Below, piece by piece: positions 1 to 64,000 of a stretch of 64,000 nt of DNA. Numbering within the stretch: the first letter of the stretch is position 1; each line of letters starts with the position of its first letter. The translations under genes were made by a program, and so were the position numbers. The DNA is taken from positions 124,001 to 188,000 of the forward strand of contig VXNZ01000025.1 in assembly GCA_009840355.1 (NCBI GenBank), written 5' to 3'. Origin of the DNA: Chloroflexota bacterium (GTDB lineage Bacteria; Chloroflexota; Dehalococcoidia; Lucifugimonadales; JADFKI01). The notes beneath the pieces were generated by a model. It made no database searches, was not told the origin of the DNA, and was given only the letters and a program-made list of their open reading frames with translations.

Positions 1-145
1 CGCCGACAGTGCAATATGGATTGCAAGGAAGCCCTGAAAACTGCGATAATACCACAATAAGCGCTCGGTTCCTGGGCTGCGCAGTGTTGCGCGCTCGATT
101 TCCAGCGCGGTTCTCTAGCATACCTGACGATATGAGAGTAAGCGA

Positions 146-1174
146 ATGACGACTAGTACATCGACTATGGACCTTGTTGACCGCAAGATTCTGAATGTCA
201 TACAGACACGCTTTCCGCTCGTGGAAAAGCCGTTCGAGGCGGTGGGCGGCGAGATTGGCATTCCGGAGAGCGAAGTAATCGAGCGCGTCGCCGAAATGAA
301 GAGCAAGAATGTGGTGCGGCAAATCAGCGCCATCTTCGACACGCGGCGGCTGGGCTACAAGACCACGCTGGTGGCGATGCGCCTGCCCGCAGACGAACTC
401 GACGCGGCGGCGCAGGTCATCAACGAACACCCGGGCGTTAGCCACAACTACGCGCGCAACGGGCACTTCAACCTGTGGTTCACACTCGCCGTACCGCCCT
501 ATGAAGACCTCGCCGAAAGCGTCGAAGCAATGGCGCAGCGGACGAACGCCGAGTCGTACCGTCTGATGCCGACCATCAAGTTCTTCAAGATTGGCGTGAA
601 CTTCGACATGGTGAAGGAAGAAGGCGCGGCGAAGAAATACTACAGCCCGGACGGCTACGACCGCTCCGGAGCCGTTGCCGAGGACTGGAACAGGGCGATG
701 CCCGTGTCCGACTTCGAGATAGAAGTCATCCGCGAGCTGCAAGAGGATGTACCGCTAGTATCTCGACCGTTCAGCCCAATGTCTGAACGGCTGGGCATTT
801 CGCTGCAAGAGATGTTCGACATCGCCGATTCGTTCCAAGAGCGCGGGCTGATGCGCAGATTCTCCGCGGTGCTGCACCATCGCAGGGCAGGCTTCCGCTC
901 GAACGCGATGGCGGTGTGGAAGGTGCCGTCCGAGCGCGCCATAGAAGTGGGCAACATCATGGCGCAGTCTCGCTGGGTTACGCACTGCTACGAACGGCCG
1001 ACATTCCCCGACTGGCCCTACACGCATTTCACGATGATTCACGCCACTTCGCAAGACACTTGCGAAGATGTGGCGGCAGAACTGTCCGAAGCGACCGGCA
1101 TCGACGATTATATGCTGCTGTACAGCACGCGCGAGTATAAGAAGACGCGGGTGCGTTATTTCGTGGAGTCGTAA
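146..1174 (+). CDS. ahbAB: Siroheme decarboxylase, AhbA-AhbB fusion
   Basis: 342 residues in two Lrp/AsnC-like halves (about 10-165 and 190-340). Each half has an N-terminal winged-helix segment (starting LVDRKILNVIQ and FEIEVIRELQ) followed by a ligand-binding ferredoxin-like domain. The second half carries CYERPTFPDWPYTHFTMIHA, typical of AhbB/NirG-type proteins; the first half has NYARNGHFNLWFTL. Members of this family remove the acetate carboxyls of siroheme to give 12,18-didecarboxysiroheme, the entry to the alternative haem route or to haem d1. AhbA and AhbB are often separate chains, so this is a natural heterodimer fusion. Position ahead of precorrin-2 dehydrogenase, hemC, cobA/hemD and hemB supports the assignment. 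A purely transcriptional Lrp role is unlikely in this context. Confidence 0.85.
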   Translation: MTTSTSTMDLVDRKILNVIQTRFPLVEKPFEAVGGEIGIPESEVIERVAEMKSKNVVRQISAIFDTRRLGYKTTLVAMRLPADELDAAAQVINEHPGVSHNYARNGHFNLWFTLAVPPYEDLAESVEAMAQRTNAESYRLMPTIKFFKIGVNFDMVKEEGAAKKYYSPDGYDRSGAVAEDWNRAMPVSDFEIEVIRELQEDVPLVSRPFSPMSERLGISLQEMFDIADSFQERGLMRRFSAVLHHRRAGFRSNAMAVWKVPSERAIEVGNIMAQSRWVTHCYERPTFPDWPYTHFTMIHATSQDTCEDVAAELSEATGIDDYMLLYSTREYKKTRVRYFVES

Positions 1175-1240
1175 CGCGCCAGCCGCTTCGTAGGGAAGGG
1201 CACTTCGTATGGGCGCTTCGCTTGGGGATGGCGCGATTTT

Positions 1241-1277
1241 CCTCCATCCTATCCCTCCTACATCGGGAGATGGGACT
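1241..1277. repeat. Degenerate CCATCCTA/GGGA intergenic hairpin
   Basis: The 133-bp gap between the siroheme decarboxylase and the next gene holds a weak member of the dispersed repeat family described at 40137-40176: CCTCCATCCTATCCCTCC, a short spacer, then GGGAGATGGGA. The arms are imperfect. It separates the first gene of the tetrapyrrole cluster from the tightly packed genes that follow. Confidence 0.35.
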
Positions 1278-1307
1278 TGAGAACAGAATGAGTAGGAAAG
1301 GACCTTA

Positions 1308-2039
1308 ATGCCTGCGTACTATCCGGTATTCATAGATGTCAAGAACAGGTGCTGCGTCGTCATTGGCGGCGGCAACATCGGCGAAGAAAAGGTCGTCAAG
1401 CTGCTGGACTGCTACGCGGATGTGGTCGTCATCAGCCCGGAAGTCAACGAAGGCGTGCAAAGCCTCGCGGATGGCGGCGAAATCGTCTGGCACCAGCGCG
1501 AGTACGAAGTTGGTGATCTGAAGGGCGCATTCATCGCCATCGCAGCGACCGACGACAACGCAGTGAACCGTGCCATCGCCAAGGAAGCCAACGAGCACAA
1601 CGTGCTGCTGAATGTAGTTGATGTAACGCACCTTTGCACATTCATCGCGCCGTCGGTGGCGACTCGCGGCAATGTTACCGTTGCGGCATCGACGGGCGGC
1701 GCGAGTCCGGCTCTCGCGCGCAAGTTCCGCGAGTTGCTCAACGGCAGCCCCATGGATTCGAGCTACCCGCTCATGGACTATGCTGAACTTGCTCCTCTGC
1801 TTGCCGATGTGCGCGCTGAGATTCGCCGCAAGGGCATCACTATCGCCAGTGATCACTGGCAGGCGTGCATCACCGACGGATTGCTCAACGCCGTGCTAGA
1901 CGGCAGATACGACGAAGCGCGCGCAATGCTGATGTCAGACATCATGAGGGGCGTCGGCTGCGACTGCGAGCCGGGCGTCTGCAAGATTTACGAAGAGAAG
2001 AAAGCCCTAGCCTACGACAAGGCAAGGGCAAGTTCGTAG
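1308..2039 (+). CDS. sirC: Precorrin-2 dehydrogenase / sirohydrochlorin ferrochelatase
   Basis: 243 residues of the CysG N-terminal/Met8p type. A Rossmann motif VVIGGGNIGEEKVVKLL lies at about residues 17-33 for NAD binding. AASTGGASPALARKFRE at about 126-142 is the family signature helix. The family oxidises precorrin-2 to sirohydrochlorin and may insert iron to make siroheme, the substrate of the upstream decarboxylase. No SUMT domain is fused here; that activity sits in cobA/hemD downstream. The C-terminal tail contains an unusual cysteine cluster, CDCEPGVCKIYEE, that might bind metal (inference). The gene ends 7 bp before hemC. Confidence 0.88.
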   Translation: MPAYYPVFIDVKNRCCVVIGGGNIGEEKVVKLLDCYADVVVISPEVNEGVQSLADGGEIVWHQREYEVGDLKGAFIAIAATDDNAVNRAIAKEANEHNVLLNVVDVTHLCTFIAPSVATRGNVTVAASTGGASPALARKFRELLNGSPMDSSYPLMDYAELAPLLADVRAEIRRKGITIASDHWQACITDGLLNAVLDGRYDEARAMLMSDIMRGVGCDCEPGVCKIYEEKKALAYDKARASS

Positions 2040-2046
2040 CGGACAA

Positions 2047-2970
2047 GTGGCTGTCGAAAGACGGGTCGTCATCGGCTCGCGGTCGAGTTCCCTCTCCTTG
2101 GCGCAGACCAACGAAGTCGTGCGCCTGCTGCTACAAGCCCACCCATCGCTGCAAATCGATCTCGTGCCGCAGTCCACACGCGGCGACAGGAACAAAACCG
2201 CGCCGCTGCTTAGCATGGAGCGCGGAATGTTCGTCAAAGAAATCGAGTTCGCGCTGCTCAACGGCGAAATTGACATTGCCGTGCATAGCGCAAAAGACAT
2301 GCCCGCGACCACGCCATCCGGACTCGCGATTGCCGCGTTCACCGAGCGCGAAGACGCCCGCGATGTGCTGGTGAACCGCTGGAACGCGCCACTTGACGAA
2401 TTACCGGCAGGCGCGAGACTTGGAACGAGCAGCCCACGACGAACCGCGCAGATTAAGGCGGCGCGGCCGGACTTGGAAGTGCTGCCAATCAGGGGCAATG
2501 TGGACACGCGCCTCAGCAAGGCGAACAGCGCGGACTACGACGGCGCGATTCTCGCCGCGGCGGGCATCGCGAGGCTAGGTCGGCAGTCTGAAATCAGCGC
2601 ATACCTGCTTCCTGGTGTGTGCGTGCCGGATGTGGGGCAGGGCGCGCTCGCGGTGCAAGTGCGCGAGTCTGACGGCGAGCTGTTAGACTGCGTGCAAGCG
2701 ATAGACCATGCGCCGACGAGCGCGGCGGTTCGCGCGGAGCGTGCGTTCCTCAAGACGATGGGCGGCGGCTGCACACTGCCCACAGCCGCATACGCTAGAA
2801 TCGACGACGATGGCAGTTTACATATCTTGGCGATGGTCGCCAAGCCCGACGGCAGCGAAATCGTGCGAATATCGGAATCACACTCGATTAACGACCCTAT
2901 CGCAGCAGGACAATCGGTCGCAGAGACACTGCTCGAAGGCGGCGCGGCGCGGATTTTGGAGACGCTATGA
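2047..2970 (+). CDS. hemC: Hydroxymethylbilane synthase (porphobilinogen deaminase)
   Basis: 307 residues, normal length. It polymerises four porphobilinogen molecules into hydroxymethylbilane. Visible signatures are IGSRSSSLSLAQTNEV near the N-terminus, STRGDRNKT, GMFVKEIEFALLNGEIDIAVHSAKDMP-type substrate-binding residues around 60-90, and GGGCTLPTAAYA near residue 240, whose cysteine anchors the dipyrromethane cofactor. Translation appears to start at a GTG (2047), 7 bp after sirC. The stop overlaps the cobA/hemD start (ATGA), so the two are translationally coupled. Confidence 0.95.
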   Translation: MAVERRVVIGSRSSSLSLAQTNEVVRLLLQAHPSLQIDLVPQSTRGDRNKTAPLLSMERGMFVKEIEFALLNGEIDIAVHSAKDMPATTPSGLAIAAFTEREDARDVLVNRWNAPLDELPAGARLGTSSPRRTAQIKAARPDLEVLPIRGNVDTRLSKANSADYDGAILAAAGIARLGRQSEISAYLLPGVCVPDVGQGALAVQVRESDGELLDCVQAIDHAPTSAAVRAERAFLKTMGGGCTLPTAAYARIDDDGSLHILAMVAKPDGSEIVRISESHSINDPIAAGQSVAETLLEGGAARILETL

Positions 2971-4508
2971 AAGATGCTATGACTGACGGCACGGTTTCGC
3001 TTGTTGGCGCGGGACCCGGCGATCCGGAGCTTATCAGCGTCAAGGGCTTGCGGCTCATAGAATCCGCCGATGCTGTTGTCTATGACCGGCTGGTGGACAA
3101 GCGCCTGTTGGATCACGCCCGTGCGAATGCCGAGATGTACGATGTGGGCAAGATACCCGGCAAGCGCATAAATCGGCAGGAAGACATCAACAAGCTGCTC
3201 GTGGAACTGGGAAGCGCAGGCAAGCGTGTTGTGCGCTTGAAGGGCGGAGACCCGTTTGTCTTTGGGCGCGGCGGCGAAGAGGCGGAGGCGCTCGCCAACG
3301 CAGGTTTGCCATTTGAAATAGTGCCCGGCATCACATCGGCAATCGCGGCGCCGGCGTATGCGGGCATTCCGATAACGCAACGCAGGGTCGCTTCGTCGTT
3401 CACGGTCGTAACCGGCAGCGAAGACCCGACCAAATCGGACACATCCGTTGATTGGGAAACACTTGCGAAGAGCAGCGATACTATCGCGGTGCTGATGGGA
3501 CAGAGCAACCTGCGCATAATCGCGGCTGCGCTGGTTGACTACGGACGGTCGCCCGAGACGCCCGTCGCGCTGGTGCAATGGGGAACGGAGCCGTATCAGC
3601 GCACGCTTGTCGGCACACTGGCGAACATCGCAGACGAAGCGGCAGCCGCAGGAATCGGCGCGCCCGCCGTAACGGTCATCGGCGATGTCGTGAAACTGCG
3701 CGAGGCGATACGCTGGTTCGACAATCGCCCACTGTTCGGCAAGCGCGTGCTGATTACGCGCACACGAACGCAATCGAGCGCTCTGTCCGCATTGCTCACG
3801 CAGCGGGGCGCAATACCCGTCGAACTGCCAACCATCGAGATTCAACCCATGGAAGACTACGCTGAACTCGACGACGTGCTGGCGAGCGCGCAGCAATACG
3901 ACTGGGTGGTTTTCAGCAGCGCGAACGCTGTGGATACTGTCTTCGACAGACTGCCTGCGCTCGGAATCGACGCGAGAGCGCTGCATGGCATCAGCATCGC
4001 CGCAATAGGTCCTGCGACTCGAAGACGCCTACGCGAACGGGGAATCGTCGCCGACTTTATGCCGTCGTCGTTTGTCGCGGACGTCGCCGTGGACGAACTT
4101 GGCGCTCTGGGAGTTGAGGGCAAACGCGTGCTGCTGCCGCAAGCGCAAATCGCGCGAGACACGCTGCGGGTCGGTCTCGCAGAACACGGCGCGGATGTTC
4201 AATCCATCGCGGTGTATCGCACCGTTACGCCACAGAACACAGCCGAGCGGCTGCAAGACATACTCGCAGACGGCATCGACATCGCCACATTCACAAGCTC
4301 GTCCACCGCGACCAATCTCGTGGAGCTGATGGACGGCAACACAGACGCGCTGAAAAATGCTACGATTGCGTGTATAGGCCCGATAACGGCGGAGCGAGCC
4401 GCAGAGTTGGGCTTTGCGATTGACATTGTGTCTGCGGAGCACACCATCGCGGGGCTGGTTTCTGCGGTGGAGTCGCACTTTACGGAGGAGGCAGGGCAAA
4501 ATGAGTAG
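2967..4508 (+). CDS. cobA/hemD: Uroporphyrinogen-III methyltransferase / uroporphyrinogen-III synthase fusion
   Basis: 513 residues in two enzymes. Residues about 8-255 are SUMT (CobA): GAGPGDPELISVKG, RLKGGDPFVFGRGGEEAE and PGITSAIAAPAYAGIPITQR. Residues about 260-505 are HemD, beginning LFGKRVLITRTRTQSSAL. HemD closes hydroxymethylbilane to uroporphyrinogen III; SUMT adds two methyl groups to make precorrin-2. The fusion channels HemC product straight toward siroheme, matching the decarboxylase upstream. The start overlaps hemC by 4 bp and the end overlaps hemB by 8 bp. Confidence 0.95.
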   Translation: MKDAMTDGTVSLVGAGPGDPELISVKGLRLIESADAVVYDRLVDKRLLDHARANAEMYDVGKIPGKRINRQEDINKLLVELGSAGKRVVRLKGGDPFVFGRGGEEAEALANAGLPFEIVPGITSAIAAPAYAGIPITQRRVASSFTVVTGSEDPTKSDTSVDWETLAKSSDTIAVLMGQSNLRIIAAALVDYGRSPETPVALVQWGTEPYQRTLVGTLANIADEAAAAGIGAPAVTVIGDVVKLREAIRWFDNRPLFGKRVLITRTRTQSSALSALLTQRGAIPVELPTIEIQPMEDYAELDDVLASAQQYDWVVFSSANAVDTVFDRLPALGIDARALHGISIAAIGPATRRRLRERGIVADFMPSSFVADVAVDELGALGVEGKRVLLPQAQIARDTLRVGLAEHGADVQSIAVYRTVTPQNTAERLQDILADGIDIATFTSSSTATNLVELMDGNTDALKNATIACIGPITAERAAELGFAIDIVSAEHTIAGLVSAVESHFTEEAGQNE

Positions 4509-5475
4509 ATTCCCACAGGTCAGGATGCGGCGGATGAGGGATACGCCGATGCTGCGAAATCTTGCGCAGGAGTCGCGGATTGCCATCGACGACTTCATAT
4601 ACCCGATATTCGTAACGCACGGACGCGGCGTTCGCAATCCCATCGACCCGATGCCCGGCATGTACCAACTCTCGCTCGACAATCTGATTGCAGAGATCGA
4701 AGAGGTCGTATCGCTCGGCATCGGCGCTGTGCTGCTTTTCGGGCTGCCCGCGAACAAAGACCCGGAAGGCACGGAAGCCTACGAGCCGAACGGGATTATT
4801 CAGGAAGCCATCCGCGTCATCAAGCAGACCGCGCCGAACGTCTTGGTATTCACCGATGTCTGCGTGTGCGAGTTCACCGATCACGGGCATTGCGGAATCA
4901 TCCGAAACGGCAGAGTGGACAACGACGCCACGCTGGAACTGCTGGCGAAAATGGCGATAGTGCAGGCTGAGGCGGGCGCGGATGTTGTCGCGCCGTCCGC
5001 GATGATGGACGGGCAGGTCGCGGCGATACGCAGCGGCTTGGACAGCAAGGGCTTCGAGCATCTGCCCATAATGGCATACTCCGCGAAGTATGCGTCGTCG
5101 TTCTATGGGCCATTCCGCGTGGCGGCGGACTCCGCGCCGCAGTTCGGCGACAGGCATAGCTACCAGATGGATGTGGCGAATTCGCGCGAGGCGATGCGCG
5201 AGATACAGCTGGACATCGAAGAAGGCGCAGACATGATAATGGTCAAGCCAGCGCTGTCATATCTCGATGTCATAGCACGCGCGCGGCAAGAGTTCGGCTA
5301 CCCGATGGCGGCGTACAATGTCAGCGGCGAATACGCGATGGTCAAAGCCGCGACCGAGAACGAGTGGATAGACGGGCAGCGCATCACCCTAGAAATCCTG
5401 ACATCCATAAAACGCGCCGGTGCCGACATGATAATCAGCTACCACGCCAAGGAAGCGGCGCGGTGGCTATTGTAG
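4501..5475 (+). CDS. hemB: Delta-aminolevulinic acid dehydratase (porphobilinogen synthase)
   Basis: 324 residues from the ATG at 4501, preceded by GGAGGAG about 10 bp upstream; the reading frame extends further upstream but inside cobA/hemD. It condenses two aminolevulinate molecules into porphobilinogen. Schiff-base lysines are visible in AYSAKYASSFYGPFR and MVKPALSYLD. DVCVCEFTDHGHCG holds the three cysteines of the zinc-dependent class rather than the magnesium-dependent aspartates. It is the last gene of the tetrapyrrole cluster, although it acts first of the five. hemA and hemL are not in the window. Confidence 0.95.
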   Translation: MSRFPQVRMRRMRDTPMLRNLAQESRIAIDDFIYPIFVTHGRGVRNPIDPMPGMYQLSLDNLIAEIEEVVSLGIGAVLLFGLPANKDPEGTEAYEPNGIIQEAIRVIKQTAPNVLVFTDVCVCEFTDHGHCGIIRNGRVDNDATLELLAKMAIVQAEAGADVVAPSAMMDGQVAAIRSGLDSKGFEHLPIMAYSAKYASSFYGPFRVAADSAPQFGDRHSYQMDVANSREAMREIQLDIEEGADMIMVKPALSYLDVIARARQEFGYPMAAYNVSGEYAMVKAATENEWIDGQRITLEILTSIKRAGADMIISYHAKEAARWLL

Positions 5476-5497
5476 CGCGATACGGCTATCAGACATA

Positions 5498-5637
5498 AGA
5501 CGATTTCACAAATGTAATTCATACCTGGCATTTCGAGCGACGCGAGAAATCTAAAGTCGGAAACAGGTTTACATTCAACGCTTTCAGATTCCTCACTGCG
5601 TTCGGAATGACCACATTAAGGATTTGTGAAATCGTCT
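5498..5637. repeat. 140-bp MITE-like element, copy 1 (perfect 16-bp terminal inverted repeats)
   Basis: The element starts AGACGATTTCACAAAT and ends with its exact reverse complement. Inside lies a second, imperfect inverted pair: a left arm containing CATTTCGAGCGACGCGAGAA and a right arm containing CCTCACTGCGTTCGGAATGA. A second full copy is at 63633-63774, and relatives lacking the outer ends are at 48929-49034 and 28993-29056. It has no coding capacity. It lies between hemB and the convergent sodX gene and could also act as a transcription barrier (inference). Confidence 0.75.
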
Positions 5638-5676
5638 CTAGGCAAGTCAGAGTCTCGCGCAAATCTGCCTGTGCTT

Positions 5677-6126
5677 CTATAGCCTGCCCCACCTAGATGG
5701 CGGGAATACGCGGCATACGGCTCTAGCCTCTATCTGCTGGGCGCGCACCGGTCCGTAAGCGCGGCTGTCGGAGCTGTGCACGCGGTTGTCGCCCATCACG
5801 AAATACTCGTCAGCACCGAGCTGCCATGACGATTCGTCCAAGCCGAGATACGGCGTCAGACCGTGCAGGTACGCTTCTGCAAGCCGCGTGCCATTGATGA
5901 GCAGCGTGCCGTCGGTCAAGGCAATATGCTCGCGTGGCATCCCGATGATTCGCTTCGCCTGACTGCGCTCCGGTGTGCCCGCGCTTACGACAACGATCTC
6001 GCCCCTTAGCGGCGGGCTAGTGTTGGCGTATAAGCGACGCGTCAACAGGTAGTCACCACCTTGCAGCATCGGGGTCATACTTGCGCCCTGCACGCGGTAT
6101 ATTAGCAATCCGGCGGGGAGTGGCAT
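5677..6126 (-). CDS. sodX: Nickel superoxide dismutase maturation protease (S26 signal-peptidase family)
   Basis: 149 residues of the LepB/S26 fold, shorter than a usual signal peptidase I and without a clear N-terminal membrane anchor. Catalytic Ser16 lies in VQGASMTPML, the general-base Lys58 in AKRIIGMPRE, and MGDNRVHSSDSRAYGPV is the conserved C-terminal box. It is divergent from sodN. In known sodN-sodX pairs such a protease removes the leader of the dismutase so that the mature histidine N-terminus can bind nickel. A general signal peptidase is the alternative, but the neighbour makes SodX far more likely. Confidence 0.85.
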   Translation of the reverse strand: MPLPAGLLIYRVQGASMTPMLQGGDYLLTRRLYANTSPPLRGEIVVVSAGTPERSQAKRIIGMPREHIALTDGTLLINGTRLAEAYLHGLTPYLGLDESSWQLGADEYFVMGDNRVHSSDSRAYGPVRAQQIEARAVCRVFPPSRWGRL

Positions 6127-6298
6127 ATCGTGCTAAATCGCTTTCATATTGGTGGATATGTGGGTTCGGCTCAATGCAAACCTTCTCCCTGAACAGGAAG
6201 GGAATTTGTCGGATATCGTTCGTCCTATTGGGACATATTTCTTGGCGGAATTAGTTTGCGGGGTTAGATTCGTCAGGCGCGCCGGAAGTGCCAAACAC

Positions 6299-6327
6299 TT
6301 GCGCAGGAAGGACGATTATTGTATCTT
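6299..6327 (+). promoter_or_regulatory. Possible sodN promoter
   Basis: TTGCGC at 6299-6304, a 17-bp spacer and TATCTT at 6322-6327 lie about 37 bp ahead of the sodN start. The match is moderate. The whole 237-bp divergent spacer (6127-6363) must serve both sodX and sodN. No convincing Fur or Nur operator was recognised by eye. Confidence 0.35.
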
Positions 6328-6363
6328 CTAAATAAGTTTCAGACTACCGAAAGGAAGGTTCTA

Positions 6364-6825
6364 ATGAGCGTTAAGTCAACTATCGAGCGGCTACTGTCGG
6401 TGCGAACCGCGAGTGCGCACTGCGACATTCCCTGCGGCATTTACGACCCCATCTCCGCGAAGATTGCGGCGCAGACCGTGCAGAAGATGGTTCTCCGCAT
6501 CGAGGCGCTGGAGGAAGGTTCCGATCACGTATCGTATGCAAACACGATGGCACGCTACATCACTGTGAAGGAAGAGCACGCCGAGACTTGCAAGCACGAA
6601 CTGCGCATCCTCTGGGCAGACTACACATGGCCCGGCACGGACGCCAACGAGATTGCGGCGAAGTTCAACGCCGCGCTGAAGCTCGCCGGTCAGTGCAAGC
6701 AGACCGTGAGCATGGAGAACGCCGAGGCGCTGGTCGCCGCCGTGGACGACATTGCCGCAGTCTTCTGGGGAACCAAGGGCGTCGAGTACAGCGACCCGAA
6801 CGCTGCCGCTCGCTACGGCACCTAA
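6364..6825 (+). CDS. sodN: Nickel-containing superoxide dismutase
   Basis: 153 residues from the ATG at 6364, which follows AAGGAAGG at a good distance. After an 18-residue leader ending TASA comes HCDIPCGIYDP, the nickel hook: His19, Cys20 and Cys24 become His1, Cys2 and Cys6 of the mature enzyme. The rest is the expected four-helix protein. It dismutates superoxide in the cytoplasm as a hexamer. The leader needs cleavage by the divergent SodX. A strong hairpin terminator follows directly. Confidence 0.95.
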   Translation: MSVKSTIERLLSVRTASAHCDIPCGIYDPISAKIAAQTVQKMVLRIEALEEGSDHVSYANTMARYITVKEEHAETCKHELRILWADYTWPGTDANEIAAKFNAALKLAGQCKQTVSMENAEALVAAVDDIAAVFWGTKGVEYSDPNAAARYGT

Positions 6826-6856
6826 ACCGCCAACACATTACCAGCGACGGCAATCA

Positions 6857-6894
6857 ACAGCCGCAGGAGAGCAGACTAGCGCTCCTGCGGCTGT
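6857..6894 (+). terminator. Intrinsic terminator after sodN
   Basis: A perfect 13-bp stem (ACAGCCGCAGGAG paired with its reverse complement) encloses a 12-nt loop, 31 bp after the sodN stop. The downstream tract GCATTT is only weakly T-rich. It may also act on transcripts from the opposite strand. Confidence 0.7.
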
Positions 6895-6956
6895 GCATTT
6901 GGATAACGCTGGTAAGTGATGGATGCTGCCGTTTCAGGTTTGCATTCAGATTACAG

Positions 6957-7286
6957 TCAGCTTTTGTAGTCTTCGCGGGGCGGGCTGAAGATGTCAAGTG
7001 CCATCGACCAGCCGTCCGAGCCTACTACACCGTGTTCCACGCCGCCGGGGATGACATAGGCGTCGCCCTGCCGGAGCGTCTTCACTTCGCCGCCAATCGT
7101 GAACTCGAACTCGCCTTGCAGCACAATGCCCGCCTGTTCGTGCGGGTGCGAGTGCATCGGCACGATGGCGTTCGGCGCAATCTCGACCATGCTCATCATG
7201 ATTTTGTCGCCCCACATTGTCCGCAGCGTTACGCCCGGCGCCAGTTCCCTGCGCTGCACTTGCGAGGGGTCAATGAAGTAGTCCAT
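6957..7286 (-). CDS. Cupin-domain protein
   Basis: 109 residues forming one cupin barrel. The metal motif is visible as MHSHPHEQAG (two histidines and a glutamate) with the second motif PGGVEHGVV supplying the last histidine. Such single-domain cupins bind a divalent metal; substrates vary and cannot be deduced here. It is the first of three unrelated-looking small cupins within about 2.1 kb, the others flanking a ketopantoate reductase. A role as a sugar-binding or dioxygenase-like enzyme is possible but unproven. Confidence 0.8.
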   Translation of the reverse strand: MDYFIDPSQVQRRELAPGVTLRTMWGDKIMMSMVEIAPNAIVPMHSHPHEQAGIVLQGEFEFTIGGEVKTLRQGDAYVIPGGVEHGVVGSDGWSMALDIFSPPREDYKS

Positions 7287-7379
7287 CTATCTTCCACGCT
7301 CCATGTGTTCGTCCCAGACCTTCGCGCCTTGCCAGTCCGGTTTGTGTTCGTTGGGATGGGGTAAAGCGAATTGCTTGCT

Positions 7380-7410
7380 ATCCTAACCTTCCCCCAGAGT
7401 GAGAAGGGAT
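7380..7410. repeat. CCTTCCCC-type intergenic hairpin
   Basis: ATCCTAACCTTCCCCC, then a short spacer, then GAGAAGGGAT. It is a member of the dispersed palindromic family best seen at 40137-40176. Its position 6 bp before the 3' end of the ketopantoate reductase suggests it can act as a 3' hairpin for that minus-strand gene. Confidence 0.55.
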
Positions 7411-7415
7411 TTCCC

Positions 7416-8342
7416 CTATGCGCGCGCCCTGTTGTTGGCGATGGTTAGGCAGTCGGATATGAAGCCGTTGGCGGGTGTTGGCACGCCTGCCGATTCGCCG
7501 ATGCGCGCTACTGCGCCGTTGAGTAGCGAGACTTCGAGCGGATTGCCTGCCATCAGGTCAGTCTGCATGGAGGATACGAACCCGCCTGCTTTTTCCGCTT
7601 GAAAGCCAGCCATTACCGCATCGACCAAGCCATCTTCGAGCGGAACGCCGCTCGCCCGTCCCACATCGAACGCTTCGGTCATCACTTGCATTGTCATTTC
7701 GTAGGTTTCGGGCGTATCCAGGACTTCGGCGAATGGCGCGCGCGTGATGCAACTCATTCCGCTTAGCGCGCAGATATAGACGAGCTTAGTCCACAGCGCG
7801 GTCAGAACATTAGGCGAAACTTCAGTCTCGATGTTCGCCATTCGCAGCACGTCCGCGATTGCCTGCGCCCTGACCGTCAACTCGCCGCTCTCCTCGCCCA
7901 GCACGATTCTGGGCGGGTTGCCGGTTTGCACGAACACGCCCGGCTCTGTGCGTTCCGCGTCGATGTACGCCGCGCCGAGCAGCGCCTTGTCAGCGCCGAA
8001 ACGCCGTGCCAGCTGCTCGCCGCTGCCGATGCCGTTCTGCAATGTCAGGATGGTCGTGTTTTCGCCGACTGCGGGCTCCACATCGGACATTGCTTGTTCA
8101 TTGTGATAGCCCTTCACACAGAACAGGATGAGGTCTGCCGTCCAGCTGCCGTCGAAGTTGTCCGTCGCATCCGGATGCACGGTGAAATCGCCGAATGTCA
8201 CGGATTCAACACGCAAGCCGTTGTCGCGGATTGCGCGCAGGTTGTCGCTGCGCGCCGCGAATACCACATCTTCGCCGCTGCGCGCCAGCAAGCCGCCGTA
8301 GCAGCCGCCGATGGCGCCCGTTCCCATTATCAGAATCTTCAT
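7416..8342 (-). CDS. panE: 2-dehydropantoate 2-reductase (ketopantoate reductase) family
   Basis: 308 residues, normal for ApbA/PanE. An N-terminal Rossmann fold carries ILIMGTGAIGGCYGGLLARSG for NADP; the C-terminal helical domain has ALWTKLVYICALSGMSCITR with the catalytic lysine. The family reduces ketopantoate to pantoate for coenzyme A, but many paralogues act on other 2-oxoacids. It overlaps the upstream cupin gene by 4 bp (ATGA), so both are probably translated together. That pairing is not the usual pantothenate context, so the substrate is uncertain. Confidence 0.85.
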   Translation of the reverse strand: MKILIMGTGAIGGCYGGLLARSGEDVVFAARSDNLRAIRDNGLRVESVTFGDFTVHPDATDNFDGSWTADLILFCVKGYHNEQAMSDVEPAVGENTTILTLQNGIGSGEQLARRFGADKALLGAAYIDAERTEPGVFVQTGNPPRIVLGEESGELTVRAQAIADVLRMANIETEVSPNVLTALWTKLVYICALSGMSCITRAPFAEVLDTPETYEMTMQVMTEAFDVGRASGVPLEDGLVDAVMAGFQAEKAGGFVSSMQTDLMAGNPLEVSLLNGAVARIGESAGVPTPANGFISDCLTIANNRARA

Positions 8343-8644
8343 GACTTCAACTCGATTAGTACATTCTTGTAGCGCACATCCCTATTATTCACCACGCGAT
8401 GAATCTTGTGCTCGCCGTGGAATCGCCAAGTGCCGACTTCGGACGGGCTGTCCTGCTCGGTGCCGTCTTCGTACTGCACCATCAAACCCTCGCCTTCGAC
8501 GACGACCGTAACATAGTCGTTGCCGTGCATGTGCCAGTCGCTCGCCTGGCCCGGCTCCACGACCAGATTCCAGACTCTCACCTTGTCGTTCTCGAACAGC
8601 ACTTCGCTCGCGATTTCGCCCAGCGGTTCGTTGGATCTCGTCAT
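8339..8644 (-). CDS. Cupin-domain protein, coupled to panE
   Basis: 101 residues, single cupin barrel: DWHMHGNDYVTVVVEGEG gives the metal-binding histidines and HKIHRVVNN the second motif. A strong Shine-Dalgarno sequence (AGGAGG) precedes its ATG. It overlaps panE, suggesting a shared pathway step or a sensor-like partner. It resembles the cupin at 8761-9063 in layout (VWxLVxEPGQxSDWHxH), so the two are probably paralogues from an old duplication. Confidence 0.8.
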   Translation of the reverse strand: MTRSNEPLGEIASEVLFENDKVRVWNLVVEPGQASDWHMHGNDYVTVVVEGEGLMVQYEDGTEQDSPSEVGTWRFHGEHKIHRVVNNRDVRYKNVLIELKS

Positions 8645-8760
8645 TCGTTGCCTCCTTTGCCATCAATTGCTATCAGTGATAGTTCTACCGAGAATGTTCT
8701 TGATTCTGTCAACCCGCATCCTTACCTTCTACCGTCAAGGAGCAAGGCGAGCTGCAAGTG

Positions 8761-9063
8761 TCAGTCCTTCATCTCAATGATGGCGTTGCTGTAAAGGGCG
8801 TCGCCGATGTTAGTTACGCGATGCACGGCGTTCTTGATGCCCTTGACAACCTGCCCTAGCTGCAAGTCGGATGTGGTCACGCTACCGTCCGCGTGCTCAG
8901 TTTGGAGTGTGCCGGCGCGCGTTACGACGAACATGTAGCGGTTCGTGTGATGATGCCAATCGCTGGACTGGCCAGGCTCTAGCACCAGATCCCACACCTT
9001 CACATGCTCGTCTTCGTACTTAAACTCTGTGCCCACATCTCCGAGTTGTTCCATATCTGGCAT
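8761..9063 (-). CDS. Cupin-domain protein, paralogue of the preceding one
   Basis: 100 residues, single cupin: VWDLVLEPGQSSDWHHHTNR and KNAVHRVTNIGD. The glutamate that usually completes the first motif is replaced by Arg/Tyr, so its metal site may use three histidines only. AGGAGGG lies just upstream of the start. It lies 24 bp downstream of radC on the same strand. Function unknown. Confidence 0.8.
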   Translation of the reverse strand: MPDMEQLGDVGTEFKYEDEHVKVWDLVLEPGQSSDWHHHTNRYMFVVTRAGTLQTEHADGSVTTSDLQLGQVVKGIKNAVHRVTNIGDALYSNAIIEMKD

Positions 9064-9087
9064 AGCGCCCTCCTATTGTCTTTCCGC

Positions 9088-9861
9088 TTATCTTTCCGCG
9101 ACCATTCCAACTTCGGGGATGGCATCCGTCGAACCGCCGCCGAATCCTAGCCCTCTCTCTTTCAGGCTGACGAACCGTTGATTGCCAATGACCACATGGT
9201 CGAGCAGTTCGATGTCCATCATCTCGGCGCAGGTGCGAATTTGCCGCGTAACCAGGATGTCTTCCGGGCTTGGCGTAGGGTCGCCGGACGGGTGGTTGTG
9301 CGCGATGATTATGTTCGGACAGTTTTCTCTGATGGCGGGACGCAGCACCTCGGCAACGCGAATCACAGCGGAGTTCACACTGCCCTTGTATATCTCGTGC
9401 GTTGCCAGCACTTCGTTCTTAGTGTTCAGCAACAAGACCTTCAGATGTTCCTGCACCAGAAACGCCATCTCCGCGCTGAGCAGGTTGAACACATCCAGCG
9501 GCGAGCGTATCACTACCCGGTCGTCGGGCTGCAACGATGACAGGCGCCTGCCCAGCTCAAGCGCGGCGAGTAGTTGGCACGCCTTCGCGTCGCTGATGCC
9601 GCGCATATCGCACAGTTCGCCGTAAGACACTCGCGCGACTCCGCCTAGTCCGCCATAGGTGGCAAGCACGCGCGTGGACAAGTTCAGCACGCTTTCGCCG
9701 GTGGAACCCACGCGCAGCAGAATCGCGATGAGCTCGGCGTTGCTCAGGTTATTCGCGCCGTACCGCTGCAGGCGCTCACGCGGACGCTCGTCCTGCGGCA
9801 GATCGCGTATCATCGTGCTGTAGAGTTGCTGGCTTGGCTCGTTCGCACCGTCAGCGTTCAT
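9088..9861 (-). CDS. radC: RadC-family JAB/MPN+ domain protein
   Basis: 257 residues using the second ATG (9861), which has AAGGGA at the right spacing; the ATG at 9867 is too close to it. N-terminal helix-hairpin-helix region (LSNAELIAILLRVG; MRGISDAKACQLLAALELG) is followed by the metalloprotease-like MPN+ domain with HNHPSGDPTPSPED, the JAMM zinc motif. The family was once linked to DNA repair, but a biochemical role is not settled. No mobile-element context is seen here. Confidence 0.9.
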   Translation of the reverse strand: MNADGANEPSQQLYSTMIRDLPQDERPRERLQRYGANNLSNAELIAILLRVGSTGESVLNLSTRVLATYGGLGGVARVSYGELCDMRGISDAKACQLLAALELGRRLSSLQPDDRVVIRSPLDVFNLLSAEMAFLVQEHLKVLLLNTKNEVLATHEIYKGSVNSAVIRVAEVLRPAIRENCPNIIIAHNHPSGDPTPSPEDILVTRQIRTCAEMMDIELLDHVVIGNQRFVSLKERGLGFGGGSTDAIPEVGMVAER

Positions 9862-10075
9862 TTGCATATCCCTTCGCGTTTGTGTCGCGTGTAGTGTACC
9901 CTCTGGCGGCGATAAGTTCCAATATTGAGCCGCCCTTGACGCCGCGCAGGCGCAGATTCCGCTTTCATTTCGCCCTCGCAGTGATGTGGTGAGTTAATGA
10001 CAAGGGCGAACGAATCTCGTAACCTGTACTTGAACGCGCTGGGCGCAGCAAATACAATACGCCTCACAATTGCAG

Positions 10076-10081
10076 TATAAT
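10076..10081 (+). promoter_or_regulatory. Possible -10 element for the peptidase-larA pair
   Basis: A perfect TATAAT sits 82 bp before the M20 peptidase start. The corresponding -35 position reads TACAAT (10053-10058), a weak match at 17-bp spacing. The rest of the 300-bp gap between the divergent radC and this gene (9862-10162) shows no other recognisable element. Confidence 0.4.
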
Positions 10082-10162
10082 GGGCGGTTAGTCTGGCAGG
10101 CGTCAGGCTGACCTATTGCCCGCAGGCGACGAACATTAATCAGCAGGAGAACCGTATAAACA

Positions 10163-11245
10163 ATGATTAATCAAGACCGACTCGTAAAGACTTTCACCGA
10201 AATTATTCAGATTGACAGCCCGTCGGGTGAAGAGGAAATGATGGCGCAGGATTTGATGCGCCGCCTCAAAGCGCTCGGGCTGAACGTAATGCGCGACGAA
10301 TACGGCAATCTCGTGGCGAACGACGGCAGGCCCGACCCGATTCTGCTGTCGGCGCATATGGACACGGTCGAACCGGGACGCGGCATTAAGCCGAGCATCG
10401 ACGGCAACCGCATCGTTTCGGACGGCACGACGATTCTCGGCGGCGATTGTAAGTGCGGCGTGGCGGCAATCCTTGAGGCGCTGGAATCGGTGTATGAAGA
10501 CGGCGTGCCGCATTCGGCGGTGGAGGTGGCATTCACGCGCGAAGAGGAAATCGGTCTCGTCGGCGCGCGCAATCTCGACTTTTCGATGTTGTCGGCGAAG
10601 GAAGCGATAATTTTCGACAGCGAAGGCACGGCAGCGGAGATTATTTCAGCAAGCCCCACATACGTCGGCTTCGAGATCGAAGTTACCGGGCGTGCCGCTC
10701 ACGCCGGCATTGAGCCAGAGAAAGGCTTGTCAGCCATTCGTATTGCGGCGGAGGTGATAACGCGCCTCCCGCAAGGCAGACTGGACGACGAAACGACCTT
10801 CAATGTGGGCATAATCGAAGGCGGGTCCGTGCGAAATGCGGTCGCGGAGAAGACCCTCATCCAAGGCGAGTTCAGAGGTCGCAATAACGAGACGCTGGAC
10901 AACATCCGAATGCAGATTGACGAGGCGCTGGACGAAGTACGCGGTCTCTTCCCGGAAGCGGATTTGGACGCCCAACTGCACACCGAGTTCGAGACATACA
11001 CGCTGACAGAGGACGACCCCGCGACACAACGAGTCATGAGGGCGCAGAGAAGCATCGGACTCGACACCGTATTCAAGACTTCGGGCGGAGGCACGGACGG
11101 AAATGTGTTCCGGCAAAAGGGAATGAGCGCGGTCGTGGTGGGAATGGCAGTGTACGGGATGCATACCGTGCGCGAGTATGCGGTGATACCCGAGCTGGTG
11201 GACACGGCGCACCTAATCGAGAAGCTGCTGCGCGGGGAGGCATAG
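10163..11245 (+). CDS. M20-family metallopeptidase (PepT/carboxypeptidase-like)
   Basis: 360 residues. Metal ligands are visible in order: LSAHMDTVEPG (His), LGGDCKCGVA (bridging Asp), FTREEEIGLVGA (catalytic Glu and ligand Glu), IIFDSEG (Asp) and YGMHTVREYA (His). The lid/dimerisation domain lies at about 175-285, containing GRAAHAGIEPEKG. The layout matches PepT-like tripeptidases and related exo-aminopeptidases. The usual ADDK box reads GDCK, which keeps the bridging aspartate. It ends 3 bp before larA, with whose product it may share a small-molecule pathway (inference). Confidence 0.88.
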   Translation: MINQDRLVKTFTEIIQIDSPSGEEEMMAQDLMRRLKALGLNVMRDEYGNLVANDGRPDPILLSAHMDTVEPGRGIKPSIDGNRIVSDGTTILGGDCKCGVAAILEALESVYEDGVPHSAVEVAFTREEEIGLVGARNLDFSMLSAKEAIIFDSEGTAAEIISASPTYVGFEIEVTGRAAHAGIEPEKGLSAIRIAAEVITRLPQGRLDDETTFNVGIIEGGSVRNAVAEKTLIQGEFRGRNNETLDNIRMQIDEALDEVRGLFPEADLDAQLHTEFETYTLTEDDPATQRVMRAQRSIGLDTVFKTSGGGTDGNVFRQKGMSAVVVGMAVYGMHTVREYAVIPELVDTAHLIEKLLRGEA

Positions 11246-11248
11246 CCG

Positions 11249-12511
11249 ATGCGCGTCAGACTAGCATACGGGCGGGACGGCTTGGATGTCGAGCTGCCCG
11301 ACAAGCGCACAACCGTCATCGAGCCGACATTCGTGCCGGGCTTGCCGGACGCCGAAGGCGCCATCCGCACAGCATTACGAAATCCCCTCGGCACGCCGCC
11401 GCTGAGACAGGTCGTCAAGGCACATCAGAGCGTGGCAATCTCGGTGTGCGACATCACCCGCGCGATGCCGAGCAAGACGCTGCTGCCGATAATGCTCGGC
11501 GAACTACGCCATGTGCCGCCGGAGAACATCACCATCCTGATTGCGACCGGCACACATCGCGCAAATACGAACGAAGAGCTGAAGCAGATGCTCGGCGCGG
11601 ACATACTCAAGGGCTATACGATAGTCAACCACGACAGCTTTGACAACGGCTCGCTCGAGACGATTGGCAGCACGCAGTCGGGCATTGAAGTTCGTCTGAA
11701 CCGGCGCTGGGTGGAAAGCGACATCCGTATAACGACCGGGTTCGTAGAGCCGCATCTTTTCGCCGGGTTTAGCGGCGGACCCAAGATGGTCGCGCCTGGC
11801 CTTGCGGGTTTCCCGACGATTATGCGCCTGCACGATGCGAAGATGATTGGCAGTCCTAACGCGCGCTTTGCCATCACCGAGGGCAACCCGATTCACGATG
11901 CGATACGCGAGATTGCGCGTATGTCCGGTGTGGACTTTTCGGTTGATGTAACAACCAACCGCGACCAGCGCATCACGAGCGTGTATGCGGGCGAGCTGTT
12001 CGCGGTGCACCGGGCGGCGTGCGCGGTCGCCGAGCGGCTCGCCATGCAGCCAGTGGACGCGGCGTTCGATGTGGTGCTGACGACCAACAGCGGCTATCCG
12101 CTCGACCAGAATCTGTATCAGGCTGTCAAAGGGATGTCCGCGGCGGCGCAAGTCGTGCGCGACGGCGGTCGTATAATCTGCGCGGCGGAATGTTTGGAGG
12201 GCATCCCGGAGCACGGGCAGTATCGCCACATACTCGCGGAGTGCGACAGTCCGGCAGATGTGCTGCGTATGGTGCAGCAGCCCGGATACGCGCGGCACGA
12301 CCAGTGGCAGGCGCAAGTCCAAGCGCAAATCCAGCAGAAGGCGGCGGTATATCTGAAGTCCCGCTACCTCACTCCGCAGCAAGTCAAGCAGGCGCATATC
12401 ACCGCCATCGACGACATTGAAGGCACAATCGCAGACTTTGGCAGGGACGCGAGCATCTGCGTACTGCCTGAGGGACCGCAGACGATACCGTTTGTTGCGG
12501 GTGGCGGATAG
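11249..12511 (+). CDS. larA: LarA-family protein (nickel-pincer racemase/epimerase family)
   Basis: 420 residues, full length for the DUF2088/LarA family. Conserved sites known from lactate racemase are present: GTHRANT (active-site His), EPHLFAGFSGGPK (His and the lysine that binds the pincer cofactor) and MRLHDAKMIG (His). LarA enzymes use a nickel-pincer nucleotide to racemise or epimerise 2-hydroxyacids; substrates differ between members, so lactate is not assured. A GGGGAGG ribosome site overlaps the end of the peptidase gene. The nickel-insertion protein LarC is encoded at 18549-19739; LarB and LarE were not seen. Confidence 0.85.
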   Translation: MRVRLAYGRDGLDVELPDKRTTVIEPTFVPGLPDAEGAIRTALRNPLGTPPLRQVVKAHQSVAISVCDITRAMPSKTLLPIMLGELRHVPPENITILIATGTHRANTNEELKQMLGADILKGYTIVNHDSFDNGSLETIGSTQSGIEVRLNRRWVESDIRITTGFVEPHLFAGFSGGPKMVAPGLAGFPTIMRLHDAKMIGSPNARFAITEGNPIHDAIREIARMSGVDFSVDVTTNRDQRITSVYAGELFAVHRAACAVAERLAMQPVDAAFDVVLTTNSGYPLDQNLYQAVKGMSAAAQVVRDGGRIICAAECLEGIPEHGQYRHILAECDSPADVLRMVQQPGYARHDQWQAQVQAQIQQKAAVYLKSRYLTPQQVKQAHITAIDDIEGTIADFGRDASICVLPEGPQTIPFVAGGG

Positions 12512-12564
12512 GCGCAACATGAAACAGAGCGTCTTCCTATAATCCCGTCTCCCGCACTACTTTG

Positions 12565-12609
12565 CCCCTATCTTCACCTTCCCCGTCAAAAGGGAAAGTA
12601 TGAGTGGGG
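12565..12609. repeat. CCTTCCCC-type intergenic hairpin
   Basis: CCCCTATCTTCACCTTCCCC, spacer GTCAAA, then AGGGAAAGTATGAGTGGGG. It is the dispersed family of 40137-40176 with two nested inverted pairs. It lies between convergent larA and rplL. Confidence 0.6.
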
Positions 12610-12629
12610 TAAACTGCGTAATCCATTGC

Positions 12630-12692
12630 CAAAACACAATCTGCCCCACACTCTCTCAGTTTATTCCGAGAATTGCGTGGGGCAGTGTTTTG
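12630..12692 (-). terminator. Hairpin closing the rplL transcript
   Basis: CAAAACAC plus CTGCCCCAC pairs with GTGGGGCAG plus TGTTTTG across a 27-nt loop. The stem is long with a short bulge. It stands 29 bp past the rplL stop on the minus strand and, with convergent larA on the other side, marks the end of the ribosomal operon. There is no rpoB beyond it. Confidence 0.65.
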
Positions 12693-12721
12693 CCGATATT
12701 GTCAGCGAGACGCAAAGGCAA

Positions 12722-13105
12722 TTAGGCGACCGTTACGACGGCTCCTGCGCCTTCGAGCTTTTCCTTGATCTCATCGGCTTCGTCCTTGGCGATGGATTCC
12801 TTCACCTTGACCGGCGCGCTCTCGACGAGCTCCTTCGCCTCTTTCAGCCCGAGCGTGGTCAGCTCGCGCACAGCCTTGATGACCTGAATCTTCTGTGGGC
12901 CGATTTCGGTGATGGACACATCGAACTCTGTCTTCTCTTCCTCGGCGGCGGCTTCGGCAGTGGCGGCGACGCCGGCGACCGTTGCCATCTGAAGCGGCGC
13001 GGCGGCGCTCACGCCGAATTCGTCCTCGAGCGACTTCACCAGATCAGCAAGCTCCAGCACGGACAGTCCCTTGATTGCATCCAGTATCTCTTCCTTGGTC
13101 GTCAT
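12722..13105 (-). CDS. rplL: 50S ribosomal protein L7/L12
   Basis: 127 residues starting [13 protein letters not shown] at 13105, which has GGAGGTAATTCC directly ahead. An N-terminal dimerisation helix pair, an Ala/Glu-rich hinge (about 48-60) and the C-terminal factor-binding domain ([19 protein letters not shown]) are all clear. It forms the ribosomal stalk with L10 and recruits translation GTPases such as EF-Tu, encoded in the same transcript group. Confidence 0.95.
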
Positions 13106-13229
13106 GGAATTACCTCCTCCATTAGTTGGCACGATGATTGGCACGATGCCCGCGGTTGTTGATGTATGACGGTTTTCCGTTGTTCGCTATGTGTGTCGGC
13201 ATGTGTATTGACGATGTAGGCGATGCGCC

Positions 13230-13763
13230 CTACTCTGCCGGCTGCTCTTCCATTTGGTCGATGCGGCCCTGTAGCACGCGCGCCAGCCCAGCTATCGGTC
13301 CGTTTAGCACATTGACCAGACCGGCAATCGGCGACTGCATGCGCGACAGCAGCTGAGAGACCAATTCGTCCTTGCCCGGAAGGCTGGCGAGCTGCTCGAC
13401 CTGCGCCGAGTCCAGCACTCTGCCGTCCAGCACCGCGCCGCGAATCTCAATCGGCAAGCGAGTCTCGCGGATGAACTGCGACAGCGCCTTCGCCGGGTCG
13501 GTCGGCTCACCATAGCCCAACGCGATGGCACTGGGACCCTGGATGATTTCCTTCAATTCGGGTTTGCCGGCGTTCTCCGCGGCGATGTACGCCAGATTGT
13601 TCTTCACAACCTTGAGGCTGACTTCCTGCTCGCGCAGTGCACGCCTGAGCGCGGTCATATCGGTTACCGGCAGTCCGGAGTAATCGGCCGATATAACAAT
13701 CGTCGCTTCGTTCAGCCACTCGGTCATGTCCGCAACGGCTTGTATCTTCTTTTCAGTCGGCAT
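13230..13763 (-). CDS. rplJ: 50S ribosomal protein L10
   Basis: 177 residues from the ATG at 13763 (Shine-Dalgarno GAGGA 6 bp upstream); an in-frame ATG at 13781 is possible but less well placed. Sequence is typical of L10: ADYSGLPVTDMTALRRALR near the N-terminus and a C-terminal helix that carries L7/L12 dimers. The L10-L12 complex binds its own leader RNA in bacteria; a matching spacer lies upstream. Confidence 0.95.
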   Translation of the reverse strand: MPTEKKIQAVADMTEWLNEATIVISADYSGLPVTDMTALRRALREQEVSLKVVKNNLAYIAAENAGKPELKEIIQGPSAIALGYGEPTDPAKALSQFIRETRLPIEIRGAVLDGRVLDSAQVEQLASLPGKDELVSQLLSRMQSPIAGLVNVLNGPIAGLARVLQGRIDQMEEQPAE

Positions 13764-13781
13764 TGTTTCCTCAATCTTCAA

Positions 13782-13967
13782 ATTGCGTTAAGTTGCACTA
13801 GCGCTGCCGTGAAAAGCGGCAACAAGAATGCCCTGAGACACGGCAGACTCAGGGCAAAGATTCCTTGCGAATCAGACATGACAGACGCAACTACGGCTGT
13901 CAAGAATGCCTCGGCGGGCTGGTGTATTATCTCCGGTGGAGACCCGCAATCTGCAGCATCTACGCTG
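13782..13967 (-). promoter_or_regulatory. Putative L10 leader region
   Basis: The 186-bp untranslated stretch between rplA and rplJ sits where the autoregulatory L10 leader is found in many bacteria. The sequence contains several inverted segments, including the hairpin at 13830-13855. Identification rests on position and structure only; the leader's conserved kink-turn was not verified. Confidence 0.4.
13830..13855 (-). terminator. Hairpin or attenuator in the rplJ leader
   Basis: A perfect 8-bp stem GCCCTGAG/CTCAGGGC encloses a 10-nt loop. On the minus strand it is followed by ATTCTTGTT, a weak T-rich tract. It could attenuate rplJL relative to rplKA. Confidence 0.45.
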
Positions 13968-14681
13968 TTATTCTACTCTAAGAGCGGTCGTTGTGGCAAC
14001 ATCCATCTTGACGCTGGGGCCCATAGTCGTCGTCAGGTAAGCGGTCTTGATGTACTGACCCTTCACGCCACTGGGACGCGCTCTGACGATGTTGTCCATC
14101 AAGGAAGTCAGGTTTTCCATCAGCTGATCAACCTCGAAACTCGCCTTGCCTATCGGCACATGAATCAGCGAGGTGCGATCAACGCGATACTCAACCCTGC
14201 CAAGCTTGGCTTCGCGGATTGCTCGCGGCAGCTCTTCCGGCGCGATGACGGTGCCGGTGCGCGGGTTCGGCATCAGCCCTCGCCGCCCTAGGTAGCGGCC
14301 CAGCCTGCCAATCCTGCCCATCATATCTGGCGTGGCGATGGACACATCGAAGTCCACCCAGCCATCTTCGACCCACTTGATTATCTCGTCCGAACCGACA
14401 AAATCGGCGCCTGCTTCTTCCGCGATGGCGACCGCTTCGCCTTGCGTAAATACGGTAACACGCACGACCTTGCCAACGCCGTGCGGCAGCAGCGCAACGC
14501 CGCGAACCATCTGGTCAGCGTGGCGCGGGTCTGCGCCGGTGCGTAGGTGCAATTCAACCGTCTCGTCGAACTTGGCTGTAGCGCCCTTCTTGGCGAGCGC
14601 GACTGCTTCTTCCGGCAGGTACTCGAAATCCTTTTCGATTGTGGCTGCGGCGCTAGAGTGCCGCTTTCCGCGTTTAGGCAT
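13968..14681 (-). CDS. rplA: 50S ribosomal protein L1
   Basis: 237 residues of normal length. Two-domain L1: residues about 1-65 and 160-237 form the RNA-binding domain, with [20 protein letters not shown] in the middle as the conserved signature. L1 binds the L1 stalk of 23S rRNA and in many bacteria represses its own rplKA message. It follows rplK by 80 bp. Confidence 0.95.
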
Positions 14682-14761
14682 AGCAGTGTGTCCTATCTGG
14701 GAGTCGTCTGAATGAATGTCAGCAATCGCATTAGTCGTGCTGGGCTATACACCCCGCCGGG

Positions 14762-15187
14762 CTAATTTCGTACTTCGATTCCCATACTTCGCGCCGTGCC
14801 TTCGATGATGCGCATCGCGCCCTCGATGTCGGCGGCGTTTAGGTCGTCCATCTTCACTTCGGCGATCTCCCGAATCCTGTCTCTAGGAATGCGCGCGACC
14901 TTTTCAGCGAGCGGATTGCCGCTGCCCTTCTCGATGTTAGCGGCTTTCCGCAGCAGATCGGAAGCTGGCGGGCTCTTCGTTATGAATGTGAATGAGCGAT
15001 CCTCGAAGACCGTAATCTCCACAGGAACGATGTTGCCGGCTTGCGACGAAGTGCGCTCATTGTAGTCCTTCACGAAGCCCATGATATTGACGCCGTGCTG
15101 ACCGAGCGCAGGTCCAACAGGCGGCGCAGGCGTGGCTTTGCCCGCCTCTATCTGGAGCTTGATGACCGTCATTACTTTCTTAGCCAA
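14762..15187 (-). CDS. rplK: 50S ribosomal protein L11
   Basis: 141 residues, normal length, with [22 protein letters not shown] near the N-terminus. The start is TTG at 15187, preceded by AAGGA at good spacing; the family N-terminus (MAKKV) supports this non-ATG start. L11 binds the GTPase-associated centre of 23S rRNA. It follows nusG by 41 bp. Confidence 0.95.
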
Positions 15188-15228
15188 CTAATTTGTCCTT
15201 TTCCCCATAGCCGCCATGCCAATAGAAG

Positions 15229-15792
15229 TTAGGCGCGTTCAACCTGAAGGAAGTCCAACTCCACAGGCGTTTCGCGCCCGAAGAACGAGACTAGCACCTT
15301 CAACTTGGTTCTGTCTGCGTGCACATCATCGACCACGCCCATAAAGTCCAGGAATGGGCCGTCAGTGATTCGCACCGCCTGTCCCTTCGTGAAGCCAACG
15401 CGGACACGCGGCTGATCGGTGTCCTTAAAGCCGAGAATGGTCTGCTCTTCGTGCGAGTCCAGCGGTACGGGCCGCTGCCGCGCCTCGCTGTCATCTTCCG
15501 CAGATACGAAGCCGGTAACGCCGGGAGTGTCACGGACTATATGCCAACTTTCGTCATCCATTCGCATATGTACGAAGATGTATCCGGGGAAGACACGCTG
15601 CGGAATCGTCTTGCGTTGGCCGCCTTGAATCTCGATCTCTTCTTCCTGCGGGACGAACACTTCTAGAATCTTGTGCCCCATGTCAAAGTTAGACACACGC
15701 TGTTCGAGGTTCTGCTTTACGCGGCCCTCGTGCCCGGAATACGCGTGCAACACGTACCAGCGAGGCTGTTCGGTTCCTTCGGTCATGTTCAT
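15229..15792 (-). CDS. nusG: Transcription termination/antitermination protein NusG
   Basis: 187 residues. NGN domain at about 10-115 (RWYVLHAYSGHEGRVKQNLEQR; FPGYIFVHM) and C-terminal KOW domain at about 130-187 (FTKGQAVRITDGPFLDFMG). It binds RNA polymerase and links it to Rho or the ribosome. It follows secE by 5 bp, the near-universal secE-nusG pair. ATG at 15792 or 15786 could start it. Confidence 0.95.
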   Translation of the reverse strand: MNMTEGTEQPRWYVLHAYSGHEGRVKQNLEQRVSNFDMGHKILEVFVPQEEEIEIQGGQRKTIPQRVFPGYIFVHMRMDDESWHIVRDTPGVTGFVSAEDDSEARQRPVPLDSHEEQTILGFKDTDQPRVRVGFTKGQAVRITDGPFLDFMGVVDDVHADRTKLKVLVSFFGRETPVELDFLQVERA

Positions 15793-15797
15793 ACTAT

Positions 15798-16034
15798 CTA
15801 GGACCCCAGAATTATGTCGAACAGACTGGAAAAGCCCAAGTCAACCGCGCCGAGAAATGCACCGACAGCGATTGAGACCGCAATGACCATCACGGACAGC
15901 CGGAATGTCTCTTCGTAGGAGGGCCATGTTACACGGCGGAGCTCCGAGACGATTTCGGTGATGCCGGACAGCCCGAACGTCCTGCGAGCCGAGCGATTCC
16001 CAAGCCTTCGTGGCGTGCTTGGATTGGTAGCCAT
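15798..16034 (-). CDS. secE: Preprotein translocase subunit SecE
   Basis: 78 residues: a basic N-terminal tail, the amphipathic segment ELRRVTWPSYEETFR and a single membrane helix (about 46-72). SecE clamps SecY in the translocon. The short single-helix form is the common bacterial type. It lies between rpmG (6 bp) and nusG (5 bp). Confidence 0.95.
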   Translation of the reverse strand: MATNPSTPRRLGNRSARRTFGLSGITEIVSELRRVTWPSYEETFRLSVMVIAVSIAVGAFLGAVDLGFSSLFDIILGS

Positions 16035-16040
16035 CGTTGC

Positions 16041-16214
16041 CTACCTGACCTCTCTGTGCAACTTGTGAGTCCTGCACCGTGGGTGTGGGCAGAACTTTTT
16101 CAGCTCGATACGCTGCGGGTCGTTGCGCCGATTCTTAGTGGAATGGTATGTCCTTTCACGGCAATCGACGCAGCTCAGATTGATGATGATGCGATTCCCC
16201 ACCCTACGCGCCAT
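16041..16214 (-). CDS. rpmG: 50S ribosomal protein L33
   Basis: 57 residues starting [15 protein letters not shown] at 16214. The zinc-ribbon first half is CVDC, but the second pair reads [10 protein letters not shown], a C-x4-C spacing in place of the usual C-x2-C, so two residues appear inserted. The rest ([24 protein letters not shown]) is typical. Position between tuf and secE is standard. Whether the protein still binds zinc is unclear. Confidence 0.9.
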
Positions 16215-16241
16215 ATCTGTTTCGCCTCTCTCACGCCAAAA

Positions 16242-16275
16242 ACGCAGGGCTGTGATGAGCACCACAGCCCTGCGT
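16242..16275 (-). terminator. Intrinsic terminator after tuf
   Basis: A perfect 13-bp stem (ACGCAGGGCTGTG and its complement) with an 8-nt loop. Read on the minus strand it is followed by a run of five T residues. It lies 14 bp past the tuf stop, so most tuf transcripts should end before rpmG-secE-nusG. Confidence 0.85.
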
Positions 16276-16289
16276 AAATTGATCGTGCG

Positions 16290-17483
16290 CTATTGGTTGA
16301 TTTTGGTGATGACACCAGAGCCGACGGTGCGGCCGCCCTCGCGCACTGCGAAGCGAAGCTGCTCGTCTGCCGCGACAGGGGTGATAAGCTTGACATTCAT
16401 CTCGATGTTGTCTCCGGGCATAACCATTTCTGTGCCGTCGGGCAAGTTAATCTCGCCGGTCACGTCGGTGGTTCGGATGAAGAACTGCGGCTTGTAGCCG
16501 TTGAAGAACGGGGTGTGCCGTCCGCCTTCTTCCTTGCTCAGCACATACACCTGCGCTTCGTAGTCGGTGTGCGGCTGAATGCTGCCGGGCGCTGCGAGCA
16601 CCTGCCCGCGCTCAACCTCGTCGCGGTCAACTCCGCGCAACAGCACGCCGACCGCATCGCCGGGCTCTGCCTCGTCCATCAGCTTGTGGAACATCTCGAC
16701 GCCCGTAACGGTGGTTGTGGTCGTGTCCTTGATGCCCACGATCTCAACCTGGTCGCCGACCTTGACGATGCCTTTTTCGACTCGACCCGTAACAACGGTG
16801 CCACGACCCTTGATGCTGAACACGTCCTCGATCGGCATCAGGAACGGCTGGTCGCTCGGGCGCTCGGGCATGGGGATGTTCTCATCAACGGCGTCCATCA
16901 GCTCCCAGATACCCTTGCCCCATTCGGAGTCGCGGTCGGTCTCTTCGGCTTCCAAGGCGTTAAGCGCACTGACGCGGACGATGGGTACATTCTCGAAACC
17001 GTACTCGGAGAGGAGCTCATCGAGTTCCAGCTCCACGAGTTCCAGCAGCTCTTCGTCGTCCATCATATCAACTTTGTTGAGTGCGACGACCATAGCGGGA
17101 ACTTCCACCTGACGGGCGAGCAGGATGTGCTCGCGGGTCTGCGGCATTGCGCCGTCCGGTGCGCTGACGACGAGGATAGCGCCGTCCATCTGCGCCGCGC
17201 CGGTGATCATGTTCTTGATGTAGTCGGCGTGGCCCGGGCAGTCAACGTGGGCGTAGTGCCGACTATCGGTCTCGTACTCCACATGCTGAATGGCGATCGT
17301 AACGCCGCGCTCACGCTCTTCGGGAGCATTGTCGATGCTCTCGAAAGCCCTGAAGTCGGCAAGCCCGGCCTGGCTCAGCACTCTGGTTATAGCGGCCGTA
17401 AGGGTGGTTTTACCGTGGTCAACGTGTCCGATCGTGCCGACATTGATATGCGGCTTCGTCCTCTCAAACCTTTGCTTAGCCAT
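16290..17483 (-). CDS. tuf: Translation elongation factor Tu
   Basis: 397 residues. G-domain motifs: [10 protein letters not shown] (G1), [12 protein letters not shown] (G3), NKVDM (G4) and SALNALE (G5); domains 2 and 3 follow and are complete. It delivers aminoacyl-tRNA to the ribosome. GGAGGA lies 11 bp before the ATG. It is preceded by three tRNA genes on the same strand, the tRNA-tufB arrangement seen in several phyla. A selenocysteine-specific paralogue (SelB) would be longer; this is ordinary EF-Tu. Confidence 0.97.
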
Positions 17484-17505
17484 TCTCGCTATCTTCCTCC
17501 AATTG

Positions 17506-17581
17506 TGGAGCCCACAAGCAGACTTGAACTGCTGACCTCGTTCTTACCAAGAACGCGCTCTACCGACTGAGCTATGTGGGC
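17506..17581 (-). tRNA. tRNA-Thr (GGT)
   Basis: 76 nt including an encoded CCA. Acceptor arms GCCCACA and TGTGGGC pair fully; the anticodon loop TTGGTAA within CGTTC/GAACG gives anticodon GGT. T arm carries GTTCAAGTC. It is the third tRNA of the cluster and lies 22 bp upstream of the tuf start. Confidence 0.95.
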
Positions 17582-17631
17582 CCGAGATTTGATTTATAAT
17601 ATCTAGGATACCGATAATTGATTGAAATGAG

Positions 17632-17718
17632 TGGTGGAGGGAGCAGGATTCGAACCTGCGTAGCCCGTCGGGCGCCAGATTTACAGTCTGGTGGATTTAG
17701 CCACTCTCCCATCCCTCC
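17632..17718 (-). tRNA. tRNA-Tyr (GTA)
   Basis: 87 nt with encoded CCA and the long variable arm expected of bacterial tRNA-Tyr. Acceptor GGAGGGA pairs with TCCCTCC; loop CTGTAAA within CCAGA/TCTGG gives anticodon GTA; T loop GGTTCGAATCC. Confidence 0.95.
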
Positions 17719-17833
17719 GAGTGGTCGCCGGGTAACTGGAATTAGTCTATCACAGGCAATTGCCTAATCCAACAAAAAACGCCGTCTTGAGCAGGCGCAG
17801 TCGCACCTTTCGATGCGCTATCGGACAGAGAAA

Positions 17834-17907
17834 AGCCCCAGAGGGGACTCGAACCCACTAACCTGCCGATTACAAGTCGGCTGCGCTTCCGGTTGCGCCA
17901 CTGGGGC
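17834..17907 (-). tRNA. tRNA-Thr (TGT)
   Basis: 74 nt without encoded CCA (the 3' end continues TTTT). Acceptor GCCCCAG pairs with CTGGGGC; loop CTTGTAA within GCCGA/TCGGC gives anticodon TGT. It is the first gene after the promoter at 17987-18016. Confidence 0.93.
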
Positions 17908-17986
17908 ACCGCGACAGGCGCTCTCAGCCCTGACAACAAATCAGGCTAGCGGTCTGACGCCAGGCGCTAACCCAAATGCATACTAC

Positions 17987-18016
17987 ATTGTACCCAACAA
18001 TGCGCGACGCGGTCAA
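17987..18016 (-). promoter_or_regulatory. Promoter of the tRNA-tuf operon
   Basis: On the minus strand, TTGACC (18011-18016), an 18-bp spacer and TACAAT (17987-17992). It lies about 80 bp ahead of the first tRNA and fits a housekeeping-sigma promoter. Confidence 0.6.
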
Positions 18017-18084
18017 CAATATCGCGCTAGTCCATTCCGGCTCTGGGGTAAGGTTAGGAAAGATTGAACGGATACCACTCTTCT

Positions 18085-18552
18085 TCATAAGTCCATTGGC
18101 AATTGATACTCAGCGAGATCCACCCAGTCGCTACTTTCGTCTGGCCAGTCGCTACTTTCACCCTTGTATTGATTACATTCCCAGCAAGTCGCTTGAAGGT
18201 TTTCAATGGAATTACCTCCACCGTCAGCAACGGAAATTATGTGGTCAATGTTCGCTTCTACTATCCGCAAATCTGCATCACAATAAACGCAGCGATAGTT
18301 GTCGCGCTCCAAGACTTGCAGCTTCTTGGCAAGTGAAACCCGTCGCCTTCTATTCGTATCTGTCCGCCTACACGACCGGCACATACCGCTACTGCCGTCA
18401 GCAGGGATACTCATACACACTGTACAAAAGTCAGGTTTTGCCACAGGGCGATTGCAGGCATAACAATACTCTCTTGATGGCAGCGCCGAAACGCCACAAT
18501 GCCAGCATTTGTCCGTGTTCCACGTGGATATATGCAAGAGGTTCGCACTCAT
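18085..18552 (-). CDS. HNH endonuclease-domain protein with N-terminal zinc ribbons
   Basis: 155 residues. Four CxxC pairs precede the catalytic part (CWHC, CYAC, CTVC, CRSC), followed by a typical HNH domain: CVYC, ANIDHIISVADGGGNS and ATCWECNQYKG at about 88-132. HNH proteins cut DNA, but many chromosomal ones have unknown roles. It overlaps larC by 4 bp (ATGA), so it is probably the last gene of a radA-larC-HNH operon behind a possible LexA-controlled promoter, which would fit a DNA-damage role (inference). Confidence 0.85.
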   Translation of the reverse strand: MSANLLHISTWNTDKCWHCGVSALPSREYCYACNRPVAKPDFCTVCMSIPADGSSGMCRSCRRTDTNRRRRVSLAKKLQVLERDNYRCVYCDADLRIVEANIDHIISVADGGGNSIENLQATCWECNQYKGESSDWPDESSDWVDLAEYQLPMDL

Positions 18553-19739
18553 ATCCCCAACTGGCTTTCCGCCTCGCGCTGTATCCGGCTAAACACTTCT
18601 TGCAAAGGCAAGTCAAGTTGCAACGCGCAGACTCGCGCATCTTCATACTCCGGAGCGACACTGACGATGGCGCCATTCAAACGCTTGATTTTCACCGCGA
18701 CGTTCCCGAGCGAAGTGTCAATGCTTACGACTTCGCGCTCCGCCTCAATGCGTTCGAGCGGTCGCACTCGCACGCCCAGCGTCGAGGTCTGCCGCATAAG
18801 CACTTCGACCGCCTCGGCCTCCTTGTCGGCAGACACTATGACGCTCAACATCGTCGCCGGGCGGTTCTTCTTCATCTGAATCGGCGTGAACCAGACATCG
18901 CGCGCGCCCATTTCAAAGAGCCGCTCTTGCACATATCCCAGCATCTCGCCGCTCATGTCGTCGATGTTAGTTTCGATAATCTTAACGCCGGTGCTATATT
19001 TCGCAGTCTGTTCGCTTCCAAGCCAGAGCGCAAGTGCGTTCGGGTACTGCTGCGAGTCGCGTGTGCCTAGTCCATACCCAATACGACTGACATTCAATCG
19101 CGGATGTTCGAATGTAGCGATGGTCGTGAGTATTGCCGCACCTGTTGGAGTTACCATTTCGCCGGTGTTGTGCGCATTGTTCGGCGGCGCGGCAACAGGC
19201 GCATTCGCAATCTGGAATATCGCAGCAGTCGCAGGCGCGGGAACCGGCAGCAAGCCGTGCGCAGACCTGACGACACCGGAGCCGCTAGGAAATGCGGAGC
19301 AATATACCTTATCGACGCCCAGCATTTCCAAGCCGGCGACACTGCCGACCACATCGACCAACGTATCAAGCGTGCCTAGTTCATGCAGATGCGCCTCGCC
19401 CGGCTGTGAGCCGTGAACACGCGCTTCGGCTTCACCAATCCGCAGGAATATATCACGCGATTGCCTCACAACGCTGTCGGATAGCCCTGACGTTTCCACG
19501 ATGTTCACGAAATCGCCGATAGTGTGCGACTTGCGCCCGAGTTCTTCTAGTTCAACTACCAGATGCGTGCCTTCCAAGCCGCCGCGTTGCGCTCGCTGGG
19601 ATTTGAGCGCGTAGCCCGAAGTGTTAAGTTTCGCCAGTGCGCCGCGCAGGTCATCTATCGACAGTCCCGCATCCAGCAGCGCGCCCAGAATCATGTCACC
19701 GCTCGCGCCTCCGATACACTGGAAATATGCGCTGCTCAA
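18549..19739 (-). CDS. larC: Nickel-pincer cofactor insertion protein LarC
   Basis: 396 residues from a TTG at 19739 placed 6 bp after GGAGG; the frame runs further upstream but only inside radA. The N-terminus reads SSAYFQCIGGASGDMILGALLDAG, the family signature, followed by HLHELGTLDTLVDVVG, TPTGAAILTT and the C-terminal NIDDMSGEMLGYVQE. LarC inserts nickel into the pincer cofactor of LarA-type enzymes, and a LarA homologue is at 11249-12511. In some species LarC is made by frameshifting (LarC1/LarC2); here the frame is continuous. It sits 22 bp after radA. Confidence 0.88.
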   Translation of the reverse strand: MSSAYFQCIGGASGDMILGALLDAGLSIDDLRGALAKLNTSGYALKSQRAQRGGLEGTHLVVELEELGRKSHTIGDFVNIVETSGLSDSVVRQSRDIFLRIGEAEARVHGSQPGEAHLHELGTLDTLVDVVGSVAGLEMLGVDKVYCSAFPSGSGVVRSAHGLLPVPAPATAAIFQIANAPVAAPPNNAHNTGEMVTPTGAAILTTIATFEHPRLNVSRIGYGLGTRDSQQYPNALALWLGSEQTAKYSTGVKIIETNIDDMSGEMLGYVQERLFEMGARDVWFTPIQMKKNRPATMLSVIVSADKEAEAVEVLMRQTSTLGVRVRPLERIEAEREVVSIDTSLGNVAVKIKRLNGAIVSVAPEYEDARVCALQLDLPLQEVFSRIQREAESQLGI

Positions 19740-19761
19740 TATGTACCTCCCCAAGCGGCAA

Positions 19762-21150
19762 TTATGCTGCCGCGCCCGAGATGTGCCGTGTTGTCGGCAA
19801 GCACATATTAATCGCTTGTGCGAGAGTGTCAACTCTCTGGTAGTACAGGGCCTCTTCACCGCAAGCTTTGTCGTCCGTGTTTCCGGGCACGAGGCACTTG
19901 CGGAATCCCAGTCGCGCCGCCTCTTTCACACGCCGCTCGGTCTGCGGCGCGCGGCGAATCTCGCCGCTCAGCCCGACTTCGCCAACGGACGCCACATCGC
20001 CCGGCATGGGCACGCCTCTAAAGCTCGACGCGATTGCCAACGCGACGCCCAAGTCTGCCGCAGGCTCAGCTATCTTAAGCCCGCCGGTTACATTCACTAT
20101 TATGTCGTAGTCGGACAGCGGTATGCCACAGGTGCGCATTGCAACCGAGCACACCAGCAGCAGGCGGTGCGAATCATATCCGGTCGCGACACGTCGCGGC
20201 GTGGGAATCGTGGACGGTGCGGTGAGCGCTTGTATTTCCACAAGCAGCGCTCGGTTGCCTTCCAGAATCGGCACTACGACCGAACCCATCGCGCCCTTTG
20301 GTCTGTCGAGCAAGAAACTCTCGGATGGGTCTTCAACATCTCGCAGCCCCATGCCGGTCATTTCTAGCACGCCGACTTCGTTGGTCGAGCCGAAGCGGTT
20401 CTTCACGGCGCGCAGCAGACGCCACGAACTTACGGCGTCGCCCTCCATATACAGCGCGGCGTCAACCATGTGCTCTAGCACGCGCGGTCCGGCGATGTCG
20501 CCGCCCTTGGTTACATGCCCAGTCAGGATAATCGGCACATTGTTCGCTTTACCCCATTCCAACAGCCGTCGGGCACACTCGCGTATCTGCGACACATTGC
20601 CCGGATGCGAGGACAGCGCGGGGTCGTACATCGTCTGGATCGAGTCGATTACGGCGAGCGCCGGCAGGCGTTCGTCCAGTCTGGCAAGCACTTCTTCAAC
20701 ATTCGTCTGCGTCAAGATGTACAGGCTTTGCCCATCGATGCCTAGCCGGTCGGCGCGCATCTTCACCTGCGACACGGACTCTTCGCCCGTTACGTAGAAC
20801 ACCGATGAGTAGCGCCGTGCAACTTCCTCCGCGACCTGAAGCAGCATTGTCGATTTGCCGATGCCGGGATCGCCGGCGAGCAGCACCAGCGAACCGGGCA
20901 CAATGCCTCCGCCCAGCACACGGTTGACCTCGCTAGATGACAGGCTCATTCGCGGCAAATCTTCCACCGATGCGTCCGCCAGATGCACCGCGTCCTGTGC
21001 GTCGCTACGCAGCCAAGTGAATCGCCCAGCGTCTCGGCGCTCAATGATGGTGTTCCAGGCACTGCAACTGCGACACTGCCCTTCCCACTTGACAGTTACA
21101 TTCTCGCAAGCCGTACACACGAACTCGGTCCTGGTCTTTGTCTTGGGCAT
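19762..21150 (-). CDS. radA: DNA repair protein RadA
   Basis: 462 residues. Zinc finger CTACENVTVKWEGQCRSC near the N-terminus, RecA-like ATPase with GDPGIGKSTML (Walker A), the RadA-specific KNRFG motif, and a Lon-protease-like C-terminal domain (from about 290). RadA aids branch migration during recombination. The upstream gap holds a strong promoter overlapped by LexA-like boxes. Confidence 0.95.
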   Translation of the reverse strand: MPKTKTRTEFVCTACENVTVKWEGQCRSCSAWNTIIERRDAGRFTWLRSDAQDAVHLADASVEDLPRMSLSSSEVNRVLGGGIVPGSLVLLAGDPGIGKSTMLLQVAEEVARRYSSVFYVTGEESVSQVKMRADRLGIDGQSLYILTQTNVEEVLARLDERLPALAVIDSIQTMYDPALSSHPGNVSQIRECARRLLEWGKANNVPIILTGHVTKGGDIAGPRVLEHMVDAALYMEGDAVSSWRLLRAVKNRFGSTNEVGVLEMTGMGLRDVEDPSESFLLDRPKGAMGSVVVPILEGNRALLVEIQALTAPSTIPTPRRVATGYDSHRLLLVCSVAMRTCGIPLSDYDIIVNVTGGLKIAEPAADLGVALAIASSFRGVPMPGDVASVGEVGLSGEIRRAPQTERRVKEAARLGFRKCLVPGNTDDKACGEEALYYQRVDTLAQAINMCLPTTRHISGAAA

Positions 21151-21214
21151 CGATAATCTCCCCTCGTCTTGCGCCCTGCATGTCTTTGTGCGTTAGGCAT
21201 GTTGCCGCGCATGG

Positions 21215-21227
21215 CTACAAATGTTCG
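21215..21227 (-). promoter_or_regulatory. LexA-like box 1 (downstream of radA -10)
   Basis: Minus strand CGAACATTTGTAG, close to the GAAC-N4-GTTC operator of Gram-positive-type LexA, with a degraded right half. It lies about 12-24 bp downstream of the -10, where a repressor would block transcription. Confidence 0.4.
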
Positions 21228-21238
21228 ATATGTGAGGA

Positions 21239-21267
21239 AGAATATAGCGATTTAGAACATTTGTCAA
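21239..21267 (-). promoter_or_regulatory. radA-larC-HNH promoter
   Basis: Minus strand TTGACA (21262-21267), a 17-bp spacer and TATTCT (21239-21244). The -35 is perfect. The LexA-like box at 21255-21266 overlaps it. Confidence 0.65.
21255..21266 (+). promoter_or_regulatory. LexA-like box 2 (overlapping radA -35)
   Basis: GAACATTTGTCA; its first ten bases are the same as box 1 read in the other orientation. It covers the -35 and part of the spacer. Confidence 0.4.
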
Positions 21268-21284
21268 GTGCTATTGGTACGGAA

Positions 21285-21299
21285 TTGAACATTGTTCAA
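21285..21299. promoter_or_regulatory. LexA-like palindrome 3 upstream of radA promoter
   Basis: TTGAACATTGTTCAA is a perfect palindrome (7+1+7). Its core GAAC-N3-GTTC is one base shorter than the classical GAAC-N4-GTTC spacing, so binding by LexA is less certain. The remaining bases of the 355-bp gap between radA and clpC hold no gene. Confidence 0.4.
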
Positions 21300-21449
21300 G
21301 ATTGGAGGGAACTGCGGTAGGCAGCCTCGACTGCCCGCGAAGTCATTCGGGGCAGCGCGAAGCAAATGAAATCTTCGCTGCAAGCCGCTTGGGGACTTTA
21401 GAATTCTCTCTCTTTGCTGGCTGCGTCCGAGACTTGGTAAAACAAGAAA

Positions 21450-21476
21450 GACCCGCCTGCAAACCACAGGCGGGTC
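21450..21476 (-). terminator. Intrinsic terminator after clpC
   Basis: Perfect 10-bp stem GACCCGCCTG/CAGGCGGGTC with a 7-nt loop; on the minus strand it is followed by TTTCTTGTTTT. It lies 29 bp past the clpC stop. Confidence 0.85.
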
Positions 21477-21505
21477 AATCTATTTGGGATTAGTTGATAC
21501 TCGCG

Positions 21506-23980
21506 CTATGCCACTGGCACAGGCTCTTTGGCATGCACAACTAGGCCGTCTTCGTCTTCGTTAATGTCAACGATAGCGGTGTCGCCGGGGCTGAGTTCGC
21601 CGGCGATGATGGCGTCTGAGAGTTTATCTTCGAGATGGTCTTGGATTAGGCGACGCATCGGCCGGGCGCCGAATGTCGGGTCGTAGCCGTTCTCGGAGAG
21701 CCAGTCGCGGGCGGCGTCTGACACTTCCATAGTGATGCCCTGTTCGATGAGCTCGCCGTTGACATCCTGCAATTGCAGCTTGACGATTTCGCGCATGTGC
21801 TCGCGGCTTAGCGGGTGGAACACCACCTGCCCGTCGATCCTGTTCAGGAACTCTGGGCGGAAGAAGCGCTTCACTTCGTCTAGCACGTTGTTCTTCATAC
21901 GCAGGTACGCCTGCTCGTCGGTTCCGCCGGATTCGCCGCGCGCGAAGAAGCCCATTGAGCGGTCTTGGCGGATGAGATCGGAGCCGATGTTGCTGGTCAT
22001 TACAATGACCGTGTTGCGGAAATCGACGCGCCGGCCCTTGGCGTCGGTCAGGTGTCCGTCGTCGAATATCTGGAGCAGGATGTTGAACACTTCCGGATGC
22101 GCCTTCTCGATTTCGTCGAGTAGAATGACGCTGTACGAGCGCCGCCGCACCGCCTCGGTGAGCTGCCCGCCCTCGTCGTAGCCGACATAGCCCGGAGGTG
22201 CGCCAACGAGCCTCGCGACCGTGTGCCTGTCCATGAATTCGGACATATCAATGCGGATCATCGATTCTTCGCTGCCGAACATGAACTCGGCGAGCTTTTG
22301 CACCAGGTATGTCTTGCCAACGCCGGTCGGCCCGAGGAACAGGAACACGCCGGTCGGGCGCTTCGGGTTCTTCAAGCCCGCCCTTGCGCGGCGCACGGCT
22401 TTGGAGATGATGGTGATCGCCTCGTCCTGGCCGGACACTTGGTTGCGCAGCGAGTCTTCCATGTTGACCAGGCGCTCAGATTCCGTTGACGCCAGACGCG
22501 CCACCGGGATGCCCGTCCACATATTCACCACTTCGGCTATGTCGTCTTCGGTAACGACGGGCGCGTTGCTACTGCGCTCGGTCTCCCAATCGGATTGCAG
22601 CGATTCCATCTTTAGCTGCAGGCTCATCTCGCGCTCGCGGAGCTCTGCCGCCTGCTCGTACTGGCGCGTGGAAATCGCCTCGTCCTTTTCGCGGCGCACG
22701 CGGTCGAGCATATTGGAAACTTCGGTGAGGGAAAGCGGCTGCTCGGAATTATTGATGCGCACTCGCGATGCCGCTTCGTCGATGAGGTCAATCGCCTTAT
22801 CGGGCAGCGCTCTATCGGAGATGAAGCGCGCCGCCATGCTTGCCGCCGCCTTCAGCGCGTCGAAAGAAATCTGCAGGTCGTGATGCTTCTCGTACTCGCC
22901 CTTGATGCCCTTCAGGATTTCAACGGATTCGTCAACGGAAGGTTCTTCAACGCGGACAGGCTGGAAGCGGCGCTCTAGGGCGCTGTCACGCTCGAGGTAT
23001 TTGCGGTATTCGTCAGGTGTGGTGGCGCCGATTGTTTGCAGTTCGCCCCGTGCGAGCGATGGCTTGAGGATGTTCGCGGCATCGACTGCGCCTTCTGCCG
23101 CACCTGCGCCAACCATGGTATGCACTTCGTCAATGAACAGGATGCACTTGCCGGACTCGGTGATTTCCTTGACAACCTTCTTGAGGCGCTCTTCAAATTC
23201 GCCGCGGTACTTCGTACCTGCCACAAGCGAACCCATGTCGAGCGTAACGAGACGCTTGCCTTGCAAGGTCGTCGGGACCTTGTTCTCAGCGATGAGGTGC
23301 GCGAGCCCTTCGACGATTGCAGTCTTGCCCACGCCAGGCTCGCCGACTAGCACGGGGTTATTCTTTGTGCGGCGGCTGAGTATCTGCGTTACGCGCTGGA
23401 TTTCGTTGCTTCTGCCAACCGTCGGATCGAGCTTGCCTTCGCGGGCTTGCTTCGTGAGGTCAACGCCCAGCTCGTCGAGCATCGGTGTCTGGCTCTTGTT
23501 CCGGCTGCGCCTGCCACTGCCCTGTGGGCTCTGCGACGACTGGGACAGTAGTCGGCTGGTTTCGCCGCGAATCTTGTCCAAGTTGATGCCAAGGCTTTCG
23601 AGTACGCCGGCTGCGACACCTTCTCCTTCGCGCATCAGCCCGATGAGCAAGTGCTCCGTGCCGATATAGTGGTGGTTGAGTCGCCGGGCTTCGTCCACGG
23701 CAAGCTCTATGACCTTCTTCGCGCGCGGGGTCAAACCGATTTCGCCCGGTGTGGAGCGCTCGCCGCGCCCGATGATGAACTCGACGGCGGAGCGCACCTT
23801 ATGCAACTCCACATCGAGGTTTGAGAGCACTCGCGCCGCTACACCGTCCGTCTCGCGGACAAGACCGAGCAGAATATGCTCCGTGCCGATGTAGTTGTGA
23901 TTGAAACGCTGAGCCTCTTCCTGCGCCAGCGATAAGACTCTGCGCGCCCTCTCCGTAAACTTCTCGAATCTGCTTGCCAT
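21506..23980 (-). CDS. clpC: ATP-dependent Clp protease ATPase subunit ClpC
   Basis: 824 residues, full length. Two Clp-N repeats (about 1-145), first AAA+ module with [13 protein letters not shown], a coiled-coil M domain with UVR-like sequence (about 425-465, [18 protein letters not shown]), and second AAA+ module with [13 protein letters not shown]. It unfolds proteins for ClpP and needs adaptors; a ClpS adaptor is encoded at 54240-54545. GGGAGAG precedes the ATG. It lies 39 bp downstream of rpsA with no terminator between, so they may be co-transcribed. Confidence 0.95.
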
Positions 23981-24019
23981 TGCATCTCTCCCGAGAGGAG
24001 TTCAGTGTAGCTCGATATT

Positions 24020-25402
24020 CTAATTATAGTTCAAAAACGGGTTGTCCATGGTCTGCTTCAGGCTCAAGCCCAGCCTGCGCCGTTCCGGCTCAATTCGCAG
24101 CACCTTCAACTTCACGTCTTCGCCTTCCTGCACGACCTCGCGCGGATGCCCGATAACGCGGTCGGAAAGCTCGGAAATGTGAATCAGCCCTTCGATGTTG
24201 CCCTCGACGCGAGCAAATGCGCCAAAGTTCGTAAGCTTGGTTATCTGCGCGTCCACGATGTCGTCCACATGCAGGCGCTCGTGAATCGTCTCCCAAGGTT
24301 CCGGCTCAAGCCTTCGCAGGCTGAGCGCGATTTTCTTGTTTTCAATATCAACTCTGAGGACAAACACATCCAGTTCGTCGCCAATGGACACGACATCCTC
24401 CGGCTTGGCGACAGGCCCCCAGGACATCTCGGATATGTGCACGAGACCGTCCGCGCCACCCAGATCAACGAACGCGCCAAAGCTGCTGATGCCGGTAACG
24501 ACGCCCTTGCGCGTCTCGCCGACTTGCAACTCTTCCACAAGGCGCGCCTTCTGCGCGTCTCGCCATTCCTGCACGGCTTGGCGCTCGGAGAAGATTGCGC
24601 GGTTGCGGCTGCGGTTAATCTCCAAAATCTTCAACTGAAGCGTCTTGCCGGTTTCTTCCGCCTGACGTTCCATGCGCCGATTTTCCGCTTCAGCGTCTTC
24701 TTCGGTCTCCGACCTATCGCGGAAGATGTCACGCGGTACACTAACCAGCTGCGACATCGGGACGAATCCCTGCACCTTGCGAACATCGACGATTGCGCCG
24801 CCCTTGTTGAAGCCAAGGATGCTGCCTTCGACAGTCTCGTTGTCTTCAAGGCACTTCTCAAGCTCGCGCCAGCCTGTCTCGCCCAGCGCGCGGTCTATAG
24901 ACAGAATGGCGGCGTTGTCCGCAGACTCCGGTCGCAGCACGTAGGTGATGATTTTGTCGCCTATGCCTAGGTTGTTGTACTCTTCCTCGCTGAGGCTACG
25001 CATTTCGCGCTGCTGCACCACGCCTTCGGACTTGTGCCCGATGTTCACGAGGATGCCGCCGTCTTCGGAAAAGCCCATAACCTCGCCATCGACGACTTCA
25101 CCGCGGCGAAGGGGCTTGATAGGCTCCATGGAGTCTAATAACTGCCCCATGTCCTGGACATCTGATTCCTCATCCTCCTCGAAGTCGAAAGCGTCGTCGT
25201 CATCGACGTCCGCGTACGCGAGCGCCGAAACCTCCGCTTCGGTTACTGGTGGTGGTGGTGTCTCTTCCGGGGCTTGGGGCGCGGCTGCGGTAGCCTCTGC
25301 GACTGGTGCCTCAGCAGGCTCTGCCTGTGAAGCCACCGCTTCCTGTTCCTCGGCGGGATTTTGCATGATGGCGGAGTCGTCTGACGAAGATTCTGATGTC
25401 AC
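24020..25402 (-). CDS. rpsA: 30S ribosomal protein S1 (four S1 domains)
   Basis: 460 residues. An acidic, Ala/Pro/Glu-rich N-terminal extension (about 1-95) precedes four S1 RNA-binding domains at about 97-170, 185-265, 290-362 and 378-450. The third and fourth have the clearest signatures (SFGAFVDLGGADGLVHISE; NFGAFARVEGNIEGLIHISE). S1 helps the ribosome bind messages. Four domains rather than the six of Escherichia coli is common outside proteobacteria. Confidence 0.92.
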   Translation of the reverse strand: MTSESSSDDSAIMQNPAEEQEAVASQAEPAEAPVAEATAAAPQAPEETPPPPVTEAEVSALAYADVDDDDAFDFEEDEESDVQDMGQLLDSMEPIKPLRRGEVVDGEVMGFSEDGGILVNIGHKSEGVVQQREMRSLSEEEYNNLGIGDKIITYVLRPESADNAAILSIDRALGETGWRELEKCLEDNETVEGSILGFNKGGAIVDVRKVQGFVPMSQLVSVPRDIFRDRSETEEDAEAENRRMERQAEETGKTLQLKILEINRSRNRAIFSERQAVQEWRDAQKARLVEELQVGETRKGVVTGISSFGAFVDLGGADGLVHISEMSWGPVAKPEDVVSIGDELDVFVLRVDIENKKIALSLRRLEPEPWETIHERLHVDDIVDAQITKLTNFGAFARVEGNIEGLIHISELSDRVIGHPREVVQEGEDVKLKVLRIEPERRRLGLSLKQTMDNPFLNYN

Positions 25403-25440
25403 TGAACTATGGGCCTTTCGTAGAGTTTAACTATCTGACC

Positions 25441-25469
25441 ATTATATTCTTATGGCGCAGATGTGTAAA
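25441..25469 (-). promoter_or_regulatory. rpsA promoter
   Basis: Minus strand TTTACA (25464-25469), 17-bp spacer, TATAAT (25441-25446). It lies about 40 bp ahead of the rpsA start and is one of the best consensus promoters in the window. Confidence 0.7.
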
Positions 25470-25542
25470 GGCGGGCTTTGGGCGCGAAATCGGCGCATCT
25501 GCCTGTGCAAAGCCAGGCAAATCGGACGCAAATCAGCATTTC

Positions 25543-26328
25543 CTAGAGTATCTGAGACAGGAATAGCCTGGTTCGCTCGCTCTTGGGGTTGTCGAAGAAG
25601 TCGTTCGCGGTGTTTTCTTCCACGATGCGCCCTTCGTCCATCATGATGATTCTGTCCGCGACTTCCCGCGCGAAGCCGATCTCGTGTGTGACGATAATCA
25701 TCGTCATGCCAGAGTACGCCAGTTCGCGCATCGCATCCAGCACTTCGTTAATCATCTCCGGGTCGAGCGCGGATGTCGGCTCGTCAAAAAGCATTACCTT
25801 CGGCTGCATCGCCAGCGCGCGGGCAATGGCAACGCGCTGCTGCTGACCACCGGACAGCTCGCTCGGGAATTTACGTGCCTGATCCGGTATGCCGACTCGC
25901 GTCAGCAGCTCCATCCCGACTTCTTCCGCTTCGTCGCGCGACCGGTGGCGAACCTTCATCGGAGCCAAGGTAATGTTGTCCATGACGGTCAGATGCGGGA
26001 ACAGGTTGAACTGCTGGAACACCATGCCAACTTCGCTGCGAATGGCATCGATGTTACGCACATCCTTCGACAGCTCAATGCCGTCAACGATGATGTCGCC
26101 GCTCTGATGTTCTTCGAGCCGGTTGATTGTGCGAATAAATGTCGATTTGCCAGACCCGGACGGGCCCACCACCACGACCTTCTCGCCGCGCTTGACAGTC
26201 GTGGTCACTTCCTTCAGCGCCTGAAAGTTACCGAACCACTTGTTCACATTGCGGCAGACGATTATGTCTTCAACTTCGTCCGAACCGCCGTCTGCCATAC
26301 TGCCGTTAGTTGCGCCATTCGTTGCCAT
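25543..26328 (-). CDS. aapP: Amino-acid ABC transporter ATP-binding protein
   Basis: 261 residues from the ATG at 26328, which follows CGGAGG. ABC ATPase with [11 protein letters not shown] (Walker A), [16 protein letters not shown] (signature) and [13 protein letters not shown] (Walker B). Of the GlnQ/HisP/AapP polar amino-acid class. It powers the AapQ-AapM permease pair encoded just upstream; the four genes make a complete importer. A short Ser/Asn/Gly-rich N-terminal tail (about 20 residues) is unusual. Confidence 0.93.
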
Positions 26329-26459
26329 GGAATACCTCCGTTGCTGCCGACACTCCACAGACTGTTTTCGATGATTGTTCGCCAAAATCGCTTAGCAAGT
26401 GTCGTGAAATTGCAAGCCGCCGCGGACAACCATCATCACTGACATGCCATCACTGATAA

Positions 26460-27707
26460 TTATCGCCTGCCCACGCCTAGGCGATCTTCTATTCGCCCGC
26501 TCACATACGACATGCTGTAGGTGAAAATCCAGAATACTATCGACAGGAAGATGAACAGCTCACGCGCGTTGCCCAAGTATTCAGGGTTGCCCTGAATGAA
26601 CGCCCTGCCGATTTCTACTACATCGAGCATGCCGATGATATAGACGAGGCTGGTGTCCTTGAACAGCGCGATGAACTGTCCGACGATTGCGGGTATCACA
26701 TTTCGCACTGCTTGCGGCAATTCGATGAGCAGCGTCGTCTGCCAGCCGGCGAGACCCAGAGCGCGCGCCGCTTCTACCTGACCGCGAGACAGCGCCTGCA
26801 AGCCGCCGCGTATGTTCTCCGCCATGTACGCCGAGCTGAACAGCGTGATGATTATCGCCGCGCGGAACACCGAATTCTGCGGAAAGTCCTCAGGAAACGC
26901 AAGCGGCACAAGCACCTGCGACATGAACAGCAGCGTTATCAGCGGCACGCCGCGGAATATCTCGATGAACACAACGCAGAGCAGCTTCACGATGGGAAGG
27001 TTACTGCGCCGCCCTAGCGCAAGTGCGATGCCGATCGGCAGGCTTAGCACGATACCCGCGACCGCAAGCAGCAGGTTGAGCATGAGGCCGCCCCAGTTCA
27101 CCACGGACACGGGCTGCAAACCGGGTACTCCGGGGATGCCGCGCAGCAGGACGAGAATCAGCAGGAATACGATGACGCCGAATATCACGACGCGTTGCAC
27201 GGTGATCAGAGATGTGTACCGCACCAGCGCCCAACCGACGAACACCGCGGGCAGGTTGGCGAGCAGCAAGATCCGCACGTCCATACCCATACGCTCGAAG
27301 CTATACGGCAGGAATGCGAGCGCCGCCGACACTATCGCGACCGACAGCGCAATCTTCTTGCCTACCGCGCCGGACAATCCCCATGCCATGCCTAGCAGCA
27401 CGGTCACGAGTATCAGCCCGGCCTGTGGTCGCCAGAAGCAGTTCTGCCCCGGGCATGCGAGTTCGGTGTTGTATTGTCCGATGAAGAAACCGCCGCCTAC
27501 GGTCGCTATCACAGTCCAGTCCGCGCCGCCAAGCAGCGCCCAGCTGAGGGAGAACCATGCGGCGATGAGTATCAGTATGCCCGAGACGACTGTGAGGACG
27601 CCGCTAGAGAACGACGAGAATAGATTCTCGCGAATCCAAGCGGATGCGCCTCCATCGTATCGAGGAGGTGGGAGTTGGTCCGGAGGAGGCGCGCTGCTAA
27701 CTACCAT
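26460..27707 (-). CDS. aapM: Amino-acid ABC transporter permease (AapM-like)
   Basis: 415 residues. The first half (to about 190) has several extra hydrophobic segments, as in AapM/BztC. The C-terminal part is a standard HisM-type permease domain: EIFRGVPLITLLFMSQ and the coupling-helix EAARALGLAGWQTTLLIELPQAVRNVIPA. It sits in the inner membrane with AapQ. It starts 9 bp after the aapQ stop. Confidence 0.92.
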   Translation of the reverse strand: MVVSSAPPPDQLPPPRYDGGASAWIRENLFSSFSSGVLTVVSGILILIAAWFSLSWALLGGADWTVIATVGGGFFIGQYNTELACPGQNCFWRPQAGLILVTVLLGMAWGLSGAVGKKIALSVAIVSAALAFLPYSFERMGMDVRILLLANLPAVFVGWALVRYTSLITVQRVVIFGVIVFLLILVLLRGIPGVPGLQPVSVVNWGGLMLNLLLAVAGIVLSLPIGIALALGRRSNLPIVKLLCVVFIEIFRGVPLITLLFMSQVLVPLAFPEDFPQNSVFRAAIIITLFSSAYMAENIRGGLQALSRGQVEAARALGLAGWQTTLLIELPQAVRNVIPAIVGQFIALFKDTSLVYIIGMLDVVEIGRAFIQGNPEYLGNARELFIFLSIVFWIFTYSMSYVSGRIEDRLGVGRR

Positions 27708-27716
27708 CGACTACCC

Positions 27717-28907
27717 TCAGGCGAACCTAGTGTATCGGTTATACAGGTTGCCGATTAGCGAATACGAAAGGCTCAAAAATAGGTACGCGAGCATTATCAG
27801 GATGAATATGGAAACTGCTGGTGCCGTCTGTGTCATCGTTTTTGCCACATTCGTCAAGTCTGAATATCCTATTGCGCCGGCGAGGCTGCTGTTCTTCGTC
27901 AGGTTCAGGTATTGGCTGATGAGCGGCGGGATGATGACGCGGAGCGCCTGCGGGAATGTTACATTGCGCAGTGTCACCATCGGCGACAAGCCCAGAGCGC
28001 GCGCCGCTTCGGTCTGCCCTCTGTTGACGGACTGAATGCCCGCGCGCACAATCTCCGCGATGAACGACGATGTGTATATGACCAGACCGATCAACAGCGC
28101 AAGCAGCCCGGCCGATGCCGTGAATCCGCCTGCGATGCGTCCGAATGCACCTTGCGGTTCGGGGACGGAGATTACGAACGGCATCGCGCCCATCGCCGCC
28201 ATCACGACAACCCAGCCAACTGCGGCGCCGAGTATCGCAGTAACAAAGCCGAATACGACCGGATACGACGACGCGCCCGTTAGCTCTTCATGGCGCGTTC
28301 TGAAGCGATGCACCACGAAGCCAGCGAAGATAGAGGCAGCGAACAGTGCCAGCCATATCAGCGTCGCATCGCCTCTTACCGGCACGGGGAACGGCGTGGA
28401 GACTCCCGCGTTGTTGATGTACAGGTTGCCGAGCACCACATAGCCTTCGCGCACGGGAGGCAAGGCGAGCATGATGTAGAACCAAAAGAATAGCTGAACC
28501 AGCAACGGCACATTGCGGAAGAATTCTACGTACGCCGTGGCAATCTTGGCGACAAGCCAGTTGCTGGACAGCCGCATCACGCCCACGACAATGCCCAGCG
28601 CAGTGGCAAGTATCACGCCGACTATCGACACAAACACAGTGTTGGTGAACGCAACGAAGAAGGCATACAAGAATGTGTCGGACGACTCGTACGAAAGGAA
28701 GTGCTGCCCGATGGGTGTCTGGTATGCGCGGTCAAGGAAGCTGAAGCCGTATGGGATTTCCCTATCGTCTATCGCGTTGCCGATGTTGATAAAGAACCAC
28801 GACACCAACACTACAACCAGAATGCCCGACACTATCTGAGACGCCCACTGAATCACTTGGGCGTGTCTCCATACGGGGATTCCTTGATATGTCAGATTTC
28901 GCATCAT
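27717..28907 (-). CDS. aapQ: Amino-acid ABC transporter permease (AapQ-like)
   Basis: 396 residues. Permease domain split by a long middle insertion, as in AapQ/BztB: EFFRNVPLLVQLFFWFYIM near 130 and EAARALGLSPMVTLRNVTFPQALRVIIPP near 310. It pairs with AapM to form the membrane channel for polar amino acids. Either of two adjacent ATGs could start it. Confidence 0.92.
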   Translation of the reverse strand: MMRNLTYQGIPVWRHAQVIQWASQIVSGILVVVLVSWFFINIGNAIDDREIPYGFSFLDRAYQTPIGQHFLSYESSDTFLYAFFVAFTNTVFVSIVGVILATALGIVVGVMRLSSNWLVAKIATAYVEFFRNVPLLVQLFFWFYIMLALPPVREGYVVLGNLYINNAGVSTPFPVPVRGDATLIWLALFAASIFAGFVVHRFRTRHEELTGASSYPVVFGFVTAILGAAVGWVVVMAAMGAMPFVISVPEPQGAFGRIAGGFTASAGLLALLIGLVIYTSSFIAEIVRAGIQSVNRGQTEAARALGLSPMVTLRNVTFPQALRVIIPPLISQYLNLTKNSSLAGAIGYSDLTNVAKTMTQTAPAVSIFILIMLAYLFLSLSYSLIGNLYNRYTRFA

Positions 28908-28992
28908 CTAAGCAGATTCTCCGCGCCTATATTGCTTGCGCCGTAATCCTACCACATGTTTCAACGATTTTTATAATCCCACACGGGGTAAT

Positions 28993-29056
28993 TGGCATTT
29001 CGTTATAGGGCGAATGCAAGATTTCTCACCCCGCTGCGCTGCGTTCGAAATGGCAG
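28993..29056. repeat. Partial relative of the MITE-like element
   Basis: A degenerate left arm (GGCATTTCG) and a long right arm containing CTCACCCCGCTGCGCTGCG, matching the inner arms of the elements at 48929-49034 and 5498-5637. The outer terminal repeats are absent. It occupies part of the 297-bp gap between aapQ and aapJ. Confidence 0.45.
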
Positions 29057-29121
29057 TCCGATTCCTTGCCATCCAATTCTGCCTATCCTGTGCATCGACG
29101 TTAATTTCACGCACACAAAGA

Positions 29122-29152
29122 AAGAGCGGCTGGTTGGTCACCAGCCGCTCTT
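29122..29152 (-). terminator. Hairpin after aapJ
   Basis: Perfect 13-bp stem (AAGAGCGGCTGGT and complement), 5-nt loop; on the minus strand followed by TCTTTG. It stands about 53 bp after aapJ and before aapQ, a common arrangement that makes the binding protein more abundant than the permease. It could act in both directions. Confidence 0.75.
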
Positions 29153-29204
29153 ATTTTCACTTAATCAGCCGTAGCCGATATTTGCGCGTATCGCCAGCGC
29201 GGGG

Positions 29205-30380
29205 TTAGCGCGGGGGCGCGGCGTATATCTGTCCACCCTTCGGGCAGTCAGCGCATGGAGCGTCAGCCCATAGAGCGTTGCGGCCGCCCTCGCGCGGCAG
29301 GTTGATGCCGTCCGGACCTAGGTTACGGTCATAAATCTCACCGTAGTTGCCCACAGCGCCAAGTACATCACGCGCTACTGTCTGGCTTAGTCCCAAACTT
29401 TCCTGTCCGAAACTACCTTCGTCTCCTAGCAGACGCTTGGCGGCAGTGTTGTCGCCAGGATTCATGTCGCCTGAAGTCAGACCGTATGCCTCGCCGTAGA
29501 TAAGAATCGCCATTACGGTCTTCACAACGTCAAACCACTGGTCGTCGCCATGCGGCACTACCGGGCCCAGAGGCTCTTCAGATATAGTCTCCGGCAGGAT
29601 TACATGGTCGTCCTTGTTGGCGAAAGCGGAACTGATAGCCGCAAGCTGAGAGCGGTCGTTAGTGAAGGCGTCGCACTGCTCGCTTTGATAAGCGGCGACT
29701 ACGGCGTCCGTGTCTTCAAACGTAAGCGGGGTGATGTTCAGATTGTTCTGGTTGGAGAAGTCTTGCAGGTTCAACTCGGTCGTCGTGCCCTGCGTCACGC
29801 ACACGGTAGCGTCCTTAAGTTCGAGCGCGCTGGATACTCCGAGCCCCTTGTTGACCAGGAAGCCCTGCCCGTCGTAAAACATCGTCTGCGCATAGTTGCC
29901 CCACTGCGCGTCGCGGCTAGTAGTCCAGGTAACCGTGCGAACCAGCATATCGACTTCGCCGGACTGAATCGTGGGACCGCGCTCTGCCGCGCTGATTAGC
30001 CGAATCTCAATGGCGTTCGGGTCGCCCAGCACCGCTGCCGCAAGGGCGCGGCACAGGTCAATGTCAAAGCCGACATTGTTGTTGTTGTTGTCCAAGGATC
30101 CGTAGCCGGGGACGTCGTTGCGGCTGGCGCAGATGACTCTGCCGCGCTCTTTGACTGCGGCGAGCCTGTCGCCGGATTCCATCATCATCATTGCGTCGCC
30201 GCCGGATGCTTGCGCGTCGGCGAGCTCTTGCTCAAGTCCTGTAATCCTAGTCTCTGCTGCCACTAACGCGGCTTGTGCGTCCGCGAGTTCGGCGCTGCTA
30301 TCTGCTTGCTGCTGGCACGCGACAAGCGCCAGAACGCCAGCGACTATCAGCATTACCAATAGACTATTGCGAATGGTCAT
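29205..30380 (-). CDS. aapJ: Amino-acid ABC transporter substrate-binding lipoprotein
   Basis: 391 residues from the ATG at 30380 (AGGAAA upstream). A lipoprotein signal ends at LALVAC, with the cysteine at about 22. Next comes an Ala/Glu-rich heptad stretch (about 28-62) likely to be a coiled-coil spacer, then an AapJ-type binding domain (VICASRNDVPGYGSLD; GFDIDLCRALAAAVLG). A spacer of this kind between lipid anchor and ligand domain is unusual for amino-acid binding proteins. It captures polar amino acids outside the membrane for AapQMP. Confidence 0.92.
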   Translation of the reverse strand: MTIRNSLLVMLIVAGVLALVACQQQADSSAELADAQAALVAAETRITGLEQELADAQASGGDAMMMMESGDRLAAVKERGRVICASRNDVPGYGSLDNNNNNVGFDIDLCRALAAAVLGDPNAIEIRLISAAERGPTIQSGEVDMLVRTVTWTTSRDAQWGNYAQTMFYDGQGFLVNKGLGVSSALELKDATVCVTQGTTTELNLQDFSNQNNLNITPLTFEDTDAVVAAYQSEQCDAFTNDRSQLAAISSAFANKDDHVILPETISEEPLGPVVPHGDDQWFDVVKTVMAILIYGEAYGLTSGDMNPGDNTAAKRLLGDEGSFGQESLGLSQTVARDVLGAVGNYGEIYDRNLGPDGINLPREGGRNALWADAPCADCPKGGQIYAAPPR

Positions 30381-30427
30381 ACAATTTCCTTTCTTGTTTA
30401 TTCTTATTCCCATTCCATTGCCGATAC

Positions 30428-30433
30428 ATTATA
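30428..30433 (-). promoter_or_regulatory. Possible -10 element of aapJQMP
   Basis: A perfect TATAAT on the minus strand about 50 bp ahead of aapJ. The -35 position is poor, so an activator may be needed. Confidence 0.4.
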
Positions 30434-30532
30434 CAATACCGCAATTCGCGTGGAATCTCTACGGATTAGTTGTTCGAGATAGACTCACTGGGGGTCTGCA
30501 AAACCCGCCATTTCGTCGGTAAAGAAGGTAAG

Positions 30533-30653
30533 CCCTCTGGCAGTGACCTATTTTCCCACATCCTTGCGGGTGCAGTATCGTCGGCGCTGAGACGTTTCAC
30601 TTCCGTGTTCGGGATGGGAACGGGTGGGGCCATCTAGCTAGAACCACCAAAGG
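30533..30653 (-). rRNA. rrf: 5S ribosomal RNA, unlinked
   Basis: About 121 nt. Minus-strand landmarks are CCCATCCCGAACACGGAAGT (loop B/C region) and a terminal helix in which CTTTGGTGG pairs with CTGCCAGAG. Ends are set from that helix and may be off by a few bases. No 16S or 23S gene is in the window on either side, and it has its own promoter. Confidence 0.93.
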
Positions 30654-30668
30654 ACTTAATCGCAGTCA

Positions 30669-30697
30669 ATGTTACAAGAGATTCTAATCGGTGTCAA
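30669..30697 (-). promoter_or_regulatory. 5S rRNA promoter
   Basis: Minus strand TTGACA (30692-30697), 17-bp spacer, TAACAT (30669-30674), 15 bp ahead of the mature 5S end. A perfect -35 and standard spacing support independent transcription. Confidence 0.7.
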
Positions 30698-30878
30698 CGA
30701 ATTTCCAGCGATTCCGATGCGGGTTATATGCGACATTCCTATTACCCCATTCCTAGCATTCAGCCGTTAATGCCGCCGCTAAAGGGAAAGGGACATGCCA
30801 AGAATGCTATCATTGCATGAGGAACAGAATGCTTGCGCGAGATAGCGGCCAATCCACAATTATGAGGATGCCCAAGAC

Positions 30879-31643
30879 ATGTACATCCTGCTAAAGCACA
30901 GACGCGACATGGCACGCGGTTCGGGTTCGCGAACGCCCGTCTTTCTAACGACCGAATGGCGGCATCTGGCGATGCTGAACTACGAAATCGTGCCAGAAGC
31001 GCTTGAGCCGTACTTGCCCGCCGGCACGGTGCTCGATACTTGGCGCGGCAAGCACTACATCAGCGTCGTCGGGCTGTTGTTTCGCGATACACGACTGTAC
31101 GGCGTGCCAGTGCCGTTTCATCGCGACTTCGAGGAAATCAACCTGCGCTTCTATGTGCGCCGTGAGGTCGCGGGTGAAGTGCGACGCGGCGTGGTCTTCA
31201 TCAAGGAAATCGTGCCCAAGCGCGCCGTTACTTTCGTCGCGCGTGCGCTGTACAACGAGAACTACACGACCTTGCCCACAAGCCACAGCGTAGAGCGGCA
31301 AGGCGCGGGCTTGGCGGTTTCATACGAATGGCGGCAGACGGATTTCACCCACAGCCTTCGCGTTCAAGCGGCGGACGCGCCGCACCTAATCCGCGACGGC
31401 AGCGAGGAAGAGTTCATCGCGGAGCATTACTGGGGATACGCCGCGCAGCGAGACGGCGGCACGCTTGAGTACGAAGTCGAGCACCCACGCTGGCACATCC
31501 GGCGCATCGACAACGCCACGCTGCACTGCGATGTCGAGCGGCTGTACGGCGGCGAGTTCGCGGACCACATCGGTAATACACCGGACTCTGCTCTGCTTGC
31601 GGACGGTTCGCCGGTCATCGTGCGCAAGGGCGTTCGGATATAG
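30879..31643 (+). CDS. YqjF-like DUF2071 family protein
   Basis: 254 residues matching the DUF2071 layout: FLTTEWRHLAMLNYEIVPEAL near the start, FHRDFEEINLRFYVR at about 85-100, and FIKEIVPKRAV. No enzymatic function is established for the family. An internal ATG at 30909 could also be the start. It stands alone between the 5S gene and a convergent aldo/keto reductase. Confidence 0.8.
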   Translation: MYILLKHRRDMARGSGSRTPVFLTTEWRHLAMLNYEIVPEALEPYLPAGTVLDTWRGKHYISVVGLLFRDTRLYGVPVPFHRDFEEINLRFYVRREVAGEVRRGVVFIKEIVPKRAVTFVARALYNENYTTLPTSHSVERQGAGLAVSYEWRQTDFTHSLRVQAADAPHLIRDGSEEEFIAEHYWGYAAQRDGGTLEYEVEHPRWHIRRIDNATLHCDVERLYGGEFADHIGNTPDSALLADGSPVIVRKGVRI

Positions 31644-31684
31644 GGAAGATTACGAATAGTCTTGAGTAGCTGAGTTTCTATCGT

Positions 31685-31720
31685 CCCATCCTGACCTTCT
31701 CGCAGATTGGGAAGGGACTC
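31685..31720. repeat. CCTTCCCC-type intergenic hairpin
   Basis: CCCATCCTGACCTTCTCGC, then TTGGGAAGGGACTC. A diverged member of the family at 40137-40176, lying between convergent genes. Confidence 0.45.
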
Positions 31721-31762
31721 ACGTTAAGGCGCCTGCAGAAATCGGATTTAGACACCCTTACC

Positions 31763-32695
31763 TTACGCCGCTTCGACTATCGCGTTCACCTCTGCCACTT
31801 CGTCGGCGGTAAGCTGCCACGACGCCGCTCTTGCGTTGGCGATGATTTGCTCTACGCGGGTCGCGCCGGCGATTACGGAGCTTACGGCGTCGTTGGCGAG
31901 CAGCCAGGCGAACGCCAGCTCCAGCACCGTATGCCCGCGCGCCTCGCAGAACGCCTCTAGCTTGTCCAGCAGGTCGAAGTTGGCGTCGGTGAACATGCCG
32001 CGGTCGTTCTCCGCTAGGCGCGTTCCCGTCGGCACTGCTTCTCCACGACGGTACTTGCCCGTCAGGAAGCCGTTCGCCAGCGGATAGTACGGCAGTATTC
32101 CCACGCCGTACGCATCGCAGAACGGCACAAGCTCGGTCTCGATTTCCCTGTCCATCAGGCTGTAGCGCGGCTGCACGCTCGCGAACGATGCGACGCCCAG
32201 AGACCGCGATGTCCACGCCGCCTCGCAAACTTGCCAAGCCGTGAAGTTGGAGCAGCCGATATAGCGAACCTTGCCCTGCCGCACGAGGTCGTCCAGCGCG
32301 CGCAGTGTCTCTTCGATTGGCACATTGGGGTCGTGCCAGTGTATCTGGTACAGGTCGATGTAGTCGGTCTGCAGGCGACACAGGCTGTCTTCCACCGCCG
32401 CCATGATGTGCTGCCGAGAGTTGCCGCCGTCATTGGGGCCGTCGCCCACTGTGCTCGACACTTTAGTAGCGATGACTGCCTTGTCGCGCTTGCCCTTCAG
32501 CGCGCGTCCGATGTAGTCCTCGGAGTAACCATCGCCGTAGCTATTGGATGTGTCGATCATAGTAACGCCCATATCCAAGGCGTGGTTAATGACGAGCGCC
32601 GTAGCGTCCGCGTCTAGTCTGCGACCGAAGTTGTTCGTGCCCAAACCAATAGCCGAGACCTTCAAACCCGACTTGCCCAGATAACGATATTCCAA
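31763..32695 (-). CDS. Aldo/keto reductase
   Basis: 310 residues with a TTG start (32695). TIM-barrel AKR with the catalytic set visible: MIDTSNSYGDGYSE (Asp and Tyr), VIATKV (Lys) and YQIHWHDP (His). The NADP-binding C-terminal segment includes VSSVIAGATRVEQI. Closest in style to YajO/Tas-like oxidoreductases that reduce sugar aldehydes or other carbonyls; the substrate cannot be told. No operon partner. Confidence 0.9.
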   Translation of the reverse strand: MEYRYLGKSGLKVSAIGLGTNNFGRRLDADATALVINHALDMGVTMIDTSNSYGDGYSEDYIGRALKGKRDKAVIATKVSSTVGDGPNDGGNSRQHIMAAVEDSLCRLQTDYIDLYQIHWHDPNVPIEETLRALDDLVRQGKVRYIGCSNFTAWQVCEAAWTSRSLGVASFASVQPRYSLMDREIETELVPFCDAYGVGILPYYPLANGFLTGKYRRGEAVPTGTRLAENDRGMFTDANFDLLDKLEAFCEARGHTVLELAFAWLLANDAVSSVIAGATRVEQIIANARAASWQLTADEVAEVNAIVEAA

Positions 32696-32730
32696 TTTCC
32701 CTATTCCTTTCAGTTCAGTTCCCCAAAATT

Positions 32731-32764
32731 CCTACTCCCAAAAGGGGAAAGGTTAGGATGGAGC
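32731..32764. repeat. CCTTCCCC-type intergenic hairpin
   Basis: CCTACTCCCAAAAGGGGAAAGG followed by TTAGGATGGAGC in the reverse orientation to the copy at 7380-7410. Located between comB and the aldo/keto reductase, both on the minus strand. Confidence 0.55.
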
Positions 32765-32812
32765 ATAGCAAGTCTAAAGGCAATCTTGCTTTTGTCGTTC
32801 AGCCTAAATCGT

Positions 32813-33505
32813 TCAGTCCAAGTCCCACCGTCGCGCAACTAGCAGCCCATCCTCTCGTTCCACTTTGATAGCAAAGTCCACGCTGTCGATTTGCAGCGCG
32901 ATGTCGCGGTCTTCCGGGTGATACTGCGGCTGCGACGGGTCGTCGAACTTCTGCGATTCTTCACCGGCGAGCACCAGCGCGCGAACGGCGTCGCGGTCAG
33001 GCTGCCGTCCCTGCAATAGATTGCGCATATAGAACGCGCACTGCTCGTCTTCGTCCGCACTGATACGTGCTTCCCAACCCATCGCCACGATGGTTACGAG
33101 GTCGGGGTCGTCTCGTAGTATGGCATTCGCGGTCGCCTTGGCGATGACCAGTGAGCCGGCATATATCTGCGAGGCGTTCGCTGCTGCGCTCATGCCGACC
33201 GTTCCGGCGCGCGTGGACTGTATTAGCGTCTTGCCACCCACATTGGAGTCTAGCATTTCGTAGGGCGAGTTGCCCATATCGAACCCATCCGGGCGGATGC
33301 CATTCACCTCGCCGATGCACATCTCGCCAACGCCGTTCTCTCGCAGCTGCAGCGCCTCGTCCACTTCCGCAACCAGCACAATTTTCTCCGCGCCGTTCCT
33401 GAAAGCGACCGCCGCCGTGGTAAACGCGCGAAACACATCAACTATCACCACCGTACCGCGCGCTTCCTGCGCTCCCCTGAGCAAGCTACCTATTCGTATC
33501 TCCAA
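32813..33505 (-). CDS. comB: ComB-family 2-phosphosulfolactate phosphatase
   Basis: 230 residues with a TTG start (33505) 8 bp after GAGGT. Signatures TVVIVDVFRAFTTAAVAF, GEVNGIRPDGFDMGNSP and TLIQSTRAGTVG match ComB. In methanogens ComB dephosphorylates phosphosulfolactate on the way to coenzyme M; many bacteria without coenzyme M carry it, perhaps for sulfolactate. No ComA or ComC is nearby. Confidence 0.85.
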   Translation of the reverse strand: MEIRIGSLLRGAQEARGTVVIVDVFRAFTTAAVAFRNGAEKIVLVAEVDEALQLRENGVGEMCIGEVNGIRPDGFDMGNSPYEMLDSNVGGKTLIQSTRAGTVGMSAAANASQIYAGSLVIAKATANAILRDDPDLVTIVAMGWEARISADEDEQCAFYMRNLLQGRQPDRDAVRALVLAGEESQKFDDPSQPQYHPEDRDIALQIDSVDFAIKVEREDGLLVARRWDLD

Positions 33506-33640
33506 CCTATTACCTCTGTCGTTTTAACTTATTATGTATGGGCGTATCGCACATGGATTAGCTGCTATTGCTTTGACCACAATTGCCTTGTTGATTCGCG
33601 CATGGCTCGCACGCCAACTTGCCAATCCGGCGCGCGCAGA

Positions 33641-34543
33641 CTAATCGCGCATTTCCGGGGGCAGCACAAAGGATATATCTTCCATGCCCATGCCCACTTC
33701 GATTATTTCTTCAGGCTGCAGACGATTGATGATGTTCTGCACCAAGTATTCCGGAGTCGATGCACCTGATGTTATTCCGACATGTTCCACGCCTTCGAGC
33801 CATTCGTCGCGCAGACCGCCTGCGTCGTCTATAAGATATGCGGGCACGCCGGCAGATTCCGCGACTTCGCGCAGGCGATTGCAGTTCGAGCTATTGTCCG
33901 CGCCAATGACAAGCACCAAGTCAACCTGTGCAGTCATATCCTTGACCGCCGACTGGCGGTTCGTCGTCGCATAGCACAGGTCGTTGCGGACAATAGTATC
34001 CGGAAACTTGCTTTGGATATTGTCGATGGAACGCTGCGTGTCGTCCACTGATAGTGTAGTCTGCGTTAGCACGGCGATGGGCGTGGTGTCGTCCCAGTCC
34101 GGCAGGTCAAGCTCTTCGCGGTCGTCGATGAGGTGCATGTCCGTCTGCCCCATCGTGCCCTTGACTTCCTGATGCCCGCGATGCCCGACGAGGATGATGC
34201 GCCGGTCTTCATTGTCGTATCGAATCGCCTCGTTGTGCACCTTCGTGACAAGCGGGCATGTCGCATCGACCACTCGCAGACTGCGCGCCTTTGCTTTGGC
34301 AAAGTCTTCAGGCGGCGAGCCGTGCGCAGAGAACACCACGCGGGCGCCTTCAGGTATGTCGTCAACATCTTCCACCGTAACCGCGCCCTTCGCCTCAAGC
34401 GCACCGACGACATACTGGTTGTGCACAATCTGGTGCTTTACATATATGGGCGCGCCGTACCGCTCAAGCGCAATCTCCACGATGTCAATCGCTCGGACAA
34501 CACCGGCGCAAAATCCCCTTGGCGCGCCTATGTAAACCTTCAT
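33641..34543 (-). CDS. ispH: 4-hydroxy-3-methylbut-2-enyl diphosphate reductase
   Basis: 300 residues. The three cluster cysteines are in GAPRGFCAGVVRAI, VDATCPLVTKVH and NDLCYATTNRQ; SSNCNRL and TSGASTPE bind substrate phosphate. It makes IPP and DMAPP in the last MEP-pathway step using an iron-sulphur cluster. GGGAGGGAC precedes the ATG. Stand-alone gene divergent from an aminotransferase. Confidence 0.95.
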   Translation of the reverse strand: MKVYIGAPRGFCAGVVRAIDIVEIALERYGAPIYVKHQIVHNQYVVGALEAKGAVTVEDVDDIPEGARVVFSAHGSPPEDFAKAKARSLRVVDATCPLVTKVHNEAIRYDNEDRRIILVGHRGHQEVKGTMGQTDMHLIDDREELDLPDWDDTTPIAVLTQTTLSVDDTQRSIDNIQSKFPDTIVRNDLCYATTNRQSAVKDMTAQVDLVLVIGADNSSNCNRLREVAESAGVPAYLIDDAGGLRDEWLEGVEHVGITSGASTPEYLVQNIINRLQPEEIIEVGMGMEDISFVLPPEMRD

Positions 34544-34706
34544 TCGTCCCTCCCTTTTTGATCATCGGGTCTGGGCTGTAAAGTAGTTCAATGTTATCAC
34601 ACGACATAACACCCTTCCCAACTTTAGCCCTTGACGGAGACGGCAAAAGCCGATGCGAGTTCATTCACCGCACCGTTTAACAGTTTCATATACGATATAA
34701 CCTGTC

Positions 34707-34712
34707 TATAAT
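34707..34712 (+). promoter_or_regulatory. Possible -10 element of the aminotransferase gene
   Basis: TATAAT 55 bp ahead of the ATG at 34768; the -35 region reads TTTCAT, a weak match. Confidence 0.4.
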
Positions 34713-34767
34713 ATGTCAGAGCGTTGTCGATTGTAGCATCTGAATGCGCCGGGCTGGGGGAACGCAA

Positions 34768-35931
34768 ATGAAGCTTGCCGAGCGAATGAGCCGACTGGGA
34801 ACCGAAACCGCCTTCGAGGTCTTGGCGAAGGCGCGTCGTCTGGAAGCCGAAGGAATGGATGTTATACATCTGGAAATCGGCGAGCCGGACTTCGACACGC
34901 CGGAGAACATCGTCGAAGCGGGCGTTACTGCACTCCGGCGCGGCGAAACGCACTACGGTCCATCGCCCGGATTCCCTGATGTTCGCGCATCTATCGCGCA
35001 GGAAATAGCCGACACGCGCGGCATCTCCGTAACCGGCGACAATGTGGTCATCACGCCCGGCGGCAAGCCGATTATGTTCTTCATAATGCTCGCCCTCGTG
35101 GACTACGGCGACGAAGTCCTGTACCCCAACCCGGGCTTCCCGATCTACGAATCTATGATTAGCTTCGCCGGCGGCGTACCGGTGCCGATGCGCCTGCACG
35201 AATCGCTGGACTTCAACATCGATATGGACGAGGTCGCCGGGCAAATTACGGACAAAACGAAGCTGATGATTGTCAACTCGCCGAACAATCCTTGCGGCAG
35301 TGTGATCGAGCGAAAGCAGCTCGAGGCGCTGGCTAATCTGGCGAAAGAGCACGACATTATCGTGCTGTCAGACGAAATATACATTCGCTTCCTATTTGAA
35401 GGCACGCACCACAGCATCTCAGCATTCCCCGATATGCGCGACCGCACGATTATTCTCGATGGCTTTTCCAAGACATACGCGATGACTGGCTGGCGCGCGG
35501 GCTACGGCGTGATGCCGACGGAACTGGTCGAGCCGATTTCTCGACTGGTTACGAACAGCGTTTCTTGCACGGCGAGCTTTACGCAATATGCCGCGCTCGA
35601 AGCGATTGTCGGTCCACAGGACGCGCCGAACAGCATGGTCGAAGAGTTCGCGCGGCGGCGGCACATCATCGTTGACGGGCTGAACGCGATAGATGGCATT
35701 CGCTGCGCCACGCCAAAGGGCGCATTCTACGCCTTCCCCAATATCGAAGGCACCGGGCTGAGCAGCAGAGACTTCGCCGACCGCGCGCTGCAAGAAGCGG
35801 GCGTCGCGTGTCTGGCAGGCGAGTCGTTCGGGCAATACGGCAACGGCTTCGTGCGTTTCTCGTTCGCCAACTCGGTGGAAAACATCGAAGAGGCGCTCCG
35901 CCGGCTCGACCGCTTCGTTCAATCCCTTTAA
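34768..35931 (+). CDS. Pyridoxal-phosphate aminotransferase, class I (aspartate aminotransferase-like)
   Basis: 387 residues from the ATG at 34768 (GGGGGAA upstream). Fold-type I: LEIGEPDFDTPE at the N-terminus, NSPNNPCGSVI, LSDEIYIRFLFEG and DGFSKTYAMTGWRAGY with the Schiff-base lysine. Probably acts on aspartate or a related amino acid; the subgroup cannot be fixed by eye. Only 33 bp separate it from nadE, so the two may share a transcript, and nadE consumes aspartate-derived NAD precursor (inference). Confidence 0.92.
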   Translation: MKLAERMSRLGTETAFEVLAKARRLEAEGMDVIHLEIGEPDFDTPENIVEAGVTALRRGETHYGPSPGFPDVRASIAQEIADTRGISVTGDNVVITPGGKPIMFFIMLALVDYGDEVLYPNPGFPIYESMISFAGGVPVPMRLHESLDFNIDMDEVAGQITDKTKLMIVNSPNNPCGSVIERKQLEALANLAKEHDIIVLSDEIYIRFLFEGTHHSISAFPDMRDRTIILDGFSKTYAMTGWRAGYGVMPTELVEPISRLVTNSVSCTASFTQYAALEAIVGPQDAPNSMVEEFARRRHIIVDGLNAIDGIRCATPKGAFYAFPNIEGTGLSSRDFADRALQEAGVACLAGESFGQYGNGFVRFSFANSVENIEEALRRLDRFVQSL

Positions 35932-35964
35932 CGACGCCCTTCACCACACCGTCGGGCAATCGCA

Positions 35965-37719
35965 ATGCGCACATTCAGACTGGCACTGGCACAGATGAAC
36001 GCCACCGTCGGAGACTTCGACGGCAACACCGAACGCATAGTCGAGGGCATCCACGAAGCCCGCGACCTCGGAGCGGATCTTGTTGCGTTCCCCGAGCTTG
36101 CGCTGCCCGGCTATCCGCCTGAAGACCTGCTGCTCAAGCCGCAGTTCATCCGCGAAAACCATGACCGCCTCGCCGCGATTGCCGCCGAGTGTCGTGGCAT
36201 CGCCGCCATCGTGGGCTACATCGACTCCGATTTGGACATCTACAACGCCGCCGCTTTCATCCACGACGGGCGGATTGTCGGCACATACCGCAAGATGTAC
36301 CTGCCGAACTACGGCGTGTTCGACGAAGACCGCTACTTCGCCGCGGGCAGCGAATGTCCCGTTTACACGCTCAACGGCACGCCCGTCGGCGTCAACATCT
36401 GCGAAGACATCTGGTATGCGACAGGACCGGCCGTCGTGCAACGCGCAGCCGGCGCGGAAATAATCGTGAACATCAACGGCTCTCCTTTCCATGCAGGCAA
36501 GCGCGCCTTCCGCGAGAAGATGCTCGCCACGCGCGCCGCTGACAATGGGCTGTTCGTGGCATATGTGAATCTTGTCGGCGGGCAGGACGAGCTTGTCTTC
36601 GATGGTGGAAGCCTCATCTTCGCGCCGGACGGCAACATTATCGCAGAGGCGGCACAGTTCGAGGAGCGTTTGCTAGTCGCGGACCTCGATGTGGAAGCAG
36701 TATTCCGTTCGCGCCTGAGAGACCCGCGCACCCGCAAGGAACGCGGCGCAGACCTTGCGCACATCGGCACACCTGTCAAAGTCGCGGTGTCGGACTACGC
36801 GGATGGGGAAGGCAAGCCTACACTGCCCACGGCGAACAAGTGCCTGCCTGCCGATAGGAAGACATACGACGATGTTGCGGAAGTCTATGCCGCGCTGACG
36901 ACCGGCACGCGCGACTATGTGCGCAAGTGCGGCTTCGGCAAGGTGCTCGTCGCCCTTTCCGGCGGCATAGATTCCACGCTGGTCGCAGCGATCGCCGCAG
37001 ACGCGCTCGGCAGCGAGAATGTCGTCGGCATCGCAATGCCGTCTCGGTATTCGTCAGAGGGCAGCGTTATGGACGCAATGGCGCTGTGCGACAATCTCGG
37101 CGTCGAATTATGGACGCTGCCGATAGAGGACGCGTTCAGCGCATATCTGGACACGCTCGCGCCGAAGTTCGCAGGCACTGAGATCGGCGTTGCGGAGGAA
37201 AACATGCAGTCGCGCATTCGCGGCAACCTGATTATGGCGGCGTCAAACAAGTTCAACTGGCTGGTGCTGACCACCGGCAATAAATCTGAGATGGCGACCG
37301 GCTACGCGACCATCTACGGCGACATGGCGGGCGGCTACGCCGTAATCAAAGATGTGCCAAAGCAACTCGTGTATGCGCTTTGCCGCTACCGAAACACCGT
37401 GGGAGACGCGCCCGTCATCCCGCAAAGCGTCATAGACAAGCCGCCAAGCGCCGAACTGCGCCCCGACCAGAAGGACGAAGACTCGCTGCCGCCGTACAGC
37501 GTGCTAGATCCGATACTCAAGGCGTATGTGGAAGACGATTACGCCTTCGACGACATTGTAGCGATGGGCTACGACGCTGACATCGTGAAGCAAATCGTAA
37601 CGCTCGTTGACCGCAACGAATACAAGCGCCGTCAAGCGCCGCCCGGCATCAAAATCACACCGCGCAACTTCGGCCGCGACCGCCGCATGCCGATAGCAAA
37701 TCGGTATAGGCCGTTCTAA
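35965..37719 (+). CDS. nadE: Glutamine-dependent NAD(+) synthetase
   Basis: 584 residues in two domains. The N-terminal nitrilase-like glutaminase (about 1-260) has its Glu-Lys-Cys triad in FPELALPGYPPEDL, YRKMYLPNYGVFDE and GVNICEDIW. The C-terminal synthetase (about 300-584) has LSGGIDSTLVAAIAADALG as the ATP pyrophosphatase loop. It amidates deamido-NAD to NAD using ammonia from glutamine. Complete and normal in length. It converges on the next gene with 9 bp between them. Confidence 0.95.
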   Translation: MRTFRLALAQMNATVGDFDGNTERIVEGIHEARDLGADLVAFPELALPGYPPEDLLLKPQFIRENHDRLAAIAAECRGIAAIVGYIDSDLDIYNAAAFIHDGRIVGTYRKMYLPNYGVFDEDRYFAAGSECPVYTLNGTPVGVNICEDIWYATGPAVVQRAAGAEIIVNINGSPFHAGKRAFREKMLATRAADNGLFVAYVNLVGGQDELVFDGGSLIFAPDGNIIAEAAQFEERLLVADLDVEAVFRSRLRDPRTRKERGADLAHIGTPVKVAVSDYADGEGKPTLPTANKCLPADRKTYDDVAEVYAALTTGTRDYVRKCGFGKVLVALSGGIDSTLVAAIAADALGSENVVGIAMPSRYSSEGSVMDAMALCDNLGVELWTLPIEDAFSAYLDTLAPKFAGTEIGVAEENMQSRIRGNLIMAASNKFNWLVLTTGNKSEMATGYATIYGDMAGGYAVIKDVPKQLVYALCRYRNTVGDAPVIPQSVIDKPPSAELRPDQKDEDSLPPYSVLDPILKAYVEDDYAFDDIVAMGYDADIVKQIVTLVDRNEYKRRQAPPGIKITPRNFGRDRRMPIANRYRPF

Positions 37720-37728
37720 CCGGCAGTT

Positions 37729-39150
37729 TTAGCCCGCGTACAACTTCGTCCCAGCTATATCGACGATTTGGTAAGGCAAGCCGCTTGCTTTGGCGGAGCG
37801 CTGGCCGGCTCGCGTTACTAGCAGGTTCCCGCCGGTGCCGACGACTTGGCCGTCCACCATTATCGGCTTGCCCGCGACGAAGCTCATCGTCGGCTCGTTC
37901 GTCTGCGGGTCAATTACGGTGACATCCGCATCCGCGCCTTCGCTGAAGTGCCCCTTGTTTGGCAAGCCAAGCATCAGCGCGGGTGTGAGCGATAGTTTGG
38001 TCGCCATTTCAAGCGGCGATAACGCCCCGAACTTTACGAGCGCCATGCTGGTCTGTATCGCCACATTGCGCGGGTGGCAGCCGCCGTCCGTTGCAACCGC
38101 GTCCACGATGAACTCGCCGGAGTCATTCTTCGCCGTGGTCAGCTTGAACGCGCTAGACGGCAGATTGACAGGGAAGCTCACGCCGACATGCGTGTTCTCG
38201 CGCTCGTACATCGCCAGCGCTTCTTTAGATTTCAGATATACCACATGCCCGCCGCGCTGCGCGATGACAGAGGCGTATCCGTCCGCGATCGCCTGATTCA
38301 TGCCTTCACGCGTAGGTGAGTATCCGCGCTGCGCGAGGCAGTTGCGCGACACATTCGCCATCACGAATCCCTCGCCGTCGCAGCTGCCGCTTGTACCGTT
38401 TTGCACCGCGTGATACGCCTCCGTATTTAGCTGACCGCGCATATTCTCCAGTATGTCCAGCGTCTCCTCGCACTCCGCGTCCGCGTCTTCAATGACGCCG
38501 CGGCAGTACGAATTGACATGCGCCACATGCAGCCGTCCCTTGCCCACGATTTCGGGAATCTCACGCATGCCGCCCAGGTGACTGCCTGATTCGCGAGTGC
38601 CAATGTGAAATGCAACATACGCGAGTTGGTCGTTGCTCGCGCGCACCACATCGCCGGTCGTATTTGGGCTGAACGGATAGTAGCCGCCCAGAATTTTGAC
38701 GCCAAAACAGCCCTGTTTTAGCGCGCCGGAGACGATGTCCCTCGCCACTGAGGACGACGGCTCGCCCACCGGCATTGTAACCCCTGGTATAAGTGCGTAC
38801 AGGCATGCGACATTCAACCCCGCGCCTTTGCGCTTGATGCCGTCAATGAGCGTGGGCCCCGTCCCCGCCATGTCAAGCACCGTCGTAGTGCCCGCGCGCG
38901 CCAGCATCGCGTATCCCAGCGCCGGGTCCCAGTTGCGCGAGAGTCCGGCGACATGTGCGTGGGTGTCAATCTGCCCGGGCATCACCCAACGCCCGGTCAT
39001 ATCCACAATCTCTTCGCCGTCAAACGGGTCGAGGTCTGGCGCGACCCGCGAAATCAGTCCATCCTTGACGCCCACATCCGCAATGCCCTCGAAATCATTC
39101 GCAGGGTCGAGCACCGTGCCGCCGCTCAATATCAGATCGTACTTTGCCAT
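37729..39150 (-). CDS. Amidohydrolase-superfamily protein
   Basis: 473 residues from the ATG at 39150 after GGATGGGG (an ATG at 39162 is also possible). Metal ligands appear as GQIDTHAHVAGLSRNW (HxH), CFGVKILGGYYPF (carboxylated Lys), HVAHVNSYCRG (His) and VATDGGCHPRNVA (Asp). A C-terminal ADADVTVIDPQTNEP tail is typical of dihydroorotase-like enzymes. Substrate unknown; D-aminoacylase-like or cyclic-amide hydrolase activity is possible. Confidence 0.85.
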   Translation of the reverse strand: MAKYDLILSGGTVLDPANDFEGIADVGVKDGLISRVAPDLDPFDGEEIVDMTGRWVMPGQIDTHAHVAGLSRNWDPALGYAMLARAGTTTVLDMAGTGPTLIDGIKRKGAGLNVACLYALIPGVTMPVGEPSSSVARDIVSGALKQGCFGVKILGGYYPFSPNTTGDVVRASNDQLAYVAFHIGTRESGSHLGGMREIPEIVGKGRLHVAHVNSYCRGVIEDADAECEETLDILENMRGQLNTEAYHAVQNGTSGSCDGEGFVMANVSRNCLAQRGYSPTREGMNQAIADGYASVIAQRGGHVVYLKSKEALAMYERENTHVGVSFPVNLPSSAFKLTTAKNDSGEFIVDAVATDGGCHPRNVAIQTSMALVKFGALSPLEMATKLSLTPALMLGLPNKGHFSEGADADVTVIDPQTNEPTMSFVAGKPIMVDGQVVGTGGNLLVTRAGQRSAKASGLPYQIVDIAGTKLYAG

Positions 39151-39250
39151 ATCCCCATCCATCCTATTCTTCCCTGTTCATCCTATCCACTGCCGTTATG
39201 TTACACTGACACTCGCCAAGTGCAAACCGACATACCCTGCGGAGGCTGCA

Positions 39251-40123
39251 ATGACCAAGATAGGCGCGATTTTCCCACAGACGGAGATAGGCAACGACAC
39301 CGGCGCAATACGCGAATACGCTCAGACGACCGAATCGCTCGGATTCGATTTCCTGCTGGCGTTCGACCATGTGCTGGGCGCGAACTCCGCCTCGCATCCT
39401 GAATTGACCGGACCATATCGGCACACGGACGCATTCCATGAGCCGTTCGTGTTGTTCGGCTATCTGGCGGCAGTCACCGACAGCATCGAACTCGCCACCG
39501 GCATCATCATACTGCCGCAGCGCCAGACCGCGCTCGTCGCCAAGCAGGCGGCGGCGGTGGATGTGCTCAGCAACGGCAGGCTGCGGCTGGGCATCGGCGT
39601 TGGCTGGAACTATGTGGAATACGAGGCGCTCAACGAAAACTGGCGCAACCGCGGCGCGCGCTCCGAAGAGCAGATCGATGTGATGCGTCAACTGTGGACG
39701 AACGAACTCATCACCTACGAAGGCAAGTGGCACAAGATAACGGACGCCGGCATATTGCCGTTGCCGGTGCAGCGTCCCATACCCGTGTGGCTAGGCGGCG
39801 CGTCCGACCGCACAATCCGCCGCATCGTCAACATCGGCGACGGATGGATACTCACAGGACGACCGGACGACCGCGCGAAGGGGCTTATCGAAACGCTGCA
39901 CACCTACGCCAACGAAGCGGGGCGCGACATCGCAAGCATAGGTCTCGAAGGCTGGGTATCGGCAAGCATCGGTGGCCCCGACGACTGGGCGAAGGAAGCC
40001 GAAGACTGGAAGGCGCTTGGCGCGACGCATGTGTCCCTGAACACGATGCGCGCCGGTTTCGACACACCCGCAGCGCACATTGACGCCATAACCCGCTTCA
40101 AGGAAGCGACATCGGGCCTGTAA
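39251..40123 (+). CDS. LLM-class F420/flavin-dependent oxidoreductase
   Basis: 290 residues from the ATG at 39251 with GGAGG upstream; the open frame continues further 5' without meaning. Luciferase-like TIM barrel: GAIFPQTEIGND, LLAFDHVLGAN, TGIIILPQRQ, LGIGVGWNYVEYEALNENW and GGASDRTIRR. The motif set resembles F420-dependent mycobacterial-type LLM proteins. Substrate not known. It is divergent from the amidohydrolase. Confidence 0.88.
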   Translation: MTKIGAIFPQTEIGNDTGAIREYAQTTESLGFDFLLAFDHVLGANSASHPELTGPYRHTDAFHEPFVLFGYLAAVTDSIELATGIIILPQRQTALVAKQAAAVDVLSNGRLRLGIGVGWNYVEYEALNENWRNRGARSEEQIDVMRQLWTNELITYEGKWHKITDAGILPLPVQRPIPVWLGGASDRTIRRIVNIGDGWILTGRPDDRAKGLIETLHTYANEAGRDIASIGLEGWVSASIGGPDDWAKEAEDWKALGATHVSLNTMRAGFDTPAAHIDAITRFKEATSGL

Positions 40124-40136
40124 GACTAATACAAAA

Positions 40137-40176
40137 ATCCCTTCCCCCTTGACGGGGGAAGGTTAGGATGGGGGTG
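40137..40176. repeat. Best copy of the CCTTCCCC intergenic hairpin family
   Basis: CCTTCCCCC, loop TTGAC, GGGGGAAGG make a perfect 9-bp stem, followed by TTAGGATGGGGGTG. Related copies are at 7380, 12565, 31685, 32731 and 45785, with more degenerate ones elsewhere. All are intergenic, in either orientation, as for REP-like elements. Confidence 0.65.
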
Positions 40177-40219
40177 AACGATAGCGGACAGTCATCGACT
40201 TGACCGCCCGCTATTCCAC

Positions 40220-41277
40220 TTACTCATCCAGCACCAACCGTTTCTCCAGTGGAATTACCTCTCGAATTTCTTGCGGCAAGTCGTCGTATGTGTCAAGCAG
40301 TCTTTCTACCAACTGACTCCCGTCCCAGAGCCTTATCTCAAAGAACGATCGCCTATTCTCGTCAAGAACCGGCTTTGTGAATCCGCTCAAGCTAACCAAT
40401 AATCCGTAATCAGCTCCGAACCCATGCACATTACCTTGAAGCCTGTTGTAGTCAGGTATTCGTACGGGGGATGCTCCCGATTTCACCTGAACGCACAACT
40501 TAGGGCTATCGAAACCTAACGCCCCACTGCCTGCAAGTATATCCGCGCCACCATCCGGTCCTCGCTTTGTTTCCAATACCGTGTATCCTCGCTTCCAGAA
40601 TACGCGCTACCAGATATTCCAAGTGATGTTCCCTGAACCTATCTCGGACGCGGTCTAGGATGCGGTCGTTATTGGCCTCTACTAGGTTCACTCTAACCTC
40701 GTCGTCGTCCAAGTCATCAGAACTTGAAGACGGCGTAGGCGGCTCCACTACATGCTCGGCGCCAAGATAGACATTAGCGACCTGCTGAATTCGCGCTTCG
40801 GCGTTGTCTTTCCTAACCTGCGACACGGTGAGTTGAGAAGTGAATGAATTCTTCAAGTCTTGGTCAAATATCGCTCGCGGCACATCCTCAACAAGCCACT
40901 CTACCTCACGAGTGTGCGGCAAAGGCGCTTGCGATTTGTCAGGGTTATACACATAGTCCCCTGCTATCTTTCCACACATAGTCCCCTGCTATCTTTCCAA
41001 TGGCAACTACCTTCAGACGCTTGCGCGGCAAGACTATCATTTCGCCTATCTGCATGTCGTTAGCGAAATGCCAAAGTTGAGACGCTTGAGACGCTACCTG
41101 CTGCAAACTCAAGCCCTCACTTTGCCTATGAAGGTAATCGCGAAAAGCTTCGTAATCTGGGAAGTCTGCTACGCTATGCTTATGAACGAAACCAATCCCA
41201 TACACGCCCTCATTAAGAGCGAACTCTTCATTCTCGCCCATCCTGCCAGCCCTGATTATCCAAACTGCCATTTTCAA
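40220..41277 (-). pseudogene. Mrr-type restriction endonuclease, broken by two frameshifts
   Basis: Three minus-strand pieces join into one protein of about 343 residues. The N-terminal domain starts AVWIIRAGRMGENEEFALNE and holds EVEWL; the C-terminal Mrr catalytic core has GPDGGADI, then CVQVKSG, the D-x(n)-QxK nuclease motif. Frame is lost first at a 25-bp tandem duplication (40949-40998) and again by a +1 (or -2) shift near 40583-40592. Removing 25+1 bases restores one continuous frame. No methyltransferase or other restriction genes are near. Type IV-like restriction of modified DNA was the likely role. Confidence 0.8.
40949..40998. repeat. 25-bp tandem duplication inside the restriction gene
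   Basis: Two identical, adjacent 25-bp units at 40949-40973 and 40974-40998. Because 25 is not a multiple of three, it shifts the frame. Deleting one unit joins KVVAIGKIAGDYV to YNPDKSQAPL without a gap. Confidence 0.95.
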
Positions 41278-41297
41278 CTCACTTATCGTTTACAAAT

Positions 41298-41331
41298 TTC
41301 ACACCATCGCCCCTGAATTATACGCTATAAT
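41298..41331 (+). promoter_or_regulatory. Probable gcv operon promoter region
   Basis: TTCACA at 41298-41303 and TATAAT at 41326-41331, 45 bp ahead of gcvT. The 22-bp spacer is too long for these two to be a pair, so the true -35 or -10 may be a weaker neighbour. The short leader rules out a glycine riboswitch here. Confidence 0.4.
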
Positions 41332-41375
41332 ATCCACGGTAAAAATCACATCAATCTTGCATATCCTGAGTAGCC

Positions 41376-42473
41376 ATGACAGACAACAACGAACTCCGGC
41401 AGACTTCCCTATACGATACGCATGTATCGCTTGGCGCGCGCATCGTGCCGTTTGGTGGATGGGCTATGCCCATTCAGTACGACAGCATCTTGCGGGAAGC
41501 ACGAGCGGTGCGTTCCAATGTCGGCTTGTTCGATGTGTCGCACATGGGCAGACTGAAGATTCAGGGCAGCGGCGCGGCGCGGCTGCTCAGTCGCGTGCTC
41601 AGCGTCGGCGCGATTTCGATGCGGCCAACGCGCGCGCGGTACTGCCTTATCTGCAACGAAGAGGGCGGTATCATTGACGACTGCATCGTGTATCGCAACG
41701 GTGAGGAGGACTTTCTGCTCGTGCCTAATGCGGCGAATACCGCCACGGTCATAGACTGGCTGAATCGATGGAATACGCAGCCGGATACGGTCAGCATCAC
41801 GAACATCACCACAGAGACGGCGATGATTGCGGTGCAAGGTCCGCAGGCGATCCCGATGCTGAACGGCATCACTGCGGACGACATCTCAGACGTGCTGCCG
41901 TTCCGCACGGCGACGACGCAGATAGACGGCGTGGAAACAATGCTGGCGCACACCGGCTACACGGGCGAAGACGGCTTCGAGCTCATCGTTCCCGCCGAAG
42001 ACGCGCCGCGTATATGGTTGCGCCTAGTCGAGAGCGGCGCGGCGTCTTGCGGGCTTGGCGCGCGCGATGTGCTGCGGCTCGAAGCGGGCTTGCTGCTGCA
42101 CGGCAACGACATGAGCGTGGATGTCAACCCATACGAGGCAGGTCTGGCGCGCTTCGTCAACCCGGACAGGCGCGGCTATGTCGCACGCGAAGCGTTGCTG
42201 CGGGCGCGCGACGAAGGCGTAGATAAGTCCCTTGTCGGCTTCTTCATGACAGGTCGCGGTATCGCGCGGCACGGGCACAGCATATACCACGAAGGCGAGT
42301 GCATAGGCGAGGTTACGAGCGGCAGCCCTTCGCCGCTGCTTGACAGAAACATAGGCTTGGGATATGTTGCTGCTGACTTCTCGGAGGTTGGCACGCGCCT
42401 GCAAATTGACATCCGCGGCCGCCTAGTTGACGCTGAAGTTACCAGCCTTCCATTCTACATACGGAGCATATAG
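41376..42473 (+). CDS. gcvT: Glycine cleavage system aminomethyltransferase (T protein)
   Basis: 365 residues, normal length. Starts LYDTHVSLGARIVPFGGWAMP, with FDVSHMGRLKIQG and the folate-binding segment HTGYTGEDGFELIVP. It moves the methylene group from H-protein-bound aminomethyl to tetrahydrofolate, releasing ammonia. First gene of a four-gene operon; only 2 bp separate it from gcvH. Confidence 0.95.
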   Translation: MTDNNELRQTSLYDTHVSLGARIVPFGGWAMPIQYDSILREARAVRSNVGLFDVSHMGRLKIQGSGAARLLSRVLSVGAISMRPTRARYCLICNEEGGIIDDCIVYRNGEEDFLLVPNAANTATVIDWLNRWNTQPDTVSITNITTETAMIAVQGPQAIPMLNGITADDISDVLPFRTATTQIDGVETMLAHTGYTGEDGFELIVPAEDAPRIWLRLVESGAASCGLGARDVLRLEAGLLLHGNDMSVDVNPYEAGLARFVNPDRRGYVAREALLRARDEGVDKSLVGFFMTGRGIARHGHSIYHEGECIGEVTSGSPSPLLDRNIGLGYVAADFSEVGTRLQIDIRGRLVDAEVTSLPFYIRSI

Positions 42474-42475
42474 CG

Positions 42476-42862
42476 ATGACGCCTGAAAATCTCAAGTACT
42501 CGCAAGAGCACGAATGGGTTCGCATGGAGTCTGACGGCGTTGCAGTCGTCGGCATTACGGAGTTCGCAGCCGAAAGCCTGGGCGATGTTGTGTTCGTTGA
42601 GCTGCCCGCGCTTGGCGACGCGCTCGAGCAGTTCGAAAAAATGGGAGAGATCGAATCGGTCAAAGCGGTGTCGGACTTGTATTCGCCCGTATCGGGCACG
42701 GTATCGCAGCGTAACGACGAATTGCTGGATGCGCCCGAGTTGGTCAACGACAGCCCATACGACTCGGGCTGGATGCTGCATGTCGAACTCTCCGACAACG
42801 GCGAGCTAGACATGCTAATGAGCCACGCCGAGTACCAGGCAATGCTTGAAGCGCAGAACTAG
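42476..42862 (+). CDS. gcvH: Glycine cleavage system H protein
   Basis: 128 residues. KYSQEHEWVRMESDG at the N-terminus and the lipoylation site GEIESVKAVSDLYSPVSG, whose lysine carries the lipoyl arm. It shuttles the aminomethyl group between P, T and L proteins. The L protein (dihydrolipoamide dehydrogenase) and lipoylation genes are not in the window. Confidence 0.95.
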   Translation: MTPENLKYSQEHEWVRMESDGVAVVGITEFAAESLGDVVFVELPALGDALEQFEKMGEIESVKAVSDLYSPVSGTVSQRNDELLDAPELVNDSPYDSGWMLHVELSDNGELDMLMSHAEYQAMLEAQN

Positions 42863-42938
42863 ACCCTGCACCTTCCCAAATCGCCGAACCCAATTTATCC
42901 TGACCCTGCACATTCATTGACTTTGGCGGCTTGCGCCC

Positions 42939-44273
42939 ATGACAGATTCCACTCGCTACACATCACCATATTCGCCGAACACCGATGCCGACCGGCGGGC
43001 AATGCTCGACGCCATCGGAGTGGATTCGGTTGACGAACTCTTCGCGGATATACCGGAGCAACATCGGAACCCCGCACTCGACCTTCCGCCGCCGATGTCC
43101 GAGTTCGAACTCAAGCGATATTTCGGCGAACTCGCGGCAATGAACAAGACTCCGGGCGAGTACGCCTGCTTCCTCGGCGCCGGATCGTACCGGCATCACA
43201 TACCGGCAATCGTGCGCCAACTCACAAGCCGCAGCGAGTTCATGACCGCGTACACGCCGTACCAGCCTGAGATTTCGCAGGGCACGCTGCAGACCGAGTT
43301 CGAATTTCAGACATTGTGCGCTCAGCTCACCGGCATGGATGTCGCTAATGCGGGCATGTACGATGGCTCCACATCACTCGCCGAAGCGGTGCTGATGGCA
43401 TCGCGCGTAACGCGGCGCACCCGTGTCGCCGTTCTCGATTCTGTCTCGCCCGCGTACATCAGCGTGCTGCGCACATACGCAGAGCCACCCGGTATCACCA
43501 TCGATGTCGTCAGCGCGGATAATCCGGACCTCAATGAAGATACTGCATGCCTCGTTGCGCAGCAGCCCAACTTCTTGGGCTACATCCAGGATATGCAGGC
43601 AATCGCAGACCGGGCGCACGACGCCGGCGCGCTGTTCGTCGTCTATGCGGACGCGCTGTCCATGGCGATGTTCACGCCGCCGGGCGACTATGGCGCGGAC
43701 ATCGTTGCATCCGAGGGACAGGCGCTCGGCGTGCCGCCCACATTCGGCGGTCCGTATGTCGGCGTTTTCGCCTGCAAGCAGAGCTACATCCGGCAGATGC
43801 CCGGCCGCATCGTCGGCAGGACGGTCGATTCGCAAGGGCGCACCGCGTATGTGCTCACACTGCAGACGCGAGAGCAGCACATACGCCGCGAACGCGCCAC
43901 ATCCAACATCTGCACATCGGTAGCGCTCATCGCCCTTATGAGTACGGTATATATGGCGGCAAACGGCAGACACGGCATGCGCCACGCCGCCGAGCTGACA
44001 TACCAGAAGGCACACTACCTAGCGTCTCTGATAGACGGTATTCCGGGATATTCGGTCGTGGATGGCGGCGCATTCTTCCAAGAGTTCGCGGTGCGATGCC
44101 CCCTACCGCCGTCAACCCTCAACGAGCGGCTGCTCGACTACAAGATTATCGGTGGCTTGGACATCAGCGAACAGTTGCCGAACGGCATGCTCGTCTGCGC
44201 GACTGAGGTCAACACGCGCGAGGAGATTGACGCCTTCGCAGCCGCGCTTGCGGAGATAGGCACGATAGTATGA
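42939..44273 (+). CDS. gcvPA: Glycine dehydrogenase (decarboxylating) subunit 1
   Basis: 444 residues, the N-terminal half of the split P protein: FLGAGSYRHHIPAIV, YTPYQPEISQGTLQTEFEFQ and MYDGSTSLAEAVLMA. It forms a heterotetramer with GcvPB. It overlaps gcvPB by 4 bp (ATGA). The 76-bp gap after gcvH contains a short direct repeat GACCCTGCAC. Confidence 0.95.
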   Translation: MTDSTRYTSPYSPNTDADRRAMLDAIGVDSVDELFADIPEQHRNPALDLPPPMSEFELKRYFGELAAMNKTPGEYACFLGAGSYRHHIPAIVRQLTSRSEFMTAYTPYQPEISQGTLQTEFEFQTLCAQLTGMDVANAGMYDGSTSLAEAVLMASRVTRRTRVAVLDSVSPAYISVLRTYAEPPGITIDVVSADNPDLNEDTACLVAQQPNFLGYIQDMQAIADRAHDAGALFVVYADALSMAMFTPPGDYGADIVASEGQALGVPPTFGGPYVGVFACKQSYIRQMPGRIVGRTVDSQGRTAYVLTLQTREQHIRRERATSNICTSVALIALMSTVYMAANGRHGMRHAAELTYQKAHYLASLIDGIPGYSVVDGGAFFQEFAVRCPLPPSTLNERLLDYKIIGGLDISEQLPNGMLVCATEVNTREEIDAFAAALAEIGTIV

Positions 44274-45757
44274 CGACACTAATAGAAAGGCTGTCCCAAG
44301 ACCGTCGCCAATTGCTAATGGATCGCAGTGTGTCCGGCAGAGTCGGCGCGACACTGCCGCAGAGCGATGTGCCGCACCAACCCCTGCCCGACAAGGGCTT
44401 GCTGCGCGACACACTGGACTTCCCAGAGGTCAGCGAAAACGAACTCGTCCGCTATCTGTCGCAGCTCAGCCAGCTGAATTTCTCCATCGACCACAACTTC
44501 TACCCGCTTGGCAGCTGCACGATGAAGTACAACCCTAAAGTCGATGACGAGATCGCGTCTATTCCCGGCTTCGCGGAGATTCACCCGCTGCAGCCGGACG
44601 CCACCGTGCAAGGCGCGCTCCGCCTGATGTGGGAACTGCAGCAGCGGCTCATCGAAATCACAGGAATGCAGGGCTGCTCGCTCGCGCCGATGGCAGGCGC
44701 GGACGGTGAGTTCGCGGGCATTCTGATGGCGCGCGCGTATCACCAAGACAGGGGCGACACGCAGCGCAACAAGGTGCTCATCCCCGACAGCGCGCACGGT
44801 ACGAACCCTGCGACGGCGAACATGTGCGGTTTTGAAGTCGTAACTCTGCCATCGGACGCCAACGGCAACACTGACCTTGAAGCGCTGCGATTCTCAGTCG
44901 GCGACGGCCTCGCCGGTCTGATGATAACGCTGCCAAGCACACTGGGCTTGTTCGACTCCAACATCCTCGAAGTCGTGCGCATGGTGCGCGAGGCTGGCGG
45001 TATCGTGTACGGCGACGGCGCAAACCTGAACGCCCTGCTCGGTCGCGTGAAACTCGGCGATCTCGGCTTCGATGTGATGCATTCCAACTTGCACAAGACA
45101 TTCACGCAGCCGCACGGCGGTGGCGGACCCGGCGCCGGACCCGTAATCGTGGGCGAGCGCCTGCTGCCGTACATGCCCACGCCCGTCGTGAACCGCAGCA
45201 ACGACAACGACGGCAACGCAGTCTATACGCTTGAAGCGCCGCCGCAGACTGTCGGCAGAATGGGAGCGTTCCACGGCAACTTCGGCGCGCTGGTGCGGGC
45301 ATACGCTTACATGAGCACGCTGGGCGACCAAGGAATCGGCAACATCAGCCATGATGCGGTGATTAACGCGAACTACATCCTCAGCCAGCTCAAGGACTAC
45401 TACGACCTGCCATACGACCGTTCCTGCATGCACGAGGTCGTATTCTCGGCGCGCAACCTCAAGCGCGAGCACGGCATAAGCGCGCTCGATGTCGCCAAGC
45501 GGCTCATCGACTACGGCATTCACCCACCCACGATGTACTTCCCGCTGATTGTCGATGAGGCGCTGATGGTAGAGCCGACCGAGACCGAGAGCAAAGAGAC
45601 GCTCGACGGTTTCATCGAGGTAATGCGCGCAATAGCGCAGGAAGCGCAGGACGACCCTGACCTGTTGCACAACGCGCCACACGACACGCCCAACACCCGC
45701 TTGGACGAAGCCCGCGCCGCCCGCCGCCCATACCTGCGCTGGCAGCCTGAAGGTTGA
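44270..45757 (+). CDS. gcvPB: Glycine dehydrogenase (decarboxylating) subunit 2
   Basis: 495 residues. YPLGSCTMKYNPK and MHSNLHKTFTQPHGGGGPGAGP, whose lysine binds pyridoxal phosphate. It decarboxylates glycine and passes the aminomethyl group to GcvH. Split P proteins are usual in Firmicutes, Thermus and Chloroflexota. Confidence 0.95.
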   Translation: MTTLIERLSQDRRQLLMDRSVSGRVGATLPQSDVPHQPLPDKGLLRDTLDFPEVSENELVRYLSQLSQLNFSIDHNFYPLGSCTMKYNPKVDDEIASIPGFAEIHPLQPDATVQGALRLMWELQQRLIEITGMQGCSLAPMAGADGEFAGILMARAYHQDRGDTQRNKVLIPDSAHGTNPATANMCGFEVVTLPSDANGNTDLEALRFSVGDGLAGLMITLPSTLGLFDSNILEVVRMVREAGGIVYGDGANLNALLGRVKLGDLGFDVMHSNLHKTFTQPHGGGGPGAGPVIVGERLLPYMPTPVVNRSNDNDGNAVYTLEAPPQTVGRMGAFHGNFGALVRAYAYMSTLGDQGIGNISHDAVINANYILSQLKDYYDLPYDRSCMHEVVFSARNLKREHGISALDVAKRLIDYGIHPPTMYFPLIVDEALMVEPTETESKETLDGFIEVMRAIAQEAQDDPDLLHNAPHDTPNTRLDEARAARRPYLRWQPEG

Positions 45758-45784
45758 CATAGCCCTTCGCGCAGCATTCCGAAA

Positions 45785-45827
45785 GTCCCATCCCCTTTGA
45801 TAGGGGACATCAAGATAGGGGTGGGGG
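45785..45827. repeat. CCCATCCCC-type intergenic hairpin
   Basis: GTCCCATCCCC, spacer TTTGATA, GGGGAC, then ATCAAGATAGGGGTGGGG. It lies 28 bp after gcvPB and may also end that transcript. Confidence 0.55.
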
Positions 45828-45902
45828 GACTTGGCGCGGGTTGAATTATCCCGGCCTATCCGGTCAGTTTCGCAGCGCGTGAACCCAGCGATGCGCGTGG
45901 TA

Positions 45903-46173
45903 CAATAGAATCGCTCATCCCAAGGCGTTATCTAGCATCGAACCAGAAAGACAGCGAGTGTATGGCTTAGCAAACGGCGACAATATCAGCTTTGACATCG
46001 GTTTTGCATTGATCAAACTCATGGGTGAGATGGTAGCTTCCACAATCGCGTTCGGCGATGAAAATTCGGAACCGTTGCTTGGCATAACAGCGCTGCAATC
46101 AGCAAGTATAGAAGTCAATCCGCACGATGAGGAACTTGCCAAGCTCCCTTTGCACGACTCGAATGACTTTTAG
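45903..46173 (+). pseudogene. Remnant of a clan-AA (retropepsin-like) aspartic protease
   Basis: The 71-residue open frame from GTG 45958 (YGLANGDNISFDIGF; GEMVASTIAFGD; EPLLGITALQS) looks like the C-terminal half of the small AF_0612-type aspartyl protease family. The frame continues some 55 bp upstream, but no catalytic DTGA motif can be found. I infer a truncated gene. A short real protein is the alternative. Confidence 0.5.
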
Positions 46174-46210
46174 GAAAATAAGACGCGAAGATTGATATAG
46201 AGGTGAAAAC

Positions 46211-46669
46211 ATGGTTGATGTAGGACAGCAGGCGCCGGAATTTACGCTGCCGGACCAGGAAATGAAAAGCGTATCCCTGAGCGATTTCAGGGGCGAGAAG
46301 GCGGTGGTGCTCTCGTTCCACATATTCTCGTTCACAGGCGGCTGAACGGACCAAGTTACCTCGTTCCGCAGCTACAATGCGGACTTCGAGGCGAAGAATG
46401 CCCAGGTTCTGGGCATCAGTTGCGACGCTCGTCCATCCCAGACCGCCTATTCCACCTCGCTGGGCAACATACCCTACCCGCTGCTGTCGGACTTCTACCC
46501 TCACGGCGCGATGACGCAATCGTATGGCATATTCAACGAAGAGCGTGGCGCTCCTAACCGAGCCATCTTCATTGTCGATGCCGAAGGCGTGATACGCTTC
46601 AAGCGTGTGTATGAAAGCGCGCGCGACCTCGACCCACAGGACATCCTCGCGGAAATCGACAAGCTGTAG
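46211..46669 (+). CDS. AhpE-type peroxiredoxin with in-frame UGA at the catalytic residue (probable selenoprotein)
   Basis: The frame runs from ATG 46211 (GAGGTG 6 bp ahead) to TAG 46667, 152 residues if TGA at 46343-46345 is read through. It aligns with mycobacterial AhpE (153 residues): APEFTLPDQ, then HIFSFTGG-U-TDQVTSF where AhpE has FPLAFTGICQGEL, then YPLLSDFYPHGAMTQSYG and RAIFIVDAEGVIRF. The UGA is codon 45, and the AhpE peroxidatic residue is Cys45. A SECIS-like hairpin follows. A lone extra cysteine lies at 71. Reading: selenocysteine peroxidase acting on hydroperoxides in the cytoplasm. Alternatives are a point mutation or sequencing error from TGC, or a pseudogene. trmI follows 12 bp later. 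Confidence 0.8.
46359..46391 (+). promoter_or_regulatory. Candidate bacterial SECIS element
   Basis: Starting 13 nt after the UGA: CCTCG pairs with CGAGG, an internal loop (T versus CTT), then TCCGCA pairs with TGCGGA, closing a 7-nt loop GCTACAA. The loop begins with G and starts 25 nt after the UGA, within the 16-37 nt range and with the loop-G rule described for bacterial SECIS elements. No energy was computed. Confidence 0.55.
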
Positions 46670-46681
46670 GCGTCAAGCGAT

Positions 46682-47512
46682 ATGAACGAAAACGCCCCTG
46701 CGCGGCACGTCTTCCACGAGGGCGACCATGCCCTTGTCATTGACCGGCGGGGGCGGCGCTACCTTGCGCAACTGCGACCCGGCGCAAAGTTCGAGTCGCA
46801 TCTCGGCGCGTTCTCACACGACGATTTAATCGGCACGGACTCCGGCTCGTGGATGACCACAAACCGCGGGCATGTGCTGCTCGTAGTCAAGCCCACGATG
46901 GCGGATTTCGCGGTGGACATGCCTCGCATCGCCACTGTCGGCTACCCGAAGGACCTCGGCACAATTCTCGTTTACGGCGACATATTCCCCGGCGCGCGGG
47001 TCCTCGAAGCGGGCTGCGGCAGCGGTGCGGTAACGATGGCGCTACTGCGCGCAATTGGTGAAAGCGGCTCGCTATTCTCGTACGATGTGCGGCAGGACAT
47101 GATCGACCGCACCCGCGAGAATGTCAACGCGATGCTGCCGGACACATCCAACCTCACGCTGAAAATCGGCGATGTCTATAATGGCTTTGACGAACGCGAC
47201 CTAGATCGCATCGTGCTCGACCTCCCCGAGCCTTGGCAAGTCGTGCCGCACGCATCGGAAGGTTTGCTGCCGGGCGGTATATTCGTCAGCTTCTCGCCTA
47301 CCGTGCTGCAAGTCCACGAACTTACGGCAGCGCTGCGCGGCATCCACACATTCGAGATGATCGAAACAATGGAAGTGCTGCAGCGCCCATGGGTAGTAGG
47401 CAGCCGCAGCGTCCGCCCAGAGCACCGCATGGTCGGGCACACCGGCTTCATCACCATAGCCCGAAGGTGCTCACCGCGCCCGGCGTCCAGCGTGTCAACG
47501 GGACGGGATTGA
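46682..47512 (+). CDS. trmI: tRNA (adenine-N1)-methyltransferase TrmI family
   Basis: 276 residues. An N-terminal beta domain (about 1-75) precedes a Rossmann methyltransferase with VLEAGCGSGAVTMALLRAIG (SAM site), DLPEPWQVVPHASEGLLPGG (catalytic region) and HTGFITIARR. It makes m1A58 in the tRNA T loop. The last ~20 residues look like an unconserved tail. Same transcript as the peroxiredoxin, convergent with the next gene. Confidence 0.9.
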   Translation: MNENAPARHVFHEGDHALVIDRRGRRYLAQLRPGAKFESHLGAFSHDDLIGTDSGSWMTTNRGHVLLVVKPTMADFAVDMPRIATVGYPKDLGTILVYGDIFPGARVLEAGCGSGAVTMALLRAIGESGSLFSYDVRQDMIDRTRENVNAMLPDTSNLTLKIGDVYNGFDERDLDRIVLDLPEPWQVVPHASEGLLPGGIFVSFSPTVLQVHELTAALRGIHTFEMIETMEVLQRPWVVGSRSVRPEHRMVGHTGFITIARRCSPRPASSVSTGRD

Positions 47513-47549
47513 CATATATGCAAATTGGCGCACTTGCGAAAGGTGCCGA

Positions 47550-48833
47550 TCACAGCAACTGATAAGCCTGAGATTCGTCCCATAGCGACGGCATTTCCCA
47601 GCTCGTTTGCGGATAACGCCCTTCCATCAACGGCATGTGTCGGAACGACAGCAGCGGCGCAAGCAGTCCCCTGCGTGCCGACTCATCGGGCAAGATTTGC
47701 TCTATTGACGATACGCCGGATTGCTTTTCCTGCACCAGCACGCGGAATCTGCCCAGTCCGTCGGGTTGAACCAATTGGCGCATTGCCATTAGGTTTGCGC
47801 TGCGCTCGTGGTGGCTTAACGGCGCGGATCGCAGTTGCCGCATCATCTCTCGAATGCCTAGCGCGTGCAGAAATTCGGATTGCGTGGTGTAGGCGAGTGT
47901 GTTTAGGCCAGCGGCGTGTCCCTCGCATTGCAGCAGCGTGAAATCCACCTGTGCGCTGAGGTCTTGCCTGCCGATGCGACGGTACGGGCTGCTGCCGTCC
48001 GTGTGCCGGTAGTATGTTTGCAATGTGCCGTACTTGCGCTCCGGCGCGTACAACTCAACCGCTTCATAGCCGTAGTCTATGGTGATAACGAAACCTGTGC
48101 CCAGTGCGGCGGCGATTTCGCCGATCCACGACTTGATGTGCGGGTTGACTTCGCCGCGCTGTCCATTCTCAAGCGGGAAGCCTAGCGCATCAAGACGTTG
48201 CGCGATGATTGGCGTAGATGGTGTGTCCAGCAGTTCCACGAAGTCGCCGGAGTCGTCTAGCGCGACGAAGATTTCACGCGGCTCTCCGTCCACAATCTCA
48301 AAGCGATGCACCGGGAAGGCGTCCACCAGTTCGTTTGATATGAAACAGCCCACCACGCCTTCTAGTGGCAGTTTGTCCGCAGTCACCCGCTCAATGTGAA
48401 TCGCGCCTTCGCCGGTTGATTGCCAAGTGTCCGCCGCCGCATATCGGTCAATGCAGATGTAGCGCAGACTGTCCGCGAAGTCTGCGCTCAAATCGCCCGC
48501 ATAGGCGCAGATGTCGTTGGCGAGCATGCCATTGCCAGCGCCCATCTCCACGACAGTGAAGTCTGTTGGCATTCCCATACCACGCCACATGCCGAAGAGT
48601 TGCACAGCAAGCAGTGCGCCGAACGCCGGATGCGCCGCCGGGCTGGTGTAATAGTCGCCGTCCGCGCCGAAGGGTCGATCGCTCGTGTAGTATCCGTCGA
48701 TCGGGTGGTATAGGGCAATCTGCATGAATTCGGCGAAGGTGATTTTGCCGTGCCGGTAGATGCGCTGCCTTATGGTCTGTTCGGCTATTGTTTGTTCGGC
48801 TGATGTAAGTTCGCTCATGGTTTTGCCGGTCAT
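47550..48833 (-). CDS. SAM-dependent methyltransferase, MidA/NDUFAF7 family
   Basis: 427 residues. DUF185-type: ITFAEFMQIALYHPIDGYYT, GDYYTSPAAHPAFGALLA, VVEMGAGNGMLANDI (SAM) and GCFISNELVDAFPVHRFE. The mitochondrial relative methylates an arginine in complex I; bacterial members are uncharacterised. An internal ATG at 48818 is also plausible as start. Stand-alone gene. Confidence 0.88.
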   Translation of the reverse strand: MTGKTMSELTSAEQTIAEQTIRQRIYRHGKITFAEFMQIALYHPIDGYYTSDRPFGADGDYYTSPAAHPAFGALLAVQLFGMWRGMGMPTDFTVVEMGAGNGMLANDICAYAGDLSADFADSLRYICIDRYAAADTWQSTGEGAIHIERVTADKLPLEGVVGCFISNELVDAFPVHRFEIVDGEPREIFVALDDSGDFVELLDTPSTPIIAQRLDALGFPLENGQRGEVNPHIKSWIGEIAAALGTGFVITIDYGYEAVELYAPERKYGTLQTYYRHTDGSSPYRRIGRQDLSAQVDFTLLQCEGHAAGLNTLAYTTQSEFLHALGIREMMRQLRSAPLSHHERSANLMAMRQLVQPDGLGRFRVLVQEKQSGVSSIEQILPDESARRGLLAPLLSFRHMPLMEGRYPQTSWEMPSLWDESQAYQLL

Positions 48834-48928
48834 TAATAGGCTGGTTTCTTTGCCCCAATCCTAAGCTCCCCCCAGAAGGGTCGATAGGGGTAGGTATTTG
48901 ATTAACGGAGCTTTGACAGTTTTTCCTT

Positions 48929-49034
48929 GTCATTCCGAACGGAGTGAGGAATCTAACATCCTTAACTACGAACGGGGTTGTCTTATGGCAGATATTTTAG
49001 ATTCTTCACTCCGCTGCGCTGCGTTCAGAATGAC
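48929..49034. repeat. Inverted-repeat element related to the MITE-like family
   Basis: Left arm GTCATTCCGAACGGAGTGAG and right arm CACTCCGCTGCGCTGCGTTC followed by AGAATGAC, imperfect inverted copies about 35 bp each. It lacks the AGACGATTTCAC outer ends. Together with the hairpin at 49119-49146 and a weak CCTAAGC/GGGG repeat near 48853 it fills the 351-bp gap 48834-49184. Confidence 0.6.
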
Positions 49035-49118
49035 AGAAAGAGTAAGTTTTTGCATTGAATTCACCATTTTACCTACCCTTGTCAGCCACCGATGGGGAGA
49101 GGACTTTTGCAAAAGAAG

Positions 49119-49146
49119 AGGGACATCGGCTAATGCTGATGTCCCT
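49119..49146 (-). terminator. Terminator after the small zinc-binding gene
   Basis: 12-bp stem (AGGGACATCGGC with GCTGATGTCCCT, one G-T pair) and a 4-nt loop. On the minus strand it is followed by CTTCTTTTG. It lies 38 bp past the small gene's stop. Confidence 0.7.
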
Positions 49147-49184
49147 TCGCTGTGTGATGATATTGGCGGAAGAAAGGAGTCGCG

Positions 49185-49379
49185 CTAGGAGCTGGACTTT
49201 GCCTGCCGCAGGCGTCTGTTATGCGAGCCTTGCCTGTCCCAGCCGGAGCCTTGAATGGAGTTGTTGAACTCTCGGATCTCGCCGCAGCGCTTGCACCTGC
49301 CGATGCTCACGGGGCCGTTTGGACTTTCTATCTGCCAGTGGTGCGTACACTGGATAGTTTCAACTGCCTCTTGCGTCAT
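49185..49379 (-). CDS. Small conserved zinc-ribbon-like protein
   Basis: 64 residues, AAGGA upstream of its ATG. Layout CTHHWQIESPNGPVSIG then CKRCGEIREFNNS gives a probable Cys/His zinc site with a C-x2-C knuckle. It reads like a small family common in Chloroflexota genomes, of unknown function. Own terminator, followed upstream by citrate synthase on the same strand. Possibly nucleic-acid or protein binding (inference). Confidence 0.7.
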   Translation of the reverse strand: MTQEAVETIQCTHHWQIESPNGPVSIGRCKRCGEIREFNNSIQGSGWDRQGSHNRRLRQAKSSS

Positions 49380-49430
49380 CGTTCTTCCTTTCGTCCTTTA
49401 CGCCCCGCAGCAAGTTTCCAATATGCGCGC

Positions 49431-50570
49431 TTACCTCTGGTCTATCGGCACATATTCCACATCCATATCGCCGACATATAGCAGGCGCGGACGCAGCAGG
49501 ATGTTGTTGTCGAACTGCTCCATCACTTGCACCGTCCAGCCGGGGATGCGTCCCATCGCGAAAATGGAGATGAACAGGTCTTCGGGAATGTCCAGCAGGT
49601 AGTATATCGCGCCGGAGAAGAAGTCCACATTCTGGCAGATTCCGCGCCGTGCATACGGCTCCATCACCTTGGCGACCGCTTCCAATATGGAGTACCAGCC
49701 CGGCTGCCCCTTGCGAACGCCCAGATCTCGGGCGTCGTCCATCAGGTGGATCGAGCGCGGGTCAACCGCCTTATAGACACGGTGGCCGAAGCCCATGACC
49801 CTGCCGCCTTGCTTGCGCAGGTTCGCCACATATTCGGCGGCATTGGATTCGTCGCCGATTTCGAGCGCCATCTTCATCACTTCTTCTGCCGCGCCGCCGT
49901 GCGACGGTCCCTTGAGCACTCCCACGCCGGTGGTGACGGCGCAGTGCAGATCCGCCTGCGTCGAAGCCGTAACGCGCGCGCCGAACGACGAGGCATTGAT
50001 GCCATGCTCGGCGTGCAGTATGAAGTCTTTGTCCATCAGCTTAGCGTCGCGTGGGTCCGGCTCTTCGCCGAACAGCATATACAGGAAGTTGCCCGCGTGG
50101 TCGAGTGTGGTGCTCGGCGCGATGGGCTGCTTGCCATCGCGTATTCGCGCATGCGCCGCGACTATCGTGGACGCCTGCGATGTCAGGCGGATGCCCTTTC
50201 GCAGCGTTGCTTCCATTGAGTTGTCTTCGGTCTCGGGGTCGAACGCCGCCAGCGCGGAAATCGCCGTTCGCAGCACATCCATCGGGTGCGCCTTCTGCGT
50301 TAGGCTGATGACATCTAGCACCTCTTCGGGCAGCGCGCGATTGGCTCTTAGCTGGGCGCCGAAGTCGTCCAACTGCGCCTGTGTGGGCAATCCGCCGTAC
50401 AGCAGGAGAAAGATAGTCTCTTCGAAGGTGGACTTGTTGGCGAGATCGTCGATGTTGTAGCCCCTATACAATAGCTTGCCAACATCGCCGTCGATGAAAC
50501 TGGACCTGGTCCGATCAATAAGCACATCCCGAAGGCCTCGATGGATTTGGACCTTCTGCTCACTCGTCAT
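49431..50570 (-). CDS. gltA: Citrate synthase family protein
   Basis: 379 residues from MTSEQKVQIHRGL at 50570 (GAGGATT upstream). Catalytic residues in HAEHGINASSF (His), GPSHGGAAEEV and GHRVYKAVDPRS (His), and the Asp near the C-terminus (CQNVDFFSGA). It condenses acetyl-CoA or propionyl-CoA with oxaloacetate; the short form may be a citrate or 2-methylcitrate synthase. No other TCA genes adjoin it. Confidence 0.92.
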   Translation of the reverse strand: MTSEQKVQIHRGLRDVLIDRTRSSFIDGDVGKLLYRGYNIDDLANKSTFEETIFLLLYGGLPTQAQLDDFGAQLRANRALPEEVLDVISLTQKAHPMDVLRTAISALAAFDPETEDNSMEATLRKGIRLTSQASTIVAAHARIRDGKQPIAPSTTLDHAGNFLYMLFGEEPDPRDAKLMDKDFILHAEHGINASSFGARVTASTQADLHCAVTTGVGVLKGPSHGGAAEEVMKMALEIGDESNAAEYVANLRKQGGRVMGFGHRVYKAVDPRSIHLMDDARDLGVRKGQPGWYSILEAVAKVMEPYARRGICQNVDFFSGAIYYLLDIPEDLFISIFAMGRIPGWTVQVMEQFDNNILLRPRLLYVGDMDVEYVPIDQR

Positions 50571-50671
50571 GCGACAATCCTCCCAGGTCTGATTTGCGGC
50601 GAATAGAACCCGCAATTTTGCTGTTCAATAGGCTTAGCAAAGCCACCATTCCGGCTCGCCAAGATGTGCCA

Positions 50672-50701
50672 ATTTTAGCATTCAACAAATTATAGTGTCA
50701 A
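50672..50701 (-). promoter_or_regulatory. Citrate synthase promoter
   Basis: Minus strand TTGACA (50696-50701), 18-bp spacer, TAAAAT (50672-50677), about 100 bp upstream of the gene. The rest of the 633-bp gap to 51203 shows no recognised gene; a stop-free stretch at 51002-51211 is discussed in the findings. Confidence 0.6.
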
Positions 50702-51203
50702 ATGGACATTATCAATTAAAGGCAGGCATGAGTGCTGTTTCGCCCGTGCGCGCCACCTTTGGGCGATGGTTATAACGAGGATAATCGCTCATTATACAAC
50801 ATACAGCCTTTTCTGTAATTCAGAATTTGTTGCGGGTACACGCCGCTAATCTAATCACGGCCATTCGCGTTCCGCCGCGCCCTTTAACACCTTCATGACA
50901 CACGGAGCGCCTTATCCACAGCGATTGCAGATTTTTGCGAACGGGGAACATCGATTACATCCGCAAATCGCCAGATTATCAAAGCAATTTTCGTACCGTA
51001 AAGTTGTCGTCTGCGATGGTCTGCGCTATGCTATACGGGCTTTGAAGTCGCAAGCTTCAGCGGCATTTCCAACTCTACCGACCAATGGCAGACAGTCGGA
51101 CATTTCCACGGTCAGCCAATCACATGGAAAGTAACAGACGGCGAAATCATTCAATGCAATTATTCGGCAAAAGCATTCAAGCGAAAGAGCGGGGCGAATC
51201 ACA

Positions 51204-51557
51204 ATGAGCAATGAGCAAGTGCAGGAATACAAGGGCGTAATGGTACTGCCGGGCGAGCAGGACGAGCGAGGCGTAACGCTGTCGTTGGACGCGGCGGCGC
51301 CGTCGGTGAGCATCAGCTTCGACGAGCCAATCGAAGGCGAGACAGAGTGGCAGGCGGTCAACCTGACCCTCGCCAACCGCCTGAAGTACAACGAGGCGGT
51401 ATTCACCACGATAGGCTTGCCGAAGGCGGAAATCGGCGTAACTTGGAAGTTCAACAGCAGCCTAATCGACGACTCGCTCGCCGGCGTGGTAATCGCGCAG
51501 CCCAACGACCAGCGCATCACCGGCGAAAAGGGTTTTGTGCTGACTCGGACGGACTAG
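51204..51557 (+). CDS. Hypothetical protein, 117 residues
   Basis: Soluble, acidic, mostly predicted beta (VTLSLDAAAPSVSISFDEP; AVFTTIGLPKAEIGVTWKF). No signal peptide, no cysteines, no motif I recognise. Codon use resembles its neighbours, so a real gene is likely. The ribosome-binding site is weak. It stands alone between citrate synthase and acyl-CoA dehydrogenase. Confidence 0.6.
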   Translation: MSNEQVQEYKGVMVLPGEQDERGVTLSLDAAAPSVSISFDEPIEGETEWQAVNLTLANRLKYNEAVFTTIGLPKAEIGVTWKFNSSLIDDSLAGVVIAQPNDQRITGEKGFVLTRTD

Positions 51558-51615
51558 ATTTCATCCGTTCCAGATTTTCTTAGACCATCGGACAGGGCGA
51601 AGCGGCATCAGCCTG

Positions 51616-52797
51616 TCATCCCTCTTGTGGAAACAGCAGCGTCGCTATCGTCTCGTACGCTTGGTCGTTGGCTAGGCCCATTACAACACCGGCGCGCGCG
51701 TCTCGGAAGTAGCGCTCGAAGGGCAGCTGCCGCGCGAATGCCGTGCCGCCAAACATCGTCATCAGATCTTGCGTAACTTGCACGGCGAGTTCTGAACACA
51801 CGACCTTCGCCTGAATGAACGGAAGCAACGAGTTCGCCCTGCCCTCGTCCATCATCGAGGCGGCGACATGTAGAAACGAACGCGCCGATTCGAGCCGTGC
51901 GCTCATCTCCGCGATGCGCCGCTGATTGATCGGATTGTCCAGCCGCCTGCCGCCGCTCGCGTAGCGCCTATCGCCTTCGATGCACGCCAGCTCGAACGCG
52001 CCTGAAGCAATGCCCAGATACGCCGCGCCGTAGGTGAGTATCAGCACCGGCATCATGTACTTCTGCATCACCGGCTCTTTCTCGCCTTCGAGTTCGATAC
52101 CGAGCAGGTTCTCGTACGGCACTTCGCCGTTGAACAGCATCGGCGCGCTGCAGTTGCCGCGCATCCCCAGCCCGTCCCACTCGCCGAGTGTCTCCCATTG
52201 CACCTTGTCGGCTTCAAACATCAGCAGGTCCGGCGGTCCCTCCATCCGTCCTCCCTCCACACGGCAGAACATGATGTAATGCGAAGCATGCCCCGCCGAT
52301 GTAACATAAGACTTGCGAATGTTATCCAGCCGCAAGTTCCCATCCACAAGAGGCAGCGGCACATCCGGCGCGGACACCGGCCTCCAGTCCTTGCCCGTCT
52401 GCCCGCGCGATTCGCCGCCTGCCGCCGCCGCGAACACTTCGCCACGCGCGAGCGGCAGGACGAATCGCTCTCGCTGCAGCGCGGTCGGTATGCGGCTGAC
52501 CGCCTCCACCGATTCGAGGTGCATTTTGTAGCACATTGCGGTGGACGGGCATTTCTTGGCGATTTCCTCGACAATGACGCAGGTCGTTACCATATCGCCG
52601 CCGAGACCGCCGTCTTCCTTGTCCACGCGCAGTGCCCACAGCCCAAGTTCGCCCAGCGCGGCGAGTGATTCCCTTGGGAACTGCGCCTTCGTGTCATACT
52701 CCGCGGCGCGCGGCGCAATGACCCGCTCCGCAACATCGACGACCCGTTCCTTCCACTCAAATTGCTCGTCGGTCAATGGGAAATAATTCATTTGCAT
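51616..52797 (-). CDS. Acyl-CoA dehydrogenase family protein
   Basis: 393 residues, complete. N-terminal helical domain (EDGGLGGDMVTTCVIVEEIA), middle beta domain (YVTSAGHASHYIMFCRVEGG) and C-terminal helices (MTMFGGTAFARQLPFERYFRDARAG). Uses FAD to introduce an alpha-beta double bond into an acyl-CoA. The catalytic Glu position could not be fixed by eye, so substrate class is open. Stand-alone gene. Confidence 0.9.
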   Translation of the reverse strand: MQMNYFPLTDEQFEWKERVVDVAERVIAPRAAEYDTKAQFPRESLAALGELGLWALRVDKEDGGLGGDMVTTCVIVEEIAKKCPSTAMCYKMHLESVEAVSRIPTALQRERFVLPLARGEVFAAAAGGESRGQTGKDWRPVSAPDVPLPLVDGNLRLDNIRKSYVTSAGHASHYIMFCRVEGGRMEGPPDLLMFEADKVQWETLGEWDGLGMRGNCSAPMLFNGEVPYENLLGIELEGEKEPVMQKYMMPVLILTYGAAYLGIASGAFELACIEGDRRYASGGRRLDNPINQRRIAEMSARLESARSFLHVAASMMDEGRANSLLPFIQAKVVCSELAVQVTQDLMTMFGGTAFARQLPFERYFRDARAGVVMGLANDQAYETIATLLFPQEG

Positions 52798-53038
52798 CCT
52801 CTGAAATCACTCTCATCCAAGTGCCATTAGCAGACTAAATCCAAGCGCTGCGCATGTCAATCGCGCGCGGCCCTTTATCCTACCCATCTATCCTACTTAA
52901 ATGATGTAGTATGAAGATAGAAGTTCGCTAAACAGTTTGTGCATTACCCTACTCGAGAAAGGTCTAAATGGGGCAAGCCGCTTCTTGAACATCCGTAACG
53001 GTTCACAAGAATTCTTGACGCATTGACAGGACACCGCA

Positions 53039-54178
53039 TTGAAGACACTCGGATTAATCGTCAATCCAATCGCCGGCATGGGCGGCAGTGTCGGTCTAAA
53101 AGGCACTGACGGCGAAGACACGCCACAACGCGCGCTGTCGCTCGGCGCCGAACCGCAGGCGAGCAAGCGGACACACGAAGCGCTGTCTATCATCGGCAAG
53201 GCAATGCCTGAACTGTCACTCGTAACCTGCGCCGGCAAGATGGGCGAAGACACCGCACGATCCAGCGGACTGACCGCGCACACAATTGAGGGCGTCCCGC
53301 AGGACGGCGCATCCACATCGTCCGCCGACACGCGCCGCGCCGCGCTTGAATTGCAGCGACTCGGCGTTGACTTGCTGCTGTTCGCGGGCGGTGACGGCAC
53401 GGCGCGGGATATTTGCGATGCGCTGCGAACAGGCGGCTTTGCCTCAGCCGATTTACCTGTGCTGGGCATACCCGCCGGCGTCAAGATGCACTCCGGCGTG
53501 TTCGCGCTGACGCCGCGCAAGGCAGGCGAAACGGCGCTGCACTTTCTCAACGACCACGCAGCCGAACTCGCTGATGTGGAAGTGATGGACATTGACGAAG
53601 ACGCGTTCCGCGAAGGCAGGGTCTCCGCGACCTTGCACGGCTACTTGAAGACGCCAATGGGCGGGGACGGCGTGCAGGCGACGAAATCCGGCACTGCGCC
53701 GTCGGACAGCCAAGCCGCAGAAGACATCGCGCGGCAGGTCGCAGCAGACATGACTGACGACACGCTGTACATCATCGGACCCGGCACGACCACGGACGCA
53801 ATCGCGCGCGAGCTGGGCGTGGCGAATACGCTGCTAGGCGTGGATGTCGTGGAGAATGGCAAACTGCTGGCAACAGACGCCACTGAACGCGATCTGCTGC
53901 GATTGACGGACGGGCGCAGCGCGAAAATCATCGTAACCGTAATCGGCGGGCAGGGCTACATTTTCGGGCGCGGCAACCAGCAGATTAGCCCGCGCGTCAT
54001 CCGGCGTATCGGCAGGGAGAACATCGTCGTGGTGGCGACGGCCGGCAAGCTACGCGCGCTAGACGGCCGCCCCTTGCTTGTCGATACCGGCGACGCCGCG
54101 CTGGACGACGAGTTGAGCGGATACATCCGCGTCGTCACCGGCTACCGCGAGTCTCACATCTACCGAGTCTCGTGCTGA
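53039..54178 (+). CDS. ATP-NAD kinase-like protein (COG3199 type)
   Basis: 379 residues from a TTG with AGGA 8 bp upstream. LGLIVNPIAGMGGSVGLKGTDG at the N-terminus and LLLFAGGDGTARDI at about 118-131 are the nucleotide-binding and GGDGT motifs of NAD/diacylglycerol-kinase-like enzymes; GIPAGVKMHSGVFA follows. Longer than classical NAD kinases because of a C-terminal part (IIGPGTTTDAIARELG) characteristic of this subgroup. Actual substrate untested in this family. Confidence 0.82.
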   Translation: MKTLGLIVNPIAGMGGSVGLKGTDGEDTPQRALSLGAEPQASKRTHEALSIIGKAMPELSLVTCAGKMGEDTARSSGLTAHTIEGVPQDGASTSSADTRRAALELQRLGVDLLLFAGGDGTARDICDALRTGGFASADLPVLGIPAGVKMHSGVFALTPRKAGETALHFLNDHAAELADVEVMDIDEDAFREGRVSATLHGYLKTPMGGDGVQATKSGTAPSDSQAAEDIARQVAADMTDDTLYIIGPGTTTDAIARELGVANTLLGVDVVENGKLLATDATERDLLRLTDGRSAKIIVTVIGGQGYIFGRGNQQISPRVIRRIGRENIVVVATAGKLRALDGRPLLVDTGDAALDDELSGYIRVVTGYRESHIYRVSC

Positions 54179-54239
54179 CATTCGAGGCTGAATAACTGAA
54201 TTGCAGTACATCAATCATCAACCACGCATCAACCGCGCA

Positions 54240-54545
54240 TCAACCGCGCCGTATGCTGACACCCAAGCCATAGCCTTGAATGCGCTCTTTGTACAACTCC
54301 GCCTGCTCCAGCACACACACAACCACCACGGCGCTGCCCGTGTTGTGCGCCTCGAACATGATGCCGATCGCCTCTTCGACGATAAGGTCCGGCACGCTCT
54401 TCACCAGCGCCTCCACGACATAATCCATCGAATGGTAGTCGTCGTTATGCAGTATCACCGCATAGCGCGGCAGCCGCGCATTCAACGTTCGCCGCAACGA
54501 TTCGACATCGACATCCGGCAGGGTCATCGCCATTGGATTGTGCAT
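54240..54545 (-). CDS. clpS: ATP-dependent Clp protease adaptor ClpS
   Basis: 101 residues starting MHNPMAMTL at 54545; upstream in-frame starts would add a poorly conserved tail. LPRYAVILHNDDYHSMDYVVEALVK holds the N-degron pocket, AHNTGSAVVVVCVLEQAELY the ClpA/ClpC interface. It delivers N-degron substrates to the Clp ATPase; ClpC is encoded at 21506-23980. Confidence 0.88.
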   Translation of the reverse strand: MHNPMAMTLPDVDVESLRRTLNARLPRYAVILHNDDYHSMDYVVEALVKSVPDLIVEEAIGIMFEAHNTGSAVVVVCVLEQAELYKERIQGYGLGVSIRRG

Positions 54546-54838
54546 CGTTTTCGACTCTCGCAAGCAGCGCAGCTCATCGCGCATATTATCAATGACATTC
54601 CGGACGGCACTCCGGACACAGCACTCACCGCAACGCAATTCCGAATGCAGTGAAACACTTATTCCCTGATTTAAGTGGCAGCTTCATGGGGCAGGCAACG
54701 GCATTTGACATACTCATCCCGATGATTATATTTGTTGGCAGATAAAGGCACAAACGGCAAAGGCTTGCTCCAAAGCAACATACTCAGCCGCCCGAAGATT
54801 CTTTGCCCCAATCCTAATCATCCCCGAAAGGACGGAAA

Positions 54839-55777
54839 ATGCAAATAGGAGTGTCGCTGACTTCGAGCTATTCTATCGACCGCGATCCGAAAGCCGTGAT
54901 GGACGGCTTGACGGAGCAGGTGAAGGCGATGGCGGATTTGGGGTTCGCGTCGCTGTCGCTTGGCGACCACCATGTAACGCGCAACAATTACTTTCAGGTA
55001 ATGCCCACGATGTCGCACCTGTCCGCGTTCACGGGCGATATGCGGCTGATTCCACTGTTCTTGCTGCCGTTCTACAATCCGATACTGCTCGCGGAACAAC
55101 TGTCGATGCTGGATGTCATCAGCGGCGGCAAGACGGCGGTCATCAGCGCGCTTGGACACCAGCCCGAAGCGCACGATGCGTTCGAGACACCGCAGCGATT
55201 GCGCGTGTCCCGCTTCGAGGAGACCTTCGATATTATGCGTCGGCTATGGGCAGACGACGATGTGTCATTCAGCGGCAAGCACTACAACTTCAGCGGCGTG
55301 TCGGTCAATCCCAAGCCGCTGCAACGGTCTATGCCGATGTGGATTGGCGCAAACGCCGACCCCGCCGTGCGCCGCGCCGCGCGAATCGCGGACGCATGGG
55401 TTATCAGCCCCGGCTGGACGCCCGACTACATCGACGAACGTCTGCAATTCTACCGCGCCGCGCTCGACGAATTCGGCCGCAGCGGACAAGTACAGGAATT
55501 GGTTGTGCGCCGCGACTTGCACCTCGCGCCGACACGAGACGCGGCGCTGCGAGATGCGGAAGTCCTGTTTGAACGCGGCTATCGCGGCTTCGGAGACCGT
55601 GAAATGCAAGAATCGCTAATCGTGGGGGATGCGGATACCTGCATCACCGCGCTGGAACGCCTGCAAAGCATGGGCGCGACGCACATCCTATTCCGCTGCG
55701 CGTTGGACGAAACGGAGCAGGCGATGCAGACTATCAGAATCCTTGGGGAGCAGGTGATTCCGCACTTTTCAGGCTAA
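54839..55777 (+). CDS. LLM-class flavin-dependent oxidoreductase
   Basis: 312 residues, AAGGACG just upstream. Luciferase-like barrel: IGVSLTSSYSID, SLSLGDHHVT, LIPLFLLPFYNPILLAEQLSMLD, FEETFDIMRRLWAD and MWIGANADPAVRRAARIAD. Probably uses FMN or F420. It converges on a peptide-type transporter and might act on a compound that it imports (inference). Confidence 0.88.
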   Translation: MQIGVSLTSSYSIDRDPKAVMDGLTEQVKAMADLGFASLSLGDHHVTRNNYFQVMPTMSHLSAFTGDMRLIPLFLLPFYNPILLAEQLSMLDVISGGKTAVISALGHQPEAHDAFETPQRLRVSRFEETFDIMRRLWADDDVSFSGKHYNFSGVSVNPKPLQRSMPMWIGANADPAVRRAARIADAWVISPGWTPDYIDERLQFYRAALDEFGRSGQVQELVVRRDLHLAPTRDAALRDAEVLFERGYRGFGDREMQESLIVGDADTCITALERLQSMGATHILFRCALDETEQAMQTIRILGEQVIPHFSG

Positions 55778-55818
55778 CCGTCCTGCCTATGCCTATCCTG
55801 TGTATGTATCCCGTTAGT

Positions 55819-56715
55819 CTATTCAAGCGTGCCGCGCAGCCTGGGGTCCAGCGCGTCGCGCAAGCCGTCTCCAAACAGATTGAAGGCGAGCACGGTTATC
55901 GTGATGAACACTCCGGGGAAGAAAACGTGCCACCACAACGGGTACAGCAGCGCCGATGCCTCGCCGAGCATACCGCCCCATGTGGGTGTGGGCGGGCTTA
56001 CTCCAAGTCCGAGGAAGCTCAGGGAAGCTTCGATGACAATGACCGTTCCCAGGTGAACGGTGAAGAGGATGAGGAATGGTGCAACACACTGCGGCGCAAC
56101 GTGTCTCGCCATTATTCTCATCTGAGAAGCGCCGATTCCTCGCGCAGCCTCCACATACGCCGTTTCCTTAACTGTCAACGCCACAGAGCGAATAATCCTG
56201 GCGCCGAACGGAACGCGAGTTACGGCAATGGCGAGGATAATCGTCCACATTCCGGCGCCCAGAACAAGCACAAGAGCGAATGCGAGTATCAGGCCCGGGA
56301 GCGCCATGATAATTTCCACGAAGCGCTGGCTTATCATGTCAGTCAAGCCGCCGAGATAGCCGCTGACAAGCCCCCACACGCCGCCAATAGTCGTGCCGAT
56401 GAGCACTGACGCCAAAGCGACGAACAGAGATATTCTCGCGCCATAGAGAATCCTGCTTAGGAGGTCTCTGCCAATCTGGTCGGTGCCAAAATAACTTTCG
56501 CTGTCGGGAGGCGCGCTAATTTTCGTGAAGTTGGCTTTCAGGGGGTCTTGGGGCGATATTAGGGGAGCGCCTAAAGCCATCAGAATCAGTATCAGCCCTA
56601 TCAGGCCCCATACGGCCGCAAATGGACTGCGTCGAACGAAGCCGCGCAGGTTTACTCCATACCTGCGAACATTGGAACTGACGCTTCTGCGCGCAGCTAC
56701 TGAATCCATTGCCAT
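55819..56715 (-). CDS. Peptide/nickel-type ABC transporter permease (DppC-like)
   Basis: 298 residues from the ATG at 56715, with AAGGTG at a suitable distance (an upstream ATG lies inside the dppB-like gene). Six membrane helices and the coupling motif EAARGIGASQMRIMARHVAP. LSRILYGARISL is the usual DppC segment. With the next two genes it makes an importer without its ATPases. Confidence 0.92.
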   Translation of the reverse strand: MAMDSVAARRSVSSNVRRYGVNLRGFVRRSPFAAVWGLIGLILILMALGAPLISPQDPLKANFTKISAPPDSESYFGTDQIGRDLLSRILYGARISLFVALASVLIGTTIGGVWGLVSGYLGGLTDMISQRFVEIIMALPGLILAFALVLVLGAGMWTIILAIAVTRVPFGARIIRSVALTVKETAYVEAARGIGASQMRIMARHVAPQCVAPFLILFTVHLGTVIVIEASLSFLGLGVSPPTPTWGGMLGEASALLYPLWWHVFFPGVFITITVLAFNLFGDGLRDALDPRLRGTLE

Positions 56716-56744
56716 TGCGTCACCTTCTAAAAATGAGTATGGCG

Positions 56745-57701
56745 CTAATTGAGCCTTATTCTTGGGTCTAGCCACCCATACAACATGTCAATCAGGAGAT
56801 TGACCAGTACGAAGATGACTGCATAAAAGAGAACGATATTCTGGACTACATTGAAGTCTCGGTCAATGGCGGCGACTACCAGCGCCTTGCCCAAGCCCGG
56901 CACGGTGAACGCCTGCTCAACCGCGACCGAGCCGCCCATCACGAAGCCGAGCAGCACCCCGCTCAATGTCAGCACCGGCAACAGGGCATTCGGCATGGCG
57001 TGTCGCGCTATGACCAGCCGCTCAATCAAGCCTTTGGCGCGTGAAGTCCTGACATAATCCTCGCGCAGCACCTCGAACAGCGACGAGCGAGCCATTCGCG
57101 CGATAAACGCAGCCTGACCTAAGCCCAGCACAATCGCAGGTCCCACTATTATCTGAAAGTTAGTCCAGGGGTCTTCCCAGAATTGAACGGAGACGATAGG
57201 CGCTTTGTACTGAAACCATGAAATGCTGGCGACCACTACGAGCAGTCCAAGCCAGAATCCGGGTATCGCAAGAAAGAGCACCGTGAAGAAACTGGTGGAC
57301 ATGTCCCAGACGGAGTTGGGACGCACGGCGCTGATTATGCCAACCGGCAGTCCGATAATCCAGGAAATGACGACTGAAATAATCCCAATCTGGGCGCTAA
57401 TGGGGCCCCTCTGAGCCATAATCTCGATGATAGGGTCGCCCCGAAAGAAAGACTCGCCAAGCTTGCCGGATGCGATGTCCTTCACCCACACCGCGTATTG
57501 CACGGCTATCGGCTTGTCCAGTCCGAGGTCTCTGAGTATCGCCGCCTTCTGCTCGGGCGTCCATTGGATGATGGTTTCTATCCCGTAATAGGCGCCCAGA
57601 GGGTCGCCCGGCAATATCCGCATGATGCCGAATATCAAGACCGTGATACCGAAAATGGTGGGGATTGCATAGAGAATGCGCTTTATGATGTAGGTTCGCA
57701 A
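56745..57701 (-). CDS. Peptide/nickel-type ABC transporter permease (DppB-like)
   Basis: 318 residues with a TTG start after GGAGGGG. KRILYAIPTIFGITVLIFGIMRILPGDP at the N-terminus and YVRTSRAKGLIERLVIARHAMPNALLPV as the coupling region. Pairs with the DppC-like permease 29 bp downstream. Confidence 0.92.
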   Translation of the reverse strand: MRTYIIKRILYAIPTIFGITVLIFGIMRILPGDPLGAYYGIETIIQWTPEQKAAILRDLGLDKPIAVQYAVWVKDIASGKLGESFFRGDPIIEIMAQRGPISAQIGIISVVISWIIGLPVGIISAVRPNSVWDMSTSFFTVLFLAIPGFWLGLLVVVASISWFQYKAPIVSVQFWEDPWTNFQIIVGPAIVLGLGQAAFIARMARSSLFEVLREDYVRTSRAKGLIERLVIARHAMPNALLPVLTLSGVLLGFVMGGSVAVEQAFTVPGLGKALVVAAIDRDFNVVQNIVLFYAVIFVLVNLLIDMLYGWLDPRIRLN

Positions 57702-57720
57702 TCATCCCCTCCGTCAAGAA

Positions 57721-57750
57721 GAGAGGCAGCGGCAAGACACCCTGCCTCTC
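57721..57750 (-). terminator. Hairpin ahead of the DppB-like gene
   Basis: Perfect 9-bp stem GAGAGGCAG/CTGCCTCTC with a 12-nt loop, no T tract. With the stem at 57789-57818 it probably limits read-through from the binding-protein gene. Confidence 0.45.
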
Positions 57751-57788
57751 CATCGATTTACCAAATGTAAGACTAAACGCCAAGTATG

Positions 57789-57818
57789 CCTGCGCCGATG
57801 CGTGACATTCGGCGCAGG
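57789..57818 (-). terminator. Hairpin after the binding-protein gene
   Basis: Perfect 10-bp stem CCTGCGCCGA/TCGGCGCAGG with a 10-nt loop, 12 bp past the stop. No T run follows, so stabilisation of the 3' end is as likely as termination. Confidence 0.5.
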
Positions 57819-57830
57819 TTTGACTCGCGG

Positions 57831-59747
57831 CTATCTATCCAGCCACACATAGTCCCACTTGTGCAGTTCGTAGTTCGAGTAGAAGTCGCTGTTCGCAGGC
57901 ATCAAGCCCTTGACATGGTCCCAGTAGCCCCAGTAGGTAATCTCGGTTGTGTCGAGGGGCACCCAAGGCATTTCCTGGTCGAGGAAGGCTGCCAAGTCCT
58001 TGGACATTTCAATCTTCTTCGCCTGGTCCAGCTCTATTTCCAATGCCCTGAGCATCTTGTCGAGCTCGGGGTTGTCGTAGAACGCGGTGTTGCCATCGCA
58101 AAGCCTGTCGCCGCAGCGTCCGAACAGGTCCTTGATGTAGAAGGACGGGTCCGGGATGAACGCCCAAGTGCCACCCTCGACGGACATGTCGTAGTTTCCT
58201 GCCTTAATTTCTTCGCCATGCGCCGACACATCAACCACGCGGATCTCGGTGTCAATGTTCAGCCCTTCCTTCAGCATTGCCTGTATTGCCGGCGCTCGCT
58301 GGCGCTGGTTGATTGTTTCGCGTGTTACGAGATCAAGCTTCGGAATGCCCTGTCCATCGGGGTAGCCCGCCTCGGCAAGCAACTGACGCGCCTCGGCGAT
58401 ATCTTCCTCGGTCGGATTGCGGAAATACTTTCTTTGCTTCAGCTCTTCCAAGGGCAATCCGTAAGGCGTGCCGTCCGTGAACCAGCCGCCGCCGAACAGC
58501 GTAGCCTTTATATCGGCTGTAATATCCAGAAGCACTTGCTGATCGAGAACCAAGGCGACTGCCTGTCGCACGCGCTTGTCGTCGAAAGGCTTTCGCAAGT
58601 TATTCATCGGGATGCCATGCCAGATAAGCAGGTGCTGGCGTATGCCGTTCAGCCCGGGCCTGTTGCCGATGTCTCTGCCGTCTTTAGGCGCCATCCACAT
58701 CGTCCAATCCGTTTGGCCTCCCAGAAGAGCAGCGGTGTTCTCAGGCGTCCACGCCTTCAGCCAAATATGCTCTATCCTGTCAACGTATGGCGCATCGGGG
58801 CTCCAGTAGTCAACATTCTTTTCCATAATCCACTGGTCATCGTTCCTGGACACATACTTGAAGGGTCCTGTGCCGGGGTGGTTGTCAACGCCTCGGAGAT
58901 TTCCGTTGTGCTCTTCGAGGGTTTCCTTCTTGCTTACGAGGTTCCACTCTGTGGAGAAGGCGACCATCATGTTGGCGAGCGCGCGCGGTTCGCTAAGCTC
59001 GAACTCAACAGTGTAGTCGTCGGGCGTGTTGACGGCGGATACGTTGGGGAACAATGGCCTACGCAAGCTGACAAGTTCCTCGCTTGGGAAGATTATCCTG
59101 TCGTAAGTAGCCTTGATGTCCTCAGCAGTCAAGTCGCTGCCATCGTGGAACTTGACGCCCTCTCTGATGCTGAATGTGTATGTCAGCTGGTCGTCGGAAA
59201 TGTCCCACCTGTACGCCAAGTCCGGCACTACAGGCACATCCGATGTGCGCGGGTCGCGGCGCAGCAGGGCATCGTACATCGGCGACTGCACGCCGTGGTT
59301 GGCGATTGTGCCGGATGCGTACCAGTCGAAGTGCGCGGGTGGTCCGTGCGCGCCGGCGCGGAATGTGCCTCCGGACTTCGGGAACGGGTCCAGCGGGCGC
59401 ACATAGAAGACCTCATCGGTCGGGCTTGGTGTGGCTATCACCACGCGCTCTATGGGGACTTCCTTGATTACCTCTTTGGTAATTTCCTTTACGACCTCAA
59501 CCTCAACCTCTTTCACCACCTCAACTTCTTTGGGCACTTCCCTGACGACCTCAATCTCGACCTCTTTCACCACCTCAACTTCTTTCGCCACTTCGACTTC
59601 CTTCACCACCTCTTCCGTCACGACCACAGTCTCAACGACCGTAACCACTTGCGGCTCGGCGGCGCCGCAAGCCGTCACTGCCAGCATAGCCGCCATAGCG
59701 CCGAATAGAAGCCATATTGCCGATTTCGTTTTCCGCAAACCTCGCAT
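57831..59747 (-). CDS. Peptide/nickel-type ABC transporter substrate-binding lipoprotein with repeat stalk
   Basis: 638 residues from ATG 59747 after GGGAGG. Lipobox MLAVTAC. Residues about 30-105 are an extended Val/Glu/Lys repeat (VVKEVEV, KEVEVVKEV and variants) forming a likely rod between lipid anchor and ligand domain. The rest is a family-5 extracellular binding protein (GGTFRAGAHGPPAHFDWY; DDQLTYTFSIREGVKFHDG). Ligand unknown: peptides, sugars or metal chelates are all possible. No ATPase genes are nearby. Confidence 0.92.
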   Translation of the reverse strand: MRGLRKTKSAIWLLFGAMAAMLAVTACGAAEPQVVTVVETVVVTEEVVKEVEVAKEVEVVKEVEIEVVREVPKEVEVVKEVEVEVVKEITKEVIKEVPIERVVIATPSPTDEVFYVRPLDPFPKSGGTFRAGAHGPPAHFDWYASGTIANHGVQSPMYDALLRRDPRTSDVPVVPDLAYRWDISDDQLTYTFSIREGVKFHDGSDLTAEDIKATYDRIIFPSEELVSLRRPLFPNVSAVNTPDDYTVEFELSEPRALANMMVAFSTEWNLVSKKETLEEHNGNLRGVDNHPGTGPFKYVSRNDDQWIMEKNVDYWSPDAPYVDRIEHIWLKAWTPENTAALLGGQTDWTMWMAPKDGRDIGNRPGLNGIRQHLLIWHGIPMNNLRKPFDDKRVRQAVALVLDQQVLLDITADIKATLFGGGWFTDGTPYGLPLEELKQRKYFRNPTEEDIAEARQLLAEAGYPDGQGIPKLDLVTRETINQRQRAPAIQAMLKEGLNIDTEIRVVDVSAHGEEIKAGNYDMSVEGGTWAFIPDPSFYIKDLFGRCGDRLCDGNTAFYDNPELDKMLRALEIELDQAKKIEMSKDLAAFLDQEMPWVPLDTTEITYWGYWDHVKGLMPANSDFYSNYELHKWDYVWLDR

Positions 59748-59807
59748 TACATTGCCTCCCAATTAGGCATTTCGCCCGCTTAATTCGCTTATGACAGCCA
59801 ATACCGA

Positions 59808-59837
59808 TATAGGGTTGTGATGTATAGGGTTGTGATG
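59808..59837. repeat. 15-bp tandem duplication upstream of the binding-protein gene
   Basis: TATAGGGTTGTGATG occurs twice in direct succession (59808-59822, 59823-59837), in the 335-bp divergent gap 59748-60082. It doubles a TATA-like string in the likely promoter zone. Otherwise this gap shows AT-rich sequence but no clear -35/-10 pair. Confidence 0.8.
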
Positions 59838-60082
59838 ATTGCTTGGATACCGACAATTGTTTAAATGATAGTTTTTTGACATAATCCCCTAAGTTCGCCG
59901 CCATTTAATCATCACTTGCGATGATAGTCAAGATTGGATGTGATAATGCAGATGCGATGGCGAGACATCCCATCGCCCATCGAGACGGGCGGGGGCACAA
60001 TTGCACATCCATAGATATGCTCTTATACTGACGCAATCCGAATGTAGGGGAATGTAGGGAACGCACCGGACGGAGGCGCGAT

Positions 60083-60868
60083 ATGGGTGAATTAGACGAA
60101 CGCTATGAACAAGGGCAGGAAACGCGGCGGATGTTCGGCGGCGGGCAAATCACCGGCGGGTCATCGCCCGGAGCATGGGAGATTGCCCCTGACCTGGAGA
60201 GGATACTCGGCGAATTTCTCTTCGGCACCATCTGGAAACGCCCGGCGCTCACTCCGGTACAACGCGAGATGATAACCTTGTCCTGTCTCATAGTCATGAA
60301 CCGAGAAGTTCAGCTGAAGCGGCATCTGGGCAACGCGCTGAATGTTGGATTGACCCCGGAACAGATAGTCGAGTTAATCATCCACGACACTTGGTACGGT
60401 GGAGCGCCGGCAGGCATACAGGCGCTCACGCTGTGTAAGGAAGTCTTTGAGGAGCGAGGGATAGATTTCACGCCGTCCCGCGTCCATGACAGCGGCGAAG
60501 ACCCCGACAGCCTTTTCCGGCGGGGCATGCAGTTCCGGCGCGGCTACATGGGGGACATCCCAAGAACGCCTACGCCCGAACACACCGAGGCGGAAAGGGA
60601 ATTTAACAGAATCACAGGAGAATACTATTGGGGCGCGACATGGACACGCCCGGGACTCGACACCACTAGCCGCAGTATCTGCTCCATGACTTGCCTTGCG
60701 GTAGCGGGTGGCGATGAGCGACTACGGAGCCATATAATTGGTGCGCTGAACATAGGACTGACGCAGGACCAGATTATTGAAGTGTTCGGTCACATGACGC
60801 TATACGCCGGAATACAACTCGCGCGGGATGCGATGGAAGTTGCCAACGACATATTCACCGGTGCGTGA
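60083..60868 (+). CDS. Two-domain carboxymuconolactone decarboxylase-like protein
   Basis: 261 residues, good Shine-Dalgarno (CGGAGG). Two repeats of the CMD/AhpD fold: domain 1 at about 45-130 (REMITLSCLIVMNREVQLKRHL; ALNVGLTPEQIVELI) and domain 2 at about 175-255 (RSICSMTCLAVAGGDERLRSHI; ALNIGLTQDQIIEVF). The AhpD redox pair CxxC is missing (single Cys, and C-x3-C), so it is not a peroxidase partner of that type. It precedes xylulokinase and a PfkB kinase and may process the same imported compound (inference). Confidence 0.85.
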   Translation: MGELDERYEQGQETRRMFGGGQITGGSSPGAWEIAPDLERILGEFLFGTIWKRPALTPVQREMITLSCLIVMNREVQLKRHLGNALNVGLTPEQIVELIIHDTWYGGAPAGIQALTLCKEVFEERGIDFTPSRVHDSGEDPDSLFRRGMQFRRGYMGDIPRTPTPEHTEAEREFNRITGEYYWGATWTRPGLDTTSRSICSMTCLAVAGGDERLRSHIIGALNIGLTQDQIIEVFGHMTLYAGIQLARDAMEVANDIFTGA

Positions 60869-60936
60869 CGCCGTCCTGCCGCGAAATCAGAACGCAGCCG
60901 TGTCGTTCAACAATGTTGCAGGCACACAGTATCACC

Positions 60937-62475
60937 ATGTCTATATCCGCTAGCGCCCATATTCGCGCCGTGCTTGGGATTGATGCCGGCACAACCTCCG
61001 TGAAGGCGATGCTTGTCGGCGGCGATGGCGCTGTCATCGATGAGTCTGAAGTCGGGCATCCTATCAGTGTGCCGCGTCCCGGCTGGGCAGAGCAGCATCC
61101 TGATATATGGTGGCGCAGCACAACGATCGCCGTTCGCAAGGCGATGCAATTGGCGGACAAGAACAACAGCAGAATTGAGGTCGCCGCAGTCGGGCTTGGC
61201 GGGCAGATGCATAGCTCCGTCTTCCTCGACGGCGATGGCGAAGTCATTCGCCCTGCCCTGCTATGGAACGATGTTCGCACAACGCCGCAGTGCCGGCAGA
61301 TAATGGACACGGCAGGAATGGATGGGCTTCGCAGCACGGTTGGCAACCTCCCGCTCGAAGGATTCACCGCGCCAAAGCTGCTCTGGCTGCGGCAGCACGA
61401 GCCTCAGAATTATGCCCGATTGCAAACGCTGCTGCTGCCGAAGGACTACATCCGCTATCGGATGAGCGGCGATTTTTCGACAGAGCCGTCGGACGCTGCC
61501 GGCACACTGCTGTTCGATGTGCGGCGGCGTATCTGGTCCGAGCAGATACTGCATGCACTGGAAATCGACGAGGGGATTCTGCCGCCTGTGCTGAAATCGC
61601 ACGAGATTGCGGGCGTCGTCAGCTGTGCGGCGGCAGGCGAACTCGGTATTCCTGTCGGCACGCCTATAGTCGGCGGCGGCGCGGACAATGCGGCGAGCGC
61701 AGTGGGCTGCGGCATAACGACCGGCGGCGTGATGCAGGTCAGCATTGGCACATCAGGCACTGTGTTGCTGCCGTCCTCAGAGCCGCGCATCGCAGAGGAC
61801 ATGAACCTGCATACCTTCTGCCACGCCGCGCCGGACATGTGGTATCTGATGGGCGTAGCGCTTTCGGCGGGCAGTGCGCTGCGATGGCTGCGAGACACAG
61901 TCGCTGTGGGCCAATCCTATGACTCACTGACGGCGGGCGCGGCGAAGACGCCCATCGGCGGTAATGGTTTGCTATTCCTGCCATACCTGACCGGCGAGCG
62001 CACGCCGCACAACGACGCCGACGCGCGCGGGGTGTTCTTCGGACTGAGCTTTTCGCACAGCCTAGCTCACCTGACCCGAGCGGTAATCGAAGGCGTGTGC
62101 TTCGCACTGCGAGATTCGCTGGAACTTATGCGGCAACAAGGCGTATCTCCAAGCGAGATGCGGGCTATCGGTGGCGGTTCTCGCAGCCGGATGTGGCTGC
62201 AGACGATTGCCGATGTGTTCGGGCTTCCTATCGCAACTGTGCAGATTTCGGGCGGCGCTGCATACGGTGCGGCGCTGCTCGCGGCTATCGGCTGCGGCAT
62301 GTTCGCAAGCATCGAAGAGGCGGTGCAGGCATGCGTCGCCACAGACAAAGTGGTCGAACCGGATGCGAAGGCGATTGCACAATACGACGACCTTTACGGC
62401 GCATACAGACGCCTATACCCGGCGCTGAAAGGCGAATTCGCCGCGCTCGCCAACTTGACGGCAGGGCAGCAATGA
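60937..62475 (+). CDS. xylB: Xylulokinase (FGGY family)
   Basis: 512 residues from ATG 60937; upstream in-frame starts are possible but precede no conserved sequence. AVLGIDAGTTSVKAMLV (ATP/N-lobe), GLGGQMHSSVFLD (substrate loop), GGGADNAASAVGCG and MRAIGGGSRSRMWLQ in the C-lobe. Phosphorylates D-xylulose, or a close ketose, with ATP. It overlaps the PfkB gene by 4 bp. No xylose isomerase is seen nearby. Confidence 0.9.
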   Translation: MSISASAHIRAVLGIDAGTTSVKAMLVGGDGAVIDESEVGHPISVPRPGWAEQHPDIWWRSTTIAVRKAMQLADKNNSRIEVAAVGLGGQMHSSVFLDGDGEVIRPALLWNDVRTTPQCRQIMDTAGMDGLRSTVGNLPLEGFTAPKLLWLRQHEPQNYARLQTLLLPKDYIRYRMSGDFSTEPSDAAGTLLFDVRRRIWSEQILHALEIDEGILPPVLKSHEIAGVVSCAAAGELGIPVGTPIVGGGADNAASAVGCGITTGGVMQVSIGTSGTVLLPSSEPRIAEDMNLHTFCHAAPDMWYLMGVALSAGSALRWLRDTVAVGQSYDSLTAGAAKTPIGGNGLLFLPYLTGERTPHNDADARGVFFGLSFSHSLAHLTRAVIEGVCFALRDSLELMRQQGVSPSEMRAIGGGSRSRMWLQTIADVFGLPIATVQISGGAAYGAALLAAIGCGMFASIEEAVQACVATDKVVEPDAKAIAQYDDLYGAYRRLYPALKGEFAALANLTAGQQ

Positions 62476-63410
62476 TTGGCGTCTGCGGCGAGGCGCTCAT
62501 CGACTTCACGCCCATCGCTGTAGATGGCGCAATCGCGTATGCACCGCGTCCGGGCGGCTCGCCATGCAATGTTGCCATAGGTCTGGCGCGCTTGGGGAAG
62601 AGGACGGCGTTCATCAACAAGATTTCCGGCGATGCATTCGGCGATTTACTGCGTGCGCATCTCACCGAGAACGACGTTGACCTGCGTTGGCTGGCGCGTG
62701 GCAGTGAGCCTAGCGCGCTTGCCTTCGTTATACCGTCGGCGAACGGCGGGCACGACTTCGCATTCTACGGCGTTGACACGGCAGAGCAGCGACTGATGCT
62801 TACCGATGTGCCTGATTCGTTCCCTGACGAATTGACCGCGCTGCATTTCGGCTCATATTCGCTGATGCTGGGCGACAGCGCACGCACATACGAAGCCCTT
62901 ATGCGCCGCGAACATGGCAATCGAGTTATATCGCTCGACCCGAACGTGCGCCCGTCGCTGTTCCCGGACCGCGACAAGTACCGAGCGCGAATCGAAGGCT
63001 TGCTGCCATTCGCCACAATCGTCAAGGCGAGCGAAGACGACCTAGCGTGGCTGTACCCGGACGACCGCCCTGCCGATGTCGCGGCGCGTTGGTTGAGCGC
63101 TGGACCTGCGCTCGTCGTCGTTACGCTCGGAGCGAAAGGCGCATTCGCCAAGAGCGCGACCGATGTGATGCAATCAGCCGCGCCAAAAGTCAATGTCGCG
63201 GATACGGTCGGCGCGGGCGATGCATTCATGTCCGCGCTGCTCGCCCATCTGGACGACCGCGACCTGCTGCACCGCGGTGCGCTCGCCATGCTGTCCGACG
63301 ATGCGATCATAGACGTCCTAGAGTACGCCAATCGTGCGGCAGCAATCGCTTGCACGCGAATCGGCGCCGACCCGCCGAAAGCAGATGTCGTGTCAGGTTT
63401 GACAGGCTAG
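62472..63410 (+). CDS. PfkB-family carbohydrate kinase (fructokinase-like)
   Basis: 312 residues. GEALIDFTPIAVDG and PGGSPCNVAIGLARLG near the N-terminus, VTLGAKGAFA and DTVGAGDAFMSALLA with the catalytic aspartate in the C-terminal ATP site. The motif GEALID is typical of fructokinases. ATGA overlap with xylB indicates coupling, giving a two-kinase sugar module. Confidence 0.9.
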   Translation: MIGVCGEALIDFTPIAVDGAIAYAPRPGGSPCNVAIGLARLGKRTAFINKISGDAFGDLLRAHLTENDVDLRWLARGSEPSALAFVIPSANGGHDFAFYGVDTAEQRLMLTDVPDSFPDELTALHFGSYSLMLGDSARTYEALMRREHGNRVISLDPNVRPSLFPDRDKYRARIEGLLPFATIVKASEDDLAWLYPDDRPADVAARWLSAGPALVVVTLGAKGAFAKSATDVMQSAAPKVNVADTVGAGDAFMSALLAHLDDRDLLHRGALAMLSDDAIIDVLEYANRAAAIACTRIGADPPKADVVSGLTG

Positions 63411-63632
63411 CCTGCGGAGCGTCAATCTATCACCACAGCATATACAGACTCTTCTTGGGTTCCCGGTAGATACTCAATAGCCCCTCGTCAGCCTGATGAC
63501 GGCTCCACTACCCAACGCCGCGTCTGTACACTAAACCCTTCCGTTCGCTGTGCTTTCGGTGCGCCCTCACTATCTCAAACTCCCAACCCTGCACATCTTT
63601 AGCCACTCCACAAGTCCGCGAAACGCATAGTG

Positions 63633-63774
63633 TAAGACGACTTCACAAATGCAATTTATATCTGTCATTTCGAGCGAAGCGAAAAATCTAAAGTCGGAAA
63701 CAGGTTCACATGCAAAGATTTCGGATTCCTCACTTCGTTCGGAATGACAACATTAAGGACTCATGAAATCGTCT
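63633..63774. repeat. MITE-like element, copy 2
   Basis: Same overall sequence as 5498-5637: outer ends AGACGACTTCACAAAT and TCATGAAATCGTCT (imperfect inverted pair), inner arms CATTTCGAGCGAAGCGAAAA and CCTCACTTCGTTCGGAATGA. It is flanked by CATAGTG on both sides (63626-63632 and 63775-63781), a possible 7-bp target duplication. It lies in the 553-bp gap between the PfkB gene and purA. Confidence 0.75.
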
Positions 63775-63814
63775 CATAGTGCGGCAATAACTTTCGTACA
63801 AGTGTGCCTTCTGA

Positions 63815-63820
63815 TATAAT
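63815..63820 (+). promoter_or_regulatory. Possible -10 element of purA
   Basis: TATAAT 144 bp ahead of the purA ATG; the -35 position (TTTCGT) is weak. The long leader that follows contains GC-rich segments but no riboswitch I recognise. Confidence 0.35.
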
Positions 63821-63963
63821 TGCGAATGCTGTGCGCCTTCGGGAACATCATCGTCCGGTTTCGGGCTGGTGCGCGGTCGGTCTGAGGGAGATCGGCCGGG
63901 CATGTTTCTGACGCTCGGTTCACGCGTGCGGCACATCCCGACTTGATATACAGGAGATAGGGC

Positions 63964-64000
63964 ATGCCTGCCTATGCCGTTTTGGGCGCTCAATGGGGCG
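63964..64000 (+). CDS. purA: Adenylosuccinate synthetase, 5' end only
   Basis: The last 37 bases encode MPAYAVLGAQWG, matching the N-terminal GTP-binding start of PurA (usual continuation DEGKGK). CAGGAG stands 9 bp ahead of the ATG. The gene runs off the window. PurA makes adenylosuccinate from IMP and aspartate. Confidence 0.8.
   Translation, partial: MPAYAVLGAQWG

What the first reader, a model, noticed from the sequence alone, without database searches (positions are those of the whole stretch)
40220..41277. Restriction endonuclease inactivated by an exact 25-bp tandem duplication plus a second frameshift
Seen: two identical adjacent 25-bp units at 40949-40998; removing one restores continuous coding. 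A second +1 (or -2) shift near 40583-40592 separates the DNA-recognition half from the Mrr nuclease core. Inference: slippage or replication error inactivated a Type IV-like enzyme recently, since the rest is intact. Such duplications are reversible, so phase variation of the first lesion is conceivable, but the second shift argues for loss.
Basis: partly seen in the sequence, partly recalled or inferred. Interest (0 to 1): 0.52.

Follow-up and report, generated by a model that had tools for sequence, protein, structure and literature searches.

The report
Broken modification-dependent restriction enzyme gene
A bacterial gene for a DNA-cutting defence enzyme that probably recognises chemically modified DNA has been broken by two small mutations; a related species keeps an intact copy at the same place, and other relatives have lost or broken theirs differently, so this is ordinary gene decay in a common kind of defence gene.

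Summary
On the minus strand at 41277-40220 one gene lies in three frames. An exact 2 x 25-bp tandem copy sits at 40949-40998, and about two bases are missing near 40587-40590 compared with two sister genomes. The three fragments match consecutive parts of one PADLOC profile, PDC-S02 (a candidate defence family). A same-genus genome (G004) has an intact 350-aa orthologue at the same site, between a luciferase-like gene and gcvT. Its predicted structure is a YTH/EVE-like modified-base reader fused to an Mrr/MspJI-type nuclease, i.e. Type IV-like. The second shift lies inside the nuclease domain, not between recognition and nuclease halves. Another sister (G003) carries a decayed copy with different lesions; G001 has an empty site; G002 has an unrelated ORF there. 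In the order-restricted clade 4 of 10 copies are broken, each differently. Relatives carry one copy of the 25-mer region, and the two shifts do not cancel, so nothing supports phase variation. Best reading: lineage-specific loss of a solitary modification-dependent nuclease at a site with turnover. Raw reads could not be checked, so an assembly error in either lesion is not excluded. Ordinary; low interest.

The parts
40945..41277 (-). Fragment 1 (110 aa): start of the gene, N-terminal part of the YTH/EVE-like recognition domain; leaves frame in the duplicated 25-mer
   Evidence: matches PDLC04815 (PDC-S02) 1-102, E 5.7e-25; 62% identity to G004 residues 1-103
40506..40979 (-). Fragment 2 (157 aa): rest of the recognition domain, linker and first helix of the nuclease domain; leaves frame near 40587-40590
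   Evidence: matches PDLC04815 91-221, E 2.3e-31; G004 residues 81-225
40220..40576 (-). Fragment 3 (118 aa): rest of the Mrr nuclease domain with the GPDGGxD and QVK motif
   Evidence: PF04471 Mrr_cat 1.4e-15; PDLC04815 228-342, E 6.6e-44; 76% identity to G004
40949..40998 (.). Exact tandem duplication, 2 x 25 bp
   Evidence: one copy at this place in G003 and G004
40587..40590 (-). Second frameshift: two bases fewer than in G003 and G004
40140..40177 (.). Copy of a dispersed repeat 3' of the broken gene; its stem-loop is terminator-like on the gene's strand
   Evidence: 21 copies at up to 3 mismatches in the own genome, reversed control 0; terminator-like site 40162-40140
39263..40123 (+). 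Luciferase-like monooxygenase gene, convergent neighbour; left border of the variable site (ORF is 38696-40123; the relatives' protein aligns from about 39263)
   Evidence: PF00296; present in all 5 genomes of the genus
41376..42473 (+). gcvT, divergent neighbour; right border of the variable site
   Evidence: PF01571 and PF08669; orthologue found in all 8 genomes of the family, in G002 only its last 45 residues at a contig end

Best explanation
The stretch is a pseudogene of a solitary, single-protein modification-dependent restriction nuclease: an N-terminal YTH/EVE-like domain that would read a modified base in incoming DNA, and a C-terminal Mrr-type PD-QxK nuclease that would cut near it. 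In this lineage a 25-bp tandem duplication broke the reader domain and a two-base loss broke the nuclease domain, so no full protein can be made. The gene sits at a site between a luciferase-like gene and gcvT whose content differs within the genus (intact, decayed, absent or replaced). The loss is one of several independent losses. Shown by sequence: the lesions, the homology, the intact orthologue at the same site, and the different lesions in relatives. Inferred: that the lesions are real DNA and not assembly errors, that the ancestral protein read modified DNA, and that loss was neutral or mildly favoured.
For: Three fragments match consecutive parts of one profile. Intact 350-aa orthologue in G004 at the same site. 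Two sister genomes agree on one copy of the 25-mer and on the two extra bases. Independent decay in G003: in-frame TAG at codon 4, a frameshift near residue 62, and loss of sequence after about residue 247. Empty site in G001, with 26 nt between the flanking genes. Replacement in G002 directly after the lux stop codon. Predicted structure of the G004 protein: pLDDT 88, pTM 0.69. Residues 1-162 are YTH/EVE-like (YTHDC2 with m6A DNA Z 10.6, VcaM4I Z 9.7) and residues about 190-339 are AspBHI/MspJI nuclease-like (Z 13.6 / 12.3). G003 and G004 show no exact tandem in the gene.
Against: Reads were not available, so either lesion could be an assembly error. All catalytic motifs remain and the fragments have no further stops, which would also fit an intact gene with two assembly errors. 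The NG86 ratio against G004 is low (N 0.22, M 0.36, C 0.08), i.e. there is no sign of long relaxation.
Confidence: 0.82

Rival explanations
1. Assembly artefact: the gene is intact and one or both lesions were made during assembly of this draft genome (57 contigs).
For: The genome is a draft of 57 contigs; the coding fragments are otherwise clean and purifying selection is visible.
Against: Two independent lesions would both have to be errors. No pile-up of 25-mers or of other frame-breaking exact duplications in 464 kb of the same genome. No second stretch of the window is split in this way by eye in the ORF map. Relatives decay the same gene by other lesions.
Confidence: 0.13
2. Phase-variable gene: loss or gain of one 25-mer by slippage switches the enzyme on and off.
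For: An exact, short, adjacent duplication that shifts the frame can revert (general knowledge).
Against: A single copy at this place in G003 and G004. One short tandem (8-mer, L116) among 80 related genes at unit 8 or more, none in G003, G004, G169 or G198. The second shift is not cancelled by the first.
Confidence: 0.03
3. Split gene: the three overlapping ORFs are translated separately and the domains act together or alone.
For: Fragments overlap (40979/40945 and 40576/40506) and each has a start codon.
Against: Breaks fall inside both folded domains, not between them. 76 of the 80 best relatives are read here as one uninterrupted full-length frame (L105, L113 and contig-cut L161 are not, and L163 starts late, at G004 residue 17).
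Confidence: 0.02

Closest known systems
PDC-S02 (PADLOC-DB v2 candidate defence family, profile PDLC04815)
   Same: Full-length profile match of the G004 orthologue (E 3.9e-110) and consecutive matches of the three window fragments
   Different: Window copy is broken; the immediate neighbours (lux-like, gcvT, gcvH, gcvPA) are metabolic, not defence genes
EVE/YTH-PD(D/E)XK fusions proposed as Type IV restriction enzymes (Bell et al. 2020, PMC7641849; section 9 and passages read)
   Same: Same two-domain architecture by predicted fold
   Different: Whether this subfamily is in their set was not checked; modified-base binding untested
MspJI / AspBHI
   Same: C-terminal Mrr-like nuclease fold, Z 12.3 / 13.6
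   Different: Their reader is an SRA-like domain at the N-terminus (PMC12707154 passage, for MspJI)
VcaM4I (EVE-HNH; PMC7897488, abstract start seen in listing)
   Same: N-terminal EVE-like reader, Z 9.7
   Different: HNH nuclease instead of an Mrr-type nuclease
E. coli Mrr (winged helix-Mrr_cat; PMC12707154 passages)
   Same: Mrr_cat nuclease
   Different: Winged-helix N-terminal domain; the own genome has an intact protein of that type (Mrr_N-Mrr_cat, 314 aa)

Membership tests
PDC-S02 (PADLOC) | Match to the family profile over its length | tested here: met
   G004 protein residues 1-341 to PDLC04815 1-337, E 3.9e-110; window fragments match 1-102, 91-221 and 228-342
PDC-S02 (PADLOC) | One uninterrupted protein | tested here: not met
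   Three frames in the window; met in G004
PDC-S02 (PADLOC) | Anti-phage activity | not testable with these tools
   PDC systems are described as not experimentally validated (PMC10855318 passage)
Mrr_cat nucleases (PF04471) | Profile score above the curated cut-off | tested here: met
   Fragment 3: 57.8 bits against cut-off 21; G004: 68.6 bits
Mrr_cat nucleases (PF04471) | Catalytic D and QxK residues | tested here: met
   Fragment 3 reads GPDGGAD and CVQVK; D237, D241 and K261 invariant and Q259 nearly invariant in 60 relatives. That these are the catalytic residues is recalled, with PD-QxK named in PMC12707154
EVE/YTH-type modification-dependent restriction enzymes | PUA-superfamily (EVE/YTH) reader fold fused to a nuclease | tested here: met
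   Predicted model of the G004 orthologue; no Pfam match for the N-terminal fragment
EVE/YTH-type modification-dependent restriction enzymes | Cleavage that depends on a modified base | not testable with these tools
   Needs purified protein of the intact orthologue
Phase-variable restriction genes | Repeat copy number varies between relatives or cells | tested here: inconclusive
   One copy in G003 and G004, two in the window; no strain-level reads

The most novel reading that the evidence does not exclude
In this order-restricted clade of EVE/YTH-Mrr nucleases the gene is inactivated again and again (4 of 10 copies, four different lesion sets, against 0 of 17 copies outside the clade). This would reflect a recurring conflict between a solitary modification-reading nuclease and the host's own changing DNA modification, with the window's 25-bp duplication as the first step of one such loss.
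Probability: 0.12. Interest if true: 0.42.

Novelty: new member of a known kind. Interest (0 to 1): 0.2.

Why it matters
Pseudogenes of restriction enzymes are common, and this one is ordinary. Its modest value is comparative. One site in one genus shows the gene intact, freshly broken, decayed, absent and replaced, so it is a small worked example of how a solitary modification-dependent nuclease is lost. Whether such losses are driven by conflict with host methylation could be tested on more genomes.

Tried and rejected
Phase variation: rejected for want of any copy-number variation or repeat tract in relatives. Compensating frameshifts: +25 and -2 both shift the same way and do not cancel. 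Own-methylation conflict as the driver: PF01555 matches in the genomes with broken copies were 16, 7, 12, 15 (G000, G003, G169, G198) and with intact copies 38, 8, 12, 24, 34, 38 (G004, G190, G191, G196, G199, G230), i.e. fewer, not more, where the gene is broken (Mann-Whitney p 0.20); PF00145 matches 1, 0, 0, 5 against 1, 1, 2, 1, 2, 1. So no support, on a tiny sample. One-copy descent of the shared site: G169 (another family of the order) has the gene at the same lux side, but in the tree it groups with genes at other sites, not with the genus (95/93), so whether the shared place is descent or repeated insertion is open. Rfam matches around the gene: none at gathering level. Solved relatives by sequence: none convincing. 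NCBIfam: no match. Paper search for Mrr with incompatibility and inactivation terms: 0 papers.

Left out or dropped: the alignment used for the model holds 60 of the 80 loci; the tree holds 47 rows (22 of the 80 loci, 10 rows, the 13 order rows, the window and G003). The 0 of 17 count uses 5 order rows outside the clade and 12 full-length rows (contig-edge rows G277 and G564 and the partial G515:C35 dropped). Many partial rows were not inspected, so broken copies outside the clade may have been missed.

Full report
The observation. The minus strand at 41277-40220 carries one gene in three frames: 110, 157 and 118 aa. An exact 25-bp tandem pair occupies 40949-40998. It is far beyond chance: in 50 random 1700-mers with the window's dinucleotide make-up the longest exact tandem unit was 8. 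The unit is found nowhere else in the own genome at up to three mismatches. DNA alignment to the two sister genomes that hold the gene, G003 and G004, shows one copy of the 25-mer region in each, and two more bases than the window near 40587-40590. The two lesions do not cancel.

What the gene is. The three fragments match consecutive parts of one PADLOC profile, PDLC04815 / PDC-S02: positions 1-102, 91-221 and 228-342. The last fragment is Mrr_cat (E 1.4e-15). G004, of the same genus, has an uninterrupted 350-aa orthologue; its record is an uncultured Dehalococcoidia MAG. The predicted structure of that orthologue (60 sequences, pLDDT 88, pTM 0.69) has two domains. Residues 1-162 resemble YTH and EVE modified-base readers (YTHDC2 with m6A DNA Z 10.6; PH1033 Z 10.3; VcaM4I Z 9.7). 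Residues about 190-339 resemble the AspBHI and MspJI nucleases (Z 13.6 and 12.3) (Foldseek AspBHI E 1.8e-6). EVE-PD(D/E)XK fusions have been proposed as Type IV restriction enzymes (PMC7641849, section 9). PDC systems are described as unvalidated candidates (PMC10855318, passages). That the protein cuts modified DNA is therefore inference.

Where the lesions fall. The duplication lies at G004 residue about 103, inside the reader domain. The two-base loss lies at residues 224/226, between the first nuclease helix (213-224) and the next strand (228-231), inside Mrr_cat (209-320). The catalytic motif (GPDGGxD, CVQVK) is kept.

The site. In the window, G003 and G004 the gene lies between a luciferase-like gene and gcvT, convergent with the former. 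In G001 these two genes are 26 nt apart. In G002 similarity to the window stops at the lux stop codon, and a 354-aa ORF without a match at E 0.001 in Pfam, NCBIfam, PADLOC or PHROGs follows (one PHROG of unknown function at E 0.0087); the contig ends before gcvT. In the other genera of the family ftsH is next to gcvT at this position (the lux side is seen only in G007). In G169, of another family, the order is lux, this gene, ftsH, gcvT.

Independent losses. G003's copy has an in-frame TAG at codon 4, a frameshift near residue 62 and no sequence after about residue 247, and lacks both lesions of the window. G169 has a frameshift at residue 318/319, next to a short G run in a long-contig assembly, so possibly a sequencing error. 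G198, a one-contig genome, has a nonsense TAG. A tree of 47 rows puts the window, G003, G004, G169, G190, G191, G196, G198, G199 and G230 in one clade (100/100) with a long stem. Four of these ten are broken. Outside the clade 0 of 17 full-length copies of the same class are broken (Fisher p 0.012; 0.032 without the window). This comparison is post hoc, and partial rows outside the clade were not inspected. Of the 80 best loci in named genomes (a ranking that favours intact copies) 77 are uninterrupted, L105 (= G169) has a frameshift, L113 one in-frame stop, and L161 is cut by a contig end; by this count L163 is uninterrupted but aligns only from G004 residue 17.

Rivals. Assembly error cannot be excluded without reads, but 464 kb of the same genome show 13 exact tandems of unit 12 or more with no pile-up at 25, and two errors in one gene would be needed. 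Phase variation has no support. A methylation conflict as the cause of loss is not supported by methyltransferase counts.

Verdict. Observation confirmed; interpretation partly supported. It is a pseudogene of a Type IV-like nuclease of a known kind at a site with turnover.

Noticed in passing
window 40140-40177: Dispersed 38-mer repeat with a stem, 21 copies at up to 3 mismatches in the own genome (12 forward, 9 reverse; reversed control 0), here terminator-like 3' of the broken gene.
   Followed up: partly
L069:1704-2768 (minus strand): 354-aa ORF in G002 at the place of the broken gene, without a match in Pfam, NCBIfam or PADLOC; one PHROG of unknown function at E 0.0087.
   Followed up: partly
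L072:689-2305: 538-aa protein of the own genome with an N6_N4 methyltransferase domain followed by an Mrr_cat domain.
   Followed up: no
L071:1887-3728: 613-aa protein of the own genome with an Mrr_cat_2 domain and a long run of ankyrin repeats.
   Followed up: no
L128 and L130: Nearly identical homologues in MAGs labelled Chloroflexi and Gammaproteobacteria (end branches 0.0007 and 0.044): transfer or mis-binning.
   Followed up: no
window 59473-59612: 54-bp repeat (about 2.3 copies, with an 18-bp sub-period) at the end of the 640-aa ORF 57786-59708.
   Followed up: no
own genome (G000): 40 matches to the luciferase-like monooxygenase, i.e. a large paralogue family.
   Followed up: no
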